The position numbers and the translations under genes are program-made. Shown here one piece after another: positions 1 through 64,000 of a DNA stretch of 64,000 bases (position 1 is the stretch's first letter; the number at the start of each line of letters is the position of its first letter). The stretch spans positions 248,001 through 312,000 of the forward strand of contig NZ_CP045809.1 of the NCBI RefSeq assembly GCF_025273675.1, written 5' to 3'. The notes under the pieces were generated by a model. The model was not told where the DNA came from and did no database searches. It saw only the letters and a list, made by a program, of their open reading frames with translations. Source of the DNA: Gordonia pseudamarae. GTDB lineage: Bacteria; Actinomycetota; Actinomycetes; Mycobacteriales; Mycobacteriaceae.

Positions 1-259
1 TGCTTCGCAACATAATCCGTGTCTTCCGCGATCCCAGGACGCTCGTCAACGGGTGCTGCTGGCGCATGGTGTAGATCGCGTCAATGACGCGGGCATCAGC
101 ACGCATGCGCGCCGATGCGACGCGGCCCCGATGTTCGTAGTAGGTGGATGGGGCGATGGCCATACCGTGCTCGGTGAGCACCCGACACATCGAATCGACT
201 CCCCAGATAAGACCATCGGCGCCCACCCGGTTTCCCTGATGAGCGCCGATGAACTCCAC
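1..259 (-). CDS. IS3 transposase OrfB, N-terminal part (partial)
   Basis: This is the first 86 or so residues of an IS3 OrfB (DDE integrase) in the frame that reads IVEFIGAHQGNRVG near its start. Residues EFIGAH, GLIWGVDSMCRVL and PSTYYEHRGR match the helical N-terminal region of mycobacterial-type OrfB proteins. The catalytic DDE core is beyond position 1. The apparent GTG start at 257-259 is two bases past the OrfA stop; in this family OrfB is usually made as an OrfAB fusion by -1 frameshifting, so a free start may not be used. The frame stays open to the edge. Confidence 0.7.
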   Translation of the reverse strand, partial: MEFIGAHQGNRVGADGLIWGVDSMCRVLTEHGMAIAPSTYYEHRGRVASARMRADARVIDAIYTMRQQHPLTSVLGSRKTRIMLRS

Positions 260-261
260 AA

Positions 262-588
262 TCAGCGATGTGCCCGGTCGATCTCGGCCGCGAAGAAAGC
301 CGATGCCGCCTTCAAAATGCCGTTGGCTCGCTTGAGTTCGGCGACCTCCTTCCGGAGCCGACGAACCTCCTCCGCCGTTTCGACTGAGGCGTCGCCCGAG
401 GACGCCGAGGCGGCGCCGGGGGCCTTACGCACCCACTGACGCACCGTTTCGGCCGCGCCCACACCAAGCAGGTCCGCGGTCTTCTTCATCGCCGCCCACT
501 CCGTCGAACCCTGACCCACCAACTCCGCCACCATCGACACCGCGTCGCGCTTCAACTCCGCCGAGTAATGCTTCGTACCTGCTGCCAT
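262..588 (-). CDS. IS3 transposase OrfA
   Basis: This 108-residue protein begins MAAGTKHYSAELKRDAV and is the small DNA-binding subunit of an IS3-family transposase. The N-terminal half is a helix-turn-helix (DLLGVGAAETVRQWVRKA); the C-terminal half is a charged helix with heptad leucines (EEVRRLRKEVAELKRANGIL) that mediates dimerisation in this family. An ATG nine bases further upstream (597) is also possible. It is intact and abuts OrfB. It belongs to a different IS3 subgroup from the broken copy at 4851-5132. Confidence 0.88.
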   Translation of the reverse strand: MAAGTKHYSAELKRDAVSMVAELVGQGSTEWAAMKKTADLLGVGAAETVRQWVRKAPGAASASSGDASVETAEEVRRLRKEVAELKRANGILKAASAFFAAEIDRAHR

Positions 589-636
589 GAGATCCATCTT
601 CCCTTGAGACGAACCCTCCGGAAATCCCGGGACGGA

Positions 637-1473
637 TCAGGCGGTGGCGGTGCGCTGGTTTTGGGTGCGGGCGTGGTGGTCGCGTAGCCGGTAGGAGTCG
701 CCGTCGAGTTTGAGCACGACTGAGCGGTGCAGCAGGCGGTCGAGCATGGCTGCGGCGACGGTGGTGTCGCCGAGTACCTCGCCCCATTCGGCGACGGACC
801 GGTTGGTGGTGATCACGACCGATGTTTTCAGATAGCGTTGTGCCACAACCTGAAACGGTGCTGATGCGGCTTCGGCCGGCAGCGGCAGGTAGCCGAGCTC
901 GTCAATCACCAGAAGAGTGGGTCCAGCGAAGAATCGCATGCAGGTGGACCAGCGGCCCTCGATGGCCGCTTTGTGACACCGTGCGGCCAGATCGGCCGCG
1001 GTGGTGACGTAGGTGCGATACCCGGCGTGTACCGCGGCATGCGCGAGCCCGACCGCGAGGTGGGTCTTGCCAGTGCCGGGCGGGCCGATGAGCAGCACAT
1101 TCGTGGCCGACTCGAGGTAGGCGCAGGTCCCGAGTTCCCGGATCAGTGCCCGATCGACTCCGGGTGCGGCGTCGTAGTCGAAGCCGTCCAGGGTGGCCGG
1201 GGTGGGTAGGCAGGCAAATCGCAGCCGCCCGGCCAGTCGGCGGGCTTCTGTAGCGTCGACCTCGATCGAGAGGAGATGTTCGAGTGTGTGGGCCATCGAC
1301 CACTCCTGTTCGCCGGCGGTTGCCAAGACCTGCGGCAGGGCTTCGGCCGCGGCGTCGAGTTTGAGGACGGCGAGATGTCCGCGTAGTTGCTGATAGACCG
1401 AGATCGCTGATTGTGACTGTGGCTGAACACTATTCGAAGAGTCCGGTCCGGTCTTGTTGGTGTGGGTGGTCAT
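637..1473 (-). CDS. istB: IS21 transposition helper ATPase IstB
   Basis: This 278-residue AAA+ ATPase of the DnaC/IstB type assembles on target DNA and recruits the IstA transposase. Walker A GPPGTGKT lies at residues 130-137, Walker B TLLVIDELG at about 186-194, and the sensor stretch VVITTNRSVAEW is further on. The N-terminus carries a polar extension before the usual start of homology at about residue 25. Its start overlaps the end of istA by four bases, which indicates translational coupling. The stop codon coincides with the end of the adjacent IS3 element, so the natural C-terminus may have been altered. Confidence 0.95.
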   Translation of the reverse strand: MTTHTNKTGPDSSNSVQPQSQSAISVYQQLRGHLAVLKLDAAAEALPQVLATAGEQEWSMAHTLEHLLSIEVDATEARRLAGRLRFACLPTPATLDGFDYDAAPGVDRALIRELGTCAYLESATNVLLIGPPGTGKTHLAVGLAHAAVHAGYRTYVTTAADLAARCHKAAIEGRWSTCMRFFAGPTLLVIDELGYLPLPAEAASAPFQVVAQRYLKTSVVITTNRSVAEWGEVLGDTTVAAAMLDRLLHRSVVLKLDGDSYRLRDHHARTQNQRTATA

Positions 1474-2813
1474 GGGAGGTGGGTCCTGTTCTGTGCGGCG
1501 CGTTCGTAGACGCTCATGTCGATCACCGACGCCTGCGTGGCAACATCAACGTTGGTGGTGGATGTGTTGCGGCGCAGCGCGTCTGCTGCGTCACGGGCGG
1601 CCTGACCGGGTGGGATGCGTTCTTTGCGGCGATGTGGCCGCCGGCTGCTGGAGGCGCCGGCCTTGGCCAGGGTGTCGAGTGCGACGAGGTGCCCGTGATC
1701 ACGCACCTGTGCTCCCGACCCCGCAGCAGCCAGTCGGTGACGGGCGATCACGATGCCCGAAACGGTGGCGATATCGATGTGCCCGTCGCCGAGGCGCTCA
1801 CTCACACTGACCTCACTCATCGCCACCTCCGGCGGCACCGAGTACTGGTTGCCTCGCCACGCCACCAGCGCCTGACCAGACACCGTGCGCACTTCGGTGA
1901 CCGTAGCCGGATACGGCGCAGCTGGCGGGGCGCTCGGCGGTTCGCGTTTGGCCACGGTGATCACACTCACCCGACCGTCAGAGGTGGGGCGCATCCGCAC
2001 ATCCGAGCGGGTGCGGCAGAACGTATCGCAGCTGGTTTGCGCTTGCTCGGCAGTGACCTCATCGGGCAGGGTTCGCCACCACCGTTGCGCGGCAGTGTGA
2101 TTGGACTTCTCCACCACTCCCTTGCGGTTACCGCGACGCGGCGGGCACACCTGCACTGATACCCCGTAGTGTTTGGCGACGCCGGCGAACTCGGCGGTCA
2201 ACGCACCGGTCGAGGGGTGGCACACCGTGGCCATCCGGTCAAAGCGCCACGACTTGGTGACCCCACCGAGTCGGCGGGTGATGCGGTCGATACCGGCGAT
2301 CACCTGTGGTCGGGTCATATCCGGGGCCAGATAGCCTCGCCATTTGCCGGAATGCGCCAACGACCCGACGAGTAGATATGCTGTTGAACCCCAACCCCAT
2401 TCGGCTGGCGGGTTCGGCAGCTCAACCCAATCCCATTGCGTCTCTTCACCTGGCTGGTGCTCGATGATCGCGTTTGCCCGTTCGGTGACCTGGGCACAGT
2501 CGGCACACCTCGGGCGCAGACCGCGCTGACGGATCTGGCGGGTCAGCGTCTGGTAGGACTGGGTGTAGCCGAGATTCTCGAGTTCGTCGCACAGCGTGCG
2601 CGACCACAGATGCGGATCCTCGCCAAGCCTGGCCGTCGCATAGGCCACGAACGGCTCGGTCTCCGGCTTCTTTCGTTCGCCCGGGGTGCGCTCACCGTTG
2701 AGATAGGCCCGGATCGTCTTGCGGTCGTGGCCGGTGTGACGGGCGATCGCCGAGATCGTCCACCCCCGTTTGTGCAGTACATGTACTTCCACATCGTTCT
2801 CCCATGTCAACAT
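1470..2813 (-). CDS. istA: IS21 transposase IstA
   Basis: This 447-residue transposase has an N-terminal helix-turn-helix (residues about 15-40, WTISAIARHTGHDRKTI) and an RNase-H-fold DDE core. Likely catalytic residues are D128 in QWDWVEL, D192 in RFDRMATV and E235 in KGVVEKSNH. A Cys pair (CADCAQV) follows the helix-turn-helix region. Length and motif spacing are normal for IS21. It is encoded immediately upstream of istB. Confidence 0.94.
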   Translation of the reverse strand: MLTWENDVEVHVLHKRGWTISAIARHTGHDRKTIRAYLNGERTPGERKKPETEPFVAYATARLGEDPHLWSRTLCDELENLGYTQSYQTLTRQIRQRGLRPRCADCAQVTERANAIIEHQPGEETQWDWVELPNPPAEWGWGSTAYLLVGSLAHSGKWRGYLAPDMTRPQVIAGIDRITRRLGGVTKSWRFDRMATVCHPSTGALTAEFAGVAKHYGVSVQVCPPRRGNRKGVVEKSNHTAAQRWWRTLPDEVTAEQAQTSCDTFCRTRSDVRMRPTSDGRVSVITVAKREPPSAPPAAPYPATVTEVRTVSGQALVAWRGNQYSVPPEVAMSEVSVSERLGDGHIDIATVSGIVIARHRLAAAGSGAQVRDHGHLVALDTLAKAGASSSRRPHRRKERIPPGQAARDAADALRRNTSTTNVDVATQASVIDMSVYERAAQNRTHLP

Positions 2814-2900
2814 GAAAGCGGGCCTCCCGAGGTAGCTGGTGAGTGGTCAGAGACCATCAGCATCACGGGAGGCCCGCCTACTCTGGCGGAGCCACACGGG

Positions 2901-2941
2901 TGGGGAATCTAGATGAGCATCACTGGGGAATTTCGATGAGC
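2901..2941. repeat. IS21 terminal direct repeats
   Basis: Two 18-bp units, TGGGGAATCTAGATGAGC (2901-2918) and TGGGGAATTTCGATGAGC (2924-2941), differ at two positions and sit 23 bp apart just inside the element end. IS21 elements carry such multiple terminal repeats as IstA binding sites. Confidence 0.75.
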
Positions 2942-2950
2942 GCCGTCACA

Positions 2951-3413
2951 GCAACGACACCCGGGTATGTTCGTCAACCATGGACGCGATCTTCACCTTC
3001 TTCCCATCGACGGTGGAATCGAACTGAAAGTCCTACGCCCACACCACCTTAGGTGCGTCCGCAGTGATGATCGGGACCGATGACTGGCCGGCACATTTGC
3101 GGCGCGGCGCGCGGCGGACTTGCAGTCCTTCCTCCTTCCACAGGCGGTGCACCTTCTTCTTGTTGATCTCGATGCCGTCGTCGAACCGCAGGTGTGCCCA
3201 CGCCCGCCGGAACCCGTGCCGCGGGTTTTTGCGGGCATAGGTGCGCAACTGCTCGCGCAGTGCGGCGTCGGGATCGGCCGGCGTATGTGCTTGCGGCAGC
3301 CGACGATAGACGGATCGGGACAGCCCAACTACCCTGCACGCCATGCGTTCTGAAACGCTCTTGACCTCTTTGAGCATGTCGATGGCGGCACGTTTGGCAG
3401 TCGGGCTCACCAT
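2951..3413 (-). pseudogene. IS3 transposase OrfB remnant
   Basis: The first 126 codons (start 3413, MVSPTAKRAAIDML) match the N-terminal half of IS3/IS407-type OrfB, including SERMACRVVGLSRSVYRR and the HGFRRAWAHLR helix. The frame meets a TAG at 3033-3035 where the family has a tyrosine (VWA-stop-DFQFDSTVDGKKV). Homology then continues to DEHTRVSLL and stops at the IS21 junction. So it carries a nonsense change and has lost the rest of the catalytic core. Confidence 0.88.
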
Positions 3414-3414
3414 T
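3406..3414. repeat. 9-bp target site duplication, left copy
   Basis: CTCACCATT directly flanks the IS256-family element; the identical copy is at 4850-4858. Lengths of 8-9 bp are normal for this family. Confidence 0.9.
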
Positions 3415-4849
3415 GGTCAAGTCCCGCGTAGTGGTGTAGCTGATTGTGGTCCTTCGTAGGTGGTCAGACAGGTAGTTGGATCAGCGGGTCGGTGTTCACC
3501 TCCGGCGTGTGGTCGGTGTCGGTGACGGTCAGCCGGCAGCGGCTGAGCACTTCGAGGCCGAGGTAGCGGCGGCCTTCGGCCCATTCGTCGGTCTGCTCGG
3601 CGAGCACTGCGCCAATGAGACGGACGATGGCATCGCGGTTCGGGAAGATGCCTACGACGTCGGTGCGGCGCCGGATCTCGCGGTTGAGTCGTTCTGTGGG
3701 GTTGTTGGACCAGATCTGGCGCCACACGTCATCAGGAAACGCGGCGAATGCCAGCAGGTCTTCACGGGCGTCACCGAGGTGTTCGGCCACTTCGGGTAGG
3801 CGGTCTTCGGTGTATTCGAGCAGCCGGTCGAACTGGGCATTGACCGCACCAGCAGTGGGTTGGTCATAGACGCTGTGCAGCATGGCCTTGACCGCTGGCC
3901 ACATCGACTTCGGACACACCGCCATCAGATTCGCCGCGTAATGGGTGCGGCAGCGTTGCCAGGCAGCTCCGGGCAGGTTCGCCGCGATCGCCTCGACCAA
4001 CCCGGCATGGGCATCAGAAGTCACCAGGCGAACTCCGCCCAGGCCGCGGGCGACCAGGTCAGCGAAGAAGGTGTTCCACGAGGCTGTGGTCTCACTGGTG
4101 GCGACCTGCATGCCAAGCACCTCACGATGACCGTCACCATTGACTCCGGTAGCCAGCAGCACGACGGCTTTGACGACCTGCTTGTTCTCGCGGACCTTGA
4201 TCGTCAACGCATCCGCGGTGACGAACGTGAACGGTCCCGCCTCGTCCAGTCGGCGATGACGGAACGCTGCAACCTGTTCGTCGAGGTCTTCGGCCATGCG
4301 CGAGACCTGCGACTTCGACAACGAATCGATGCCCAAAGTCTTGACCAGCTTGTCCATCCGGCGGGTCGAGACCCCGGCCAGGTAGCAGTCGGCCACGACG
4401 GTGATCAGCGCCGACTCGGCGCGCTTGCGGCGTTCGAGCAACCACTCGGGAAAATAGGTGCCAGAGCGCAGCTTCGGCACGGCGACGTCGATCGTGCCCA
4501 CACGGGTATCGAGAGGCCGGTGCCGGTATCCGTTCCGGTGATTGATGCGGTCTTCGGACCGGCGGCCCCACTCGGCGCCGCACACAGCGTCGGCATCGGC
4601 GGAGAGCAGTGCGTTGATCATCGTCTGCAGCAGCTCACGCATCAGATCGGGCGAGGCCTCAGCCAGGGCTTGGCCAAGCAAGCCAGCAGGGTCGACAATG
4701 TGGGGTGCGGTCATCGTGATGACTCCGTTCGAGGATTCTGTGGAAGGTTGACTCGAAGGATCACACGGTGACCGCTTCCCTGCCCGACAGCTACACGCTG
4801 CCGGCCACGGTCCTGGTCACCGAGTTACACCACTCTATGGGGCACTACT
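3415..4849 (-). mobile_element. IS256-family insertion sequence, complete
   Basis: This 1435-bp element lies between two copies of CTCACCATT. Its ends share an imperfect inverted repeat whose best-conserved core is AGTGGTGTA: plus strand at about 3430-3438, minus strand at about 4834-4826. It carries a single full-length transposase. The perfect target duplication and open transposase suggest a fairly recent insertion, into the orfA/orfB junction of the older IS3 copy. Confidence 0.92.
3464..4714 (-). CDS. IS256-family (mutator type) transposase
   Basis: This 416-residue DDE transposase is full length. Likely catalytic residues are D168 in TADALTIKVREN, D234 in VTSDAHAGLVEA and E341 in NNPTERLNREIRRR. 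The conserved WQRCRTHYAANL box of mutator-like transposases is at 252-263. It makes the element copy or cut through a circular intermediate in known relatives. No frameshift or internal stop is present. Confidence 0.96.
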   Translation of the reverse strand: MTAPHIVDPAGLLGQALAEASPDLMRELLQTMINALLSADADAVCGAEWGRRSEDRINHRNGYRHRPLDTRVGTIDVAVPKLRSGTYFPEWLLERRKRAESALITVVADCYLAGVSTRRMDKLVKTLGIDSLSKSQVSRMAEDLDEQVAAFRHRRLDEAGPFTFVTADALTIKVRENKQVVKAVVLLATGVNGDGHREVLGMQVATSETTASWNTFFADLVARGLGGVRLVTSDAHAGLVEAIAANLPGAAWQRCRTHYAANLMAVCPKSMWPAVKAMLHSVYDQPTAGAVNAQFDRLLEYTEDRLPEVAEHLGDAREDLLAFAAFPDDVWRQIWSNNPTERLNREIRRRTDVVGIFPNRDAIVRLIGAVLAEQTDEWAEGRRYLGLEVLSRCRLTVTDTDHTPEVNTDPLIQLPV

Positions 4850-4858
4850 CTCACCATT
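4850..4858. repeat. 9-bp target site duplication, right copy
   Basis: CTCACCATT, identical to 3406-3414. This copy still supplies the OrfA stop codon of the interrupted IS3 element. Confidence 0.9.
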
Positions 4859-5132
4859 TTCCCTTGGCGATCTCCCGGAGTGCGTCCTTCTCGAGTTCGG
4901 CGTCGGCAAGCAACCGCTTGAGTCGGCTGTTCTGCTCGCGAAGTTCTTTAAGTTCCTTCGCGGCATCACTGTCCGTACCGCCGGACTGGCGGCGCCAGTT
5001 GTACTAGGTGGCCGCCGACACCTCAAGATCGGCCGCGATCTCCTCACCGGTCTTACCCTCCGCCGCCAACTCATCGGCCCGGCGCAGCTTGCGCACAATG
5101 TCCTCCGCCGAGTGACGCTTCCGTCCTGCCAT
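4851..5132 (-). pseudogene. IS3 transposase OrfA with in-frame TAG
   Basis: Read on the minus strand from 5132 (MAGRKRHSAEDIVRKLRRAD) this is a 93-codon IS3 OrfA, ending LREIAKGKW before TGA. Codon 43 (5004-5006) is TAG within SAAT-stop-YNWRRQ, where relatives have a hydrophobic residue, usually leucine; TTG to TAG is one change. The leucine-zipper region (ELKELREQNSRLKRLLADAE) is otherwise intact. An alternative ATG lies at 5141. The frame is too broken to be reported as a simple open reading frame. Confidence 0.88.
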
Positions 5133-5218
5133 GTGCCTCATCGTCCCTTCTCTGCCCTCATCGGGGCAATCAGGACTCTAAAACAACCCGGACCGGCTCA
5201 AGGGGGACACGCCATTCG

Positions 5219-5413
5219 GGCTACATCGAGCGAGTAAAATCGGTGCAGATTGAGAAGATGCATGGAAAGGGGTTGGCTTTCGCATTGCGTGCGCAGAGCC
5301 TGAAGAACGGCGTCTACAACGATTTCAAGGGGTTTTGTGAACTCGTCGGTTTAGACAACCGACTTGCGGGTTCAGGCGCGCCTCGATCTCAGATCTTTGG
5401 TGCATCGAACTGA
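5219..5413 (+). pseudogene. 3' remnant of an unidentified gene cut by the IS3 insertion
   Basis: Just outside the IS3 end a plus-strand frame is open for 64 codons and stops at 5411-5413. It reads GYIERVKSVQIEKMHGKG, then a helical stretch with LKNGVYNDFKGFCELVGLDN. Composition and polarity look like a real protein C-terminus, but I do not recognise the family. It has no start before the IS boundary, and its last 25 bases overlap the convergent DUF262 gene. It could be part of the same defence region or an unrelated target gene. Confidence 0.5.
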
Positions 5414-7731
5414 GACAGGCGATCACGTGCCCTCTGGATGTCGTCCTCGGGGAGTAGCTCGGAGAAGCGCGGGCTGACCACCAGAGACTCGACGGTGAGG
5501 TCGAGGCGGCCCTTCTCCCATAGCACCGAGAAGCCGTCGGTGACCGTCGGTTTCTGCAGGATCTGATGCGCCGCGGCAACCCCACCCAATTCCGCTATCA
5601 TCGCACGGAGCTGGGTGGGGTTGTAGCGGACTTCTTTACGGCTGCGTTCACAGATGCCGATCATCGCCTCGGTGAACTCAAACTCAAGAGGATCGCCCTG
5701 ACCGGAGGCCCGGTCGACCGCCGCGACATCGCCAGGCTCACCGTCAGGATCGGGATCGGGAGCGCGGTGTCGTCCATCCCGCTCGACGTACAGCTCAACA
5801 GTGTGTTCGTCTTGTCCCCGGTTGAGATCCTTCTGCCCGAAATCGCGGAGAGAGTCGATGGAGGTGAAGACCTTGTACCCGAGCGCCGCGAGACGAGGCA
5901 GATCGGCATCCTCTGGATCGAGTTCGAGCACCAGTGGTTCACCGATACCGGGCTGCAGTCCATCGGGCCAGTACGCCTCGGCAACCGCCAGCGGGACGCC
6001 GGTGTCGGGGTCGTTGATCTCCGTGTCGGTGAGAGGCTTCGAGGCGCCGAGGTCGGTGAGTTCGGCAATGAGCGCGCGGATCTGACCGGTGCGGGGATCA
6101 TCGAGATCCTCGGTGTCGGAGATCTTGGCGGGCTGGTCACGTCGGGCGATCGGACCGGTATCGGGCAGGGTGCCGTTGAGCAACTCCTTCATGAACTCCT
6201 GAGCCGCGGTGGCCAACAACCGGCGGCGCGCTTTCAGGAATTCAGGGTAACGATCAACCGACCACAGTGTCGGGTCCGTCGGAATCCACTGGGATTCGAG
6301 GACTCCGGGATGATCATCGGCGATCTCCTGCAGGTAGTCGGCAGGTGCCCGCTTGCTGTAGGCGGCTGTGGTGTCGGGGGCAACGAAGCAGAAGTTCGCG
6401 ATCGCGTTCACCTCAGACCGATCGAACTTTCCCCGGAGAAGCGCCTTCGGAAAGATGTGGTGCAGTTCGAGGTGGGTTTCACTGTTGCTGGTGGAGTCTC
6501 GGAGAGTCGCGCCGCTTCGCAGGTCGCGGGTTTCCGCGGTCCGGGTCAGCAGGTACAGCATCGGGTAGAAGCGGGAACCCTGTGTCGACCCGGTGAAATC
6601 CTCGGCCTTGATGGTCAGCGATCCACCGCGCCAGAGACGGAGCTTCTTGATGAGGTTGTCAATGCCGCCCTGCCTGACGTTCTCATAGTCCTTGGCGACC
6701 ATCGACTCGACAGAACCACCGAACCGACCCCAGAGTGCGGCGTTGATGTACCAGTACAGAACCTTGTCCTGTTGGGCCTTGTCGGCGAACGTCCCGCCGT
6801 TCTTCGACAGCAGCAGGTTGATCACGGGTACGGCATACCGGCCCATGAGGACCTTGTCGTGGTCCAGGCCCAGCCGCGCGGCCGCGGTGTCGAGGAAGAG
6901 ATTGATGTTGTCAACGGACCCTTTGAGGCTGGCCCGGAATTCCGGGGCCTTCACCCCTTCCAGGTAGGAGAACTCGGACTTCTGGACTGCGAGCCCGGTG
7001 ATGTTCCGCAGTAGCCAGTCGAGGGTGAAGTTATACCCTTCCTTCGACCAGAGATTCAGGTGGTTCCGCATGGTCTGCCGGGCCTCCGGCCACTCCGCAC
7101 AGATCCTGGCCAACGCGAGGTCGCCACGCGACAGCTTTGTTCCGCCCGAGTTCACCTTGTTGAAGATGTCGACGACCTCGTCGACGCTGATGCTTGGGCG
7201 GGCGACCTTCTCGATGTTGAAATCTTTGTCGCGGATCTGCGTGAGCGCATTCAGGCGTTCAAGGTACATGGATGCCTTCTCGGGTTGGTCCTGGAACTTC
7301 GCGAAGAACGGTCCTAGACCGGAGTTGAAAAGTGCGCTGACATCGACCCAGGTCCGGTCCCCCTTCATCCGAGATGGCTGATAGAAGGCAAACTCCTCGG
7401 AGTCGACGTTGAAGTGGAGACCGAGAAAGGCCTCAGCGTTGCCCTCGAAGAACGGCGGCTGAGTACCGCGTAGCACGCCGTACAGTGAGGTGATGCGTTG
7501 TTGGCCGTCGAGGAGCAGGTTACGGATACCGCCGCCGGCGACACCGCCGCGTACAGACACCCTATCCGCCGCCGTCTCCCACATCAGCAGACTGCCGACA
7601 GGATATCCCCGATACAGGGATCGAAGCAGGCCGCGCACCTGGTCTCGGTTCCACACGTACCCACGCTGGAACTCGGGCAGCAGGACGGTCCCTGCGTCTA
7701 CCTCGTCGAGCAGCGTGGACAGCTTGGTCAT
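5389..7731 (-). CDS. DUF262/HNH (GmrSD-like) nuclease-type protein with long C-terminal extension
   Basis: This 780-residue protein has an N-terminal DUF262 (ParB/GmrS-like) domain with LPEFQRGYVW (18-27), the nucleotide-handling motif DGQQR (75-79) and FNKVNSGGTKLSRGDL (190-205). The HNH/DUF1524 domain has LELHHIFPK (421-429), a conserved ANFCFVAPDT stretch, and SKRAPADYL. GmrSD family proteins cut modified DNA. Residues about 500-780 are extra: an acidic linker, a segment rich in acidic residues ending in DSLRDF, and a C-terminal module (GGVAAAHQILQKPTVTDGF, then a WEKGRLDLTVE stretch) of a kind I recall from other predicted restriction proteins. The start at 7731 has GGAAAGG upstream; 7746 does not. 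It is last in a three-gene cluster and probably the effector. Confidence 0.88.
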   Translation of the reverse strand: MTKLSTLLDEVDAGTVLLPEFQRGYVWNRDQVRGLLRSLYRGYPVGSLLMWETAADRVSVRGGVAGGGIRNLLLDGQQRITSLYGVLRGTQPPFFEGNAEAFLGLHFNVDSEEFAFYQPSRMKGDRTWVDVSALFNSGLGPFFAKFQDQPEKASMYLERLNALTQIRDKDFNIEKVARPSISVDEVVDIFNKVNSGGTKLSRGDLALARICAEWPEARQTMRNHLNLWSKEGYNFTLDWLLRNITGLAVQKSEFSYLEGVKAPEFRASLKGSVDNINLFLDTAAARLGLDHDKVLMGRYAVPVINLLLSKNGGTFADKAQQDKVLYWYINAALWGRFGGSVESMVAKDYENVRQGGIDNLIKKLRLWRGGSLTIKAEDFTGSTQGSRFYPMLYLLTRTAETRDLRSGATLRDSTSNSETHLELHHIFPKALLRGKFDRSEVNAIANFCFVAPDTTAAYSKRAPADYLQEIADDHPGVLESQWIPTDPTLWSVDRYPEFLKARRRLLATAAQEFMKELLNGTLPDTGPIARRDQPAKISDTEDLDDPRTGQIRALIAELTDLGASKPLTDTEINDPDTGVPLAVAEAYWPDGLQPGIGEPLVLELDPEDADLPRLAALGYKVFTSIDSLRDFGQKDLNRGQDEHTVELYVERDGRHRAPDPDPDGEPGDVAAVDRASGQGDPLEFEFTEAMIGICERSRKEVRYNPTQLRAMIAELGGVAAAHQILQKPTVTDGFSVLWEKGRLDLTVESLVVSPRFSELLPEDDIQRARDRLSQFDAPKI

Positions 7732-7794
7732 AGTCAGCCTTTCCATAGAGGATGGTGAGGCCGGCCACAGTCGGCCCTACCTGACCAACCATAG

Positions 7795-10700
7795 TCAGCG
7801 ACGCTTCCATAGGTATTCGAAGTCCCCGAACGCGAGCTTGCGGCGGAAGTTGACGATGTTGTCCTTGACGTCGAGGATCTGGCACTCGGCCTTACCGCCG
7901 TTCTTGACCCCGCGTAGACCACGCCCGATCATCTGTTGGTAGATGTTGGCGCTGTAGACCGGACGGGCGATCACAACCGCCCGCGTAGCAGGGGCGTCGA
8001 AGCCTTGCGACAGGACGCCGTAGTTGGTGATCACTCGGATCTTCTTGTTGCGGAACTCCTCGATGAAGCGCCTGCGGTCTGCCGCCGGGGTCCCCGCGTC
8101 GATCGCCACCGACCGGATCTTCTTGTCGCTGAGCTTGGCGGCCAGGACCTTGGCGTGATCGACTGAGGTGGCAAAGACCAGCACCGGCCAATCCCTGGGC
8201 ATCCCACTGATGTGGTCGATCAGCATTTGATTACGCGAGTCGTCGGCCGCGAGGCGACGCTCAGCACTCTTCGGTAGGACGCCTGTGACACCCATCTTGT
8301 CGAGTTCTGCGAGTTCGTCTTTGGTGAGTTCAAGGTTGGCACCACCCAGCTCGAGATGCTCCACGTGGGAGAGGATTCCCAGCTCTTGGAGACGGCCGAT
8401 CGGATTGTCACCGAGCACGCCCTCATCCAGCCTCCGGTTCCCGAACCGTTTGGCCAGAAGTTCCGTCTTGTTCTCGTCGTTCCTGAATGGTGTTGCTGTG
8501 AGCCCGACCAAGTTCCGGCGCGTCTGTCGGCGGGTGATGCTGAGGCCGAGATGCTCAAGGAGCTTCGTGTACTCGGGCGCAACCGCAACGTGAGCTTCGT
8601 CCACGATCACGAGTGAGGCATTGCGTAACCACTCGTACTCATCGGTGTGGAGGCAGACCGTCAGTTTGGCGTCGGTGGCCACGACGAGATGTGGGCGCCC
8701 CGTCACCGGGGTTGAGGAGTTGTTGGACCACAACCTGTCGACGACCAGATCCTCCACGGGTCCGACATGCTCCCAGACGAACCTCCACGATTGGACGGCC
8801 TGTTCACACAACTCCGTGGTCTGGGCAATCCATAGGATCGGGCCGTCCGGGACGCCGTTCTCACGAATCCACCGGATCACGGCTTCTGCTGCGACTCGGG
8901 TTTTTCCTGCGCCCGTCGGCAGGCTGAGCATTGCCCTCGACGGCAGCGGCTCAGATAGGAAGTCGACGAACCTTCGCGCCACTTCGTCCTGATATGGGTG
9001 GAGGGCAGGGAAATCAACCGGGCCACGGGCCTCTTCGCGTTGCGGTGGTGCGGTTGTGCGGGCGCCCGCGAAAGACTCGGGGAATTTGAGGTCGGCCACG
9101 AATCGGAGTGCTTTCGAGGTGCCGTCAAACTTGGTGGGCGCAGAAGACGGGAATACCGCCCGGATCTCGTTTGTGTACTTGCGAAGTACGGCGTCGTCGT
9201 AGGCGTTGTAGGCGAGTTCGGCGATGCGCTGAGCATCAGGCTCCATCCCGGACTCGTGGGTCTCTGAATCGATGAGTCCTTCGGGCAAGCCGGCACGAAG
9301 CTGGTCGGCGTCGAGCATCATACCCAGCTTAATGGGAGGCGATTGCTCGGCGGCGATCTTGTCGATCTTGTCACGTCGTTTCACATCGGCAAGGAGCTGT
9401 TCGTGGAATCTGAGGAGTTGTTCACACTTGCCGCGCCCCAGCTCGAAGTCCAGCTGCCTATCGACGGTCGCCATCTGATCGAGTGTCGACAGTCCCGCCG
9501 GTATCAGCACGGTGTCACCGTCGACAGCTCCGCTCAATGGCTTGAGTGTTGTGCCAGAAGGTGTTCGGGTGACCTCATCGAGTTCTGAACATTCCTGAAC
9601 AGAGTAGATGCGGATTGCCTGTACCCCTGGTCTTTTGTTGAACGCGGGAAGTTTGTCGGCCAGAGGGAGCGGGTCGCCTGCGGGGACCGCTCGTACCTCC
9701 TTTTCTATCACATCGCCGTAACGGAGCATGCCCCACTCCTCGACCATCACCTTGGCCTGTGGTGCATCGATCTCGTCGGCGACCAGAATTGCCGGCTGTT
9801 GTTGTGCCACGAGCTCGTTGAATTCCGCCTGAGTAATGGCGACAGCGATATCGCGGTCGGGTCGCATCGCCCACTTCGACCCGACCCGGCAGCGAACCTC
9901 CGTTTCTTGGTTGATGAGATCGGCTGCAACACGGATCAATAACGCGTACGACGGCCCTATGAAATCATCATCTTCACTCTTACGGACCCGGTCCAGCAGT
10001 CTCGACCACTCTGTAGAATGAATGTCTTCGACAGTGGAGCGCAATTTCAGCCGCTGGGAAATCTCCGTGGATACCTTCGCGACGGGGAGGAAATCTGAGT
10101 ACTTTGCCAGTTCCGGACTGACTGTGTCTAGAACCCTCATCAGGCCGAGGCTGGTGTCGACGTAGCCGTGCTGCTGGTACAGCCACCGAATGGGAGACAC
10201 GATCTGTGAGCGCGTATTGGCTTGTTTGCCGACTTGGCGAGTCCAATTCACAACCAATCCCTCAACCGGGGTGGCGGAGATAAAGGCAGCTCGACCTTCC
10301 TTGGACAAGGATTTGAACCTGTGGAGCGGGCCGGCTATCGCGCCACCTTGGAGCTCTAACGTCCCCTTCTGGACCCGACGGCTGGTGCCGGATAGTGAAT
10401 CACAATACTGCTTATACATCGCGTCTCGGTACTCTTCAAACCACGTTTGACCATCGACGGGCAGGTAACCAGACTCCGGCCGGTCTTTCAATCCGAGGCT
10501 ACGCAGAATCGACTTGTCGTCGGCGTGGAATTTCATGTCGACGGCAATGTTGGCATCTCGGGAGCCATCGCCAGGTACAACCGGGCCGGGAAACATGCAC
10601 GATGAGATGGGTAAATATTCACCTGCAACAGTTCTCACTTTGATGTCGCTTGCCGGGTTGGCAACCCGATCGGTGATAGCGCGGTACTGACTCGCCCCGC

Positions 10701-12606
10701 CCGACTCTCGGAGCAGATCCCAGAATCGACGCCAATGGTTGCCGGTGTAGTTGCGGAAACCCTGATCGAGGACGCTACGGAATCTTCCGTCGGCGTCGGC
10801 CTCACGGATTCCTAATGAATCGAGCGTGTGAGCCATTGCGGCGTCATCGGTGATCGCGTCGTCCAGGTACACAAGGTCATCACGTAGCTCGTCGTCGGTG
10901 GTCCGCCGGAAAATATTACCGGGGGCCGGGGCGACCATCCGGCCCTTATCGGTCAGTGCGATACGGGCCGACTTGGCCTCGTCGATCGCCTTGGGATTGC
11001 CTGCCAGGTCGTGCTCGATCAGCTGTTGAAGGACACCGAGTGCAGCCTTGGAGGCCTCGGGCGTACCGTCGGCTGCCAGTGCTTCGAGCCAGGCAACCAC
11101 TGATTCCGGACCCCGACCGGGGACCTGCTCCAGGATGTGGTTCAGTTTTCCTCGCCGATTACGGTCAGAGCTGACCGAGTGGTGAACCCAATCCTTTGGT
11201 CTATCAGTGTACTCGGCCCAGAGTTTGAGTGTCGCGAAACTGACTTCGACAGGTGGAATTTTTAGATCGGCCGGGCGCTGCAGATTTCCGTCCTGATTGG
11301 GAATCGAAGGACTGACGGCCGCCAGACGCCAGATGTTTCGTGTCAGGTACAGACACGCCCAGTTCGGGGATTCTGATTCACGCGGTCGTCCAGGTAAGAG
11401 TGTGAGGTATGCGGCAGGATCCTCGGCGACAACCAATTCAGGAAGGGAATCAATAACCAACTGGGAAGTGACGTCCAACAGTTCATCGTTGAGAGCGGCG
11501 CCTTCGAGCAGGTTCTGCCGGTCTTCGTTTGTCTTCCACGCAGCGTTCACGACACCGCTCAGTGTGGTGGCGTACTTTGTGGGGAAGTACGCCCAGAACT
11601 CTCCCCGCTCGGTTGATACCTGTCGGATTTGCTTATCTCCGGTGGGATCAACCCGATAATCGGGAACTGCCCAGGAAACCTCAAGTATAGCGCGGTCGTG
11701 GAGTTCGCCGGCATGAGCCCGAACCTCATCGGGAACGGTGTGCTCGACACTGAAAACCCGGTAACGGTCGAAGGCGTCCTTGCTGCCACTGGTTGAAGTA
11801 TGGACAATTGTCAGTGGCGACATTTCGCTGACCCGCATGGTACGACGAAACGCCGGGAGGCTGCGCTGGTCCTCCAGTACGATTGTGCCTACGTGAGGCG
11901 AGAACAGTTGGAACAGTGAAGGGAACTCATCAACGTGTGCTGTGTTACGGACAGCTTTACGGTTGATGTTTCCCGCGAGGTTTTTGGCTGCTCCTGGGAT
12001 GAGCGGGAGACGAACCACCGTCGACGCCCAGTTCAACAGTGAGTCCAGTATCTGGTCCTGTCGTCGTTCCGCGACCATGTCGAGCTCACGTGCCAGTCGA
12101 AGCACCGGTGTATCGGTTACATCAATCGGCGAGCGGCCTCGGCTTCCCGTACCACCGGCGACTGCTTTGCGGATCAGGTCTGCCGACCAGTCGGCGTCGA
12201 ATCCGAAGGAGCCGGACGTACTGAAGAACTGGGGGGTATGGCACACGGAAAGTACCGACTTCACGCCGACACCGAACCGCCCGATCTGTCCACCACGCTT
12301 GCGAGACACCCCCATTCTCAGGATGGTGTCCGCACCCTCTGGGGCGATCGGATTGCCCTCGTTGGCGCAATACAGGTGAGTGTCGGTCAGAATGACTTCG
12401 ATACGTCCACCACGGTAGGGTTCATCGCGCAACTCGTCGGCTGCGTTCTGGACCAATTCGAACAGTTGGCGGTCACCGTATCCGCCCTGGTGGATACGTA
12501 TCTCACTGTTTGCGTCCTCCTCGACGCGGGCCGGGTTGAGGGCGTATGTCTTCAGGGCGAGTTCGGTCAGGTCGGCAACAATCGCATTGACGGTCTGCTT
12601 GCTCAT
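7795..12606 (-). CDS. HSP90/sacsin-like ATPase fused to SF2 helicase
   Basis: This 1603-residue protein has a GHKL ATPase domain at the N-terminus: N-box ELVQNAADEL (50-59), a degenerate second box CANEGNPI (80-87) and G2 box GRFGVGVKSVLSV (109-121). That pattern is typical of sacsin-type HSP90-like ATPases. About 1,000 residues of mixed, unassigned sequence follow. The C-terminal third is an SF2 helicase: Q-like region HPYQDEVARRF, Walker A SLPTGAGKT (about 1225-1233), VDEAH (about 1332-1336), GLTATPFR, and motif VI YQQMIGRGLRG (about 1550-1560). No nuclease motif is visible. The start at 12606 has GGAGGG seven bases upstream. It sits 63 bases upstream of the DUF262 gene and 108 bases downstream of the methylase, so cotranscription is likely. 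Confidence 0.88.
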   Translation of the reverse strand: MSKQTVNAIVADLTELALKTYALNPARVEEDANSEIRIHQGGYGDRQLFELVQNAADELRDEPYRGGRIEVILTDTHLYCANEGNPIAPEGADTILRMGVSRKRGGQIGRFGVGVKSVLSVCHTPQFFSTSGSFGFDADWSADLIRKAVAGGTGSRGRSPIDVTDTPVLRLARELDMVAERRQDQILDSLLNWASTVVRLPLIPGAAKNLAGNINRKAVRNTAHVDEFPSLFQLFSPHVGTIVLEDQRSLPAFRRTMRVSEMSPLTIVHTSTSGSKDAFDRYRVFSVEHTVPDEVRAHAGELHDRAILEVSWAVPDYRVDPTGDKQIRQVSTERGEFWAYFPTKYATTLSGVVNAAWKTNEDRQNLLEGAALNDELLDVTSQLVIDSLPELVVAEDPAAYLTLLPGRPRESESPNWACLYLTRNIWRLAAVSPSIPNQDGNLQRPADLKIPPVEVSFATLKLWAEYTDRPKDWVHHSVSSDRNRRGKLNHILEQVPGRGPESVVAWLEALAADGTPEASKAALGVLQQLIEHDLAGNPKAIDEAKSARIALTDKGRMVAPAPGNIFRRTTDDELRDDLVYLDDAITDDAAMAHTLDSLGIREADADGRFRSVLDQGFRNYTGNHWRRFWDLLRESGGASQYRAITDRVANPASDIKVRTVAGEYLPISSCMFPGPVVPGDGSRDANIAVDMKFHADDKSILRSLGLKDRPESGYLPVDGQTWFEEYRDAMYKQYCDSLSGTSRRVQKGTLELQGGAIAGPLHRFKSLSKEGRAAFISATPVEGLVVNWTRQVGKQANTRSQIVSPIRWLYQQHGYVDTSLGLMRVLDTVSPELAKYSDFLPVAKVSTEISQRLKLRSTVEDIHSTEWSRLLDRVRKSEDDDFIGPSYALLIRVAADLINQETEVRCRVGSKWAMRPDRDIAVAITQAEFNELVAQQQPAILVADEIDAPQAKVMVEEWGMLRYGDVIEKEVRAVPAGDPLPLADKLPAFNKRPGVQAIRIYSVQECSELDEVTRTPSGTTLKPLSGAVDGDTVLIPAGLSTLDQMATVDRQLDFELGRGKCEQLLRFHEQLLADVKRRDKIDKIAAEQSPPIKLGMMLDADQLRAGLPEGLIDSETHESGMEPDAQRIAELAYNAYDDAVLRKYTNEIRAVFPSSAPTKFDGTSKALRFVADLKFPESFAGARTTAPPQREEARGPVDFPALHPYQDEVARRFVDFLSEPLPSRAMLSLPTGAGKTRVAAEAVIRWIRENGVPDGPILWIAQTTELCEQAVQSWRFVWEHVGPVEDLVVDRLWSNNSSTPVTGRPHLVVATDAKLTVCLHTDEYEWLRNASLVIVDEAHVAVAPEYTKLLEHLGLSITRRQTRRNLVGLTATPFRNDENKTELLAKRFGNRRLDEGVLGDNPIGRLQELGILSHVEHLELGGANLELTKDELAELDKMGVTGVLPKSAERRLAADDSRNQMLIDHISGMPRDWPVLVFATSVDHAKVLAAKLSDKKIRSVAIDAGTPAADRRRFIEEFRNKKIRVITNYGVLSQGFDAPATRAVVIARPVYSANIYQQMIGRGLRGVKNGGKAECQILDVKDNIVNFRRKLAFGDFEYLWKRR

Positions 12607-12714
12607 CCGCATACCCTCCATAGGGCTCCCGGCCGTGCGTTACGTACCGCAAGGCCTGCACAGTCGTGGTTACCTGATCACAATCTCATGTGGGTGTGAC
12701 ACGGTGCCCAGCGG

Positions 12715-13809
12715 CTACATCAGACGACCGTGGGACTCGGTCCAGGGAAGCTTGACGACGGCATCGAGCCGGGCCGCGTCGACGGGTATTCCCAGCGCGG
12801 CCGACAGCACGTACACGCCCAGCCTGGGGGGTATGGCATTGCCGATCTGCTGCCCGATATCGACGCCTGACCAGGGGAAATCGTGGGGAAAGGTCTGGAG
12901 AACCCCGGCTTCCTGATTACTGAAACGGGGGAGATGGTTCCCATCGGCATCGAGGATGCGGTTGCGGCGCACCTTTCCCGTGATCGTCGCGGAGGGCTGG
13001 CATGAAGCCCGCTCGCCGCGTCGCTTCGGGTTGCCGCCAGAACCATAGTTCGAGACCACTCTGAATGTCTTTGGACGTTGTGTCCCGGGCATCGCAGCAA
13101 GTGCTTGGCCCATGCTCACCCAGCGCTGCTGGTCGAGGGTGTCCTTGGAATGCTGGCCTCGGTAGTGTCGGGCATGAGTTGTGCCAGGAAGCTCGGGCTG
13201 AATCTCCTTGTTGGCAAGTAGGATTGCCCGTCGTCGAGATTGCGGCACGCCGTACTGCTCGGTGGCGAGAACGCCGGATATGGTTTTGTATTCCATATCC
13301 TGAAGCACCTGCTCCATCGCTTCCCAGACGGGAAGGACGGCCGGCACCTGTTCTAGGACGACAACGTCGTACGCCTTCTCCGCTTCCTGTGCCTCAATTG
13401 CCCAGCGCAGTGGCTCGAGGACCAGCCCGGTGCGTTCATCGGTCAGGGTGTTCAGGTCGTCAGATATGTCCTCACGGGCACCCAGTCGTTTGACGAAGGT
13501 CAGGACCTCGGCAAGTGCCTCGCGGCCTGATCCGGTGCCTGCGACCGTATAGGTCTGGCATGGGGGTCCTCCGGCGAGGATCGACGCACCCTCGAATCGT
13601 GAGGGCCCGAGCTCGCGAACATCGCCGGGCTCCGTCGCGATGCGGGCGGCTTTACGAGTCGCGAGGGCGCCCCTGTCCCACTCGACGCCGATCGCCGAGA
13701 TCCCCAGCCAGTGCGCAGCAACGTCGAGCCCGCCGGGACCTGCGAAAAGATCGACCATTTGATACGCAGGGTCAGGTCCGACGGCCCGGACGTCCGGAGT
13801 GGAACGCAT
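12715..13809 (-). CDS. DNA (cytosine-5) methyltransferase
   Basis: This protein of about 364 residues has the C5 methylase motif order: I (VDLFAGPGGLD), IV with catalytic Cys (GGPPCQTYTVAG), VI (LEQVPAVLPVW), VIII (YGVPQSRRRAILLA), IX (CQPSATITGK) and X (GQQIGNAIPPRLG). Motif VI reads EQV instead of the usual ENV, a known but uncommon variation. The target-recognition region between VIII and IX is fairly short (about 70 residues). A GTG start at 13830 is possible. It heads the three-gene minus-strand cluster and would mark host DNA so that the downstream helicase and HNH proteins spare it. Confidence 0.93.
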   Translation of the reverse strand: MRSTPDVRAVGPDPAYQMVDLFAGPGGLDVAAHWLGISAIGVEWDRGALATRKAARIATEPGDVRELGPSRFEGASILAGGPPCQTYTVAGTGSGREALAEVLTFVKRLGAREDISDDLNTLTDERTGLVLEPLRWAIEAQEAEKAYDVVVLEQVPAVLPVWEAMEQVLQDMEYKTISGVLATEQYGVPQSRRRAILLANKEIQPELPGTTHARHYRGQHSKDTLDQQRWVSMGQALAAMPGTQRPKTFRVVSNYGSGGNPKRRGERASCQPSATITGKVRRNRILDADGNHLPRFSNQEAGVLQTFPHDFPWSGVDIGQQIGNAIPPRLGVYVLSAALGIPVDAARLDAVVKLPWTESHGRLM

Positions 13810-13941
13810 GTGCGACGACTCTACCGGCACGGGGCCTTGAGCGGAACTCAGCGGAGTGGCCTCCCGGAAAACACCAGGAGTGACGCTGTGTCGACCGTCC
13901 GACTACTGGTCAGGTACCGGATGTCGACGTACGGTTCTTGA

Positions 13942-14271
13942 GTGTTTGAGATCAAGAAGATTGTGGCCGCTGCGATCGCCGGCGCCGCTGTCCTGATGGC
14001 TGTCAGTTCCACCGCGACGGCGCCCGCAGATGCCAGCCCGCTGACGCCCGCCTGTGTGTTCGCGCAGAACTTCGGGTCCTCAGAGCTCGGCGGTCCTGAC
14101 TGTGCTCCGTTGCGTGCCTACAAGCACATCGGCCCGTACGCCACGAAGGATCGCTGTGAGGATGACAAGGTCCGCCAGCAGATTCGTGATAAGCGTGCAC
14201 GGATGGTCAGCTGCAGCCAGGGACGCGACGGCTATTACTACATGACGCTGTTCGGCGATATGGGCCGCTGA
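13942..14271 (+). CDS. Small secreted protein of unknown function
   Basis: This 109-residue protein starts with GTG. A clear signal peptide (KKIVAAAIAGAAVLMAV) has a likely cleavage after the PADA of APADASP. The mature part of about 77 residues has four cysteines that could form two disulfides. It ends with a YYYMTLFGDMGR tail. I do not recognise the family. The next gene encodes a similar small four-cysteine secreted protein, so the two may be functionally linked. Confidence 0.7.
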   Translation: MFEIKKIVAAAIAGAAVLMAVSSTATAPADASPLTPACVFAQNFGSSELGGPDCAPLRAYKHIGPYATKDRCEDDKVRQQIRDKRARMVSCSQGRDGYYYMTLFGDMGR

Positions 14272-14343
14272 GTGGCTTTGTCGTAGTCAGCCGTTACACT
14301 CCGCACAAACGCCGAGAACGGCGTACAAGCGTACGGAGAGTGC

Positions 14344-14778
14344 ATGGCCCTCAAGGGATTTGTGGCAGTCGCTGTCGCTGCCGCAGCGGTAGCGACGCCG
14401 ACGATGGTGATCACTGTGGAAGCTGAGGCTTCGCCTGGTGCTCGTGTGGTGCTGTGGCCGGATCGTCCGAGCGATTGCCCGAGTCGGGTATGCGCCGAAG
14501 GTGGGTGGGTAGTTACCGGTCCGACGCTCAAGGCCGTGCTTGCGGGCGTCGACAAGTGGCGCCTGGGATCCACCAAGAAAGTTGCCATCGACACGTGTGT
14601 CGCGGCCGGTAACGCTGTGACGCGAAAGCAGTGCGACGACATGGGTTTCCAAGCGGTTTCGCAGATGATGACCGTTAATCCCGAATGGATGCGTGCACAC
14701 ATCAAGACAAATCCCAACACCCGTGCGGCGGCCTCAGGCTGGGTACAGGGGCAATGGTGGCAGAATGAGCCGGGCTGA
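14344..14778 (+). CDS. Small secreted protein of unknown function
   Basis: This 144-residue protein has an N-terminal signal peptide (alanine/valine-rich, residues 4-25, likely cleavage after VEAEA). The mature domain has four cysteines: two close together near DCPSRVC, then one each in DTCVAAGN and KQCDD. It follows the preceding secreted-protein gene after 72 bases. GGAGAG eight bases before the ATG is a plausible ribosome site. No family recognised. Confidence 0.7.
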   Translation: MALKGFVAVAVAAAAVATPTMVITVEAEASPGARVVLWPDRPSDCPSRVCAEGGWVVTGPTLKAVLAGVDKWRLGSTKKVAIDTCVAAGNAVTRKQCDDMGFQAVSQMMTVNPEWMRAHIKTNPNTRAAASGWVQGQWWQNEPG

Positions 14779-14883
14779 ACCCGCGTGCTGATCGCATGGC
14801 CAGGGAGGTAGCGCCGGGACTGGCGACTCCGACTCCTCAGCGGGTTAGGGTGGGCTGACCAGCTGCTCCGATCGGAGGGTCCC

Positions 14884-15228
14884 ATGGCCACTGACAGCGA
14901 CAATTCGCAGGTCCTCGCCGGCCAGGAGTATCAGCGGGTGGGCACCCCGGGCGGGATTCCTGTGCTGGTGCATCACGGGTTGGTGGCCGGGTCGGCGATC
15001 GCACCGTGGGCGGCGGAGGCTGCGGCGGCTCGGGGGATCGAGCTGATCGGGGTGGCCATCACAGTGGGATCGGGCTGGTCAACGATCCGGCGGTGATCGC
15101 CGAGTACGGGGAGGAGTCGCGGCGGGCGTTCGAGTTCTTCCGGAGTTCCGATCTGGACGCGGTCCGCGAGTTCTGGAACACCACGCTCAAGCGGTCACTG
15201 GAAACCGAACCGGCGGACAGTGCATTCC
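14884..15228 (+). pseudogene. Alpha/beta hydrolase, internally deleted and truncated
   Basis: Codons from 14884 give the start of an alpha/beta hydrolase (PGGIPVLVHHGLVAGSAIAPW, the oxyanion HHG region), but the frame closes at 15096. From about 15080 another plus frame reads GLVNDPAVIAEYGEESRRAF and SSDLDAVREFWNTTLKRSL, which resembles the lid/cap region of the same type of hydrolase. The nucleophile-elbow region between them is missing, and the C-terminal third is absent where the convergent gene ends at 15230. I infer an internal deletion with frameshift plus end truncation. Confidence 0.7.
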
Positions 15229-15229
15229 G

Positions 15230-17554
15230 TCACTTTTCGCAGGTCTGTTCACCGGACTCCTCGTCACCCCCTCGGCAGTCCGCCTCGACCATCTCCTCTC
15301 CATTTTCAGATGTGGCTTTCTGGCCGTCCGTGTAGAACGTATTCCATTGGGTTGCATAGGGAACACCGTTGTCTGTGACTTTGCTGACCGCGCGTATCAG
15401 CATGTTCCTGGATTCATGGTCCTTCAGTGCCTTGTCCCAACTCAACTCGTTGCCATCAAAGATCGAGGGAAACGTCGTTCTGAGCCATTCTGTCCCGGCT
15501 TGTTCTGAGTATCCTTTGAGGATAGCGAATTTGAACGCATACGGATCGGAGAGGGAGGCCAACTTCTTGGGATCGGTGGACTCACCGGTGGCGTCGTCTT
15601 GGGTGGGTTCGTGCCCGAGTACCCAATCGGTGACCGGTTGCTGTAGCAGCGGCTCGAGCACGGCCGTCGCCGGGAACAGCCAGCCCGCATCCTTGACCAC
15701 GGAGTAGATGAGCTTCTGCTGGTTGTACTCCTCCTTTTGTTCGTCATACATCGTTGCTATTGCTCTCGCGCTGCCGTCGGTCATCGCCTGGTTCAGCATT
15801 CCCGCCCGCTCTGCCAACGGGGCATCCGGGTTGATCCCGTACTGATATGCCATCAGGTTCTGCCACTTGGCGGCCTCGACGTTCATGATTTTGGCGGCTT
15901 CCGGATCGGTATTCAGTGACTGGAACACTCGTTTGAGTTCGTCGGAGTTCAGGTACTGCACACCGTGATCCGGAATGCCGGCCAAGCCCTCTGCGCCCAC
16001 GTAACTGCCCAGGTACGGGTGAACCGCGTTCGCGAAGATCCGGGCCAGCCCAGGGGTGTTGATCCCGAGCTTCTTGTTGGTGTCGAGGTACTCCTCCGAA
16101 CCGAGGTAGCTTCCCAGCGAGGTGGCCGCGTCGCGGGTCAGGGTTTTGGTGAAGGGATTTGTGGTGCCGGCGTCATCGCCTATCCAGCTGAACATCTGGT
16201 TCAGGCCGCCGAGATGATCGCCCCAGCGATGCTCGCTCAGTCCCGCCAGATGGTCGTTCGCGTTGTAGCGTCCGCCGTTGTCACAGGTGACGTCCATGTT
16301 CTTGCCGGTGATGAAGTCACGTGCGGCGATCTTGTCCTCGCCGGCGATCGTCAGCGTGTCGGACATGAACTCGTTGAGCTCGTCGGGCGCCATCTGCAGA
16401 CCGTTGCCCATCGCGTGGCCGGTCGTCTTGGTGGCCCGACTGATCTCGGAGACCTGCTTGGCCAGGCCTCGGTTGATGTCCGAACCCTGTATGTTCTTGT
16501 CGCCCGCGCCGATGAAGGTGGACAGATTCCGGAACCCATCCAGCCTGTCGATCACGGTGACGCGGTGATGGGTCCCGTTCTCGTCGTGATATGTACCGCT
16601 CGTCTTGGTTGTCAGATTCGACGTCAGCAGACTTCGGATTTCCGTCGGCACTTGTGCCATACCGCCGTGATCGCCCGATGCGGTGCGCAGACCCGGACAT
16701 CCCATCAACTCGACGGCGGTGGCCAGGTTGGTCCGGGTCGCCGGGCCTTGACCGTCGCTGAGCGCGAGGATCTCCTTCATCGTCAGGCCGTCCATGTCAC
16801 GGTTGATCTCCCGGAGGAAGTCGAATTCGGCCTGCGAGATGGCGGTCGGTCGGCCGACATTCAGCCCGGCTGTCGTCCGGGGGTCGAGGTCGGTGGTGGC
16901 GGCGGCGAGCACGCGCCGCTCGAAATCGGTCAGCGGTTCACCCTTGACGAGCTTGTCGCCGATTCGGTCTCCGATGCCGCCGCCGATCGCCGATGACACG
17001 GGAGTCAATCTTTCCAGGGCCGCGCTGTGGGTGGTGATCGCATCCGCGCACGTGGTGTCCTGATCGGCGAGTGTTTGGGCCAGCGCTCGGAGCTGAGCCG
17101 TCTCGGTCTCGGCGATCTGGGCGCGTCGCTTCATCGTCGCGGTGACACTCGTGGACTCCTCCGCGTCCCCGGAGCCCTCACCTTCGGCTTGGGAGTAGTC
17201 CTCACCATCGGTGACCTGCCAGTGATCGCTGACGACAAACTTCTGCTGTTCACAGCAGAGCGCCCGCAATATCAACGAGTTGGCGGTCCCCGACATGCAG
17301 ATCATTCCCGACGAGACGGCTTCCGAGAGATCTTCCAGTTCGATGGCCGCCCGCCGAAACTCGTAGTACTCGTCTTCGGCCCGGAGTTCGGCGGCGTTGG
17401 CCCCCTGGCCATCCCAGTCGAGCCCTGCGATCGTGGTCTGGATTCGTTCGCCGTCAGATTTGATCTGAGCACCGAGATCGAAGATCCGCTGCGCGGCCGT
17501 CGCCAGGAGCTCGAACCGGAACGCATTCACCTGGGTGCGTGTTGGAACAGCCAT
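15230..17554 (-). CDS. Large WXG-like, ESX-associated-type protein
   Basis: This 774-residue, mostly helical protein has no signal peptide. The N-terminal 90 residues form a helical hairpin around WDGQGANAAEL (a W-x-G turn), as in type VII secretion substrates. A cysteine-containing central helix, then a long soluble region with TSNLTTKTSGTYHDENGTH and a Gly/Asp-rich segment (GGRYNANDHLAGLSEHRWGD) follow. This architecture resembles the mycobacterial/Rhodococcus proteins annotated as TPR-repeat-region-containing, near Rv0025/Rv0026-type loci. It overlaps the upstream small gene by one base (TGATG), so the two are translated together. No ESX core genes are in the window. Confidence 0.65.
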   Translation of the reverse strand: MAVPTRTQVNAFRFELLATAAQRIFDLGAQIKSDGERIQTTIAGLDWDGQGANAAELRAEDEYYEFRRAAIELEDLSEAVSSGMICMSGTANSLILRALCCEQQKFVVSDHWQVTDGEDYSQAEGEGSGDAEESTSVTATMKRRAQIAETETAQLRALAQTLADQDTTCADAITTHSAALERLTPVSSAIGGGIGDRIGDKLVKGEPLTDFERRVLAAATTDLDPRTTAGLNVGRPTAISQAEFDFLREINRDMDGLTMKEILALSDGQGPATRTNLATAVELMGCPGLRTASGDHGGMAQVPTEIRSLLTSNLTTKTSGTYHDENGTHHRVTVIDRLDGFRNLSTFIGAGDKNIQGSDINRGLAKQVSEISRATKTTGHAMGNGLQMAPDELNEFMSDTLTIAGEDKIAARDFITGKNMDVTCDNGGRYNANDHLAGLSEHRWGDHLGGLNQMFSWIGDDAGTTNPFTKTLTRDAATSLGSYLGSEEYLDTNKKLGINTPGLARIFANAVHPYLGSYVGAEGLAGIPDHGVQYLNSDELKRVFQSLNTDPEAAKIMNVEAAKWQNLMAYQYGINPDAPLAERAGMLNQAMTDGSARAIATMYDEQKEEYNQQKLIYSVVKDAGWLFPATAVLEPLLQQPVTDWVLGHEPTQDDATGESTDPKKLASLSDPYAFKFAILKGYSEQAGTEWLRTTFPSIFDGNELSWDKALKDHESRNMLIRAVSKVTDNGVPYATQWNTFYTDGQKATSENGEEMVEADCRGGDEESGEQTCEK

Positions 17555-17913
17555 CAGCGATGTCCCGTCGAAACATCCGATGACCCGTTGAAATCGCCCA
17601 GTGCGGCAACTCGTTTCGAGGCCTGCTCATCGGTACCGGAGAACGTGTCCGCTGCCGTGGTCAGTATGGAGACCCACGCACTCAAGCGTCCGCCCACCAC
17701 GTTGTGGGCCTGCTCGCATGAGTCGGCGGCCGTATTCATTGCCACTGCGGTGGATAGTCCGGTCACGCCCGAGGCGCCGTTCCGGATCGTAGCCGCACCA
17801 CCATGGTTCGGATCAGATCCGGGTGCGCCCATAGTAGGGACCGATCCCGTCGTCGGCGAAGCGCCGATCACCCTGGCGGCAGCACGTAACGAATCCGGAT
17901 CAACACGCGTCAC
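17554..17913 (-). CDS. Small EspC/DUF2580-like type VII secretion-associated protein
   Basis: This 119-residue protein begins at a GTG (17911-17913) preceded by AGGGGGG at ideal spacing; the frame stays open for a further 43 codons upstream but that part looks non-coding. It reads VTRVDPDSLRAAARVIG, a Gly/Asn linker, then two helices (TGLSTAVAMNTAADSCEQAH, and ILTTAADTFSGTDEQASKRV). The helical hairpin ending FSGTD..A resembles EspC/DUF2580 type VII secretion targets. It is translationally coupled to the 774-residue partner. Confidence 0.65.
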   Translation of the reverse strand: MTRVDPDSLRAAARVIGASPTTGSVPTMGAPGSDPNHGGAATIRNGASGVTGLSTAVAMNTAADSCEQAHNVVGGRLSAWVSILTTAADTFSGTDEQASKRVAALGDFNGSSDVSTGHR

Positions 17914-18068
17914 CAGAACCCCCCTGTAATGTCCACTCACAGCGGCGGATACACGTCCGCTGTGCTCGTTCCCGGAATACAACCAAACCCCCCTGCGGTC
18001 TGACCCACAACGAATAGCACGGGAAAATCCACCGCAGAACATCCGAGGTTCATCACCTGTGGACAGGT

Positions 18069-18356
18069 TTGCGCCGCTGCCTTTGCGCAGGTGCTGGCAT
18101 CGTGTGCATCGAGATCAAGGGCGGGGAGGTGTGGCACGACGGCGTCGACTGGTACTACGGCCACGTCCTCGGCTTCAAAGGACTTGAACGGCGGGCGGTG
18201 GTACTTGCCCTCAATGAGTCCAGACCTCGGGAGCGATCCAAAGAGCGACTGTACGTTGGTCTTTCACGGGCGCGTGACCAGCTTGTGGTGTGCGGCGATC
18301 CCGAGTTCGTCCGCGACGTCGGTGGGCCCTACGTCGCGAAACGGCTTGGACTCTAG
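18069..18356 (+). pseudogene. UvrD/Rep-type helicase, C-terminal fragment
   Basis: The last 80 or so residues carry helicase motifs V and VI: FKGLERRAVVLAL (motif V) and ERLYVGLSRARDQLVVCGD (motif VI, with the arginine finger). Everything upstream (Walker A, 1A, 2B domains) is absent. A real UvrD-like nuclease/helicase is 600-1200 residues long, so this is a remnant left by a deletion. The true left limit of the homology is near 18100. It converges on the antitoxin-like gene with a four-base overlap. Confidence 0.8.
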
Positions 18357-18838
18357 GGGGCGGGGCGAGGCTCCTTGCGCGTGCGCCGGGCCCCCTTGGG
18401 TGCTGCCTCGGCGACGGTGGTGTGGTTCCACGAGATGTCGGCGGGGGCGGTTTTGCTGCCGGCGTAGCCCTCGGCGGTGTCGCGCCATCCGCTCACGTAG
18501 TTGAGCAGTGCCCCGTACACGCCCAGCTCGGTGGCGCTCCACAGATGCTTGGACACATCACCCACACACTCCTTCTGCTCGGCCTTCGACAGCAGCGCGA
18601 ACCACGGGTAGAGCGTGTTGACGGCCGCCGTCAGATCGCCGTCGGCGCCGAGGGTGGCGCGCAGCAGCGCCGATGCCAGCGCTATGCCCTTCTCCTGCTG
18701 GTAGAGGTCGTCGGCGCGCATGAGGATGAGGTCGTCGGCGTCACGACGGGTGACGTGTACCGGTCCGTCGTCGGTGAGGGCGACGACGTCGCGGGGGCGG
18801 CGAAGGAGTTCGGTGAAGGTTTCGGTGGCGGCGACCAT
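18353..18838 (-). CDS. Prevent-host-death-like (antitoxin-type) protein
   Basis: This 161-residue protein has an N-terminal Phd/YefM-like DNA-binding fold: FTELLRRPRDVVALTDDGPV followed by VTRRDADDLILM. The helical C-terminal part (SALLRATLGADGDLTAAVNT) and a basic tail would be the toxin-binding region in a type II toxin-antitoxin pair. No toxin gene lies directly downstream; that space holds the UvrD fragment. It may be a solitary antitoxin or an autoregulator. An inverted repeat upstream fits autoregulation. Confidence 0.6.
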   Translation of the reverse strand: MVAATETFTELLRRPRDVVALTDDGPVHVTRRDADDLILMRADDLYQQEKGIALASALLRATLGADGDLTAAVNTLYPWFALLSKAEQKECVGDVSKHLWSATELGVYGALLNYVSGWRDTAEGYAGSKTAPADISWNHTTVAEAAPKGARRTRKEPRPAP

Positions 18839-18887
18839 GCGAACATACTAGCGGTCTGACAAATCTTTGACAAAGGATTACTATAGA

Positions 18888-18899
18888 ACAAATGTTCGA
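18888..18899. promoter_or_regulatory. Candidate operator of the antitoxin-like gene
   Basis: GAACAAATGTTC has arms GAACA and TGTTC around two bases and lies 50 bases upstream of the antitoxin-like start, in an AT-rich stretch that is otherwise unusual for this DNA. It is placed as expected for an autoregulatory site. Confidence 0.4.
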
Positions 18900-18914
18900 C
18901 TGCAACTCAGTGTC

Positions 18915-19262
18915 TCACAGGGCGCGAAGCGTCTCGTACAGGCATTCCAGCCGGGCCAGGGTCTCCTGCTGCACCTCGATGATCGCCTCGAGTTCATCGA
19001 GCACCTCGGCCTTGGTCTCGTCCCGGGGTGTTGTGGCATCACCGTCCTGGACCAGGGTGATCAGCCGGAGGAATCGTGCGGCGGTCGGGTCGGCAGTGGT
19101 CGGTGCGGCGGTGGTCGTGTCAGCGCGGGTGAATGGGGTGTCGGTGGTGGCACCGTCGGCCTGGATGGTGCTGCCCAGCGCGGGATCACCGAGATAGCAG
19201 ACCGATGGGTGCGATAGTGTCGACGGCGCCTGGTGGCCGGTAGTGCTGTTCTGTGCGGACAT
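18915..19262 (-). CDS. Hypothetical protein with C-terminal coiled coil
   Basis: This 115-residue protein starts at 19262, where GAAAGGAG lies at good spacing; a start seven codons upstream would lack this. The first 60 residues are Thr/Ala-rich and probably disordered. The C-terminal 40 residues (DELEAIIEVQQETLARLECL) are a strong amphipathic helix likely to form a coiled coil. I recognise no family. It is transcribed away from the methylamine locus. Confidence 0.5.
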   Translation of the reverse strand: MSAQNSTTGHQAPSTLSHPSVCYLGDPALGSTIQADGATTDTPFTRADTTTAAPTTADPTAARFLRLITLVQDGDATTPRDETKAEVLDELEAIIEVQQETLARLECLYETLRAL

Positions 19263-19283
19263 GCGACTCCTTTCGAAGGTCAA

Positions 19284-19914
19284 CCTTCTGCGGTAGAGCC
19301 GGTGCGACGAGGCTCCCCGATGACTCGATTTTTACAGACTAACCACCGATTCGTTTAGTTCGGGGTGAATCGGAGAAATGTCTTCGCCGGGGATTATTGT
19401 GAAACCGGGTGAGATGTCGGCTGTCGGGTGACTCCTGGCGTGGCGGCCGTGGATGCGACGGTGCCGAAAAGTCACTATGACCTGGTTATTCAGGGTGCCT
19501 GGGTTGAGTTGTGGCGTGGATGTTTCGGAGTGTCGCATAACTTACGTTACGGTAAGAATGCCTTCGGGTTGTGCAATTCGATGCGGTCCGGACTGTATTT
19601 ATTCATTGCGCGATCGGATATTCCATCCGATATTCAGCACAATAAATGACCACGGCAGTCTGGCGTGAGAGTGTGCACGAAAGTGAATACCATTTTGTGA
19701 AATCATGCACTATTCGGGTGCGTGGAAGTGTGACGGACTGTCAGGTATTTGCCAATCGTGGCGTCAGCCCCGGACGGGAGGCCCGGGTCGCGCGTGCGGT
19801 AACTGTCAACACTGGCGTCACATGCCGGAAATACTCCGTCTGTTTCATAGTGGGTGACAGAGTTTCCTCTCGTTACTCAGTCCCTCGTCAAGCGAAACAC
19901 CCAAGGAGATCGTC
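19284..19914. promoter_or_regulatory. Leader/promoter region of the dimethylamine operon
   Basis: This 630-bp stretch without a convincing gene separates the divergent gene at 19262 from the cupin at 19915. It is clearly more AT-rich than its surroundings from about 19530 to 19700. It holds two inverted repeats: CTTAC-GTTACG-GTAAG (19541-19556) and ATCGGAT-ATTCC-ATCCGAT (19613-19631). The first resembles nitrogen-regulator (GlnR-type) sites only loosely. Small open frames here have poor codon use. AAGGAGA six bases before the cupin ATG is a good ribosome site. Confidence 0.5.
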
Positions 19915-20328
19915 ATGACCATCGAAGCCACCGAATCGACCGCCGCGGAGTCCGCCGAAGCCACCGCTCTCCCGTTCCGGGTCACCAGCGGCGCGTTCAC
20001 CGCTCTGCCCAAGATGCCCGATGCCGAGTTCCCGGGCACCGACGGCTACATCGGTGACGTGTACGAGAATCCCGACGGCAGCGAGATGTGCAGTGGCTAC
20101 TTCGTGCTCAACCACACCGACGCCCCGCTGTACTACGAGTACGAATACGACGAGATGAAGGTCGTCCTCGAGGGTGAGTTCCTGCTTGAGAACAAGGAGA
20201 CCGGTCAGAAGCTCGTGGCCAAGGCCACGGATGCGATCTTCTTCCCCAAGGGTTCCAAGATCTACTTCAGTACCCCCGACCGGGCCCTGGCCTACTACTG
20301 TGGCCACCGCGACGCCACCCTGCTCTGA
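19915..20328 (+). CDS. EutQ-like cupin protein
   Basis: This 137-residue single-domain cupin resembles the ethanolamine-utilisation EutQ type. The first 25 residues are a disordered Glu/Ala segment. The barrel carries YEYDEMKVVLEGEFLLEN (first cupin motif, Glu in place of a metal-binding His) and FPKGSKIYF (second motif). It is the first gene of the dimethylamine operon, three bases ahead of dmmA, so a role linked to amine oxidation (sensing, metal or aldehyde handling) is inferred from position; no reaction is known. Confidence 0.72.
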   Translation: MTIEATESTAAESAEATALPFRVTSGAFTALPKMPDAEFPGTDGYIGDVYENPDGSEMCSGYFVLNHTDAPLYYEYEYDEMKVVLEGEFLLENKETGQKLVAKATDAIFFPKGSKIYFSTPDRALAYYCGHRDATLL

Positions 20329-20331
20329 GCC

Positions 20332-20883
20332 ATGACGACCCAGCTCGAGTACACCAGTGTCCCGGCGTGGGCTCGTGCACGTGATGATTCCGATTCCGTG
20401 CTTCCGGACGACGGTGCCGCCGCCTACATCGTCGCCGGAATCGGTGAGCGAGGCACGGAGCTGACCGGCCGATGGCGCGAAGCCATCGGTGGGTCGGTTC
20501 CGGTCACGGCCATCACCGGGGACGACGCCGACAGTGTGGTCGCGATGATCGAGTCGGCGATCGGGGCGGCAACGGTCGGGGTCCGACTGTTGGTCGCCGG
20601 ACCGGTGGGGGACTGCCTGACAGTGCGCGCCCGCGCCCTGAACTCGGGGCTCGAAGACGACGAGATCCACGTCGTGGCAACCCGGCAGGGGCTGATCAGG
20701 GTGTTCTGCGCGCACTGTCGCGCCACCACCGATACCGACGCCGGAATCGACGATCTGGTGCCCTGTGCGGGCTGTGGCCGCGACCTGCTCATCTACTACC
20801 ACGTATCCCGGAGGAAGGGCGCCTATCTGGGATTCATGGCCGACGCCGAGACGGCGACGAGTGCGACGGAGGTGACCACATGA
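20332..20883 (+). CDS. dmmA: Dimethylamine monooxygenase subunit DmmA-like
   Basis: This 183-residue protein has a Rossmann-like N-terminal part (AAYIVAGIGERG, VRLLVAGPVGDC) and a C-terminal zinc-ribbon-like domain with four cysteines (C126, C129 in FCAHC and C145, C148 in CAGCGR). It ends with the SRRKGAYLGF segment typical of DmmA proteins. DmmA works with DUF3445 haem protein and a flavin/iron-sulfur reductase to demethylate dimethylamine. Its stop overlaps the reductase start (ATGA), so the genes are coupled. Confidence 0.82.
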   Translation: MTTQLEYTSVPAWARARDDSDSVLPDDGAAAYIVAGIGERGTELTGRWREAIGGSVPVTAITGDDADSVVAMIESAIGAATVGVRLLVAGPVGDCLTVRARALNSGLEDDEIHVVATRQGLIRVFCAHCRATTDTDAGIDDLVPCAGCGRDLLIYYHVSRRKGAYLGFMADAETATSATEVTT

Positions 20884-21893
20884 CGCTCATGGCCGACTCC
20901 GTGGGGGTGATCGCGACGCCTCGGCCCGGACCGTACTGGGCCGGCGGAACCGCGACGCTGGTCCTGCGGAAGATCGTCGACCAGTCGGTCGGCATCCGTA
21001 CCTTCACCTTCGCCGCCCCGGACGGATCACCCCTGCCGGCATTTGTGGCGGGCAGCCATCTGGTGGTGCGGACCGGCGAACGAACCAACGCCTACAGTCT
21101 TGTCTCCGATGGCACCGCACCCAGCGAGTACAGCATCTCGGTACTCCGGGTGGCCGACGGCAATGGCGGTTCCCGCTGGCTGCACGACACATTGACGGTC
21201 GGCGGCACCGTGGAGGTGATGCTGCCCCGGTCGGCGTTCGCGCCGGTCGCCACCGCGCGTAAACACCTGCTCGTCGCGGGTGGGATCGGGATCACACCGA
21301 TGATCTCGCACCTGCGTGCCGCGCGCCGCTGGGGCCGCCTCACCGAGGTGCTCTATGTGCACAGGGAGGCGAACGCGGCGCATCTCGACGAGCTCGCGCA
21401 GCTTGCCGAAGGCGCTCCATGCACCATCGAAACCTTCACCGGCCGAGATGAGTTCACGGCACGCCTGGCGCTCGGGCTGCGTGGTCAGCCCGTCGGCACC
21501 CATCTCTACGTGTGTGGGCCCTCGCCGATGATCGACGACGTCGTCGGCGCGGCGGAGGCGGCGGGCTGGCCGCGCTCGCGGATCCACTTCGAGCGTTTCG
21601 GCACCGATGCGCTCGACGCCGGCGATCCGTTCCGGGTGCGGCTGGGCTCGGATGGACGTACTCTCAGTGTCCCATCGGGTGTCAGCATGCTGGAGGCGCT
21701 GGAAGACGGTGGCATAGAGGTTCGCAACCTGTGCCGCCAAGGGGTATGCGGCGAATGCCGTATCCCGGTCACGGGCGGCACGCCGCTGCACCGTGACCAC
21801 TACCTCAGTGACGAGGAAAAGCACGCGGGCACAGTCATCATGCCGTGCGTGTCCCGAGCCGACGCCGGCGCGATCCTGGAGGTTCCGCTGTGA
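20880..21893 (+). CDS. dmmB: DmmB-like 2Fe-2S flavoprotein reductase (PDR/VanB type), copy 1
   Basis: This 337-residue reductase has an FMN/NAD domain followed by a plant-type ferredoxin domain. Motifs are RTNAYSLVSD (flavin binding), GGIGITPMISHL (nucleotide-binding loop), YVCGPSPMIDDV and, near the C-terminus, the cluster ligands CRQGVCGEC with a fourth Cys in MPCVSRA. It would deliver electrons from NAD(P)H to the haem-dependent demethylase. It overlaps dmmA upstream (ATGA) and the next gene downstream (GTGA). A paralogue is at 23434-24459. Confidence 0.9.
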   Translation: MTLMADSVGVIATPRPGPYWAGGTATLVLRKIVDQSVGIRTFTFAAPDGSPLPAFVAGSHLVVRTGERTNAYSLVSDGTAPSEYSISVLRVADGNGGSRWLHDTLTVGGTVEVMLPRSAFAPVATARKHLLVAGGIGITPMISHLRAARRWGRLTEVLYVHREANAAHLDELAQLAEGAPCTIETFTGRDEFTARLALGLRGQPVGTHLYVCGPSPMIDDVVGAAEAAGWPRSRIHFERFGTDALDAGDPFRVRLGSDGRTLSVPSGVSMLEALEDGGIEVRNLCRQGVCGECRIPVTGGTPLHRDHYLSDEEKHAGTVIMPCVSRADAGAILEVPL

Positions 21894-23437
21894 CCACTGC
21901 GCTATCCGTTCCCCCGATCCATGCCCTGAAAGGGCGGATCGCGGCCTTTCCCTATCCCTTCCCGGAGGACACGTACCGGTACTCCACCAATGTCGAACCC
22001 GCGAACACCCCGAATACCACTGCCGCCGGTGGATGGGGCGCCACGATCATCGACATCGACGAGGACTATCACGCCGAACTCGCCGAACGCGCGACCGTTC
22101 TCGCCGCCGACCCCACCCGCCACGCGGTTCTGCCGCACATGCGCCCCGCCGCGTGGGACGCGATGCTGACGGTGATGGGTGAACTCGCCGGCGCCTATCC
22201 GGACCGGATGTCGCTACGGAATCTCGGCGGCGACGTATGGCGTTGGCACAACGCGATACTCGATGACACCCGCGAGTTCCGCTACGGCGACGAGGCCTCA
22301 CTCGGTCAGGAGCCGTTGGCGTACATCACCACCCAGGTGCAGGAAGATATCGCGCTGCTCGACCAGCGGAACGAGCAGCTGTACGTCGACGCCGGAGTGG
22401 TGACCTTCGCCGCGGACTGGAGTTTCGGCTTCGACGTCGGCATGAGCTTCCTGGAGATCCACGGACCCGTCCCCCGGGTCCGCCGCGACGGCGTGATCAC
22501 CCGCGCGCACGACTTTCTCAAACGGCTTCAGCCGCACCAGCCGTACCGGCGCACCAACTGGACCCTGACCATCGGGCATCGCCTCGACGTGTCCACCGAA
22601 CGCTACCCCGACTGGGGCCCGGATCGGGAGATGATCCAGTCCGTCGCCGACGACGAGTTCGGCCGGCTGGTGAATCTGCGGGTGGAGGTACAGCACCTGA
22701 TCCGGCTGCCGGACTCCGGTGCACTCATGTTTCTCATCCGCACCTACATGCTTTCGTTGGAAGAGCTTGCGACAGTGGAGGACTGGCGGGTGCGCACGGC
22801 GCAGGTGCTGGCCGCGCTGCCCGACGACATGGCCGAATACAAGGGGATCATCAAATACCGGGACCGGGCCGCGCGATGGCTCACGGAGGCGGCACCCGCC
22901 GCCACCGGCGGGCACTCCCCGCGCGAACCGGTTCCGGGGCTGCCGGAATGGCCGACGGTACCGCCGGCGGTGGACGTGACCGGTGCCTCGTTCCTGATCG
23001 TGTCGATCGGCCAGGACCCGCAGACCTCGCACGCCGCCCGCGGTTGGGTGCGGGCCGCCGAAAGCGCCGGACCCACGCGGATGCTCGTTCTGGACTCGCT
23101 GGCCGCCGACGCCGATGCGACGGCACTGCGTCAGGCATACGGCGAACTACGCACCGGGAGCAGGATTCTGGTCACCGGTTCGCAGTACGCGGTGATGATG
23201 GCGTTGGCCTGGGCGTACGACGCCGGGGCGATTTCAGCCGAACTGACGGCGTTCGTCACCGACCTGGGCGACCTGCCGATGTATTGCGCGCACTGCCGGG
23301 ACATCCACCGCGTCGTCGGTGCACCCGGCGGTGTCGTGACATGTCCAGGGTGTTCGCGACGGGTGCAGATCCACGGCCATCACGCGCCACGGCTCGGTGG
23401 CTTCCTGGCCTCGGCCGCCGCCGAGGAGCCGTCATGA
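21890..23437 (+). CDS. Haem-dependent oxidative N-demethylase (DUF3445) fused to a DmmA-like domain
   Basis: This 515-residue fusion starts at a GTG overlapping the upstream stop. Residues 1 to about 325 are a DUF3445 catalytic subunit: VNVEPANTPNT-type N-terminus, TFAADWSFGFDVGM, IHGPVPRV, YRRTNWTLTIGH and FLIRTYML. Residues about 350-515 repeat the DmmA fold (ASFLIVSIGQDPQTSHAARG) and end in a CxxC...CxxC ribbon at C466, C469, C485 and C488. In characterised systems these are separate polypeptides. Predicted reaction: dimethylamine plus oxygen and reductant to methylamine and formaldehyde. Confidence 0.85.
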   Translation: MTTALSVPPIHALKGRIAAFPYPFPEDTYRYSTNVEPANTPNTTAAGGWGATIIDIDEDYHAELAERATVLAADPTRHAVLPHMRPAAWDAMLTVMGELAGAYPDRMSLRNLGGDVWRWHNAILDDTREFRYGDEASLGQEPLAYITTQVQEDIALLDQRNEQLYVDAGVVTFAADWSFGFDVGMSFLEIHGPVPRVRRDGVITRAHDFLKRLQPHQPYRRTNWTLTIGHRLDVSTERYPDWGPDREMIQSVADDEFGRLVNLRVEVQHLIRLPDSGALMFLIRTYMLSLEELATVEDWRVRTAQVLAALPDDMAEYKGIIKYRDRAARWLTEAAPAATGGHSPREPVPGLPEWPTVPPAVDVTGASFLIVSIGQDPQTSHAARGWVRAAESAGPTRMLVLDSLAADADATALRQAYGELRTGSRILVTGSQYAVMMALAWAYDAGAISAELTAFVTDLGDLPMYCAHCRDIHRVVGAPGGVVTCPGCSRRVQIHGHHAPRLGGFLASAAAEEPS

Positions 23438-24459
23438 CGGCGGCGGTGCGGGTGCCCGGGCATGCGGCGGCACCGGTGATCGGCGGTGCGCACCAGCATC
23501 CGGGTTATGCGACCGGACGACGTGAGATGCGGGTCGTCGAGATCACCGAGCTGACCGCGGGCATAAAGCATTTCCGGTTCGCGGCGCCGGACGGGTCGAT
23601 GCTCACCCCGTACGCGCCGGGCAGCCACATCATCATCACCATCGGAGACGGCGGGGACCGCCGCAACGCCTACTCGCTCGTCGACGACGGCATGTACCCC
23701 ACCACGTACGCCATCTCGGTGCTGCGCCGAGGTGAGGGCGGCGGCTCGGATTGGTTGCACGAGCACCTGGTGCCCGGGATGGCCGTCGAGATCGAGGGCC
23801 CACGTTCGATGTTCGCCCCTGTCGGCGATCAGCGGCATGCGCTGCTGGTGGCCGGAGGCGTCGGCGTGACCCCGGTTCTCTCGCATGCACGCGCATTGCT
23901 CCGCGACGGCAACACCGCCGAGATCGTGTACTCCTACCGCCCCGGGCACGCGGCTCATCTCGAGGACCTGCGGGCGATCGCCGACAGGCCGGGCATCGCG
24001 CTGTTCGAGGCACATACCGTTGACGACACGGTCGCGGTGCTACGGGAACGTCTCTCGCAGCAGCGATTCGGTACCCACGCCTACGCCTGTGGGCCCGGAC
24101 CGCTGCTGGAGACCTATACCGACCTCGCCGCCGAGGCCGGGTGGCCGTCGGCGCGGGTGCACCTGGAGCGTTTCGCCGCACCCGAGCAGGATGCCGGTGA
24201 GCCGTTCACCGTGCGCGTGGCCTCCACCGGAGCAGAGATCGACGTGCCCCCCGGTGTGTCGCTGCTCCAGCGCCTTCTCGAAAATGGTGTGCCGGTATCC
24301 AATATGTGCCGGCAGGGAGTGTGCGGTGAATGCCGTATCCCGGTCAGCTCGGGTGACATCACCCATCGCGACCTGGTGCTGAGTGAGGATGAACGTGCCG
24401 CGGGCAACACCATGCTGTGCTGCGTCTCGCGCGGAACCGATATCGAGGTGGACCTGTGA
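23434..24459 (+). CDS. 2Fe-2S flavoprotein reductase (PDR/VanB type), copy 2
   Basis: This 341-residue paralogue of the reductase at 20880 has the same order: RRNAYSLVDDG (flavin), GGVGVTPVLSHA (nucleotide loop), YACGPGPLLETY and a C-terminal ferredoxin domain with CRQGVCGEC and LCCVSRG. It overlaps the fusion gene upstream (ATGA) and the second DUF3445 gene downstream (GTGA). The pair with the next gene forms a second demethylase module, perhaps with a different amine preference. Confidence 0.88.
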   Translation: MTAAVRVPGHAAAPVIGGAHQHPGYATGRREMRVVEITELTAGIKHFRFAAPDGSMLTPYAPGSHIIITIGDGGDRRNAYSLVDDGMYPTTYAISVLRRGEGGGSDWLHEHLVPGMAVEIEGPRSMFAPVGDQRHALLVAGGVGVTPVLSHARALLRDGNTAEIVYSYRPGHAAHLEDLRAIADRPGIALFEAHTVDDTVAVLRERLSQQRFGTHAYACGPGPLLETYTDLAAEAGWPSARVHLERFAAPEQDAGEPFTVRVASTGAEIDVPPGVSLLQRLLENGVPVSNMCRQGVCGECRIPVSSGDITHRDLVLSEDERAAGNTMLCCVSRGTDIEVDL

Positions 24460-25487
24460 CAACGACCGAGCCGACCGAATTAACTTATGCGGCACGCGAG
24501 TACCTGAGAAGTCCCGTCGACCATCTGGCCAATATCCCGTGGCCGTTCCCCGATGAGCTCGAGCGCTTCTCCTACAGCGTCAACGTCGAACCGGCCCGCA
24601 TCCCGCGACCCACCCGCGGCGGCGAATGGGGCAGGCATCTGGTGGATCTCGGTGGTGCGGAGTACCTGAGCCACATGGCCGAGCGCAGACGCATCCTCGA
24701 CGCGGACCCGTCACGCACGCGGGTGCGGCCCGGAATGGAACCCGCGTGCTGGGATCTGCTGCTGTACTACCTGCGTGATCTGGCGATGTCCTATCCCGAG
24801 CTGATGCATCTGGACGATCTGGGAGAGGCCCGATTCCACTGGCGCAACGACCTTCTCGGAACCGACCAGCACTTCGTCCTCGGCGACGGATCGTCGATAC
24901 CCGGCGGCCCGCTCGATTTCCTCGCCCGCGAGGTACCCGACGACCTACTGCTCGTCGTCGAACGTGACGGCCGGCTGTACTTCGACGCCGGTATCGTCAC
25001 CTTCGCGGCCGCCTGGTCGGTGTCCTTCGACGTGGGTATGGACATGTACCAGATCCATGCTCCCGTACCGGGACTCATCCGCGACGGCGTGGTCGACCGG
25101 GCCGAGCAGTTCCTGCGTAGGCTGCCCGCCGATCAGGTGTACCGCCGGGTCAATTGGACGCTGTCGGCGTCGGACTCGCACAAACTCGATGTGAGTCTGG
25201 AGGAACTGCCTCAGTGGTCCTCGGACATCGACACCATGCTCGGTGACCGCGATTTCGGCCGGGCACGATTGCGTATCGAGTTGGAACACTTCATCCGCCT
25301 GCCGATGTCGGGTGCGGTAACCTTCAATATCCGCACCTTCATGGCCTCGCTCGACGAGGTCAAGCGGATCCCCGAGTGGGCCGACCAGCTTGCCGACGTC
25401 ATCGAGAACCTCGATGAGGACATTGCCGCCTACAAGGGCTTTTTGCACTACCGCGACGACGTTGTCGCATTCCTGCGTGCTCGCTGA
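24456..25487 (+). CDS. Haem-dependent oxidative N-demethylase (DUF3445), copy 2
   Basis: This 343-residue stand-alone DUF3445 protein starts at a GTG overlapping the upstream stop. It carries VNVEPARIPRPTRGGEW, TFAAAWSVSFDVGMDMY, IHAPVPGL, YRRVNWTLSAS and FNIRTFMASL, which align one-for-one with the first copy. It lacks the DmmA domain found in copy 1. It may form a second catalytic subunit or heteromer using the DmmA and reductases encoded upstream. Confidence 0.88.
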   Translation: MTTTEPTELTYAAREYLRSPVDHLANIPWPFPDELERFSYSVNVEPARIPRPTRGGEWGRHLVDLGGAEYLSHMAERRRILDADPSRTRVRPGMEPACWDLLLYYLRDLAMSYPELMHLDDLGEARFHWRNDLLGTDQHFVLGDGSSIPGGPLDFLAREVPDDLLLVVERDGRLYFDAGIVTFAAAWSVSFDVGMDMYQIHAPVPGLIRDGVVDRAEQFLRRLPADQVYRRVNWTLSASDSHKLDVSLEELPQWSSDIDTMLGDRDFGRARLRIELEHFIRLPMSGAVTFNIRTFMASLDEVKRIPEWADQLADVIENLDEDIAAYKGFLHYRDDVVAFLRAR

Positions 25488-25538
25488 GCACGTGCTCATC
25501 AGATCCCGACAACATCGATACCCCGTGAGGTAGCACCT

Positions 25539-26879
25539 ATGGATCCGGTCATCGCCGCCAACGGCGACCTCGCGTGGATGCTCGCCGCATTCGCGCTCGT
25601 TCTGCTCATGTTCCCCGGCCTGGCCTTCTACTACGGCGGAATGGTCGGTGCCCGAAACGTTCTCAACGTGATGACGATGGTCCTGTCGACACTCGGCATC
25701 ACCAGTGTGCTGTACGTGTTGTATGGCTACGGCCTGGTTTCCGGCGATTCGATCGGCGGCGGATTCATCGGCAACCCGGTGGATTATCTCGGCCTGCAGG
25801 GCTTCCAGGCCGACGACGGCAGCGGCACCACCCAGGGCGTGTATTTCGCGGCCTGGTTCATCCTGTTCGCCGCCATCACCATCGCCATCGTCGCCTCCGG
25901 CGCGGCCGGACGGATGAAGTTCACCGCCTGGCTGGTGTTTGCACCCATCTGGTTGACGCTCGTGTACTTCCCGCTGGCGCACTGGGTGTTCTCCGCCGAC
26001 GGCGAGGACGGCTTCCAGGGTGGCTTCCTGTTGAACGACATCAAGATTCACGACTACGCCGGCGGCACCGCGGTGCACATGAACTCCGGTGTCGCGGCGC
26101 TGGCGCTGGCGGTGGCGATCGGTGCGCGCAAGCGCAGGGTGGAGCGTCCGCACAATGTGCCGATGGCGTTGCTCGGCGGCGGCATCCTGTGGTTCGGCTG
26201 GTTCGGCTTCAACGGCAGCTGTGCGCTGGGCGCGAACTTTCTGGCGCAGTTCGTGATTCTCAATACGCTGCTCGCCGGCAGCGCAGGCATGATCGGGTTC
26301 TGTATCATCGAACGGTTCCGGGAAGGTCACGTCACCTCGCTGGGCCTGATGACCGGTGCCATCGCGGGTCTGGTCGGTATCACCCCGTCGGCGAACGCGA
26401 TGAGCCCGCTCGGCGCGCTCGGCGTCGGAGTCCTCGCCGGGGCGGCTGTCGCGTTCCTGCTCAGCCTCAAGGGCAAGGTGAAGGTCGACGACGCGCTCGA
26501 CGCGTTCGCGGTGCACGGCGTCGGCGGCATCGTCGGCACCTTCTGCATCGTGCTGTTCGCCTCCGAGTCGGCCCCGGCGGGTGTGCGCGGCGTGCTGCTC
26601 GGCGGTGACTGGGAGATCCTGTGGCGCGAACTCGCGGGCATCCTCATCACCTGCACGTTCTCGTTCGTGATGACCTACCTGATCGCCAAGGCCATCGACA
26701 AGACGATGGGTCTGCGGGTGGACGACGACACCGAGATGGGGGGCCTGGACCCCGTCATCCACGCGGAGTCGGCCTACGAGATCCCTGCCGCCGGTGTCGG
26801 GCACGGCGGACTGACGTCGGCCTCGGCGAACAAGCTGGCAACGATGGGTGCCGAGCCGGAGAAGGCGGCCACGACGTAG
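25539..26879 (+). CDS. amt: Ammonium/methylammonium transporter Amt
   Basis: This 446-residue integral membrane protein has about 11 predicted membrane helices and the Amt/Mep/Rh signatures FPGLAFYYGGMVGARNVLN, FAAWFILFA and FGWFGFNGSCALG. The pore His pair is in DYAGGTAVHMNSG and DAFAVHGVGGIVG. A cytosolic tail of about 45 residues follows. AGGTAG precedes the ATG. It lies 51 bases downstream of the N-demethylase genes; Amt channels also carry methylammonium, so it fits uptake or recapture of methylamine and ammonium. The palindrome downstream may end the transcript. Confidence 0.95.
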   Translation: MDPVIAANGDLAWMLAAFALVLLMFPGLAFYYGGMVGARNVLNVMTMVLSTLGITSVLYVLYGYGLVSGDSIGGGFIGNPVDYLGLQGFQADDGSGTTQGVYFAAWFILFAAITIAIVASGAAGRMKFTAWLVFAPIWLTLVYFPLAHWVFSADGEDGFQGGFLLNDIKIHDYAGGTAVHMNSGVAALALAVAIGARKRRVERPHNVPMALLGGGILWFGWFGFNGSCALGANFLAQFVILNTLLAGSAGMIGFCIIERFREGHVTSLGLMTGAIAGLVGITPSANAMSPLGALGVGVLAGAAVAFLLSLKGKVKVDDALDAFAVHGVGGIVGTFCIVLFASESAPAGVRGVLLGGDWEILWRELAGILITCTFSFVMTYLIAKAIDKTMGLRVDDDTEMGGLDPVIHAESAYEIPAAGVGHGGLTSASANKLATMGAEPEKAATT

Positions 26880-26900
26880 TCATTCCGCCGGCTGCCATTC

Positions 26901-27006
26901 GCCGGTTGAGGTGTGAGCCTGCGAGCCTCGAAACCCGGTGAGACGGACATTGTTCTCTCACCGGGCTTCGAGGCTCGTTGCTTGCGCTCGGTACACCTCA
27001 ACCGGC
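26901..27006. repeat. 106-bp palindrome made of two inverted copies of an interspersed repeat
   Basis: Inner arms 26922-26943 and 26956-26977 match at 21 of 22 positions (CGAGCCTCGAA-ACCCGGTGAGA type). Outer arms 26901-26914 and 26993-27006 match perfectly (GCCGGTTGAGGTGT). Single copies of the same unit occur at 28534-28578 and 43482-43528. It lies between amt and the GmaS-type gene and could act as a transcription terminator or a REP/MITE-like element. Confidence 0.8.
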
Positions 27007-27091
27007 TCATATGGGTCCTGATGACTCAATCGGCGAAGGGGCTCCGACACGAGCACCTCACCGATCTGTAACAGTGGCGCAATAAACCGGG

Positions 27092-27110
27092 TGTCTACTA
27101 TGTGTAGACA
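27092..27110. promoter_or_regulatory. Candidate operator upstream of gmaS
   Basis: TGTCTAC-N5-GTAGACA is a perfect 7-bp inverted repeat 49 bases before the gmaS start. Its length and symmetry are typical of a dimeric helix-turn-helix regulator site. The regulator is unknown; the XRE-cupin protein at 32955 is a candidate. Confidence 0.5.
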
Positions 27111-27159
27111 ATGATTCATCCGAGTGGACAACCGCCCGGACTTTCCCCCGGAGACCACC

Positions 27160-28509
27160 ATGACAGCTGATACCACCGAGCTTGCCGACCTCTGTGCGAA
27201 GCACGGCACCAAGTTCATCCTCGCCATGTTCGTCGACCTGCGCGGCAAACCCTGTGCCAAGCTCGTACCGGTTTCCGCCGTCGACGAACTCGCCACCAAG
27301 GGCGTCGGATTCGCCGGCTACGCCGTCGGCGCCATCGGACAGGAACCCAAAGATCCCGACCTGATGGCCGTACCCGACCCGGCATCGTTCCTGTCGGTGC
27401 CGTTCATCAAGGACGGCCTGGCGATCGTGCACTGCGATCCGCACGTCGAAGGCAAGCCGTGGCCGTTCGCCCCGCGCGTCATCCTCAAATCCCTCATCGA
27501 ACGCGCCGCCGACGCCGGCTTCGAACCGTGGGTGGGTGCCGAGGTCGAATACTTTCTGCTCAAGAAGGCCGCCGACGGACGTCTGGTGACCGCCGACGAC
27601 GCCGACGACGCCGATCAGCCCTGCTACGACGTGCGCGGCCTCACCCGCATGTACGACCACCTGACCAGCGTGTCCGACGCGATGAACCAGCTCGGCTGGA
27701 GCAACTACGCCAACGATCACGAGGACGGCAACGGCCAGTTCGAACAGAACTTCCAGTACGCGGAGGCGCTCACCACCGCCGACCGGGTGATCACCCTGCG
27801 CTACATCCTGAGCACCCTCGCCGCCGAGCGCGGCATGGTGGCCACGTTCATGCCCAAGCCGTTCGCCGAACGCACCGGAACCGGTCTGCACCTGCATCTG
27901 TCGCTCACCTCCGCCGGCAACCCCGTGTTCCCCGGGTCCGAGGGCGAGGACAGCCGCGGCCTGGGCCTGTCACCGACCGCCTACGGATTCCTCGGCGGAG
28001 TGCTCGAGCACGCGCCCGCTCTGCAGGCGCTCATCGCGCCGACGGTCAACTCCTACAAGCGAACCGGTGCCACTGCCACCCGCTCGGGTGCCTCGTGGGC
28101 GCCGCGCCGGGCCACCTACGGCGGCAACGATCGCACCCACTACGTGCGGGTCCCCGACGAACAGCGTCTCGAACTGCGCGGTGGTGACGGCGCGGCCAAC
28201 CCGTACCTGGCCATCGCGGCCGCGCTCGGCGCGGGCCTGGACGGCATCAAGCGCAGCCTCGATCCCGGCGCGCTCGGCACCTGTCCCGCGCACATCAGCG
28301 AGCTGCCGCTCACGTTGCTGCACGCCATCGAAGCGCTCGACGCGGACTCCGTCGTCAGCGGTGTGCTCGACGCCGCGATTCCGGACGAATGGCCCGAGGG
28401 GCAGCAACGGGTTTCCGAATACTTCTCCCATCTCAAGCGGGAAGAGTTCTTCTCCTGGCACTCGGCGGTGTCGCCGTGGGAAGTCGAGAAGTACCTCACG
28501 GCGTTCTGA
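27160..28509 (+). CDS. gmaS: Glutamine-synthetase-like enzyme, probable gamma-glutamylmethylamide synthetase
   Basis: This 449-residue member of the glutamine synthetase superfamily is of GmaS/GlnT type. It has AEVEYFLL (metal ligands), NYANDHEDGNGQFEQNF, FMPKPFAERTGTGLHLHLSL and RLELRGGDGAANPYLAIAAAL. Length and the PFAERTGTG motif match GmaS better than GlnA. In the N-methylglutamate pathway it joins methylamine to glutamate using ATP. It is followed directly by the three Mgs subunit genes, which supports the GmaS assignment over ammonia assimilation. Start at 27160 chosen; a GTG at 27124 is less likely. Confidence 0.85.
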   Translation: MTADTTELADLCAKHGTKFILAMFVDLRGKPCAKLVPVSAVDELATKGVGFAGYAVGAIGQEPKDPDLMAVPDPASFLSVPFIKDGLAIVHCDPHVEGKPWPFAPRVILKSLIERAADAGFEPWVGAEVEYFLLKKAADGRLVTADDADDADQPCYDVRGLTRMYDHLTSVSDAMNQLGWSNYANDHEDGNGQFEQNFQYAEALTTADRVITLRYILSTLAAERGMVATFMPKPFAERTGTGLHLHLSLTSAGNPVFPGSEGEDSRGLGLSPTAYGFLGGVLEHAPALQALIAPTVNSYKRTGATATRSGASWAPRRATYGGNDRTHYVRVPDEQRLELRGGDGAANPYLAIAAALGAGLDGIKRSLDPGALGTCPAHISELPLTLLHAIEALDADSVVSGVLDAAIPDEWPEGQQRVSEYFSHLKREEFFSWHSAVSPWEVEKYLTAF

Positions 28510-28533
28510 GGTTCCGGACGCCCCCATCCCACC

Positions 28534-28578
28534 AGGTTCCGAGGCCCGTCGCCGACGCTCCTCGCACCTCAACCAGTT
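28534..28578 (+). repeat. Interspersed 45-bp repeat, copy
   Basis: Reads AGGTTCCGAGGCCCGTCG at its start and CACCTCAACCAGTTG at its end. It matches one arm of the palindrome at 26901-27006 and the unit at 43482. It sits between gmaS and mgsA. Confidence 0.7.
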
Positions 28579-28599
28579 GAATTCGAAGGAAACATAGAC

Positions 28600-29496
28600 A
28601 TGTGTGGAATTGTCGGACTACACCTGCGCACCCCTGAACTCCAGCCCCGGCTCGGCGAACTGCTCGCCCGGATGCTCGGCGAGATGCAGGACCGCGGAGC
28701 CGATTCGGCCGGAATCGCCGTCTACGGCAACGATGCCTGGTCGCCCGCCGGACACGGCTGCGTCAGCGTGCTCGACGTCGAGGCCACCCCCGCCGAGGCC
28801 GTGGCGGCACTCACCGGCGCCGTCGGGCAGACTATTGAGGCCAAGCTCGTCGACGAGACGCTGGTGATCTCGGCGCCGGTGGCCTCCGAGGAACTGCTCG
28901 CCGTGGTCAAGGCCACCTATCCGAACGCGCTGATCGCCGGTTTCGGCACTGATCTGACGGTTCTCAAGGGCGTCGGCACGCCGCGCGATCTGGCGGCGCG
29001 CTGGGGATTGGCCGGAGCGTCGGGGTGGCAGGGAGTGGGACACACCCGGATGGCGACCGAGTCGGCGGTCACCCCGTCGGGTGCCCACCCGTACGCGGTG
29101 GGACCGCAGCAATGCCTGGTGCACAACGGATCGTTCGCCAACCACGCCACCATACGGCGCGAACTACGCTCCGCCGGAATCGAATTCGACAGCGAGAACG
29201 ATACCGAGGTGGGCGCCAGGTTTGTCGCCGACCAGCTCGCGCAGGGCAAGGACGTGGAAACCGCGCTCAAGGAGGTGTGTGCCACCTTCGACGGCTTCTA
29301 CACGCTGCTGGTGTCCAACCACGATTCGTTCGCCGTGGTGCGCGACGCCATCGCGTGCAAACCGGCGGTGATCGCCGAAACCGACGACTGGGTGGCCATG
29401 GCCAGCGAGTTCCGCGCGCTCGCGCACCTTCCGGGTGTGGATAACGCCAACATCTGGGAGCCCGAGCCCGAAGTTGTGTACGCCTGGACGCGGTAG
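28600..29496 (+). CDS. mgsA: N-methylglutamate synthase subunit A (class II glutamine amidotransferase)
   Basis: This 298-residue glutaminase domain begins MCGIVGLHLR, with Cys2 as the catalytic N-terminal nucleophile after Met removal. Further marks are MQDRGADSAGIAVYG, GHTRMATESAVTPSGAHP, CLVHNGSFANH and NDTEVGARF. In the N-methylglutamate pathway this subunit handles gamma-glutamylmethylamide and passes methylamine to the synthase subunit. It corresponds to the N-terminal third of glutamate synthase (GltB). GAAGGAAAC is its ribosome site. Confidence 0.88.
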   Translation: MCGIVGLHLRTPELQPRLGELLARMLGEMQDRGADSAGIAVYGNDAWSPAGHGCVSVLDVEATPAEAVAALTGAVGQTIEAKLVDETLVISAPVASEELLAVVKATYPNALIAGFGTDLTVLKGVGTPRDLAARWGLAGASGWQGVGHTRMATESAVTPSGAHPYAVGPQQCLVHNGSFANHATIRRELRSAGIEFDSENDTEVGARFVADQLAQGKDVETALKEVCATFDGFYTLLVSNHDSFAVVRDAIACKPAVIAETDDWVAMASEFRALAHLPGVDNANIWEPEPEVVYAWTR

Positions 29497-29592
29497 CGGC
29501 CTGTGATTGTAGCCCGCGCCGGCGGCCGTTGATCCTGCCGGCGATTTCCTCAGCCGAATAACACTGATACTTTCCATGATCGGAGTCAACTC

Positions 29593-30312
29593 ATGACCGA
29601 CACCATCGCTGCGCCCGAGGTCGCAGCCGAGACCAATCTGCACAGCTTCGACCTGTCGGCCACGCCGCTACGTGAGGTGAACGCCACCTTGCACGGACCG
29701 ATCACCGGCGAGGTGCTGATCACCAATCCGGCAGGCGCGCACAGTGTCGCCGCGGGGGTGGACGCGCCGCTGGTCATCACGATCGACGGGCACGTCGGTT
29801 ACTACGCGGCCGGAATGAACCAGCAGGCCACCGTGCTCATCAACGGTAACGCCGGCACCGGTGTCGCCGAGAACATGATGAGCGGCACCGTGATCGTGGA
29901 GGGCAACGCCTCGCAGTCGGCCGGTGCGACCGCGCACGGCGGCCTGCTCGTGGTGAAGGGCGATGCGGCCGCCCGCTGTGGGATCTCGATGAAGGGCGTC
30001 GATATCGTCGTCGGGGGCGATGTGGGCCACAACAGCGCGTTCATGGCACAGGCCGGGCGCATGGTGGTACGCGGCGATGCCGGTGACGGACTGGGCGATT
30101 CGATCTATGAAACCCGCCTGTACGTGCGGGGTTCGGTCGCATCGCTGGGAGCGGACTGCGTGGCCAAGCCGATGCGCCCCGAACATATCGCGGAGCTGAC
30201 CGCGCTACTGGCCGCCGCCGGGTTCGGCGACGACGATCCGGGCGAATACACCCGGTACGGGTCGGCGCGGACGCTGTACCACTTCGCGGTGGACAACGCC
30301 TCGGCGTACTGA
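29593..30312 (+). CDS. mgsB: N-methylglutamate synthase subunit B (GltB C-terminal-like)
   Basis: This 239-residue protein is a GXGXG-type right-handed beta helix like the C-terminal domain of glutamate synthase and FwdC. Repeating turns include GHVGYYAAGMNQQATVLING, GNAGTGVAENMMSG, GNASQSAGATAHGG and GDAGDGLGDSIYE. It is the structural partner that joins amidotransferase and FMN subunits. A C-terminal extension ends with YHFAVDNASAY. It lies between mgsA and mgsC in the standard order. Confidence 0.87.
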   Translation: MTDTIAAPEVAAETNLHSFDLSATPLREVNATLHGPITGEVLITNPAGAHSVAAGVDAPLVITIDGHVGYYAAGMNQQATVLINGNAGTGVAENMMSGTVIVEGNASQSAGATAHGGLLVVKGDAAARCGISMKGVDIVVGGDVGHNSAFMAQAGRMVVRGDAGDGLGDSIYETRLYVRGSVASLGADCVAKPMRPEHIAELTALLAAAGFGDDDPGEYTRYGSARTLYHFAVDNASAY

Positions 30313-30350
30313 CACCCGGCCCATCGACGACACGATAAGGATTCAGGACA

Positions 30351-31682
30351 ATGACAGACAACCTCAGTGTGGAACAGCGGGGGCTGCGGGAATCCGCCAC
30401 CTTCGACCGGGCGACGATCGCCGCGATCCAACGATCGGCGCAGACGGGTATCTACGACATTCGCGGGTGGGGCGCCAAGCGCAAGCTACCGCATTTCGAC
30501 GACCTGTTGTTCCTGGGTGCGTCGATGTCGCGGTACCCGCTGGAGGGGTACCGGGAGAAGTGCGGCACCGATGTGGTGCTAGGTGCCCGCAATGCCAAGT
30601 ACCCCTTGCATCTCGACACCCCGGTCACCATCGCCGGAATGAGTTTCGGTGCGTTGTCGGCCGGCGCGAAGGAGGCCCTCGGGCGCGGTGCGTCGGAAGT
30701 CGGCACCTCCACGACCACCGGTGACGGCGGCATGACGCCGGAGGAGCGCGGACAGTCCAAACATCTGGTCTACCAGTATCTTCCGTCGCGCTACGGGATG
30801 AATCCCGACGATCTGCGCAAGGCCGATGCCATCGAGGTGGTGCTCGGCCAGGGGGCCAAGCCCGGTGGCGGTGGAATGTTGCTGGGGCAGAAGATCTCCG
30901 AGCGTGTCGCCGGGATGCGGACGCTGCCCGAGGGGATCGATCAGCGCAGCGCGTGCCGGCATCCGGACTGGACCGGTCCGGACGATCTGGCGATCAAGAT
31001 CAACGAGCTGCGGGAGATCACCGACTGGGAGAAGCCGATCTATGTGAAGGTCGGCGCCACCCGGACCTACTTCGATGTCAAGCTCGCCGTGCATTCGGGC
31101 GCCGATGTGGTTGTGGTGGACGGTATGCAAGGCGGTACCGCGGCCACCCAGGATGTGTTCATCGAACATGTCGGTATCCCCACGCTGGCCGCGATCCCGC
31201 AGGCGGTGCAGGCGCTGCAGGAACTCGGTGTGCACCGGCAGGTGCAGCTCATTGTCTCGGGCGGAATCCGTAACGGCGCCGACGTGGCGAAGGCGATGGC
31301 GCTGGGTGCCGACGCCGTGGCCATTGGTACCGCCGCACTGATCGCCCTGGGGGACAACGATCCCCGGTACGAGAAGGAGTACGAGGCGATCGGCTCGGCC
31401 GCCGGATTCTACGACGACTTCCAGGACGGCAGGGATCCGGCCGGTATCACCACCCAGGACCCGGAGCTGGCGGCGCGGTTCGATCCGATCGAGGGCGGGC
31501 GCCGGCTGGCCAACTTCCTGCGCGTGCTGACCATGGAGGCGCAGACCATCGCCCGCGCCTGTGGGAAGGCGCACCTGCAGCACCTGGAACCGGAAGACCT
31601 GGTGGCGATCTCGATCGAGGCCGCGGCGATGGCGCGGGTACCGCTGGCCGGTACCTCCTGGATTCCGGGGGCGGGGCTGTGA
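30351..31682 (+). CDS. mgsC: N-methylglutamate synthase subunit C (FMN-binding glutamate synthase domain)
   Basis: This 443-residue protein has the GltB FMN/synthase barrel: TPVTIAGMSFGALSAGAKEA, STTTGDGGMTPEERGQS, GAKPGGGGMLLGQKIS, YVKVGATRTYFD, and ADVVVVDGMQGGTAATQ. The phosphate-binding SGGIRNGADVAKAMALGADA follows. It would condense released methylamine with 2-oxoglutarate to N-methylglutamate. Its stop overlaps the GTG start of the next gene, which links it to the oxidase. Confidence 0.9.
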   Translation: MTDNLSVEQRGLRESATFDRATIAAIQRSAQTGIYDIRGWGAKRKLPHFDDLLFLGASMSRYPLEGYREKCGTDVVLGARNAKYPLHLDTPVTIAGMSFGALSAGAKEALGRGASEVGTSTTTGDGGMTPEERGQSKHLVYQYLPSRYGMNPDDLRKADAIEVVLGQGAKPGGGGMLLGQKISERVAGMRTLPEGIDQRSACRHPDWTGPDDLAIKINELREITDWEKPIYVKVGATRTYFDVKLAVHSGADVVVVDGMQGGTAATQDVFIEHVGIPTLAAIPQAVQALQELGVHRQVQLIVSGGIRNGADVAKAMALGADAVAIGTAALIALGDNDPRYEKEYEAIGSAAGFYDDFQDGRDPAGITTQDPELAARFDPIEGGRRLANFLRVLTMEAQTIARACGKAHLQHLEPEDLVAISIEAAAMARVPLAGTSWIPGAGL

Positions 31683-32881
31683 CAGAAACGGCTGTGACAG
31701 AAACCGCGGCGGCGGTGATCGTCGGTGGCGGTCTGGAAGGGGCCGCCACCGCGTGGGCGCTGGCCGACCGGGGCGTCACCGATGTCGTCGTGTGCGAGCG
31801 CGGCACCGTCGCATCGGGGATGACCGGCAAGTCGTCCGGTATCGTCCGCTGCCACTACGGGGTCGGTTCGCTGGCCGCGATGGCCGCCTATGGGCTGGAG
31901 GTGTTCGAGAAGGCCGAGGAGATCTTCGGTACCGACATCGGCTTCCGGCAGACCGGTTACGTCGTGGGGGTGGGTGAGGCCAATGTCGATGCGATGCGCA
32001 AAAGTCTTGCCGCGCAACGCGAGGTCGGCGTACAGACCGAGGAGATCGACAAGTCGGACGTGGCCGCGATGTGGCCCACCGCCGACCTCGAGCCGTTCGC
32101 CGCGTTCGGCTGGGAGGAGCGCGGCGGATACGGCGACGCCTATCAGACCGCGCAGGCGTTCGCGGCGTCGGCGCGTGCGGCCGGGGTGCGCGTCCGGCAG
32201 GGTGCGGCCGTCACCGAACTGATCACCAACGGCGAGAAGGTGACCGGCGTGCGGCTGGCCGATGGGACGTCGATCGGTGCGGACACCGTGGTCGTGGCCA
32301 CCGGCGCGTGGACCGCCCCGTTCCTGGCGCGGTACGGCATCGACGTACCCATCAAGGTGCACCGCGAACAGATCGTGATGATCGACCCCGGCGTGGAGCT
32401 CGGTGCGGTGCCGGTGTTCTCGGATCTGGTGTCACTACAGTACGTGCGGCCGGACGTGCGCGGCGAGATCCTTTTCGGCAACAGTGATCTGGCCGAGCTG
32501 GAGATCGCCGACCCCGATTCGTACCTGAACCGGGCGACCGAGGAGTTCATCGACCTGACCGTCGACAAGGTGGGCACCCGTTTCCCGGACTGGACCGAGG
32601 CGGCCATCAGCAGCAGCTACGCCGGATGCTACGACGTCACCCCCGACTGGAACCCGATCATCTCCGCGGGGCCGCTGGACGGGCTGGTGATCGCGGCGGG
32701 GTTCAGCGGTCACGGCTTCAAGATCGCACCGGCCGTCGGGCGGCTGGTCGCGGACATCGTCGTCGACGGTCGCAGCAGTGACCCACGCATCCCGGAAACC
32801 GACTTCAGGTTCTCCCGCTTCGCGCAGGGTGACCTGCTCACCACCCGCTTCCCGTACGTGGGGGCGGGGGAGATGAGGTGA
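31679..32881 (+). CDS. FAD-dependent oxidoreductase, sarcosine-oxidase beta-like; probable N-methylglutamate oxidase/dehydrogenase
   Basis: This 400-residue DAO-family flavoprotein has the dinucleotide motif IVGGGLEGAATAWAL near residue 13, MTGKSSGIVRCHYG (site of covalent or tight FAD contacts in the sarcosine oxidase family), VVVATGAWTAPFL, and a C-terminal GFSGHGFKIAPAVG. It is translationally coupled to mgsC. The known N-methylglutamate dehydrogenase has four subunits (MgdABCD); only a beta-like subunit is present here, so this may be a simpler enzyme releasing formaldehyde and glutamate. Exact substrate is inferred from position. Confidence 0.82.
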   Translation: MTETAVTETAAAVIVGGGLEGAATAWALADRGVTDVVVCERGTVASGMTGKSSGIVRCHYGVGSLAAMAAYGLEVFEKAEEIFGTDIGFRQTGYVVGVGEANVDAMRKSLAAQREVGVQTEEIDKSDVAAMWPTADLEPFAAFGWEERGGYGDAYQTAQAFAASARAAGVRVRQGAAVTELITNGEKVTGVRLADGTSIGADTVVVATGAWTAPFLARYGIDVPIKVHREQIVMIDPGVELGAVPVFSDLVSLQYVRPDVRGEILFGNSDLAELEIADPDSYLNRATEEFIDLTVDKVGTRFPDWTEAAISSSYAGCYDVTPDWNPIISAGPLDGLVIAAGFSGHGFKIAPAVGRLVADIVVDGRSSDPRIPETDFRFSRFAQGDLLTTRFPYVGAGEMR

Positions 32882-32883
32882 CA

Positions 32884-32935
32884 GGTTCCACCTGAGGGGA
32901 CACTCACAGTGAACAATGTCCCCTCTGGTGGTTCC
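32884..32935. terminator. Terminator-like hairpin after the methylamine operon
   Basis: Arms 32884-32902 and 32917-32935 match at 16 of 19 positions around a 14-base loop (core GAGGGGACA). It lies three bases past the flavoprotein stop and before the regulator gene. Confidence 0.55.
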
Positions 32936-32954
32936 TTGTCGCTATTCTGGCCCG

Positions 32955-33701
32955 ATGACCGCCGAGCACAGCGCCGCCGACCACAGTGCTGCCGACCACA
33001 GTGCTGCTGACGACAGTGCTGCTGACCACAGTGCTGTTGGGCAGATCGATCCGGAGACGGCGGCGGAGCTGATCCGCAACCAGTCGGGCACCGCGCGCGA
33101 ACGCACCGTCGACCGGCCCGTCGAGGAACTCGAACTCGAAACCGCGATCGCCCGCAACGTGCGCCGGCTGCGACTGCAGGCCGGGCTGTCGGTCGGCGAC
33201 ATGGCTGCCAGGGCCGGCATCTCCAAGGCGATGCTGTCCAAGATCGAGAACGCGCAGACTTCGTGCAGCCTGAGCACCCTGGCCAGACTGTCCACCGCCT
33301 TCGATGTTGCGGTGACCTCGCTGTTCGGTGGTGCCGACGTCGAACGGTCGGCGGTGTTCGTGAAAGCCGGCGAGGGCTCGGCGATTGTCCGCGAGGGATC
33401 TCGCGAAGGTCATGAGTACGAGCTCCTGGGCTCGCTGCGCGGTGAACACAAGCGGCTGGAGTGCCTGCTGGTGACGCTGACCGAGAAGTCGGTCACCCAG
33501 CCGCTGTTCCAGCATCCGGGCACCGAGTTCCTCTACATGCTCGAAGGTGTCATGGACTACGCACACAGTCGCTCGGTGTACCGGCTCGCGCCGGGGGACT
33601 CGATGCAACTCGACGGGGAAGGGGTGCACGGCCCGGTCGACCTCATCGAGCTGCCCGTGCGGTTCCTGTCGGTGATCGCCTTCCCCGACTCTGCGGTCTG
33701 A
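32955..33701 (+). CDS. XRE-family transcriptional regulator with cupin sensor domain
   Basis: This 248-residue protein has a disordered N-terminal tail built from HSAAD repeats, then an XRE helix-turn-helix (residues about 65-115, AGLSVGDMAARAGISKAMLS), and a C-terminal cupin (QPLFQHPGTEFLYMLEGVMD and YRLAPGDSMQLDGEGVHG). Such proteins sense small molecules and repress or activate adjacent catabolic genes. Placed straight after the methylamine genes, it is their likely local regulator. A start at 32916 is also open, but ATG 32955 fits better. Confidence 0.85.
   Translation: MTAEHSAADHSAADHSAADDSAADHSAVGQIDPETAAELIRNQSGTARERTVDRPVEELELETAIARNVRRLRLQAGLSVGDMAARAGISKAMLSKIENAQTSCSLSTLARLSTAFDVAVTSLFGGADVERSAVFVKAGEGSAIVREGSREGHEYELLGSLRGEHKRLECLLVTLTEKSVTQPLFQHPGTEFLYMLEGVMDYAHSRSVYRLAPGDSMQLDGEGVHGPVDLIELPVRFLSVIAFPDSAV
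32967..33041 (+). repeat. Five tandem 15-bp units inside the regulator gene
   Basis: Units of the type CACAGTGCTGCTGAC start at 32967, 32982, 32997, 33012 and 33027 and encode HSAAD/DSAAD. Whole-codon length means copy changes would keep the frame and vary only the tail length. Confidence 0.85.
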
Positions 33702-34133
33702 CAACGCTGCGCGCGTGTGCAATTAGGCCGCGGTAGCGGACGCGACGGGCGGCCGCGGCTGTGCGGCGCGTGAACTGTCAACTATGAAGTAGTCGGACTG
33801 TCGTCCGCTGAGTGTATCGACGGATGCCGCAGTCAGGTTTATCGTCAAGGGACGAACAAGCGTTACAAGCCCCTCCGGGGACCCTTTGGGTGGCAGTGAG
33901 CGGGTGGCTTGAGGTCGTGAAAAGTGCCGAAAGGCCCAGTTTTTGAGCACTTTTCCACTTAGGTTAGGCAACGTTGCCCCTAGTCCTGGTGTCGCACGAT
34001 TATTCGTCTATGCGAGGGTGCGGCTTTTGGCATATATTCAGGTTCGCGGCGGGAAACTTTGCGTTCGAACATCCACGGATTGCTGATGCGAATCAGATGT
34101 CGTGGGTGTCGATCCTGGATGTAGGAGAATCTG
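33702..34133. other. Intergenic region, 432 bp, no gene
   Basis: No convincing gene; a minus-strand frame at 33723-33971 has non-coding character. The last 180 bases are AT-richer (around 33960-34100, with CATATATTCAGG) and probably hold the promoter of the LuxR-type gene. GTAGGAGAATCT precedes its ATG. Confidence 0.5.
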
Positions 34134-34520
34134 ATGACAGCTTCGCTCGTGTCCCGTGGACTCATAGCCGACCCGTCCCTGCGTGTCGGTGTCAGCGCCG
34201 TGGGCGACAGCGGCGTCGTCTCCCCGCGACTGAGCGCGCGGGAGGTCGAAATCCTCTCGACGTGGCTGGTCTGCGACACGAAGGTGGAGGTCGCCGACAA
34301 GCTGTTCGTCACCGCCGCCACGGTCCGTACGCATCTGGCCCGCATCCGCTCCAAGTACCGCGACGTGGGTCGCCCGGCCGGCACCAAGATCGCGCTGCTG
34401 ATCCGCGCGGTCGAGGACGGTTACTGCACCCTCGACGACATCGCCTGCAAGCTCGATTTCGGCGCACACGACGAGGACGATGACGGCGTCGTCGCACCGG
34501 TGGTGTCGGTCGTCCGCTGA
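34134..34520 (+). CDS. LuxR-type helix-turn-helix regulator, small
   Basis: This 128-residue single-domain protein is of the GerE/LuxR DNA-binding type: LSAREVEILSTWLVCDTKVE, then VADKLFVTAATVRTHLARIR (recognition helix). It has no receiver or ligand domain. A short acidic C-terminus (HDEDDDGV) follows. Stand-alone LuxR proteins of this length are frequent in Gordonia-like genomes. No partner kinase is adjacent, and its target is unknown. Confidence 0.82.
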   Translation: MTASLVSRGLIADPSLRVGVSAVGDSGVVSPRLSAREVEILSTWLVCDTKVEVADKLFVTAATVRTHLARIRSKYRDVGRPAGTKIALLIRAVEDGYCTLDDIACKLDFGAHDEDDDGVVAPVVSVVR

Positions 34521-34692
34521 CGGTTCTCCCGCCCGGTCACCGCGCACCCCGGATGGTGCAAACGGGGTGCGCGCACGATTGCGTGTGTATTAGCATCGGG
34601 AGTGCGACTGGCGTAGCCGGAGTACCGGCATGGAGCGTTTCGACGACGGCATCGACCGCCTGGGTGCCGACGATGAACCGAAAGGATGCGCC

Positions 34693-36072
34693 ATGTCCGC
34701 AGCGCCGGCAACTACTCCAGCGCGCCACCACATCGTCGTCATCGGATCCGGATTCGGCGGATTGACCGCCGCCCGTGAACTGGCCAAGGCCGACGTCGAC
34801 GTGACGGTGATCGCCAAGACCACCCACCACCTGTTCCAGCCACTGCTCTACCAAGTGGCCACCGGCATCATCTCCGAAGGGCAGATCGCACCGCCGTTCC
34901 GGGTGGTTCGACGTAAACAGAAGAACCTCACGGTGGTGCTCGGCGAGGTCGAGGACATCGATATCGTCGGCAAGAAGGTCACCTCCAGGCTCCTCGAACG
35001 GGTCACCACCACCTCCTACGACAGCATCATCATCGCCGCCGGCGCGGGTCAGTCGTACTTCGGCAACGACCGTTTCGCGGAGTTCGCGCCCGGTCTCAAG
35101 ACCATCGACGACGCCCTCGAACTGCGCGGACGCATCCTCGGCGCATTCGAGCAGGCCGAACTGTCCGACGATCCGGCCGAACGTGACCGGCTGCTGACCT
35201 TCGTCGTGGTCGGTGCGGGCGCCACCGGCGTCGAGATGGCCGGCCAGATCGCCGAGATGGCGAACAAGACGCTCAAGGGCACCTTCCGGCGCATCGACTC
35301 GACCACCGCACGGGTGATCCTGCTCGACGCCGCACCCGTCGTGCTGCCGCCGTACGGCGGCAAACTCAGCCGGAAGGCCGCGGAGAAGCTGGCCACACTC
35401 GGTGTCGAGGTGCAGCTCGGGGCGATGGTCGTCGACATGGACTACGACGGCCTCGTCGTCAAGGACTCGGACGGCACCACCCGCCGCATCGAGAGCCAGT
35501 GCAAGGTGTGGTCGGCCGGTGTCGCGGCCAGCCCGCTGGGCAAGCAGCTCGCCGCGCAGAGCGAGGTGGAGCTGGATCGGGCCGGACGGGTGAAAGTCCT
35601 TCCCGACCTGACCATTCCGGGGCACCCTGAAGTATTCGTGGTGGGCGACATGGCCTTTGTCGAAGGCGTGCCCGGTATGGCGCAGGGCGCGATCCAGGGC
35701 GCCCGCTACGCCACCGATGCCATCAAGGCCGGACTGTCCGGTGCCACAGTCGAATCCCGCAAGCCGTTCAGCTACTGGGACAAGGGTTCGATGGCCACCA
35801 TCGCGCGGTTCAGCGCCGTCGCGCAGATCCCGATCCCGGGCACCAAGAAAACGATCGAGACGGCGGGCTTCTTCGCCTGGCTCGGCTGGCTGTTCCTGCA
35901 CCTGATGTATCTGGTGGGCCATCGCAGCCGGTTCACCACGTTCATCGACTGGACCCTTGCCTTCACCACCCGTTCCCGCAGCCAGCTCGCGGTCACCGAA
36001 CAGCAGGTGTTCGGGCGCCACGCGATCGAGAAGCTGGAGCAGCGATCGGACGGCGACAAAGAAGTCGCCTGA
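34693..36072 (+). CDS. ndh: Type II NADH dehydrogenase (NDH-2)
   Basis: This 459-residue flavoenzyme transfers electrons from NADH to menaquinone without proton pumping. It has the FAD-binding GSGFGGLTAARELA, HHLFQPLLYQVATG (quinone-site region), second dinucleotide motif VVGAGATGVEMAGQIAEM, and VFVVGDMAFVEGVPGMAQGA. A hydrophobic C-terminal stretch (FFAWLGWLFLHLMYLVG) anchors it to the membrane. ATG 34693 was chosen for its alignment with known NDH-2; an upstream ATG at 34630 is unlikely. Confidence 0.94.
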   Translation: MSAAPATTPARHHIVVIGSGFGGLTAARELAKADVDVTVIAKTTHHLFQPLLYQVATGIISEGQIAPPFRVVRRKQKNLTVVLGEVEDIDIVGKKVTSRLLERVTTTSYDSIIIAAGAGQSYFGNDRFAEFAPGLKTIDDALELRGRILGAFEQAELSDDPAERDRLLTFVVVGAGATGVEMAGQIAEMANKTLKGTFRRIDSTTARVILLDAAPVVLPPYGGKLSRKAAEKLATLGVEVQLGAMVVDMDYDGLVVKDSDGTTRRIESQCKVWSAGVAASPLGKQLAAQSEVELDRAGRVKVLPDLTIPGHPEVFVVGDMAFVEGVPGMAQGAIQGARYATDAIKAGLSGATVESRKPFSYWDKGSMATIARFSAVAQIPIPGTKKTIETAGFFAWLGWLFLHLMYLVGHRSRFTTFIDWTLAFTTRSRSQLAVTEQQVFGRHAIEKLEQRSDGDKEVA

Positions 36073-36175
36073 CCCGGCACCGCAGGCACGTCCATCGGCG
36101 GGGGAATGCACCGTACTGAGCATGGATGAGCGATAGTGCATATCGTCAGTTGCGATCAGACAACGGGAGGTGCTG

Positions 36176-36883
36176 ATGGTCCGGTCGGCGATCACCGCAC
36201 GCGCAATCGCCCAGTCGGGGCCGTGGGGGCCTGTCTACGGACCCATCGACCTCGACATACCCGAGGGCGGGCTGAACGTACTCGTCGGTCCCGCGAGCGG
36301 CGGCCGCACCGCCCTGCTGATGACTCTGGCCGGGCGGATGAAGGCCAAGAGCGGTGATCTCGACGTATTCGGCGATACCGCGTCGCGCGACATCTTCCGC
36401 CGGGCCGGGATGGTAGGTATCGAAGGGCTCGACGCCATCTACGAGTCGGTGCGCGTCGTCGACCTGGTGACCGAACAACTGCGCTGGGACGCGCCCTGGT
36501 ACACGCTGGTACCCCGGGCGCGTCCCGAGGACCTGCAGCGGGTGTGCGGGCAGGTGTTCGGCGACCTCCCGCTGCCCGGCCTCGACGAGTATGTCGAGGA
36601 ACTGCCCGAACTCGACGGGCTGCTGCTGCGGATCGCCCTCGGCAACACCAGGACGCCGCCGCTGCTGGTGGTGGGCGCGATCGATCAGGTGGCCAATGAC
36701 CGCGACCAGCGGCTGCTGGTCGACCGGCTTGTCGCGCTCGGCGCCCGGCAGACCGTCGTCACCGCCTCGGCCAACCCGCTGCCGCCCGACGTGGGCTGGC
36801 GCACCCAGACCGCGGTGCCCAACCTGCTGCAGCATCACCTGCTGATCGACCAACTGGACGCACGTGGGGAAGGTGGTCGCTGA
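36176..36883 (+). CDS. ABC-type ATPase-like protein with degenerate motifs
   Basis: This 235-residue protein has the overall ABC nucleotide-binding fold. Walker A reads GPASGGRTALL (Arg at the usual Lys position). The signature segment has no LSGGQ (ELDGLLLRIALG), and the Walker B region (PPLLVVGAID) lacks the catalytic Glu. GGGAGG gives a good start at 36176. It overlaps the YhgE-type gene by one base (TGATG), so the two work as a pair; ATP hydrolysis may be weak or absent. Confidence 0.78.
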   Translation: MVRSAITARAIAQSGPWGPVYGPIDLDIPEGGLNVLVGPASGGRTALLMTLAGRMKAKSGDLDVFGDTASRDIFRRAGMVGIEGLDAIYESVRVVDLVTEQLRWDAPWYTLVPRARPEDLQRVCGQVFGDLPLPGLDEYVEELPELDGLLLRIALGNTRTPPLLVVGAIDQVANDRDQRLLVDRLVALGARQTVVTASANPLPPDVGWRTQTAVPNLLQHHLLIDQLDARGEGGR

Positions 36884-38883
36884 TGCTGGCCGGAATGTCA
36901 CTGGGCACCGAGATCCGGCGATATTCGCGGGGCACCCTGCCGCGCATCGCCGTCGTCGCGATGGTGCTGCTGCCGCTGCTGTACGGCGCACTCTATCTGT
37001 GGGCGTTCTGGAACCCGTTCGGCGAGGTCAACAAGATGCCCGCCGCACTGGTCAACCTCGACAAGGGCGCCGACAACGACGGGAAGAAGATCAACGCCGG
37101 CGACCAGGTGGCCGCCGCGCTGAAGAAGTCGGGGGAGCTGAATCTCACCGAGATGTCGGCCGACGACGCCCGCCGCGGGGTGGCGGACGGCGACTACTAC
37201 TTCTCCATCACCCTGCCCGAGGACTTCTCGGCGGCTGTCGTCTCACCGAACACTGACAACCCGCACAAGGCGCTGCTGCAGTTCACCTTCAACGACGCCA
37301 ACAGTTATCTGGCGAGCGTCATCGGACAGAACGCGGCACGGGAGGTGCTGGCCAAGGTCGGTGACACCATCGGGCAGCAGTCCGTCGATCAGGTGCTCGT
37401 CGGTCTGACCACCGCGGGCACCGGCCTCGACAAGGCGGCGGCCGGGTCCAAGAAGCTCGCCACCGGGCTGGGGACCGCGGATTCGGCTGCGCAGCAACTC
37501 TCGTCGGGCGCCACACTGCTGTCGGAGAATCTGAACACCGCCCGCGACGGCGGCGCCCAACTGCAGGCCGGAGCGGCCGAACTCGCCGCCGGGGTGCAGT
37601 CGGCCACCGGGCCACTGTTGGGCGTGATCAACCGGATTCAGAGTTCGGGGATCGCGCCGTCGACGTATCTGACCCAGGCACGAGAACTGAGCACCGAACT
37701 GTCGCCGATCCTCGAGGGACTCTCGTTCGCCGGGTCGGCCCAGTCCGAGGCCTACCGGTCGGTGCAGCAGATCATCACCTTCCTCAAACTCGACCCCAAC
37801 CCGGCCGTGCGTGAGGCGGCCACACTACTTGCGCCGGCGGCGGAATTCCTGTCCACACAGGGATTGAACCCGCAGACCACCGCCCGCGTCAACGAGCTGA
37901 AACAGACCAGCGCCACACTGTCGGAGCAACTGTCCGATCCCGGTCTGCGGGCGATGCTGACAATGCTGGAGAACGGCGAACTCGGCACCCAGGTCACCCG
38001 GCTGCGGGACGGTTCGGCGCAGCTGAAGGCCGGCGTCGACACCCTCGCCGGTGGACTCACCCAACTCGCGGCAGGCGGACAACAACTCGCGGACGGAGCC
38101 GGTCAGCTCGCCGCCGGCACACCACAACTCAAGGCGGGCGCCGAGGAACTGGCGACCGGGCTCGAAGACGGGGCGAAGCAGATACCCACGTGGACCGAAC
38201 AGCAGCGGCTCGGGACGGCGGCGACGCTCACATCGCCGGTGGCACTGGACATGATCCACGACAACGAGGCGCCCAACTTCGGTTCCGGTTTCGCGCCGTT
38301 CTTCATGACACTGGCGTTGTTCATCGGCGCGATGCTCATCTGGATGATCCTCAAACCGCTGCAGTCGCGGCCCATCGTCAACGGGGTCGGCGCCATCCGG
38401 ACGGTGCTCAGCTCGTACTGGCCGGCACTGCTCATCGCCCTCGGACAGGGCATCGTCCTGTACCTGGTGGTGCACTTCGGACTCGGACTCGACGCCGTCC
38501 ATGTGGCCGGGGCGATCGCGTTCGTGATACTTGTCAGCGCCACCTACCTGGCGATCATCCAGATGTTCAACGCGATATTCGGGATACCCGTCGGACGTGT
38601 GGTGACACTGGCCTTCCTGATGCTGCAGATGGTGTCGTCGGGAGGTATCTATCCCGTGGAGACCACCGCCACACCGTTCCAGATATTGCACCCCTTCGAC
38701 CCGATGACCTACGCCGTCAACGGAATGCGCCAGCTCATCAACGGCGGCGTCGACGAACGGCTGTGGACATCGGTGGCGGTGCTGCTCGGGCTGCTGGTCG
38801 CGGCGCTCGCGGTCAGTGCGTGGGCGGCGCGGCGCAACCGGGTGTACACGATGGACCGGCTCTACCCCCCGATAGAGATATAG
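36883..38883 (+). CDS. YhgE/Pip-type membrane protein (ABC-2 superfamily)
   Basis: This 666-residue protein has one N-terminal membrane helix (IAVVAMVLLPLLYGALYLWA), then a large extracytoplasmic region with repeated helical turns (SSGATLLSENLNTAR, QLAAGGQQLADGAGQLAAGT) and a C-terminal block of five membrane helices, ending before the MDRLYPPIEI tail. YhgE/Pip proteins are linked to export and to phage adsorption. It is coupled to the degenerate ATPase upstream. Substrate unknown. Confidence 0.87.
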   Translation: MLAGMSLGTEIRRYSRGTLPRIAVVAMVLLPLLYGALYLWAFWNPFGEVNKMPAALVNLDKGADNDGKKINAGDQVAAALKKSGELNLTEMSADDARRGVADGDYYFSITLPEDFSAAVVSPNTDNPHKALLQFTFNDANSYLASVIGQNAAREVLAKVGDTIGQQSVDQVLVGLTTAGTGLDKAAAGSKKLATGLGTADSAAQQLSSGATLLSENLNTARDGGAQLQAGAAELAAGVQSATGPLLGVINRIQSSGIAPSTYLTQARELSTELSPILEGLSFAGSAQSEAYRSVQQIITFLKLDPNPAVREAATLLAPAAEFLSTQGLNPQTTARVNELKQTSATLSEQLSDPGLRAMLTMLENGELGTQVTRLRDGSAQLKAGVDTLAGGLTQLAAGGQQLADGAGQLAAGTPQLKAGAEELATGLEDGAKQIPTWTEQQRLGTAATLTSPVALDMIHDNEAPNFGSGFAPFFMTLALFIGAMLIWMILKPLQSRPIVNGVGAIRTVLSSYWPALLIALGQGIVLYLVVHFGLGLDAVHVAGAIAFVILVSATYLAIIQMFNAIFGIPVGRVVTLAFLMLQMVSSGGIYPVETTATPFQILHPFDPMTYAVNGMRQLINGGVDERLWTSVAVLLGLLVAALAVSAWAARRNRVYTMDRLYPPIEI

Positions 38884-38937
38884 GTGACAAAGATAGAGGC
38901 GAGGAGATACGGGCGCGGATGCGGACCGGCCGGGTGG

Positions 38938-39747
38938 TCAGGCGAACACCAACCGGACCAGGCCGATGATTCCGACGACGACGATCGTCGCGCGTAGTGC
39001 TGTGGGGGACAGCCGCCGACCGTAGCGGGCGCCCAGTACCCCGCCGATCAGCGAGCCGGCCGCGATGAGTCCGGCCGCGGCCCAACTGATCCGGTCGAAC
39101 GCGGTGATGGTGTAGGTGACCGCGGCGACGATGTTGACGATCAGTGACAGCAGATTCTTGACGGCGTTCATGCGCTGCATGTCGTCGGGCACGATGATGC
39201 CCAGCGCCGCGATCAGCATGATGCCCTGGGCGGCGGTGAAGTAGCCGCCGTAGATGCCGATGAGGAATGTCGCAGTGATCATCGCGGCGACCCGCACCGG
39301 CGTCATCGGCAGCCGATGATGGTCGGTGCGTTCGTCGGCGACGGCCCGCACGTCGAAACCGGTTCGCCTGGCAACCCAGCGCTGGATGCGGGGCTGGGCC
39401 ACCACCAGGACGAGTGCCGCGACCATCAGGATCGGGACGACCGCCTCGAACACCGATTCGGGCAGGTGCAGGAGCAGATAGCAGCCCACCAGCGCACCGA
39501 GGAACGAGGCCGGCATCTGCCACTTGAGCTGCCGCCACTGGCCCGACAGCTCGCGCCGGTAGCCCCACGTCCCCGACACTCCGCCCGCCACCAGGCCGAT
39601 CGCGTTGGAGATGGTGGCGGTGACCGGTGCGTAGCCGAACGCGACCAGCGTCGGGAACGTGATCAGGGTGCCGCTGCCGACCAGGGTGTTGATGGCACCC
39701 GCACCCAGGCCCGCGGCGAAAATGGCGAGGATTTCGGTGATGGTCAT
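38938..39747 (-). CDS. TauE/SafE-family anion exporter
   Basis: This 269-residue integral membrane protein of the DUF81 family has about eight membrane helices. It begins MTITEILAIFAAGLGAGAIN and carries the tandem GAINTLVGSGTLITFPTLVA and GIYGGYFTAAQGIMLIAALG repeats typical of the family. These proteins move sulfite, sulfoacetate or similar organic anions. It converges on the YhgE gene. No sulfur genes are adjacent, so the substrate is not assigned. Confidence 0.87.
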   Translation of the reverse strand: MTITEILAIFAAGLGAGAINTLVGSGTLITFPTLVAFGYAPVTATISNAIGLVAGGVSGTWGYRRELSGQWRQLKWQMPASFLGALVGCYLLLHLPESVFEAVVPILMVAALVLVVAQPRIQRWVARRTGFDVRAVADERTDHHRLPMTPVRVAAMITATFLIGIYGGYFTAAQGIMLIAALGIIVPDDMQRMNAVKNLLSLIVNIVAAVTYTITAFDRISWAAAGLIAAGSLIGGVLGARYGRRLSPTALRATIVVVGIIGLVRLVFA

Positions 39748-39790
39748 GCCCTACACGGTGGCACGGCACCGTCCACCGCGCGTACCGGGG

Positions 39791-40246
39791 TCAGCTTGTG
39801 GTCGCGCCCCGGTCGCCGTGAATGGCCTCGTAGGCCGCGCGTTCGGCCTCGGCCTCGCGCTGGCGCCGTTGCGTGAGCGTGGTGCCGTCCAGGCCGTTCT
39901 TCTGCAATCGGCGGGCCCGGTTCTGGGCCATGTAGGAGAGGGAGAAGATGAACGCCAGCGACGCCGCCAGCGCGACCATCGCCAGACGGATACCCACCTG
40001 CCCGGGAAAGCCGAAGTAGAACGCCAGGTAGATCGGCAGGAAGCTGAACTGGCTGCGCAGCAGATGGCGGGGAACGGCGAAGGCGCCGGTGAGGTCGTTG
40101 TACACCCATGAACGGTTCTTCGCCGGGAGTGCCGCACCGTAGGCGTAGCTGATCCACCGCAGCGGGTTGGGGCGGTGGATCGGGTCGTGGCGGCCGTCGG
40201 CGATAGGTTCCGTTGCGCCGGTGGTGCTCAGTTCAGGGCTGCTCAT
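39791..40246 (-). CDS. DUF5313-like membrane protein
   Basis: This 151-residue protein has RPNPLRWISYAYGAALPAKN followed by WVYNDLTG, then two membrane helices (FSFLPIYLAFYFGFPG, LAMVALAASLAFIFSLSY) and a charged tail. The RPNPL...WV.D.T pattern is that of the actinobacterial DUF5313 family, whose function is unknown. It is divergent from the MarR-type gene and may share the operator between them. Confidence 0.75.
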   Translation of the reverse strand: MSSPELSTTGATEPIADGRHDPIHRPNPLRWISYAYGAALPAKNRSWVYNDLTGAFAVPRHLLRSQFSFLPIYLAFYFGFPGQVGIRLAMVALAASLAFIFSLSYMAQNRARRLQKNGLDGTTLTQRRQREAEAERAAYEAIHGDRGATTS

Positions 40247-40274
40247 CAGGGTCCTCGCTGTGATCGCGGGTTAA

Positions 40275-40292
40275 TTGATCGTGCACTATCAA
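40275..40292. promoter_or_regulatory. Candidate MarR/OhrR operator
   Basis: TTGAT-N8-ATCAA forms an inverted repeat in the 108-bp space between the DUF5313 gene and the MarR-family gene. The size fits a MarR dimer site and could control both directions. Confidence 0.45.
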
Positions 40293-40354
40293 ATATCGCA
40301 CAACTGTCGAGGCGATTCAATCGTGCGCGACCGAAATCACCTAGAATGGGATGC

Positions 40355-40819
40355 ATGGCCGTCACGATCACTGTGGATGACAACCCCCTCCTGCTCGAAC
40401 GGCAGGTGTGCTTCGCGCTCGCCGTCGCCAACCGGTCGGTGCTGCGCATCTACCGCCGGCTACTCGACCCGCTCGGCCTCACCCATCCGCAATACCTGGT
40501 GATGCTGGCGCTGTGGGAATCCGAACCGATGGCCGTCAAGGAGATCGGGCACGTGCTGCAACTCGACTCCGCAACACTGTCGCCGCTGCTCAAACGGCTG
40601 GAGGCCAACGGGCTCATCGAGCGTCGGCGACGCGGCGACGACGAACGCAATGTCGACATCGTCCTCACCGGCGCCGGTCGCGACCTGCGCGAACAGGCGC
40701 TGGCAATACCGCCCGCCGTCGTCGGGGCACTCGGCGTGGACCGCGAGGTACTCACCGAATTGCACAGTGTGCTCACCAAGGTGAACGCGGCGGCGTTGCG
40801 GGCCGAACAGGCCGAGTAG
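40355..40819 (+). CDS. MarR-family regulator, OhrR-like
   Basis: This 154-residue winged-helix protein has the OhrR-type N-terminus LLLERQVCFALAVANR, whose Cys19 lines up with the peroxide-reactive cysteine of OhrR. DNA-binding helix: VKEIGHVLQLDSATLSPLLK; wing: LIERRRRGDDERNVDIVL. OhrR represses an organic hydroperoxide reductase; no ohr gene is adjacent, so it may act elsewhere or on the divergent DUF5313 gene. ATG 40346 is an alternative start. Confidence 0.82.
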   Translation: MAVTITVDDNPLLLERQVCFALAVANRSVLRIYRRLLDPLGLTHPQYLVMLALWESEPMAVKEIGHVLQLDSATLSPLLKRLEANGLIERRRRGDDERNVDIVLTGAGRDLREQALAIPPAVVGALGVDREVLTELHSVLTKVNAAALRAEQAE

Positions 40820-40916
40820 GTCCAGCGGTACCGGTCGCCGAACGTACTTATGCGCATTTTTGGGCGGGTGCCCGGACCGGCTAGGGTCGGAGGGGACCCG
40901 ACAGAGAGGCATACCG

Positions 40917-41408
40917 ATGTCGACAGTAGCGATAGTGGTCATCGTCGTCGTCGCGGTTGCGGCGATCTTCCTGCTCGTCGGGGTGGTGTGGTTCGCGTTC
41001 GACTCCAACAAGCGGGTCCGCGACTTCGCCCGCTCCACCGACCTGATTCCCGGAAAAGCCGGTCGCGCACCCGAATCGTGGACCACCGACACCTCGAGGG
41101 AAGCGCTGCTGCATCAGCGGATCCGCTACGCGATGCTCGACGTTCACCAGAATCCGGCACTGCCGCACGATGATTCGCTGGTCGCCGCACGTGACCGGCT
41201 CGATGACGCCGCTTTTGAACTCGACGACCGGCTGATCGAGATCGCCGGGGACGAACCCGGTGACGCGCACGATGACGCCCTCGACCGTGCGGAGCGGGCC
41301 ATCAAGGCACTGGAGAAGCTGCCCAAGAAACTCTGGGAAGCCCCCACCGACGAGCAACTCGAAGATCTGGCCAAGGCCACCGACGCCGTCCGCGCCGGTA
41401 CCGAGTGA
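40917..41408 (+). CDS. Single-pass membrane protein of unknown function
   Basis: This 163-residue protein has a very hydrophobic N-terminal helix (VAIVVIVVVAVAAIFLLVGV), then a cytoplasmic, acidic helical domain (SREALLHQRIRYAMLDVHQN; AIKALEKLPKKLWE). I recognise no family. Spacing places it as a separate unit between the MarR gene and DUF1697. Confidence 0.65.
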   Translation: MSTVAIVVIVVVAVAAIFLLVGVVWFAFDSNKRVRDFARSTDLIPGKAGRAPESWTTDTSREALLHQRIRYAMLDVHQNPALPHDDSLVAARDRLDDAAFELDDRLIEIAGDEPGDAHDDALDRAERAIKALEKLPKKLWEAPTDEQLEDLAKATDAVRAGTE

Positions 41409-41489
41409 TCGATGCCGAGCCGTCCGTGCTCGTACGGCGACCGCTCGGCAGTCCCCGCCCGCCGGGCCGTGAACCGGCCGGACTGTGAG

Positions 41490-42017
41490 CTACCCGGCCA
41501 GGGCGATGAGCTTGGCGACCGTGCGCAGGTTGCGGCCGGTGCCGGTGACGCCGAGCGCCCTGGCGATCGCCGGCGGCGTCAACGTCGAGGTACCGGCACC
41601 GCCGGCATAGCGGATATGCAGATTGTCGCCGATCACCGCGAACCTGTCGTCGCCGAAGGATCTCGCCGCGAAGTCCCGGACCCGCTCCGGTCCGGGAATC
41701 GCGGTGAGCGGATACAGATAACTGAACTTCTCGTCGATCACCTCGAACGGATGCGCCGCCACCGCGGTCTCCAGTTCGGACACCGAACGGCTGATGACCT
41801 CACGGAAGAACCCGAACCGGGCCTCGATCGCCGACTCGAGCGCACGATCGAACCGGGCGGGGTCACCGGGCGGCACGCAGAGCAGATTTCCGGAGGCGAT
41901 GTAGGTGGACACATCCGAGGCGCCGAGCGAGGCGGCGATCTCCCGCAGATCGGCCATCGGCAGCTTCGCGGTGCCACCCACGTTGATCGCCCTGATGAGG
42001 ACAACGCGGCGGGCCAT
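41490..42017 (-). CDS. DUF1697 family protein
   Basis: This 175-residue protein begins MARRVVLIRAINVGGTAKLP, the defining start of DUF1697. Further marks are MADLREIAASLGASDVSTYI, SGNLLC, and LTPPAIARALGVTGTGRNLR. The family is widespread and of unknown biochemical function. The start at 42017 was chosen over 42050 because homology begins there. Its neighbour on the same strand is tam. Confidence 0.88.
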   Translation of the reverse strand: MARRVVLIRAINVGGTAKLPMADLREIAASLGASDVSTYIASGNLLCVPPGDPARFDRALESAIEARFGFFREVISRSVSELETAVAAHPFEVIDEKFSYLYPLTAIPGPERVRDFAARSFGDDRFAVIGDNLHIRYAGGAGTSTLTPPAIARALGVTGTGRNLRTVAKLIALAG

Positions 42018-42104
42018 CCCCCGAGTATCCCACAGCATAATGAGACCCATGTCCGACGTTCGGCCGTCAGGTGGGTGACCGAGGTGGTAGGCACCCGGAC
42101 CTGA

Positions 42105-42875
42105 TCAGGGTTGCGGGGAGGCCACGGCGAAGGTGCGGCGAAACGGCATGACGGTGCCCCAGCGCCGGGCGGGGTAGGCCTGGCGCAGCCGGCTCTTGAG
42201 GTCGGCGGTGAACTGCTCGCGCAGGTCACCGTCGAGGGCCTCGAGGTAGGGGCGGGCGCCGGTGGCGGAGATCCAGTCGAACACCGGGTTGTCGCCGCGC
42301 AGAATGTGGCGGTAGGTGGTGGACCAGGCGTTGACGGCGAAACCGCGTTCGGCGAAGAACTCCAGATAGTCCTCTGGTTCGATGCGGGGCAGCGCGCGGA
42401 CATCGGCCAGCCGCGCGCGGAAAGGTTCGGACTCGGCCAGCTCACGGACCGACGAATGGGTGGGCGAGTCGACATTGTTGGGGACCTGCACGGCGAAACT
42501 TCCCCCGTCGACGAGGAACCCGAGCAGCCTGTCGATGACCGCGAATTGATCGGGCACCCATTGGAACATCGCGTTGGACACGATCAGATCGACCGGGGCG
42601 AACGGCTCCCACGTCGTCACGTCGGCGATGTCGTAATTCAGGTGCGCGTCGCAGTTCTCACGGAGCGCGACGTCGACCATCTCCGGCGACGAATCGATAC
42701 CGAGAATGTCGGCGTCGGGCCAGAACGTGCGTAGGTGCCGCGTGACGCTGCCCGTGCCGCAACCCAGGTCGACGATGGTGGTGGCGGTGGTGCGGACCTG
42801 GCCGATCAGGTCGAGGTATGGCCGCGCGCGATCGTCGGCGAACTGCAGGTATCGTGCGGGATCCCAGGTCGGCAT
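42105..42875 (-). CDS. tam: Trans-aconitate 2-methyltransferase
   Basis: This 256-residue SAM-dependent methyltransferase has motif [15 protein letters not shown], the acidic strand [12 protein letters not shown], and [11 protein letters not shown]. The start [20 protein letters not shown] is the Tam-specific substrate region. It methylates trans-aconitate, a by-product that inhibits aconitase. The longer frame upstream of 42875 is antisense to rnhA and was rejected. Confidence 0.9.
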
Positions 42876-42938
42876 GAACCCAGGGTAGGTGGTTCCGGGG
42901 CGCGATCGCAGTGCCAAAGGTTGGGTAACCTTCCAGTC

Positions 42939-43433
42939 GTGGCGAATGAACAGGGTCCAGTGGAGCCGTCGGCGACGTCGGCCGACGCGGCGTCGGGTGT
43001 TGTCGAAATCTCTACCGATGGTGCGTGTCTCGGTAATCCGGGGCCGGGTGGATGGGGTGTGATCATGCGCTGGCGCGGGCAGGAGAAGCGGCTGTCGGGG
43101 GCCGAGGAACACACCACCAACAACAAGATGGAATTAACCGCGGCGATCGAAGGTCTTGCGGCGCTGACGAGACCGTCTAGCGTTGTCCTCTACACCGACT
43201 CCAGCTATGTCCGTAACGGCATCATGCAGTGGGTGAAAGGCTGGCAGGCCAACGGCTGGCAGACCAAGGACCGCAAGCCGGTGAAGAACGCGGACCTGTG
43301 GCGCAAGCTGGTCGAGGAGGAAAAGCGTCACGATGTGACGTGGAAATGGGTGAAGGGACACAACGGCGATCACTACAACGAGATCGCCGACGACCTGGCG
43401 ACCGGGGCCGCGCGGGAGATCGCGGGGCGGTGA
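42939..43433 (+). CDS. rnhA: Ribonuclease HI
   Basis: This 164-residue protein starts at a GTG (42939). It has the RNase H catalytic set: D in [20 protein letters not shown] in [14 protein letters not shown] in [13 protein letters not shown], and the C-terminal D in NEIADDLA. The basic handle [20 protein letters not shown] is present. It removes RNA from RNA/DNA hybrids. It is divergent from tam. Confidence 0.95.
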
Positions 43434-43481
43434 GCTCGTGTTGCCGGTGGGGTGGGGCACGGGTTTCGGGGTTGGGTCACG

Positions 43482-43528
43482 GGGTTTCGAGGCTCATCGC
43501 CCAGCGGCTCTTCGCACCTCAACCAGCT
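43482..43528 (+). repeat. Interspersed 45-bp repeat, copy
   Basis: GGGTTTCGAGGCTCATCGC through CACCTCAACCAGCT, the same unit as at 28534-28578 and in the 26901-27006 palindrome. Sits between rnhA and the dehydrogenase gene. Confidence 0.75.
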
Positions 43529-43565
43529 AGGGGGTCGGGCGTGTGGTGGACGAAAGGTGACTGCG

Positions 43566-44480
43566 GTGAGTGATGTGACGGTGGCGATCGAACCCGAACA
43601 CGACCCGCACCTGGTGGCGGCCGTCGAAGGGGCGGGCGGACGGGTCGTGCCCCTCGACCGGGCGCGGGTGCTGGTGTGGATCGGGGTGGGCCCGGCCGGG
43701 TTCCCGGAACTGCCCGACAGCATCGAATGGGTCGCGCTCAAGACCGCCGGCATCGAGGCGTTCCTCGCCGCCGGGGTGATCGACGACAAGCGCCGGTGGA
43801 CCAACGCGTCCGGGTTCTACGCCGAAGGAGTGGCCGAACACGCGCTGGCGTTGTTGCTGGCCGGGCTGCGGCAGATCAACACCTCCGTGCTGCGGCACTG
43901 GGACAAGGACGCCATCGACACCGGGGTGCGGACGCTGCGCGGCGCGACGGTCGCCATCGTCGGCGCAGGCGGGATCGGCGCATCGCTGATCCCGCGGCTG
44001 ACCGCCGGCGGGGCCTCGACGATCGCCGTCAACCGTTCCGGGCGACCCGTCGACGGGGCCGCGCTCACCCTGCCCACCGATCGGCTCGACGAGGTGTGGG
44101 GGCAGACCGATCACGTGGTGCTCGCCGCACCCTCCACGCCGGAGACCCGGCACCTGATCAACGAACGGTCCCTGGCCGCGCTGCCCGGGCACGCGTGGAT
44201 CGTGAACGTGGCCCGCGGACCGCTCGTCGACCAGAAGGCGCTGTACAGGGCGTTGCGGGACGGGGTCATCGCCGGCGCGGCGCTGGATGTGACAGACCCC
44301 GAACCACCCTTGCCCGACGACCCGCTGTGGTCGCTGCCGAATGTCATCATCACCCCGCACATCGCCAACCCGGCGTCGGGGCTGACCCGGGAGATGGCGC
44401 CGTTCCTGGCCGAGAACGTGCGGCGCTTTGCCGCCGGTGGTGAGTTGATCGCACCGGTGACGCCCGACCGCAACTATTGA
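43566..44480 (+). CDS. D-isomer-specific 2-hydroxyacid dehydrogenase
   Basis: This 304-residue NAD(P)-dependent dehydrogenase has the Rossmann motif VAIVGAGGIGASLIPRL, the catalytic Arg region VNVARGPLVDQKAL, the Glu in ALDVTDPEPPLPDDP and the catalytic His in VIITPHIANP. GTG 43566 is the likely start. The substrate is not clear from sequence; the short N-terminal part suggests a glyoxylate/hydroxypyruvate or phosphoglycerate-like member. Confidence 0.88.
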   Translation: MSDVTVAIEPEHDPHLVAAVEGAGGRVVPLDRARVLVWIGVGPAGFPELPDSIEWVALKTAGIEAFLAAGVIDDKRRWTNASGFYAEGVAEHALALLLAGLRQINTSVLRHWDKDAIDTGVRTLRGATVAIVGAGGIGASLIPRLTAGGASTIAVNRSGRPVDGAALTLPTDRLDEVWGQTDHVVLAAPSTPETRHLINERSLAALPGHAWIVNVARGPLVDQKALYRALRDGVIAGAALDVTDPEPPLPDDPLWSLPNVIITPHIANPASGLTREMAPFLAENVRRFAAGGELIAPVTPDRNY

Positions 44481-44520
44481 CGGGCGCCACCACCACGTGT
44501 CGGGCCCGCGTTATGGTCGA

Positions 44521-45204
44521 ATGGTGGGTCCGTTGTTCAGCTTCCTCTCCGGCTACTGGTGGTTGGTGTTTCCGCTCGCCGGGATCGTCGGCGGGTGGGC
44601 CAAGGCTGTCGCGGCATACGATGAACGGCGCCGCCGGGACAAGATCGAACTGGCCCGGATCGAGGCCGCGGCGGCGCAACGGGCCGTGCTGTCCTCCGGT
44701 CCGCCGGCCGCGCGGCAGGTGGCCAAGATCATGGCCATGCACGACAAGGTGGACGAGCGCTGGTTCGCCTACGAGATGGACCTGGCGACGCTGATCGACT
44801 ACCCGATGCTCATCGACCTGCGCGAACCGCTCACCGAGGCATTCCACCGCGCCCGGGTCCGCGCCGGCACCCTGCGGCCCGCCGACGCCGCCGACGTCGA
44901 CGACCCGGCGGACGCCGAACGCTACCGCAACGCCGTCGACGAGTACGTGGTCTCCTTCGACACGGCCGAACGTGAGGCGCGTCGGCGCCGGGACAGCGGG
45001 TTCACCGAGGCCGAACAGGGCTCACTGAACCGGGCGCGCAAGCTGGTGGCGACCGCCGACGACGACGGCGCCACCCCGGCCGAACGGCAGACCGCGTACA
45101 AGAAGCTCCGCGAAGAACTGCGCGGCATCATCGACGTCCCGACCGCCGCGGCCGAACATATCGAACGGTCTATCGCGCGGGCACTCGAACGCGGTCGGGA
45201 CTGA
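44521..45204 (+). CDS. Membrane-anchored helical protein of unknown function
   Basis: This 227-residue protein has one N-terminal membrane helix (GYWWLVFPLAGIVGGWAKAV) followed by a long cytoplasmic helical region (RRRRDKIELARIEAAAAQRA; DAERYRNAVDEYVVSFDTA). Its charge and heptad pattern suggest coiled coil. It resembles actinobacterial hypothetical proteins with no assigned role. Confidence 0.65.
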   Translation: MVGPLFSFLSGYWWLVFPLAGIVGGWAKAVAAYDERRRRDKIELARIEAAAAQRAVLSSGPPAARQVAKIMAMHDKVDERWFAYEMDLATLIDYPMLIDLREPLTEAFHRARVRAGTLRPADAADVDDPADAERYRNAVDEYVVSFDTAEREARRRRDSGFTEAEQGSLNRARKLVATADDDGATPAERQTAYKKLREELRGIIDVPTAAAEHIERSIARALERGRD

Positions 45205-45337
45205 GCCGCGAACCCGCCGCTGCGTGGTTCGGAGATCCGATTCCGACGCTGTACTTCATCTATCGGCAGGTGGACCATCTGACCCGACAATGCGGTCCGA
45301 GAACCCCGGAACCATCCGCCGAGTCTGTGGACGACAA

Positions 45338-47281
45338 CTATTCGGCCTCGATGGCGCCGGCGAACTGACTGTTGTAGAGGCGGTAGTAGGCACCATGGGA
45401 GTCCAGCAGCTGCCGGTGTGACCCCTGTTCGACGATATGGCCGTCCTCCATCACCACGATGATGTCGGCATCGCGGATGGTCGACAGACGGTGGGCGATC
45501 ACGAAACTGGTGCGGTCGGCGCGCAACCGGGCCATCGCCTTCTGAATGAGCAGTTCGGTGCGGGTGTCGACTGAACTGGTGGCCTCATCGAGAATCAGGA
45601 CGGTTGGCTTGGCCAGGAAGGCACGGGCAATCGTGATGAGCTGGCGCTCACCGGCACTCACGCCGCCGCCCTCGTCGTCCAGGACGGTGTCGTAGCCGTC
45701 GGGCAGATGACGCACGAACGCGTCGACGTGACTTTCGACGGCGGCCTCGATGACCTCTGCGCGGGACGCGGTGGGGTCGCCGTAGGCGATGTTGTCGTAG
45801 ATGGTGCCGCCGAACAGCCACGAATCCTGCAACACCATGCCGGTGCGTTCGCGCAGATCGGCGCGGGTCATCAAGCGCGAGTCGACGCCGTCGACACTGA
45901 TCGTGCCGCTGTCGACGTCATAGAAGCGCATGATCAGGTTGACCAGGGTGGTCTTTCCGGCGCCGGTGGGGCCGACGATCGCCACCATCTGTCCGGGCCG
46001 TGCCACCAGCGACAGGTTCTCGATCAACGGCTTGCTCTCCACATATCGGAACGAGACGTCATCGAATTCGATCAGTCCGTGATCATCGAGCGGGGACCGC
46101 GGCTCGACCGGGTCGGCGGTTTCCTCGGTGGCGTCGAGAATATCGAAGATGCGCTCGGCCGAGGCCACCCCGCTCTGCAGTAGATTGACCATCGACCCGA
46201 TCTGGGTGAGTGGCTGGGAGAACTGACGCGAATACTGGATGAACGCCTGCACCTCACCAAGACTCAGCGACCCCGACGCCACCCGCAGACCGCCGACGAC
46301 GGCCACGGCCACATAGTTGAGATTGCCCAGGAACATAATCACCGGCATCGTGATGCCCGAGATGAACTGGGCGCGCCAGCTCGACTCGTACAGCTTCTGG
46401 TTGCGTTCGCCGAAAACCTGCTCCACCTCGCGTTGGCGGCCGAACGCCTTCACCAGTTCGTGGCCGGTGAACGCTTCCTCCACCTGTGCGTTCAGTTTGC
46501 CCGTCGAACCCCACTGCGCGATGAAATGCGGTTTGGAGTTCTTGGCGATGATCGCCGTCGCACCGATCGCCAGCGGTACCGTGACGATCGCGATGAGCGC
46601 AAGCAGCGGCGAGATGGTCAGCATCATGACCAGCAGCGCGATGACGGTCAACACCGAGTTGAGCAACTGCGAGATGGTCTGCTGCATGCTCTGCGACAAG
46701 TTGTCCAGATCGTTGGTGACGCGGCTGAGCAGATCTCCGCGTGGCTGGGAATCGTAATAGCGCAACGGGAGTCGATGAATCTTGGCCTCGACGTCGGCTC
46801 GCAGCCGTCGGATCGTGGCCACCACGACGATATTGAGTAGATAGGACGCCAGCCAGGCCAGCGTCATCGACACGACGTACAGGGCCAGCACGACCAGCAG
46901 AACACGGCCCACGTCACCGAAATCGATTCCGACACCCGGGGTCACATCCATCGACGACACCATGTCGGCGAACGTGTCCTGTCCCTTCTCGCGCAGTTCG
47001 GCCACCGCCTCGGCCTTGCTTCGGCCGACCGGCAGTAACTTGCCGATGACCCCGTTGAATACCAGGTCGGTGGCGTGGCCGAGCACCCGCGGTGCGATCG
47101 CCAGCACGATCACCGACGCCGTCAGCGACAGCAGGATGGTGGGCATCAGCACCCGATAGCCCGACAGCAACCGTACGATCCGCTTGATCGACGGGCCGAA
47201 CGACCGTGCCTTGTCGCCCGGCGCGCCCATCGGCATCATCCCGGGTCTGCGCATCGGTTCAGATCGCTGGGGTCCGGTCAT
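45338..47281 (-). CDS. ABC transporter, fused permease-ATPase (Rv1272c-type)
   Basis: This 647-residue half transporter has six membrane helices (VLMPTILLSLTASVIVLAIA onward) and a C-terminal ATPase with Walker A GPTGAGKTT, signature VSAGERQ (Ala for Gly in LSGGQ), Walker B TVLILDEATS and H-loop VIAHRLS. Its ATG overlaps the stop of the upstream ABC gene (ATGA), so it forms a heterodimeric exporter with it. Related pairs in mycobacteria export lipids or drugs. The longer frame upstream of 47281 is spurious. Confidence 0.92.
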   Translation of the reverse strand: MTGPQRSEPMRRPGMMPMGAPGDKARSFGPSIKRIVRLLSGYRVLMPTILLSLTASVIVLAIAPRVLGHATDLVFNGVIGKLLPVGRSKAEAVAELREKGQDTFADMVSSMDVTPGVGIDFGDVGRVLLVVLALYVVSMTLAWLASYLLNIVVVATIRRLRADVEAKIHRLPLRYYDSQPRGDLLSRVTNDLDNLSQSMQQTISQLLNSVLTVIALLVMMLTISPLLALIAIVTVPLAIGATAIIAKNSKPHFIAQWGSTGKLNAQVEEAFTGHELVKAFGRQREVEQVFGERNQKLYESSWRAQFISGITMPVIMFLGNLNYVAVAVVGGLRVASGSLSLGEVQAFIQYSRQFSQPLTQIGSMVNLLQSGVASAERIFDILDATEETADPVEPRSPLDDHGLIEFDDVSFRYVESKPLIENLSLVARPGQMVAIVGPTGAGKTTLVNLIMRFYDVDSGTISVDGVDSRLMTRADLRERTGMVLQDSWLFGGTIYDNIAYGDPTASRAEVIEAAVESHVDAFVRHLPDGYDTVLDDEGGGVSAGERQLITIARAFLAKPTVLILDEATSSVDTRTELLIQKAMARLRADRTSFVIAHRLSTIRDADIIVVMEDGHIVEQGSHRQLLDSHGAYYRLYNSQFAGAIEAE

Positions 47282-49011
47282 GACACATCCTCCACGGCGC
47301 GTTGCGATTCGGCGATCTCGGCGTAGGTGGGACAGCCGGCGATCAGCTGGTCGTGCGTCCCGATGCCGGTGATCCGGCCGTGCTCCAGCACGACGATCTG
47401 ATCGGCTGAGGTGATTGTCGAAATACGCTGTGCCACCACGATAACCGCTGCATCGCGGGTGACCGGTGCCAGCGCCGCACGCAGTTTGGCGTCGGTGGTC
47501 AGGTCGAGTGCCGAGAAAGAGTCGTCGAACAGGTAGATCGACGGCCGGCGGATCAGTGCGCGGGCGATCGCCAGACGCTGGCGCTGACCGCCCGAGACGG
47601 TGGTGCCGCCCTGCGCGACCGGGGTGTCGATACCCTGCGGCATCGCCGCCACGAAATCGGCGGCCTGCGCGATCCGCAGCGCCTCCCAGATCTCCTCGTC
47701 GGTGGCGTCGGCCTTGCCGTAGCGCAGGTTGCTCGCGACCGTTCCGGAGAACAGGTACGGCCGCTGCGGCACCAGCCCGATCACCTCCCGCAACCTGTCG
47801 GGGTCGAGCAGGCGCACATCCGTGTCGCCGACGGACACCGAGCCGTCGGTGACGTCGATGAGCCTCGGGATAAGGCTGAGCAGAGTGGTCTTGCCGGAGC
47901 CTGTGGATCCGACGATCGCGGTGATGGTGCCGGGCGTGATGCGGAAGGAGATACCGCTGAGCACCGGTGAGTCGGCGCCCGGGTAGCGGAACTCGGCGCC
48001 GGAGAACTCCACGTTCGCCGGGTCGGCGGTGAAGCCGACGGGTTCGTCGGGGGCGTGCACCGATGACTCGGTGTCGAGAACCTCCAGGATGCGTTCGGCG
48101 CACACCGACGCGCGCGGGGCCATCATCGCCAGGAACGAGGCCATCATCACCGACATCATGATCTGCATGACGTACGAGATCATCGCGGTCAGCGACCCGA
48201 TCTCCAGGGCGCCGTCATCGATGCGGTGCCCGCCGATCCAGATGATCGCGACGATGGTGGTGTTGGAGATCAGCAGGATCACCGGGAACATCAACGCCAT
48301 CATTTTGCCCACGCGCAGGGTGGCCGCCGACAGCTCGTCGTTGGCGACGCCGAACCGGTCGGTCTCGTAGGTTTCGCGGACGAAGGCGCGCACCACCCGG
48401 ATGCCGGTGATCTGCTCACGCAACACCTGATTGATGGAGTCGAGCCGTTCCTGCATGGCCCGGAAACCCGGCACCATCTTGCTGATCAGCACCGCCATCG
48501 CCCCGCCCAGGATGGGTACCGCCACCACCAGCACCCAGGCCAGACCCGAGGCCACGTGCACACCCATCACGATGCCGCCCACACACATGATGGGCGCCGA
48601 CACCAGGATCGCCGTCGCCATCACCATCAGCATCTGCACCTGCTGGACATCGTTGGTGGTGCGGGTGATCAGCGACGGGGCCCCGAACCGGCCCACCTCA
48701 CGTGCCGAGAAGCCGTCGACGGTATGCAACAGATCGTGCCGGATGTTGCGGCCGATCCCGAGGGAACCACGTGCGCCGAAGAACTGCGCGGCGATCGTGG
48801 TGACCACCTGCAACACCGTGACGCCGAGCATGATGACGCCGACCCGCAGGATGTAGCCGGTGTCGCCGGCGGCCACCCCGTCGTCGATGATGTCGGCGTT
48901 GAGCGTGGGCAAGTACAGCATCGCGCCCGTCGCGACGAACTGGAGCAGCACGACGGCGACGAGATGACGCCGGTAGGGCGGCAGATACGTGCGGACGAGT
49001 CGGATCAACAT
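47278..49011 (-). CDS. ABC transporter, fused permease-ATPase (Rv1273c-type)
   Basis: This 577-residue half transporter begins MLIRLVRTYLPPYRRHLVAV, has six membrane helices and an ATPase with Walker A GSTGSGKTTLLS, signature VSGGQRQRLAIA, Walker B SIYLFDDSFSAL (Asp instead of the usual catalytic Glu) and switch QRIST. In heterodimeric exporters one site is often degenerate; here that appears to be this subunit's Walker B. It pairs with the downstream gene. Confidence 0.92.
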   Translation of the reverse strand: MLIRLVRTYLPPYRRHLVAVVLLQFVATGAMLYLPTLNADIIDDGVAAGDTGYILRVGVIMLGVTVLQVVTTIAAQFFGARGSLGIGRNIRHDLLHTVDGFSAREVGRFGAPSLITRTTNDVQQVQMLMVMATAILVSAPIMCVGGIVMGVHVASGLAWVLVVAVPILGGAMAVLISKMVPGFRAMQERLDSINQVLREQITGIRVVRAFVRETYETDRFGVANDELSAATLRVGKMMALMFPVILLISNTTIVAIIWIGGHRIDDGALEIGSLTAMISYVMQIMMSVMMASFLAMMAPRASVCAERILEVLDTESSVHAPDEPVGFTADPANVEFSGAEFRYPGADSPVLSGISFRITPGTITAIVGSTGSGKTTLLSLIPRLIDVTDGSVSVGDTDVRLLDPDRLREVIGLVPQRPYLFSGTVASNLRYGKADATDEEIWEALRIAQAADFVAAMPQGIDTPVAQGGTTVSGGQRQRLAIARALIRRPSIYLFDDSFSALDLTTDAKLRAALAPVTRDAAVIVVAQRISTITSADQIVVLEHGRITGIGTHDQLIAGCPTYAEIAESQRAVEDVS

Positions 49012-49127
49012 GGGCGGCAGGCCTGGGTCACCAGACAACGCTAGCAACCGGCTCGGACGTTCGGCGAGGAAAATAGGGCGCGAACGGATTTCGCGCCGGA
49101 AATGCCGGGCGTCGAAGTCTCCGACCG

Positions 49128-49928
49128 CTACGCGATGGTGAGTGGGATGACGGCCTCCGGAGTGTAGGTGAGGAAGGTGAACGACTCCTGGAAGTACAGG
49201 TTCACCGAATCACCGTCGTGGGAGTCGTAGCCGATCGACACGTCCTGACCGATGGTCAGCTCGAAATCGCCGCCCCGGGTGCTGATGAGGAAAGCGCCGG
49301 TGATGGCGGGCGCCCACACGATCTCGCCGTCGAGGATACGGGCGATGTGCTGGCGGATCGGGTAGCCGTGGTTGGAGGTCTCGGCGACCTGTGAGTACAG
49401 GTCCGCCGACAGGGCCAGTGAATACGGGCCGTCGACGGATTCGAGCCGAAGCTGGTTCAGCGCCTGGCTGACCGCCTCCGGATAGTCACGCACATCGGCG
49501 GGCAGCGCCGTGGCGTGCGAGGCCGCCTGCGAGCGGATACCGGTGATCCCGGCCGCGGCGTAGCCCTCGAAGATCGCCCGGTCCTCGGCGAGCGCGAGCT
49601 GTGCCGCCGCGTCGCGCACCGGATCCCAATCCGAATCCTTGGCGCCGCGATCGACATTGTCGATGGCCTCACGGGTCACCGCGAACGGCACCTTGAGTTC
49701 GACGAGTGGCTGCGTCTGCCGCAGGAACGCGGAGATGCCGTCGGCGGGGGAGTCGATCTTGGCGCGACTGCCCAGGGTCACCGACGCGGTGTCCAGGCCG
49801 AGGGGACCGTTCACATCGACCAGACGCCGTCCCGCGCTGTTGCGTTTGAACGACCGGGTGGCCTCGTCCTCGATTTCCTTCCACGCGCTTTCGGAAATGG
49901 GGGCGAGTTCGCGATGCAGGTTGTTCAT
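49128..49928 (-). CDS. Encapsulin shell protein, family 1
   Basis: This 266-residue HK97-fold protein begins MNNLHRELAPISESAWKEIE. Marks are RRLVDVNGPLGLDT, the E-loop region RQTQPLVELKVPFAVTREAI, and IFEGYAAAGITGI. It closes with YFQESFTFLTYTPEAVIPL. Family 1 encapsulins build shells of 60 or more subunits around a cargo enzyme. The DyP peroxidase just upstream in the operon carries a targeting peptide, so it is the cargo. GGAGAAG precedes the ATG. Confidence 0.95.
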   Translation of the reverse strand: MNNLHRELAPISESAWKEIEDEATRSFKRNSAGRRLVDVNGPLGLDTASVTLGSRAKIDSPADGISAFLRQTQPLVELKVPFAVTREAIDNVDRGAKDSDWDPVRDAAAQLALAEDRAIFEGYAAAGITGIRSQAASHATALPADVRDYPEAVSQALNQLRLESVDGPYSLALSADLYSQVAETSNHGYPIRQHIARILDGEIVWAPAITGAFLISTRGGDFELTIGQDVSIGYDSHDGDSVNLYFQESFTFLTYTPEAVIPLTIA

Positions 49929-49983
49929 GTGCTTCTCCTTCTCTGGCGTGCTCCGGTCGGGTGGGGTCGGGCCCCGGGTGCTG

Positions 49984-50991
49984 TCAACGCAGGGAACCGA
50001 TACCCAGCGAACCGTTCGCGGGTTCGGACACCGGCGGCTGCGGGTCGGCGTCGGTCCCGGGCAGCGGGGGCGGGTCGCCGAGAAACTCGACGGTCGGGGC
50101 GTAGAACTGCGTACCCGTCACCGCGGTGGTGAAATCCAGCAGTCTGTCGTGGTTTCCGGGGGGGTCGCCCAAGAACATGTTGCGCAGCATGCGTTCGGTG
50201 ATGTCGGGCGTCGACGAGTAGGCGATGAAGAATGTGCCCGACTCGCCGGTGCCCGAAACATTGCCGTACGGCATGTTGTCGCGAACGATGTCGAGTTCGG
50301 TGCCGTTCTCGTCGGTGACCACATTCAGTGCGATATGCGAGTTGGTCGGTTTCACCTCGTCGGACATCTCGACGTTGTCGGACTTGGTGCGCCCGATCGC
50401 CGCCTCCTGCGCGGAGGTACTCAACGCCCGCCAGGCCTTGAGATCGTGCACATATCGCTGAATCGCCACGTAACTGCCGCCCGCGCAGCCATCGTCGTCA
50501 TCGGCGGTGATGGTGTCGACGGCGTCCTGGCCGGTGGGATTCTCGGTGCCGTCGACGAAGCCGATGAGATCGCGCAGATCGAAATAGCGGAAGCCGTGCA
50601 CCTCGTCGAGGACGGTGATCGCATCACCGAGCGCACCGGTGATCAGCCTGCCCACCTCGTAGCACTGGTCCATCTGGTCGGCCTTGATATGGAACAGCAG
50701 ATCACCCGGTGTGGACGGCGCGGCGTGCACCGGTCCGGCGAGCGGTACGAACGGGTGCAGCGAGGCCGGGCGCGGCCCGTCGAACAACCGGTCCCAGGCG
50801 TCCGAACCGATCCCGACGATCGCGGCCAGTGCCGCCTCGGGCGCGCGCGAGGACACCGCACTGGTCAGACCCGACACCTCGGGCAGAAAGTCATGGACGG
50901 TCTGCTCGGCTCCGTCGGTGATGGTGGCGACCAGGAAGATAGCAGCCTTGGTCTTTCGAGTCAGGATTGTCTGCGGTGTGGCCACGGGCAT
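49984..50991 (-). CDS. dyp: DyP-type haem peroxidase, encapsulin cargo
   Basis: This 335-residue DyP peroxidase has the signature GFVDGTENP (catalytic Asp), the proximal His in NSHIALNV and the distal Arg near IVRDNMPYG. After a Pro/Asp-rich linker the C-terminus reads NGSLGIGSLR, which is the encapsulin-targeting peptide consensus (LGIGSL). It lies 55 bases upstream of the encapsulin gene on the same strand. It oxidises dyes and phenolic compounds in peroxide-dependent fashion inside the shell. Confidence 0.96.
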   Translation of the reverse strand: MPVATPQTILTRKTKAAIFLVATITDGAEQTVHDFLPEVSGLTSAVSSRAPEAALAAIVGIGSDAWDRLFDGPRPASLHPFVPLAGPVHAAPSTPGDLLFHIKADQMDQCYEVGRLITGALGDAITVLDEVHGFRYFDLRDLIGFVDGTENPTGQDAVDTITADDDDGCAGGSYVAIQRYVHDLKAWRALSTSAQEAAIGRTKSDNVEMSDEVKPTNSHIALNVVTDENGTELDIVRDNMPYGNVSGTGESGTFFIAYSSTPDITERMLRNMFLGDPPGNHDRLLDFTTAVTGTQFYAPTVEFLGDPPPLPGTDADPQPPVSEPANGSLGIGSLR

Positions 50992-51097
50992 TAACGTTAG
51001 TGCGTCGCGTCGGGTGTTGCCATGAAGGCACGCCTGCCCTTCCCCGGTGAACGTCGTGACAGCCCGGTGACTGTGACAGCCGGTGGATGCGGCAGGT

Positions 51098-52768
51098 TCA
51101 GCCCCGGGCGGCGGCCCGTCCCGCGGCCCGGCCCGAGAAGATGCAGCCGCCCAGGAACGTTCCCTCCAGCGCGTTGTAGCCGTGCACGCCGCCGCCGCCG
51201 AAACCGGCGACCTCGCCGGCCGCGTACAGCCCGTCGAACGGCGTTCCGTCCGGGCGCATCACGGCCGAGTCGAGGTTTGTTTCCAAGCCGCCCAGCGTCT
51301 TGCGGGTCAGGATGTTCAGCCGCACCGCGATCAGCGGGCCGTGCGCCGGATCGAGCAGCTTGTGCGGCTTGGCCACCCGCACCACCCGGTCACCGACGTA
51401 CTGGCGCGCGTTGGTTATCGCCATGATCTGCGCGTCCTTGGTGAACTTGTTGTCGATCTGCGCATCACGCGCGGAGATGACCCGTTCGATGTGCGCCAGA
51501 TCGAGCGCCGGACCGCGGGCGATCCTGTTCATCCCGGCCACCAGCGTCGGCAGGTCGTCGGCGACCACGAAATCGTCGCCGTGCCTGGTGAAGGCGTCGA
51601 CCGGCCCCGGTGCGCCCTTGGACAGGCGGCTGCGCGCCGCGATCTTCAGATTCTTACTGGTGAAATCGGGATTCTGTTCGGATCCCGAAAGCATGAACTC
51701 TTTTTCCACAATGCTCTGGGTGAGGACGAACCAGGAATAGTCGTAGCCGGTTTTCAGGATTTCGCGCATCGTCGAATTGGTATCGAAACCGGGAAAATTG
51801 GGGGCCGCGAGCCGATTGCCGTTCGCGTCGAGCCACAACGAGGACGGACCGGGGATGATCCGGATCGCGTGATCGGGCCAGATCGGATCCCAATTGTGGA
51901 TGCCTTCGGTGTAGTGCCACATGCGGTCACGATTCACCAGGCCCGCGCCGGCCGCCTCGGCGATTCCGAGCATCCGTCCGTCGACGTAGGCGGGCACACC
52001 CGAGATCATGTGCTCGGGCGCCTTGCCGAGACGTTCGGTGGGCCAGTTCTTGCGGATCAGGTCGTGGTTGTGGCCGATGCCGCCGGTCGTGACGATCACG
52101 GCGCCGGCGCGCACCTCGAAGTCGCCGGTGACCTCACGGTCGGAGGCCTTGCCACGTTCGAGATCGTCACACGCGGACAGGGCGGCGCCCCGGACGCCGA
52201 CCGCGACACCGTCCTCGACGATCAGCTCGTCGACCCGGTGCCGGAACCGGAACTGCACCAGACCGCGCTTCTCCGCCTCGAGCACCGGCTCGGCGAAGAT
52301 CCGCACCACCTCGGGTCCGGTACCCCAGGTGAGGTGGAAGCGGGGCACGGAGTTGCCGTGGCCGTCGGCGAAACCGCCCCCGCGTTCGGCCCAGCCCACC
52401 ACCGGGACGAACCGCAGGCCCAGATCGTGCAGATACTGCCGCTTGTCGCCGGCGGCGAACTCCACGTACGCACGGGCCCACTGCCGCGGCCAGTAGTCCT
52501 CGTCCTCGCGGTCGAACCCGGCCGAACCCATCCAGTCCTGCAGCGCCAGCTCGGCCGAGTCGCTGATCCCCAGACGGCGCTGCTCAGGACTGTCCACCAG
52601 GAACAGCCCGCCGAGCGACCAGAATGCCTGACCGCCGAGATTGTTGCGGTTCTCCTGGTCGACGACGATCACCCTGCGGCCGGCCCTGGTCAGCTCGTAC
52701 GTGGCGACCAGACCGGCCAGGCCGGATCCGACGACCACGGCGTCGGCGTGCTGCTGCGTCAAGGACAC
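51098..52768 (-). CDS. FAD-binding dehydrogenase (fumarate reductase/KstD superfamily, Rv0785-type)
   Basis: This 556-residue flavoprotein starts at a GTG preceded by GAGGA. The dinucleotide motif is VVVGSGLAGLVATYEL; VIVDQENRNNLGGQAFWS follows. C-terminal substrate region: GLYAAGEVAGFGGGGVHGYN and LEGTFLGGCIFSGRAAGR. It is of the same type as mycobacterial Rv0785. Substrate unknown. Its 5' neighbour region is a 323-bp spacer before the mycolyltransferase. Confidence 0.87.
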   Translation of the reverse strand: MSLTQQHADAVVVGSGLAGLVATYELTRAGRRVIVVDQENRNNLGGQAFWSLGGLFLVDSPEQRRLGISDSAELALQDWMGSAGFDREDEDYWPRQWARAYVEFAAGDKRQYLHDLGLRFVPVVGWAERGGGFADGHGNSVPRFHLTWGTGPEVVRIFAEPVLEAEKRGLVQFRFRHRVDELIVEDGVAVGVRGAALSACDDLERGKASDREVTGDFEVRAGAVIVTTGGIGHNHDLIRKNWPTERLGKAPEHMISGVPAYVDGRMLGIAEAAGAGLVNRDRMWHYTEGIHNWDPIWPDHAIRIIPGPSSLWLDANGNRLAAPNFPGFDTNSTMREILKTGYDYSWFVLTQSIVEKEFMLSGSEQNPDFTSKNLKIAARSRLSKGAPGPVDAFTRHGDDFVVADDLPTLVAGMNRIARGPALDLAHIERVISARDAQIDNKFTKDAQIMAITNARQYVGDRVVRVAKPHKLLDPAHGPLIAVRLNILTRKTLGGLETNLDSAVMRPDGTPFDGLYAAGEVAGFGGGGVHGYNALEGTFLGGCIFSGRAAGRAAARG

Positions 52769-53091
52769 TCCTCTTCCACGCGTGCGTGTGCTTTCGTTCT
52801 CCGGGCATCCGTTCTCCGGGCATCCGGCGAGATTCACGACAGACATTACCCGTCGGTTGTGGTGTCCGACACAGCTGACGCCGTAGACGGTGAAACCCGG
52901 CACACACGGAGAATCGCCGAATTCACCGATGAGAACTGTGACATTTCCAGGCTCGATCCCTTTGCTGAGCTGTTATTGACCCGTTACAGTGTCATGCGAT
53001 GGACTGGGCGACCTCATCGACGAGGTCGGCCGGTCGAAATACACCGTCGTCGAGCGAGGCCCGCGAGGCCACAATCGTTAGGAACCTGTAC
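52769..53091. other. Intergenic region, 323 bp, with divergent promoters and a tandem duplication
   Basis: No gene seen. It separates the divergent FAD dehydrogenase and mycolyltransferase genes. A 15-bp unit GTTCTCCGGGCATCC is duplicated in tandem at 52796-52810 and 52811-52825. An AT-richer part near 52960-53000 includes TTATTGACC and may be a promoter for the mycolyltransferase. Confidence 0.5.
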
Positions 53092-54048
53092 ATGTTCAAG
53101 CGCGTTCGCAAACGCCTTGTGGCCGGTGTTGTCGCCGCGGTCGCACTCACCAGCGGTGCGGTGGTGGCCACCGCGCCCGAAGCCACCGCCGCCGGTACCA
53201 CCGAGTACGTCTATTCGGCCTCGATGGGACGCAACGTGCCCGTCCGCATCATCAGCGGCGGAGGCGGGGCGGCCAAGCCCACGCTGTACCTGCTCGACGG
53301 ACTGCGCGCCCCCGCCAACAACAGCGGCTGGCTGATCAACACCAACGTCGACAGCTTCATGGTCGGCAAGGGCGTCAACGTCGCCATCCCGTTCGGCGGC
53401 GGTGGCTCGTTCTACACCGACTGGCAGAAGACCGACCCCAAGCTCGGCAAGAACAAGTGGGAGACCTTCCTCACCCGCGAGCTGCCCGGCTACATGAAGC
53501 GCAAGTACAACAGTGACAACCGGCGCAACGCCGTCGCCGGTCTCTCGATGTCCGGTACCGCCGCGCTCAATCTCGCCTCGCGCCACCCCCGCTTCTACAA
53601 GGCCGTCGCGTCCTACAGTGGTTACCCGACAGTCACCATGCCCGGGTTCAACCAGGGCATCCAGGTGTCGGTGATGGAGATGGGCGGCGATCCCAGCAAC
53701 ATGTGGGGTACCGCGCCGTTCGGCGCCTGGACCGCCAATGACCCGTTCCTGACCGCCAACAACCTCGCCGGCAAGTACGTGTACGTCTCCTCGGGCAGCG
53801 GTGTCGGCAACCGGAACGCGGCCCTCGTGCCCGGCAGCGCCAATTTCGACGCCGTCAAGTTCGCGCAGATGGTTCCGCTGGAGGTCGCCGCCTCCACCAG
53901 CAGCCGCCTCTACATCGCCCGCCTGGCCGCGGTGCCCGGCGTCAAGCTCAAGACCCACATCTCGCCCGACGGCGGACACTGGTGGGACTACTGGCAGGAC
54001 CGGTTCAAGGAGTCCTGGTACACCACCTTCAAGCCCGCGCTGTTCTGA
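53092..54048 (+). CDS. Mycolyltransferase (antigen 85 / trehalose mycolyltransferase type)
   Basis: This 318-residue secreted esterase has a signal peptide (residues 1-34, cleavage near ATAAG). The nucleophile is Ser152 in GLSMSGTAALNLA, as in antigen 85 (GLSM). The C-terminal His is in DGGHWWDYWQDRF. It transfers mycolic acids to trehalose and arabinogalactan, and marks the host as a mycolic-acid actinobacterium. A strong hairpin terminator lies 19 bases after the stop. Confidence 0.95.
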   Translation: MFKRVRKRLVAGVVAAVALTSGAVVATAPEATAAGTTEYVYSASMGRNVPVRIISGGGGAAKPTLYLLDGLRAPANNSGWLINTNVDSFMVGKGVNVAIPFGGGGSFYTDWQKTDPKLGKNKWETFLTRELPGYMKRKYNSDNRRNAVAGLSMSGTAALNLASRHPRFYKAVASYSGYPTVTMPGFNQGIQVSVMEMGGDPSNMWGTAPFGAWTANDPFLTANNLAGKYVYVSSGSGVGNRNAALVPGSANFDAVKFAQMVPLEVAASTSSRLYIARLAAVPGVKLKTHISPDGGHWWDYWQDRFKESWYTTFKPALF

Positions 54049-54066
54049 GCTGAAACAACGGTAACC

Positions 54067-54102
54067 ACAGGAGCCGGTGACCTCATGGTCACCGGCTCCT
54101 GT
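54067..54102 (+). terminator. Rho-independent-like terminator of the mycolyltransferase gene
   Basis: A perfect 16-bp stem (54067-54082 with 54087-54102) around loop TCAT, arms beginning ACAGGAGCCGGTGACC, starts 19 bases past the stop. No long T-run follows, as is common in actinobacteria. Together with the next hairpin it occupies the 327-bp gap 54049-54375, where I see no gene. Confidence 0.85.
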
Positions 54103-54319
54103 GTATTCGGGGGAGAATGACCCGCCCGGGGTGCGCCGCTGCCCGGGGTGCCCCGGGCCGGGTGCAAACGATGAGAAGGACACGACTCACCGCTCGCCGG
54201 ACCCCACCGGCCGGGCCGTCGTCGGGGATGGGCGCCCACCTCGCCGCGGTGGTGTCCGTACCGTCGGGACTCACAGCAGCCGCGCGCACGATCGAGCGGT
54301 CCGGGCGGCGGGCGCGGAC

Positions 54320-54359
54320 AGCACTGTGCCCCCACGGTTCGCCGTGGGGGCACAGTGCT
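54320..54359 (-). terminator. Terminator hairpin with TTCG loop, after the DUF3068 gene
   Basis: A perfect 18-bp stem (54320-54337 with 54342-54359) is closed by the stable tetraloop TTCG on the plus strand. It lies 16 bases beyond the stop of the minus-strand DUF3068 gene. Confidence 0.85.
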
Positions 54360-54375
54360 TGTTCGAAGAACCCGG

Positions 54376-55734
54376 CTACCGCTTGCGGAGGGGATCGTCA
54401 GGTCCGTCACCTTCGTCGAGGTGGGGGATCTGCTCTGTCGGACGGTCCCACGGGCCGACCCCGGCCGTGGGTGCGTCGTCGCGGGGCAGGACCGTCGTGG
54501 AGCTGTCGGGCGAGGACTGCGCGGGTGCCGACCACGAGCCGGCGGCGGCCGGGGCCTCGTAGTCGTAGGCGCTGCCGTCGTCGGACGGTCCGTCGGCCTC
54601 GGCGCGGCGGCTACGCAGGAACAGCCACAGCCAGGCCAGGATCAGCAGCGCACCGATGATGCCGAGGATCAGCGGCAACCAGACCTTGGCCAGGGTGAGC
54701 AGACCCTTGTAGTGGTCGGCCTTGTCGACCTGCCGGGCGACGGTGCTGTCCGCCCACTTGAAGGTGCCCTTGAGCGCGTGCAGCTTGTAATCGCGGATCG
54801 CGGCCGGCATCGATTCGCTCTGATCGGGGGAGCGGTAGTACTGCTCCTGATCTTCCTTGCCGTCGACGATGGTGCCGGTGGTGGGTTCGACGAATACGTG
54901 CCGGGTGGCCTTGGCATAGCGGTGCATGGTCACCGAGTCGGTCGGCCTGATGCCGGTGCCGGTGATGCCCCACCAGCTGGCCGGCTGGCTCAGCATGGTG
55001 CCGAGTGCGGCCTCACCCTGCGGGTTGGGCAGTTCGGACAGGTCGGTCTCGGGAACCTCGCTGACGAATTCGTACACCTTCAGACCCTTGATGGTGGTCT
55101 CGCCGACGAACTCGGCGGGGTTGTCGGTGCGGGTGTTGCTGTCGAAGTACAGGTAGGGACGCTTCTGAACGTTGAATCCGAACTTGTACTGGAAGCCCTG
55201 ACGGGGCACGTCGACCGACACATCCTCGAGGTTGCCGCCCTCGGGCAGCGCGTCGAACTGGATGGAGTGGACCTTGCCGTCGGGGACGGAGGTCTTGCGG
55301 TTGACGGAGACGCGGTCGATGGTGGCGCTGAGCAGACCGTCGTTGCAGGTCCGCTGCTCACCGATCGCCGCGAACGACAGATCGGTCTCGTTGCCGTCGG
55401 CATCGCGGACCCGGTCGATCCGAACCGTCTGTGCGGACTGCACGGTGGCGCGCGTCTTGCTGGACGGGTCGATGATCACCGATCGCCGCTGCTGCGTCAG
55501 ATGGGCGTCGAGCTGACGCGCCCGCTGCTCGCTCAGCGAGCAGCGGTCGAGGACGACTGCGGGGAAGCGGTCGCCGGTTCCGCCGTCCGCGGATACCGTC
55601 GTGGCGTCGGAGGTGATGTCCAGGTCCAGTGGCACCACGCGGAGCTGCGACACCAGGACGGTTGGGATGAGGATCGCCGCGGTGATGAAGGCGAAGCCGA
55701 ACAGAGCCAGCAGCGCCGGCCAGATACGTCTCAT
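54376..55734 (-). CDS. DUF3068 / PorA-family envelope protein
   Basis: This 452-residue protein has an N-terminal membrane helix (LLALFGFAFITAAILIPTVL), a large extracytoplasmic domain with repeated beta hairpins (TDLSFAAIGEQRTCNDGL; GKVHSIQFDALPEGGNLEDV), a second helix (LAKVWLPLILGIIGALLILA) and a disordered cytoplasmic tail. The start MRRIWPALL (55734) was chosen. Family members are found only in mycolata and include proteins proposed as porins or PorA-like; function here is inferred from the family. Confidence 0.85.
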   Translation of the reverse strand: MRRIWPALLALFGFAFITAAILIPTVLVSQLRVVPLDLDITSDATTVSADGGTGDRFPAVVLDRCSLSEQRARQLDAHLTQQRRSVIIDPSSKTRATVQSAQTVRIDRVRDADGNETDLSFAAIGEQRTCNDGLLSATIDRVSVNRKTSVPDGKVHSIQFDALPEGGNLEDVSVDVPRQGFQYKFGFNVQKRPYLYFDSNTRTDNPAEFVGETTIKGLKVYEFVSEVPETDLSELPNPQGEAALGTMLSQPASWWGITGTGIRPTDSVTMHRYAKATRHVFVEPTTGTIVDGKEDQEQYYRSPDQSESMPAAIRDYKLHALKGTFKWADSTVARQVDKADHYKGLLTLAKVWLPLILGIIGALLILAWLWLFLRSRRAEADGPSDDGSAYDYEAPAAAGSWSAPAQSSPDSSTTVLPRDDAPTAGVGPWDRPTEQIPHLDEGDGPDDPLRKR

Positions 55735-55874
55735 TCGTGACTCCTGTGGTTGCACATTTCGGTGATACCCTAACCCGCCCCGCTGTCCGGATTGCACGTA
55801 CGGTGCCGGGTTCGGCGGTTTTTCTCGCGGGATTTGTGTCCGGGACCCGTCCGGCGGCGTGTCGTCGGCGTTTT

Positions 55875-56243
55875 TCAGTCGTGTCCGGGTTCTCCGGTGA
55901 TCCGATGGTCGGCGTGGTTGAGGCCTTCGCGGACCAGTCGTGCGATGTGGCCGTCGCGGATGCGGTACACCACCCGGCGTCCCTCCCGGCGGGTGTCGAC
56001 GAGCCCGGTGAAGCGGAGCTTGGCCAGGTGCTGACTGACCGCGGTACGTGATGCGCCGACTGCTTCGGTGAGCGCGGAGACATCGGATTCGCCGTCGGTG
56101 AGGTGCCAGAGCAGTCCGAGCCGGGTGGGATCGGCGAGCATCGCGAACACCTCGGTGGCCGCCTGCAGGTGTTCGGTGTCGGGTTCGACGCGATGGTGCA
56201 GGCTGGCGTCGGGTGTGTGGTCGGCGGTGCCCGGGCCGCTCAC
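55875..56243 (-). CDS. ArsR/SmtB-family regulator
   Basis: This 122-residue winged-helix protein has FAMLADPTRLGLLWHLTDGE and the recognition helix SALTEAVGASRTAVSQHLAK. Histidines near the N-terminus (ASLHHRVEPDTEHLQ) and the C-terminus (LNHADHRITGEPGHD) could bind metal such as nickel, cobalt or zinc, as in NmtR/KmtR-type sensors. It lies 23 bases after the MFS gene; a palindrome upstream of the MFS gene is its probable operator. Confidence 0.85.
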   Translation of the reverse strand: MSGPGTADHTPDASLHHRVEPDTEHLQAATEVFAMLADPTRLGLLWHLTDGESDVSALTEAVGASRTAVSQHLAKLRFTGLVDTRREGRRVVYRIRDGHIARLVREGLNHADHRITGEPGHD

Positions 56244-56266
56244 GTGCCGCCCCTGTCGTCGGTTGG

Positions 56267-57538
56267 TCAGATCGGTGTGTTCACCCTAGCGGGTGCGGGC
56301 GCGCGGCGGTGGGCGGATGGGGCAGGGGCGCGGCCGGCGGGAGCGTGCCATGTGAGCGCCGCCGCGGTCAGGCCGACCACGGCGACGGCGAACAGGACCG
56401 CGGGGCCGCCCGCGCCGAGGGTGGCGGTCGCACCGGCGATCGGATAGGTGAGCAGGAAAGCGGCGTGCGACGCGGAGAATTGGGCGGTGAACACGTCGTC
56501 GGCGGTGCGGGTATCGGTGTGGTCGGCGATCAGGCGCGGCGCGGACGTATTCATCAGCGACGTGCCGACGCCGGCGACGAACCAGGCGACCGACAGACCC
56601 GGGTAGCCGAGGCCGGTGAGGTGCGTGACGGTGGTGAGAACGAGCGATCCGCACGCCGCGAGTGCGCCGGCCAGTGCCGTCGCGCGCGGTGACAGGCGAC
56701 GGCTGACGATCGGCAGCGCCAGCGCGGTGCACAGCGACCCGATACCGCAGGCGGCGAGCAGGGCGGCGAGGGCGGTGGCGCCCATGCCGAGTTCGGTGTG
56801 GACGTAGACCACCGAGTACACCATCACCGGTGCGGTGGCGGCGGCGCAACACAGATTGATCGCGATCAGGCCACGGAAAGTGCTCTGTGACAGCATGATC
56901 CGCAGTCCGGAGGTTGCCCGTCGGTGGAACGGCGCGGGGGTGTCGGGGGCAGCCGGTGGCGCGGTGCCGCGCAATGGGCCGCGAACCGAGCCGACGAGCA
57001 GTGCCGAGGCGGCGAATCCTGTTGCGGCGATGAGGAACAGGCCCGGCGGCGCGACCACGAACAACAGTGCGGCCGCCAGTGCCGGGGAGGCGAGCGCCTC
57101 GAGATCGTAGGCGATGCGGGAGGCCGCGACCGCCCCGGTGTAGTCGTCGCGGTCGTCGAGGACGGCGGGGATCGTCGCGGTGAAGACAGGGGTGAAGGTG
57201 GCCGAGGCGGTCTGCAGGGCGAAGACGAGGACATAGATCTGCCAGACGTCGGTCACCAGCGGCAGCAGCGCGACCATCAGCAGCCGGACGATATCGGCGC
57301 CGACGAGGACCGTGGTGCGCGGCAGGCGTTCGCAGGCGGCGCGCATCACCGGTGCCATCGCGACGTAGGCGACCATCTTGATGGTGAGCGCGGTGCCGAG
57401 AACCGCGCCCGCGTTGTCGTCGGCGAGTCGGGCGGCGAGTAGTGCGAGTGCCACCGTGAGCAGTCCGGAGCCGAGTAGGGACGACACCTGTGCGGCGTAG
57501 AGGCGCCGGAAGACCGGATTGTTCGGCAGGAACACCAT
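56267..57538 (-). CDS. MFS efflux transporter
   Basis: This 423-residue membrane protein has 12 predicted helices, begins MVFLPNNPVFRRLYAAQVSS and carries AYVAMAPVMRAACERLPRTT (loop 2-3 motif) and DDYTGAVAASRIAYDLEALA. It resembles drug or metal exporters of the MFS type. It is cotranscribed with the ArsR-type regulator, which fits inducible export of a metal ion or toxic compound. Confidence 0.87.
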   Translation of the reverse strand: MVFLPNNPVFRRLYAAQVSSLLGSGLLTVALALLAARLADDNAGAVLGTALTIKMVAYVAMAPVMRAACERLPRTTVLVGADIVRLLMVALLPLVTDVWQIYVLVFALQTASATFTPVFTATIPAVLDDRDDYTGAVAASRIAYDLEALASPALAAALLFVVAPPGLFLIAATGFAASALLVGSVRGPLRGTAPPAAPDTPAPFHRRATSGLRIMLSQSTFRGLIAINLCCAAATAPVMVYSVVYVHTELGMGATALAALLAACGIGSLCTALALPIVSRRLSPRATALAGALAACGSLVLTTVTHLTGLGYPGLSVAWFVAGVGTSLMNTSAPRLIADHTDTRTADDVFTAQFSASHAAFLLTYPIAGATATLGAGGPAVLFAVAVVGLTAAALTWHAPAGRAPAPSAHRRAPAPARVNTPI

Positions 57539-57557
57539 GGCCGAAAGTATGCCTTAT

Positions 57558-57573
57558 GTGCGCATCTGCGCAC
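57558..57573. promoter_or_regulatory. Probable ArsR operator
   Basis: GTGCGCA-TC-TGCGCAC is a perfect 16-bp inverted repeat ending 20 bases before the MFS start, placed where an ArsR/SmtB dimer would block transcription of the MFS-arsR operon. Confidence 0.6.
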
Positions 57574-57664
57574 CTATGATGTATGACACGATTCCGCATC
57601 CGACGGGTGAGCAGCATTCGGGCGGCCGCAGATCCTGCCTGATCTTGTGAGATATTGCGTCCCT

Positions 57665-58486
57665 ATGGATCAACGAGGTACACCGAGCCGCCCGGCCGCA
57701 TCCGGTGCGGGGTTCGTCCACACACCGGTCAGGGGTGCGCGACTGGCATGGACGGAGGCCGGCTGCGGGCCGCCGGTGATCTGGGCGCACGGTCTGACCT
57801 CGCGGGCGTACGCGCAGGAGGAGGCCGGATTGTTCGACTGGACTCCACTCGAGTCCGGTCACCGGTTGATCCGGTACGACGCCCGCGGGCACGGCCTGTC
57901 GTCGGGCGGGGCCGACCCGGCCGAGTACACCTGGCCACAGCTCGCCGAGGACCTGCTCGGCCTGCTCGATGCGGTCGTACCCGGTGAGCCGGTGGCCGGG
58001 GTCGGCGCGTCGATGGGGGCGGCGACGCTGCTGTATGCCGCGCTGGCGGACCCGGACCGGTTCGGCAGGCTGGTGTTGGTGACGCCGCCGACGATGTGGG
58101 CCACGCGCGCGGAGCAGTCGGCCGGACGTCTGGCCGCCGCCGACTTCGCCGAGCGGTCGGGCCGGGCGGCGCTGGAGGCCATCGCCGGTGGTATGCCCTC
58201 GTCCGCGCTTGCGGGGGTGGCCGGGGCCGCGCCGCCCATCGAGGTGTCCGATGCGCTGTTGCCGTCGGTGCTGCGCGGCGCCGCGCACTCGGATGCGCCG
58301 GCCGCCACGGACCTGGCCCGCATCGGGGTGCCGACGCTGGTGCTGAGCTGGACCGGCGACCCGGGACATCCGGTGGGCAGCGGCGAGGCGCTCGTCCGGT
58401 GCCTGCCCGATGCGGTGCTGTATGTGGCCGGGACGCCGCGGGAACTGGCCGGCTGGCCCGATCTGGTGCGCCGCTTCCTCGCCTGA
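57665..58486 (+). CDS. Alpha/beta hydrolase
   Basis: This 273-residue serine hydrolase has the oxyanion-loop region PVIWAHGLTSRAY, the nucleophile elbow VAGVGASMGAATLLYAAL (Ser in GASMG), acid in LSWTGDPGHPVG, and a probable catalytic His in DPGHPVGSGEA or near the end. No substrate can be named. It is followed by a short CGGAT tandem repeat and then nadB. Confidence 0.87.
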   Translation: MDQRGTPSRPAASGAGFVHTPVRGARLAWTEAGCGPPVIWAHGLTSRAYAQEEAGLFDWTPLESGHRLIRYDARGHGLSSGGADPAEYTWPQLAEDLLGLLDAVVPGEPVAGVGASMGAATLLYAALADPDRFGRLVLVTPPTMWATRAEQSAGRLAAADFAERSGRAALEAIAGGMPSSALAGVAGAAPPIEVSDALLPSVLRGAAHSDAPAATDLARIGVPTLVLSWTGDPGHPVGSGEALVRCLPDAVLYVAGTPRELAGWPDLVRRFLA

Positions 58487-58492
58487 CCTGAC

Positions 58493-58512
58493 CGGATCGG
58501 ATCGGATCGGAT
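58493..58512 (+). repeat. Four tandem CGGAT units
   Basis: CGGAT repeats four times starting seven bases after the hydrolase stop. Simple pentanucleotide repeat, likely slippage-prone. Confidence 0.85.
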
Positions 58513-58544
58513 CGGGCACTGTCGGACCGTGGGCACGCGGAGTA

Positions 58545-58571
58545 AGGTTTTCGACTGTAAGTCGAAAACCT
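58545..58571. promoter_or_regulatory. Candidate operator overlapping the nadB leader
   Basis: AGGTTTTCGACT-GTA-AGTCGAAAACCT is a perfect 12-bp inverted repeat that ends one base before the ribosome site GAGGAGG of nadB. It could be an operator for a NAD-biosynthesis repressor such as NrtR, or an RNA hairpin that controls translation. Confidence 0.65.
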
Positions 58572-58582
58572 GAGGAGGTCCG

Positions 58583-60250
58583 ATGACGGACAGTGCCGAT
58601 CGCGCCGACTTCGTCGTCGTCGGGGCCGGGATCGCGGGGCTGACCGCCGCGATCCGGGCGGCCGAGGCCGGATGCCGTGTCGTCGTCCTCAACAAGGGGC
58701 CGAGCTGGTGCGCAGATCGCGCCGAGCAGTCGACGTCCACGTTCTACGCGCAGGGCGGCGTCGCCGTCGTCACCGGCGGCGACCCGGCCGATCCCGGTGA
58801 CCCCGCGGACTCGGTCGACCTGCACCTGTCCGACACACTGGCCGCGGGCGCCGGTCTGGCCGACGCGGCATCGGCGCGGCCGATCCTGGCCGACGGGTAC
58901 GACGCGGTGTGGGGGTTGATGGCCTGGGGGGCGGAATTCGATCGCACCGCCGACGGGCTGCTCTCCCGCACCCGTGAAGGCGGTCATTCGGTGCGCCGCA
59001 TCATCCATGCCGGCGGGGATGCCACCGGCGCCGCCATCCAGCGGGCGCTCGGGGCGCGGGTGACCCGCCCGGCCGACGGCTCGCAGATCGATGTGCGCGA
59101 CGAGGCGATCGCCACCGGGGTGGTCGTCGCGGACGGACGTGCGGTGGGTGTGCGCTACCTACGCGGCGGCGTCGAGCACGCCGTGTACGCGCCGACGATC
59201 CTGCTCGCCACCGGCGGCGCCGGACATCTCTACGCGGCCACGACCAACCCGGCCGGGGCCACCGCCGATGGCATCGCGCTGGCCCTGCGCGCCGGCGCCC
59301 ACGTCGCCGACCTCGAATTCATCCAGTTCCATCCGACGATGCTCTATCTCGGTCCGGGCGGTGCCGCCCGGGGACGGCGCACCCTGATCAGTGAGGCCGT
59401 GCGCGGTGAGGGCGGCAGGCTCGTCGACGTCGACGGCCGGTCGGTCACCGACGGGGTGCACCCGCTCGGGGATCTGGCACCGCGGGACGTGGTCGCCAAC
59501 GCGGTCCGGGCCGCGATCGTGCGGACCGGACATCCGTGCGTCTATCTCGACGTCACCGCGGTGCGCGGTGCGACGGGTGGTTTCGAGTCCCGGTTCCCGA
59601 CCGTCACGGCGGGCCTGGTGGCCTCCGGTGTCGACCCGTCATCGGGCCGGATTCCCGTGGTGCCCGGCGCCCACTATCTGTGTGGCGGTGTGGTCACCGA
59701 CGCGTCCGGCGCCACCGGTGTGCCGGGACTGCTCGCGGCCGGCGAGGTCGCCCGCACCGGTCTGCACGGCGGCAACCGGCTGGCATCCAACAGCCTGCTC
59801 GAAGGGCTCGTGGTGGGTCGGCGGGCGGCGGCCCTGGCGGTCTCGCGCCGGGACCTGCCGATATCCGACGGGTATGCCGGAGCGGTGTCCGACGGGTCGG
59901 TGCCGCGGGTCCTCGATCGCACCGTTCTGCAGGACACGATGACCACCCATGTCGCGCTCGGCCGGGACGCCGCGGGGCTCGGGGCCGCCGCCGGCATCCT
60001 CGACGGCGCGCCCCGCTCGGCCGGGCCGCTCGGCATCCGCCACGTGGAGGACGCGGCGCTGACGCTGACCGCCCGCGCGGTGATCGCCGCGGCGGCCGCG
60101 CGCACCGAGACCCGGGGGTCGCACGTGCGTCTGGACCACCCCGGAACCGCACCCGACGCGGTGTCGCACGCCTTCCGGCTCGACGGCGACGAGCTGGTGC
60201 CCGCGGACCTCGTGCCGGGAGCGGTCGCCGGGCTGGTCGCGCATCGCTAG
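58583..60250 (+). CDS. nadB: L-aspartate oxidase
   Basis: This 555-residue flavoprotein oxidises L-aspartate to iminoaspartate, the first step of quinolinate/NAD synthesis. It has FVVVGAGIAGLTAAIRAAEA, GGVAVVTGG, the substrate-site REGGHSVRRIIHAGGDATG, HGGNRLASNSLLEG and a C-terminal helical domain. Neither nadA nor nadC is adjacent, unlike the usual nadABC order. Confidence 0.93.
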   Translation: MTDSADRADFVVVGAGIAGLTAAIRAAEAGCRVVVLNKGPSWCADRAEQSTSTFYAQGGVAVVTGGDPADPGDPADSVDLHLSDTLAAGAGLADAASARPILADGYDAVWGLMAWGAEFDRTADGLLSRTREGGHSVRRIIHAGGDATGAAIQRALGARVTRPADGSQIDVRDEAIATGVVVADGRAVGVRYLRGGVEHAVYAPTILLATGGAGHLYAATTNPAGATADGIALALRAGAHVADLEFIQFHPTMLYLGPGGAARGRRTLISEAVRGEGGRLVDVDGRSVTDGVHPLGDLAPRDVVANAVRAAIVRTGHPCVYLDVTAVRGATGGFESRFPTVTAGLVASGVDPSSGRIPVVPGAHYLCGGVVTDASGATGVPGLLAAGEVARTGLHGGNRLASNSLLEGLVVGRRAAALAVSRRDLPISDGYAGAVSDGSVPRVLDRTVLQDTMTTHVALGRDAAGLGAAAGILDGAPRSAGPLGIRHVEDAALTLTARAVIAAAAARTETRGSHVRLDHPGTAPDAVSHAFRLDGDELVPADLVPGAVAGLVAHR

Positions 60251-60405
60251 GAGGGTCGGTGCCCGCCACGACTTGCCGAGGCCGAGTGGTGGCGACTACA
60301 CCACGGTGTCCATAGACTGACCCGTGATCCATGTGATCGGGTCGCCGGTGGGCGGGGGAGACCCGAGGATCGGTGTTGGGGTCAGTGTGGTGATGGGAGC
60401 TCTTG

Positions 60406-61971
60406 ATGAACGGTGCCGGTTGCTGGTCGACGGTCGTGTGCACCCCCGAAGAGCGAGCCCGGCTCGGCCTGACCAATGACCTGCAGTGGCTGGTGCATTG
60501 CCGCCTGGCCGTCGGGCATTCGGGCAACCACGCCACCGACGCGAGCGATCATCCGCGCGCGGACCGCAGACTGTGGCTGGAGTGGAACGATTTCGACACG
60601 CAGGCGCAATCGTTGATCGAGCGCAATCCGTGCAGTGTGCAATCCCCATCGGGGGCCCAGTGCCTGTTCTTCGAGGCCCATGGCGGTCCGCACTTCTATG
60701 CCACCGGCAACGGGCACGCGCCGACGGCGATCGCTGCCGCGTCGGGCGGCGGACAGGTGGGCGCGGGGCCGACCACCGGCGGCCCGCTCGGCAGCGGGTC
60801 TGCGCCGGGCGCCGCGCTGCGGCCCCCCGAAGCACGGTCCCCCGAGGCACGGTCCACCGGGTCGCATCCCGCCGAGTCGCATCCGATCGAGGGTTACCGT
60901 GGCGGCCGACGCTCCACCAACAAGGAGCCGCCCACCGTCGAAGGAGCCTCGATGGACGGACTTGACCGCAGGCGTCACCAGCTGTCGGAGGGCCGGATGG
61001 ACCGCAGGCCTTCGCAGCCCCAGCCGCCCGCTCCACAACCTCAGGGCCACCGGTCCCAGGGGCCCCAACCCCCGGGACAGCAGGGCCGTCCGCCGCGCCC
61101 GCCGCAGACCGGTGGGATGCCAAGGACCGGTGGAACGCCCCCGCAGGGGATCGGACCGGGACCGCGTCAGGTGCCGCCGCAGCCGGGTCGCACCGTGTCC
61201 GGGCCACCGTCGGGTGCGATGGATCGCCGCCCCCAACAGGCCGCACCCCACCAGGAGCAAGCAGGGCATCAGACCGGCTCGCGGCAGGCAGCCCCTCAGC
61301 AGACGGGGCCGCACCGGATCGGTCCACAGCAAACCGGATCGCAGCCGTCGGGTGCGCGTCCGGTGCCGCCGCACATCACCGGTCACCAGACACATGCGCA
61401 TCAGCAGAACGCATATCAGACCGGTGCGCATCCCGTCGCGCCGCAGGTGCCGCGTCCACAGTCCGGTCCGCCGACCACTGCCCAGAACAGCACGGGGGCC
61501 CAGAACAGCACGGGGGCCCAGTCGACGGCGACGGGGCAGCACGCACGCCGGTCCGCGGACACCTCCGACGGGTTCGGCTTCCCGGAATCCGATGCGCAGT
61601 TCAGTGGCGGAATCAGTCGTCGAGGCGGTCGGCGGCGTGCTCCGGAGACCGAGGACCGGGCGCCCCGCACCGTGACCCCGGCCCAAACGTCGGCGCCCGC
61701 CCAATCGTCGGCGCCCGCCCAGGCTGCGGTACCCACCCAGCCGCCCGTGTCCGCCCAGCCGCCCGTGTCCGCCCAGCCGCAGGTCCCGGTCATGTCCGCT
61801 GCGCCGGCCCCGCCCGAGGTGGCGGTGACGGCGCTGGCACGCGTGGTCTCCGACGCGCAGACGGTGGTGCGGTCCGACCAGATATCGAATGTCGAGGCCG
61901 TCAGCGACGCCCTCGACGAGGTCGCCGCCGCGCTGTCCAAACTGGCCGCGGCCATGCGGGGTCAGCGGTAG
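60406..61971 (+). CDS. Long Pro/Gln-rich low-complexity protein
   Basis: This 521-residue protein has a conserved-looking N-terminal domain of about 110 residues (VVCTPEERARLGLTNDLQWL, CRLAVGHSGNHATD, LFFEAHGGPHFYATGNGHA). Then come about 330 residues rich in Pro, Gln, Gly, His, Arg and Ser. QNSTGA is repeated twice (18-bp units near 61490-61525) and a proline-rich QPPVSA-type unit repeats near 61735-61785. A helical C-terminus (VSDALDEVAAALSKLAAAMR) ends it. I do not recognise a family. The central part is probably disordered. Confidence 0.72.
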   Translation: MNGAGCWSTVVCTPEERARLGLTNDLQWLVHCRLAVGHSGNHATDASDHPRADRRLWLEWNDFDTQAQSLIERNPCSVQSPSGAQCLFFEAHGGPHFYATGNGHAPTAIAAASGGGQVGAGPTTGGPLGSGSAPGAALRPPEARSPEARSTGSHPAESHPIEGYRGGRRSTNKEPPTVEGASMDGLDRRRHQLSEGRMDRRPSQPQPPAPQPQGHRSQGPQPPGQQGRPPRPPQTGGMPRTGGTPPQGIGPGPRQVPPQPGRTVSGPPSGAMDRRPQQAAPHQEQAGHQTGSRQAAPQQTGPHRIGPQQTGSQPSGARPVPPHITGHQTHAHQQNAYQTGAHPVAPQVPRPQSGPPTTAQNSTGAQNSTGAQSTATGQHARRSADTSDGFGFPESDAQFSGGISRRGGRRRAPETEDRAPRTVTPAQTSAPAQSSAPAQAAVPTQPPVSAQPPVSAQPQVPVMSAAPAPPEVAVTALARVVSDAQTVVRSDQISNVEAVSDALDEVAAALSKLAAAMRGQR

Positions 61972-62069
61972 CACCCGCAGGGTCGTCCGGCCCGGTCGGC
62001 GGTACTCGGACACACCACCGCCCGGCTCCCTGACGGGACCGGGCGGTGGTGTGTCGGTGTGTCGTGCTG

Positions 62070-63536
62070 TCAGTCGGTGGCGGCCGCGGCGGCGTGCCGT
62101 CCCGCGCGGCGGCCGAAGTACGATCCCTCGCCGAGTTGCGTTCCGCTGGCGTAGTTCTTGCCGTTCTCGGCGATGTTCGAGGCGCAGGCCCCGGCGGCGT
62201 ACAGTCCCTCGATCACCGAGCCGTCGGCGCGCCGCACCCGACCGTCGACGGTGGTGGCCATGCCGCCCATCGTAAAGCCGGCGTACATCGCCTTTCCGAG
62301 GCTCAGATTGTATGCGGCCCAAGGTCCTTGGGTGAGCGGTGCGAGATACTCCGGCGCCTTGTGGAAGTCGGGGTCCTCCCCGTTCGCGGCGTGCTCGTTG
62401 TATCGCTCGATGGTGTCGCGGAGCCTGCCCTCGGGAATGCCGAGTCCGGCCTCCATTTCCTCGATGGTTTCCCAACCGTCGATCAGCGGCACCAGGTAGT
62501 TCTTCTCCGGATTCATGTGGGTTTCGTCGATGACGAGATATCCGACGGACTCCGGTTGTTCCAGAACGAAGGCCGATGTCCGCGAATGATAGGAATCCTC
62601 GGCGACGAACCGGTCACCGTTCTTGTTCACGAGCACACCCATGACCATGCTGGCGGGCGGATAGATGGGTGCGGTGACGAACGCCTGGTCCATGCCGCGC
62701 AGTTGCGCACCCACCGAGACCCCCATGCGCAGGCCGAGGCCGTCGTCGTAGGTGGTGCCCAAGGGGTAGGGCTTCTCGGCCATCTGAGGAACGTTCTCGG
62801 CGATCATCGCCGAGTTGGAGACGAATCCGCCGGCGGTGATGATCACCGATCCGGCGCGGATGAAACCGGAGCCGTCCGGGGACTTCCACGCCACCCCGGC
62901 GACCCGGCCGTCGGGGTCCACCACCAGTTGCCGGGCGCCGGTCTCGTAGCGAACCTCGACGCTGAGTTCGGCCAGTCTCTTGACCAGCAGTCCGATCACC
63001 AGTGACGCGCCTCCGGTATCGCCGGGTACCGGGACCTTGTGTCCTCGGGGTGCGGGGGCGGCGATGTCGCGGAACGGCCACACCTTTTCGTTGCCCGTGT
63101 ACATCAGGCCCTGGGTCTGGGGCTGGATGATGGCCTTGTCGGGGAAGTAGCTGCGTTCGAAGCTGAACCCCAGAGCTTCGAGCCAGTTGAAGTGATCGAC
63201 GCTGTCGCGGCAGTACAAGTGGATCTTCTCCGGGTCGGGGTCGGCCGACACGGCGTTGAGGTACTTCTCCATCTCTTCCGCGGAGTCCGCGTGCCCGGTC
63301 GCCGCCTGGACGGCGGTGCCGCCGCCGAGGTAGAAGTGTCCGCCGGCGAGTGAGGTGGTGCCACCGGCGACGGCCGCGCGTTCGAGGACGAGGACGCGGG
63401 CGCCGTGGCTCGCCGCTTCGACGGCGGCGCACCCGCCGGCCATGCCTAGCCCGACGACCAGCACGTCGACCTCGTCGGTGAACTGTGGGACGTCGGCGAG
63501 GGCGACGGTCCGGGGAATCTCTGTACTGCCTGCCAT
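62070..63536 (-). CDS. FAD-dependent 3-ketosteroid dehydrogenase-like enzyme
   Basis: This 488-residue flavoprotein has the dinucleotide motif VLVVGLGMAGGCAAVEAA, LERAAVAGGTTSLAGGHFYL, IITAGGFVSNSA and a C-terminal GLYAAGACASNIAENGKNYA. Length and motifs fit the delta-1 or delta-4(5-alpha) 3-ketosteroid dehydrogenase branch, closer in size to the delta-4 type. A KstR-type operator upstream supports a role in sterol ring degradation. No other sterol genes are in the window. Confidence 0.82.
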   Translation of the reverse strand: MAGSTEIPRTVALADVPQFTDEVDVLVVGLGMAGGCAAVEAASHGARVLVLERAAVAGGTTSLAGGHFYLGGGTAVQAATGHADSAEEMEKYLNAVSADPDPEKIHLYCRDSVDHFNWLEALGFSFERSYFPDKAIIQPQTQGLMYTGNEKVWPFRDIAAPAPRGHKVPVPGDTGGASLVIGLLVKRLAELSVEVRYETGARQLVVDPDGRVAGVAWKSPDGSGFIRAGSVIITAGGFVSNSAMIAENVPQMAEKPYPLGTTYDDGLGLRMGVSVGAQLRGMDQAFVTAPIYPPASMVMGVLVNKNGDRFVAEDSYHSRTSAFVLEQPESVGYLVIDETHMNPEKNYLVPLIDGWETIEEMEAGLGIPEGRLRDTIERYNEHAANGEDPDFHKAPEYLAPLTQGPWAAYNLSLGKAMYAGFTMGGMATTVDGRVRRADGSVIEGLYAAGACASNIAENGKNYASGTQLGEGSYFGRRAGRHAAAAATD

Positions 63537-63849
63537 GCCGTAGAGCGTAACGTGAAACTAGAACATGTTCTAGAACTAATTCTGGACAGCTGTCCGGCCC
63601 ACACGATCGGCGGGCGCGGAAGTCGGGCGAAGGGTGCTTATCGCCCCGAGTCAAGGAAAAGTGAGCAACCTTACCACTTTGTCTTGCGGCACTTAGGCCA
63701 TGCTATGTTCTTGGCTAGTTTTGTGACCGGGACGACACCACCCTTTTTCGTTGTCCCGCGCATCGGTTGTCGATGCGATCGCCGGGATGTGAACCAGCGG
63801 CGATGGTGAATCAGGCGACGAATGTGAATCCAGACAAGGTGAAAGAAAC
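63537..63849. other. Divergent promoter region, 313 bp
   Basis: No gene seen. It separates the ketosteroid dehydrogenase-like gene (minus) from the transhydrogenase gene (plus). The first 40 bases hold the KstR-type palindrome. The part from 63650 to 63730 is AT-richer (TATGTTCTTGGCTAG) and probably contains the transhydrogenase promoter. Confidence 0.55.
63558..63573. promoter_or_regulatory. KstR-type operator
   Basis: CTAGAACATGTTCTAG is a perfect palindrome and fits the KstR consensus TNNAACNNGTTNNA. It starts 22 bases upstream of the ketosteroid dehydrogenase-like start. KstR represses cholesterol-catabolic genes in mycolata. Confidence 0.8.
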
Positions 63850-64000
63850 ATGAGCGTGGGTGTCGTGCGCGAAACGGCCGACGGGGAGCGCCGCGTGGCG
63901 CTGGTCCCCAAGGTGGTCGCTTCGCTCGTAGGCAAGGGCGTCGACGTCATCGTCGAGTCCGGAGCCGGGATCGATGCGTTGATCCCGGACAGTCAGTATG
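63850..64000 (+). CDS. pntA: NAD(P) transhydrogenase subunit alpha, N-terminal part (partial)
   Basis: The window ends after 50 codons. The N-terminus MSVGVVRETADGERRVALVP followed by VVASLVGKGVDVIVESGAG is that of PntA/alanine dehydrogenase type proteins; the RETADGERRVALVP form is typical of PntA. AAAGAAAC precedes the ATG. PntA with PntB moves hydride between NADH and NADP coupled to proton flow. Confidence 0.85.
   Translation, partial: MSVGVVRETADGERRVALVPKVVASLVGKGVDVIVESGAGIDALIPDSQY

Follow-up and report, generated by a model that had tools for sequence, protein, structure and literature searches.

Three adjoining genes on the minus strand of a 64,000-nucleotide stretch of the Gordonia pseudamarae genome (the window; contig NZ_CP045809.1, positions 248,001–312,000) raise the question of whether they make up a complete restriction system or belong to something larger. 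A check of the open reading frames and domain matches bears out the original prediction's description of the genes, which encode a C5 methylase, a GHKL-SF2 helicase fusion and a GmrSD-like DUF262-HNH protein. The gaps between them, 93 and 48 bp, make co-transcription of the trio plausible on sequence grounds. We consider it likely that the trio is one arm of a larger, DrmAB-centred defence island and not a self-contained system.

The minus-strand genes and their domains

The features of the window, all on the minus strand, are:

637..2813, IS21-type istB and istA (Pfam/NCBIfam matches)
3464..4714, IS256-family transposase (NCBIfam transpos_IS256, 339.6 bits)
5389..7746, DUF262-HNH protein (BrxU/GmrSD-type), 785 aa; Pfam GmrSD_N, 93 bits
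6331..6471, HNH/DUF1524-like motif, residues 426–472; His429-His430 and Asn451 retained, with Thr at residue 460 in place of the usual Asn
7102..7719, GmrSD_N/DUF262 domain, residues 10–215, with intact DGQQR motif (Pfam and alignment)
7795..12621, GHKL (sacsin/HSP90-like)-middle region-RadD-like SF2 helicase, 1608 aa from the first ATG
7855..9003, SF2 helicase core, residues 1207–1589 (NCBIfam RadD model); motifs intact
9007..11364, middle region, residues 420–1205 (predicted fold)
12226..12474, GHKL/sacsin-type ATP-binding domain, residues 50–132 (NCBIfam NF047352)
12715..13830, C5-cytosine DNA methyltransferase, 371 aa from GTG; Pfam DNA_methylase, 84 bits

The GHKL-helicase starts either at the first ATG or at the ATG at residue 6, which gives 1603 aa. 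Its N-terminal domain passes the NCBIfam sacsin ATP-binding model NF047352 (64.3 bits against a cut-off of 50), and the Pfam sacsin match is sub-threshold. Specifically, the N, G1 and G2 box residues E55, N59, D62, G89, G114, G117 and G119 are present in 90–91 of 92 aligned rows. The middle region has a confident predicted fold with faint echoes of the HSP90/TRAP1 middle domain and no close match among solved structures. The SF2 core gives Pfam ResIII, DEAD and Helicase_C matches of 51–62 bits and scores 113.7 bits with the NCBIfam RadD model, under its cut-off of 720, while the nearest solved relative by sequence is RadD (E 3e-22, residues 1207–1588). Walker A, DEAH and motifs V and VI are largely conserved across the same 92 rows. 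The gene is in pieces in one genome (G097) and in one locus (L062).

The methylase has an alternative start, an ATG seven codons into the GTG-started frame, at 13809. It matches the PADLOC MTase_II model PDLC03374 with 273 bits, against 55 bits at best for the DISARM DrmMII models. Motifs I, IV, VI, VIII and X are largely conserved in an alignment of 81 rows; in both this alignment and that of the helicase, the window is one of the rows and three loci appear twice.

The GHKL-helicase and the UvrD-DrmA-DrmB operon

To define the partners of the GHKL-helicase, we compared 80 loci, which are the top-ranking of 169 confirmed matches and come mostly from Streptomyces, each with at most 10 kb of flanking sequence (less where a contig ended). 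In 76 of these 80 loci, genes for the GHKL-helicase, a UvrD-like helicase, DrmA and DrmB follow in this order on one strand; two of the other four run off the contig. An MZB domain is detected in the DrmB homologue of locus L003. A C5 methylase is matched in 69 of the 80 loci (four weakly, below 70 bits), at a median of 4.8 kb upstream of the helicase, and is thus a frequent companion. Judged by the co-location condition of the original prediction, the three-gene version fails in part: the methylase does accompany the helicase, but a DUF262-HNH homologue is found in 0 of the 80 loci within these flanks (E 1e-8 and 1e-10).

Consistent with the locus comparison, DrmA occurs in all 25 genomes that carry the GHKL-helicase at E<=1e-100, among 401 genomes drawn evenly from the larger family (same limit for DrmA; Fisher p 4e-30, shared ancestry ignored). 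In 21 of the 25, the GHKL gene, the gene in the UvrD slot, DrmA and DrmB lie side by side, and in the remaining four DrmA lies 9–29 kb from the GHKL gene on the same contig. The GHKL-helicase is thus part of a widespread actinobacterial operon with UvrD, DrmA and DrmB, in most cases close to a C5 methylase gene. We came across no published description of this large helicase.

In Gordonia pseudamarae itself, UvrD-DrmA-DrmB is located on the plus strand at C1:239633-246436, 1.6–8.4 kb left of the window edge, and was missed by the original prediction because it lies outside the window. DrmA (PADLOC PDLC02575, 811 bits; L117:13488-16670) ends 3.3 kb left of the edge and is followed by DrmB, a DUF1998/MZB protein (PDLC02583, 238 bits; L117:16667-18436). 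The original prediction's separation of the set from DISARM is not supported; its placement of the genes in a defence island is. The two arms converge across 7 kb (9.4 kb separates DrmB from the GHKL gene), and between them sits the IS pile-up at 637–4714, which includes transposase genes of the IS21 and IS256 types and a short frame with a transposase-type HTH_21 match. Because the arms are on opposite strands and separated by IS elements, their joint action is inferred from the relatives. Another genome, G001 (by inference Gordonia aichiensis), has the same convergent layout, with protein identities of 54–68%.

This separation also suits a reading in which, in Gordonia and Rhodococcoides, the methylase and GHKL-helicase have by now become a two-gene module of their own, next to a separate DISARM-like UvrD-DrmA-DrmB system in the same island. 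The four genomes with an unhitched GHKL gene form one clade (99% SH-aLRT) nested in operon-bearing Nocardiaceae, with one change of operon state over 89 rows of the GHKL tree, scored by hand with L007, L022 and L078 left unscored; all trees were built by a fast method that gives no bootstrap values, and they carry long-branch warnings. On the DrmA tree, the Gordonia pseudamarae protein falls in a different lineage from the DrmA that usually accompanies this GHKL clade, indicating that parts have been reassorted. Counting against the main reading, 14 of the 39 genomes with this DrmA (11 of the 14 were fetched) have no GHKL-helicase at the limit used, so the GHKL protein is not required by every such DrmAB. 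In favour of the two-gene module, six genomes (G008, G192, G215, G179, G190 and G319) combine UvrD-DrmA-DrmB with ARMADA genes and no GHKL gene. Nevertheless, all four unhitched genomes retain UvrD-DrmA-DrmB within the same island, and none of the 25 GHKL genomes is without DrmA, which makes a stand-alone module unlikely.

The DUF262-HNH protein and the zone between the arms

The original prediction took the trio for the system itself, with the helicase sensing unmodified DNA and the HNH protein cutting it, a reading favoured by the short same-strand gaps. The conserved partners of the helicase are instead UvrD, DrmA and DrmB. Over the 401 genomes, 25 carry the GHKL-helicase, 17 carry a DUF262-HNH gene (E<=1e-200) and 3 carry both, so that their presence is barely associated (p 0.08); leaving Gordonia pseudamarae aside, the two genomes with both genes have them on different contigs. 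Members of the DUF262-HNH family lie behind a UvrD gene other than that of the operon in 9 of 9 fetched loci, which were taken from 17 places in other genomes, the remaining eight being at 50–55% identity. Some linkage may exist elsewhere: in genomes G163 and G201 the GHKL gene has a DUF262-HNH homologue ~13 kb away, split over two frames, and close homologues of both proteins come from contigs of equal size in three cases (186107, 52753 and 306507 bp). On balance, a complete three-gene restriction system appears highly improbable, and the DUF262-HNH gene is probably an embedded accessory, type IV-like gene.

The protein has a predicted fold of the BrxU/SspE/DndI type, and its DGQQR motif (D80–R84) is kept in 119–120 of 120 rows. 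The HNH region is predicted with a block pLDDT of 65 at residues 421–430 and 83–94 from there to residue 480; PF07510 is absent among the Pfam matches of the protein. Of the 119 relatives aligned, which are the best listed among 6557, 116 have the second HNH Asn; in the window copy it is replaced by Thr460, and this copy forms the longest end branch among 43 tree rows. Both features count against the protein as the cutter of a three-gene system, and it may have lost its nuclease activity.

Directly after DrmB there is a 72-codon remnant of the start of ArmA, the ARMADA helicase, with 71–75% identity over 65–66 residues to the ArmA right after DrmB in G008, G192 and G215, and adjoined by a weak integrase-type match. 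The ArmA/ArmB/ArmC/ArmD operon is otherwise absent from 208–312 kb of the genome; G001, G008, G192 and G215 have the ArmA–ArmD set, with ArmB of G192 in two frames. Given the position of the remnant, an ARMADA operon has probably disappeared at the IS pile-up, and the cargo zone between the arms probably once held it where IS elements now lie. Together with the lost HNH Asn, this remnant might indicate a decaying island in which ARMADA was lost, IS elements inserted, the DUF262-HNH gene degenerated and the rest is no longer expressed or functional. The methylase, GHKL-helicase, UvrD, DrmA and DrmB frames, however, are open over the full family length, and the motifs of the methylase and GHKL-helicase are intact, rendering general decay quite unlikely.

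Relation to known systems and a possible mechanism

DISARM comprises the SF2 helicase DrmA, the DUF1998/MZB protein DrmB, a DrmMI or DrmMII methylase and the PLD nuclease DrmC. The island resembles it in its strong DrmA and DrmB matches and accompanying C5 methylase, and differs in that it adds the GHKL-SF2 and UvrD-like helicases, has a methylase that matches the DrmMII models only weakly and lacks DrmC. None of the five PLDc_2 matches of the genome lies near 239–262 kb, and the best adjoins a second DrmAB at 3.66 Mb; one DrmC-like query from that DrmAB gave 0 matches at 1e-5 in sets of 80, 12, 14 and 11 loci.

PADLOC TmtA, which we take to be Tiamat, matches the N-terminal region of the GHKL-helicase (121 bits over residues 7–458). 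The match spans only model positions 5–417 of 1538, the first quarter, and leaves the SF2 half uncovered, so that the protein is not a full-length TmtA. The DUF262-HNH protein shares the N-terminal DUF262 with DGQQR, HNH-type region, domain order and fold of BrxU/GmrSD, SspE and DndI, but has ~200 extra C-terminal residues, common to actinobacterial relatives, besides the lost Asn. In several relatives the island also houses genes of the ARMADA type II kind, with a BrxHII/DrmD-like helicase, a large IIG/DrmMI-like methylase, a YprA helicase with MZB and a UvrD with a ~280-aa N-terminal part. ARMADA differs in that its YprA helicase is in one piece and its methylase is PglX-like (PMC12458937), and a word search of that paper's main text finds no mention of HSP90, GHKL or cytosine. 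Hma (PMC8565338) has in common with the trio the catch-words helicase, m5C methylase and ATPase; HmaA, HmaB and HmaC models are not among the best 25 PADLOC matches listed for the GHKL-helicase or methylase.

We therefore favour, as the probable reading, a putative DISARM-related defence system that is built on a DrmAB core, has the GHKL-coupled helicase as a component so far overlooked and contains a type IV-like gene as an insert. One arm would comprise the methylase, GHKL-helicase and DUF262-HNH genes in the window, and the other, on the plus strand to its left, UvrD, DrmA and DrmB, the two converging on the cargo zone. The methylase would mark self DNA. DrmAB could then load on unmethylated incoming DNA with 5′-ended single strands, as demonstrated for DISARM of Serratia (PMC9142583), and the GHKL domain could act as an ATP-closed clamp or gate coupling the RadD-like motor to the DrmAB-DNA complex, with UvrD assisting unwinding. 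Replication would be blocked and the DNA destroyed by a nuclease that is unrecognised in the core or recruited. The DUF262-HNH protein would sense modified DNA as a module apart from this system, much like BrxU next to BREX.

More tentatively, and with rather more doubt than confidence, the operon may represent a widespread unnamed actinobacterial DISARM class, in which the role of the absent DrmC is taken by GHKL-gated SF2 and UvrD helicases on DrmAB-bound DNA, and which in Gordonia is modular with swappable cargo (ARMADA, DUF262 enzymes), one DUF262-HNH protein being a non-cutting modification sensor. The destroying step of DISARM is unsettled, DrmC being reported as non-essential (PMC9142583), and no nuclease is recognised within the GHKL-UvrD-DrmA-DrmB operon. 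A conserved DrmAB companion in which a helicase is coupled with an HSP90/MutL-type ATP switch is where that step might reasonably be sought. Such a companion would extend a known defence family by one component, and the comparison shows that DrmAB, ARMADA and GmrSD-type enzymes occur together in one island with interchangeable parts.

Window genes and the operon around the GHKL-helicase

The three minus-strand genes of the original prediction are ORFs with domain matches, and the protein type proposed for each is borne out. One protein, of 371 aa, is a C5 methylase and carries motifs I, IV (PCQ), VI, VIII and X; its motif VI reads EQV, not ENV, in agreement with its family (Q in 79 of 81 alignment rows). 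The 785-aa GmrSD-like protein comprises a DUF262 domain and an HNH-type region (DUF262-HNH). The 1608-aa protein (GHKL-helicase) joins a sacsin-like GHKL ATPase to an SF2 helicase, with ATPase and helicase motifs conserved in nearly all of 92 alignment rows:

residues ~50-132, GHKL domain of the sacsin type, model match
residues 1207-1589, SF2 core, closest in sequence to RadD among solved structures

Next to the end of the island that holds the methylase, an EspA-like TPR_23 protein (153 bits) is encoded at window 15230-17554; its family is related to type VII secretion.

A pattern scan of species genomes yielded 169 confirmed relatives of the GHKL-helicase, the best 80 of which were fetched with flanks of up to 10 kb. 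In one locus (L003), examined by mechanical ORF listing and PADLOC and Pfam scans, the next genes after the GHKL-helicase encode a UvrD-like helicase, DrmA and DrmB. Among the best 80 loci (E 1e-10), UvrD is present in 78, DrmA in 78, DrmB in 77 and at least one C5 methylase in 75, and the order GHKL, UvrD, DrmA, DrmB on a single strand is found in 76; of the four exceptions, L007 and L022 are cut short by contig ends, and L009 and L078 have another arrangement. The proposal that the three window genes form a complete system is not supported: the conserved partners are UvrD, DrmA and DrmB, partly outside the window, and DUF262 is found in none of the best 80 loci within these flanks (E 1e-10). 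The system extends beyond the window.

Between the methylase and the GHKL-helicase, L003 carries a divergent three-gene set (5726-9944) consisting of M33A (HTH), a 370-aa protein without a Pfam match, and M33C (DUF6339). M33A and M33C are each found in 73 of the best 80 loci (E 1e-10); the set occupies the same place in most of these, and lies directly behind DrmB in genomes G161 and G269.

A second arm in the window genome

A search of the window genome with the DrmA model gave a match at C1:242322-244646 (C1, the window's contig), left of the window start at 248001, within a plus-strand run:

C1:239633-241486, plus, UvrD
C1:241488-244670, plus, DrmA
C1:244667-246436, plus, DrmB

All parts are thus present, in two convergent arms. 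Genome G001 has the same convergent layout (identity: UvrD 54, DrmA 68, DrmB 64, GHKL 65, methylase 61%). Elsewhere in the window genome, a second DrmA-DrmB pair (C1:3655818-3661570; L118 9818-15570), directly followed by a PLD nuclease match (C1:3661866), forms a canonical-looking DISARM.

At a limit of E<=1e-100, the GHKL-helicase is present in 25 of 401 genomes drawn from the family and DrmA of this kind in 39, including all 25 GHKL genomes; the p value for this overlap takes no account of common descent. A UvrD slot, DrmA and DrmB come next after the GHKL gene, on the same strand, in 21 of the 25; the slot holds a 510-512-aa ORF with no match to the UvrD queries in G211, G161, G155 and G269, and the GHKL gene is in pieces in G097. 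In the four exceptions, the window genome (G000), G001, G063 and G268, DrmA lies 9-29 kb from GHKL on the same contig. The stretches examined hold a C5 methylase of 49% identity or more in 21 of the 25 GHKL genomes and none in G265, G259, G161 and G269.

In the GHKL tree the four exceptions form a single clade (99% SH-aLRT) within Nocardiaceae that retain the operon; one change of state accounts for the unhitching of GHKL from the operon. In the DrmA tree, the window DrmA groups with those of G129, G294 and G268 (100%), apart from the operon-bearing Nocardiaceae nearest in GHKL. Read together, these trees, both quick, without bootstrap and carrying long-branch warnings, suggest that a methylase-GHKL piece and a UvrD-DrmA-DrmB piece recombined.

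The DUF262-HNH protein and the zone between the arms

The DUF262-HNH family has very many members: of 8000 candidates scored, 6557 passed. PMC11411939 treats HEC-05 as the same as BrxU and describes GmrSD-like enzymes that sit inside other restriction loci and extend defence to modified phages. In all nine fetched loci (L184-L192), DUF262-HNH lies directly behind a UvrD helicase, of 696-707 aa in seven, cut by a contig end in L190 and a 355-aa frame in L192; UvrD (~700 aa) plus DUF262-HNH is in its own right a candidate type IV-like module. The window genome lacks a close copy of this helicase. Contigs of 186107, 52753 and 306507 bp are sizes common to homologues of DUF262-HNH and of the GHKL-helicase, a possible link between the two. 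A further DUF262 protein (687-aa frame) lies at C1:3491881-3492423 (L002) in the window genome.

The predicted structure of the window copy is of low quality towards the N terminus but improves across most of the HNH region (mean pLDDT 69.6; HNH blocks 65, then 83-94). Its best fold match is BrxU (E 1e-9), followed by SspE and DndI. Of 119 aligned relatives (the listed best of 6557), 116 have Asn at position 460, where the window copy has Thr; the exceptions, P0005 (Thr), P0007 (Val) and P0010 (Val), fall with it in one clade of seven. The HNH of Cas9 has a spacing of nine, as do window positions Asn451-460. The same spacing separates N169 and N178 of GmrD, called crucial in PMC4619093. The window copy may no longer cut; that Asn at 460 is retained by three other members of this clade (P0006, P0008 and P0009) counts against such a loss.

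A DUF262-family gene lies opposite the DrmAB strand in the window genome and in all five fetched relatives with DrmA of at least 64% identity (G001, G008, G192, G215 and G170; a sixth, G316, is outside the fetched set), so the slot recurs, with genes of differing subfamilies. DUF262 was not seen in fetched stretches of the less similar islands of this DrmA lineage that were examined (G129, G294, G063, G268, G179, G190, G319, G183, G322, G335, G402 and the second G265 copy). In the other DrmA lineage it is present in G163 and G201 (L149, L151), as a DUF262-HNH homologue in two frames, with different break points, ~6 kb past DrmB.

In G008, G192, G215 and G001 (L219-L224, L209, L121), an ARMADA type II operon directly follows UvrD-DrmA-DrmB, with another UvrD after it; this assignment is our own, by PADLOC class and domain order, with names after PMC12458937. 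ArmB and a later UvrD are each in two frames in G192. The DUF262 gene meets these islands head-on, with a RAMA domain in the G001 copy. In the window genome, DrmB is followed by only 72 codons matching the start of ArmA (C1:246475-246690; the genes next to DrmB in G008, G192 and G215 share 71-75% identity with it over 65-66 residues, and the G129 counterpart 63%), then by a weak integrase-type match and the IS pile-up.

Relation to known systems and proposed working

The original prediction did not match the set to DISARM, BREX, Hachiman, Druantia, Zorya or the MutL-Z1 type systems. For DISARM this is not supported, since the core (DrmA, DrmB) probably works as in DISARM. No description of a GHKL partner of DrmA was found in the literature searched, a set excluding the DISARM founding paper. 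Genes adjoining the GHKL-helicase match PADLOC PDC-M33 models, in which PDC presumably means candidate, so parts of these loci are already on a candidate list. DrmC was looked for near the locus and not found; because of this, and because the methylase gives at best 55 bits with DISARM's DrmMII models against 273 with a type II MTase model, we do not class the locus as a DISARM member. DrmC appears non-essential in PMC9142583, where DrmAB is described as binding 5'-overhang DNA, and unmethylated DNA as stimulating its ATPase more than 5mC DNA does.

Gene content, order, conservation and motifs are observed here; from these we infer the working of the parts. Druantia III of Mycobacterium smegmatis, of YprA type, blocks phage DNA circularisation and, according to its authors (PMC13316683), is without a canonical nuclease domain; DruE is called a helicase-nuclease in another preprint (PMC13192584). 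In the system described here, the GHKL domain would serve as an ATP-driven clamp or gate on the RadD-like motor, UvrD may act as a co-helicase, and the outcome would be destruction by a recruited nuclease, or blocked replication.
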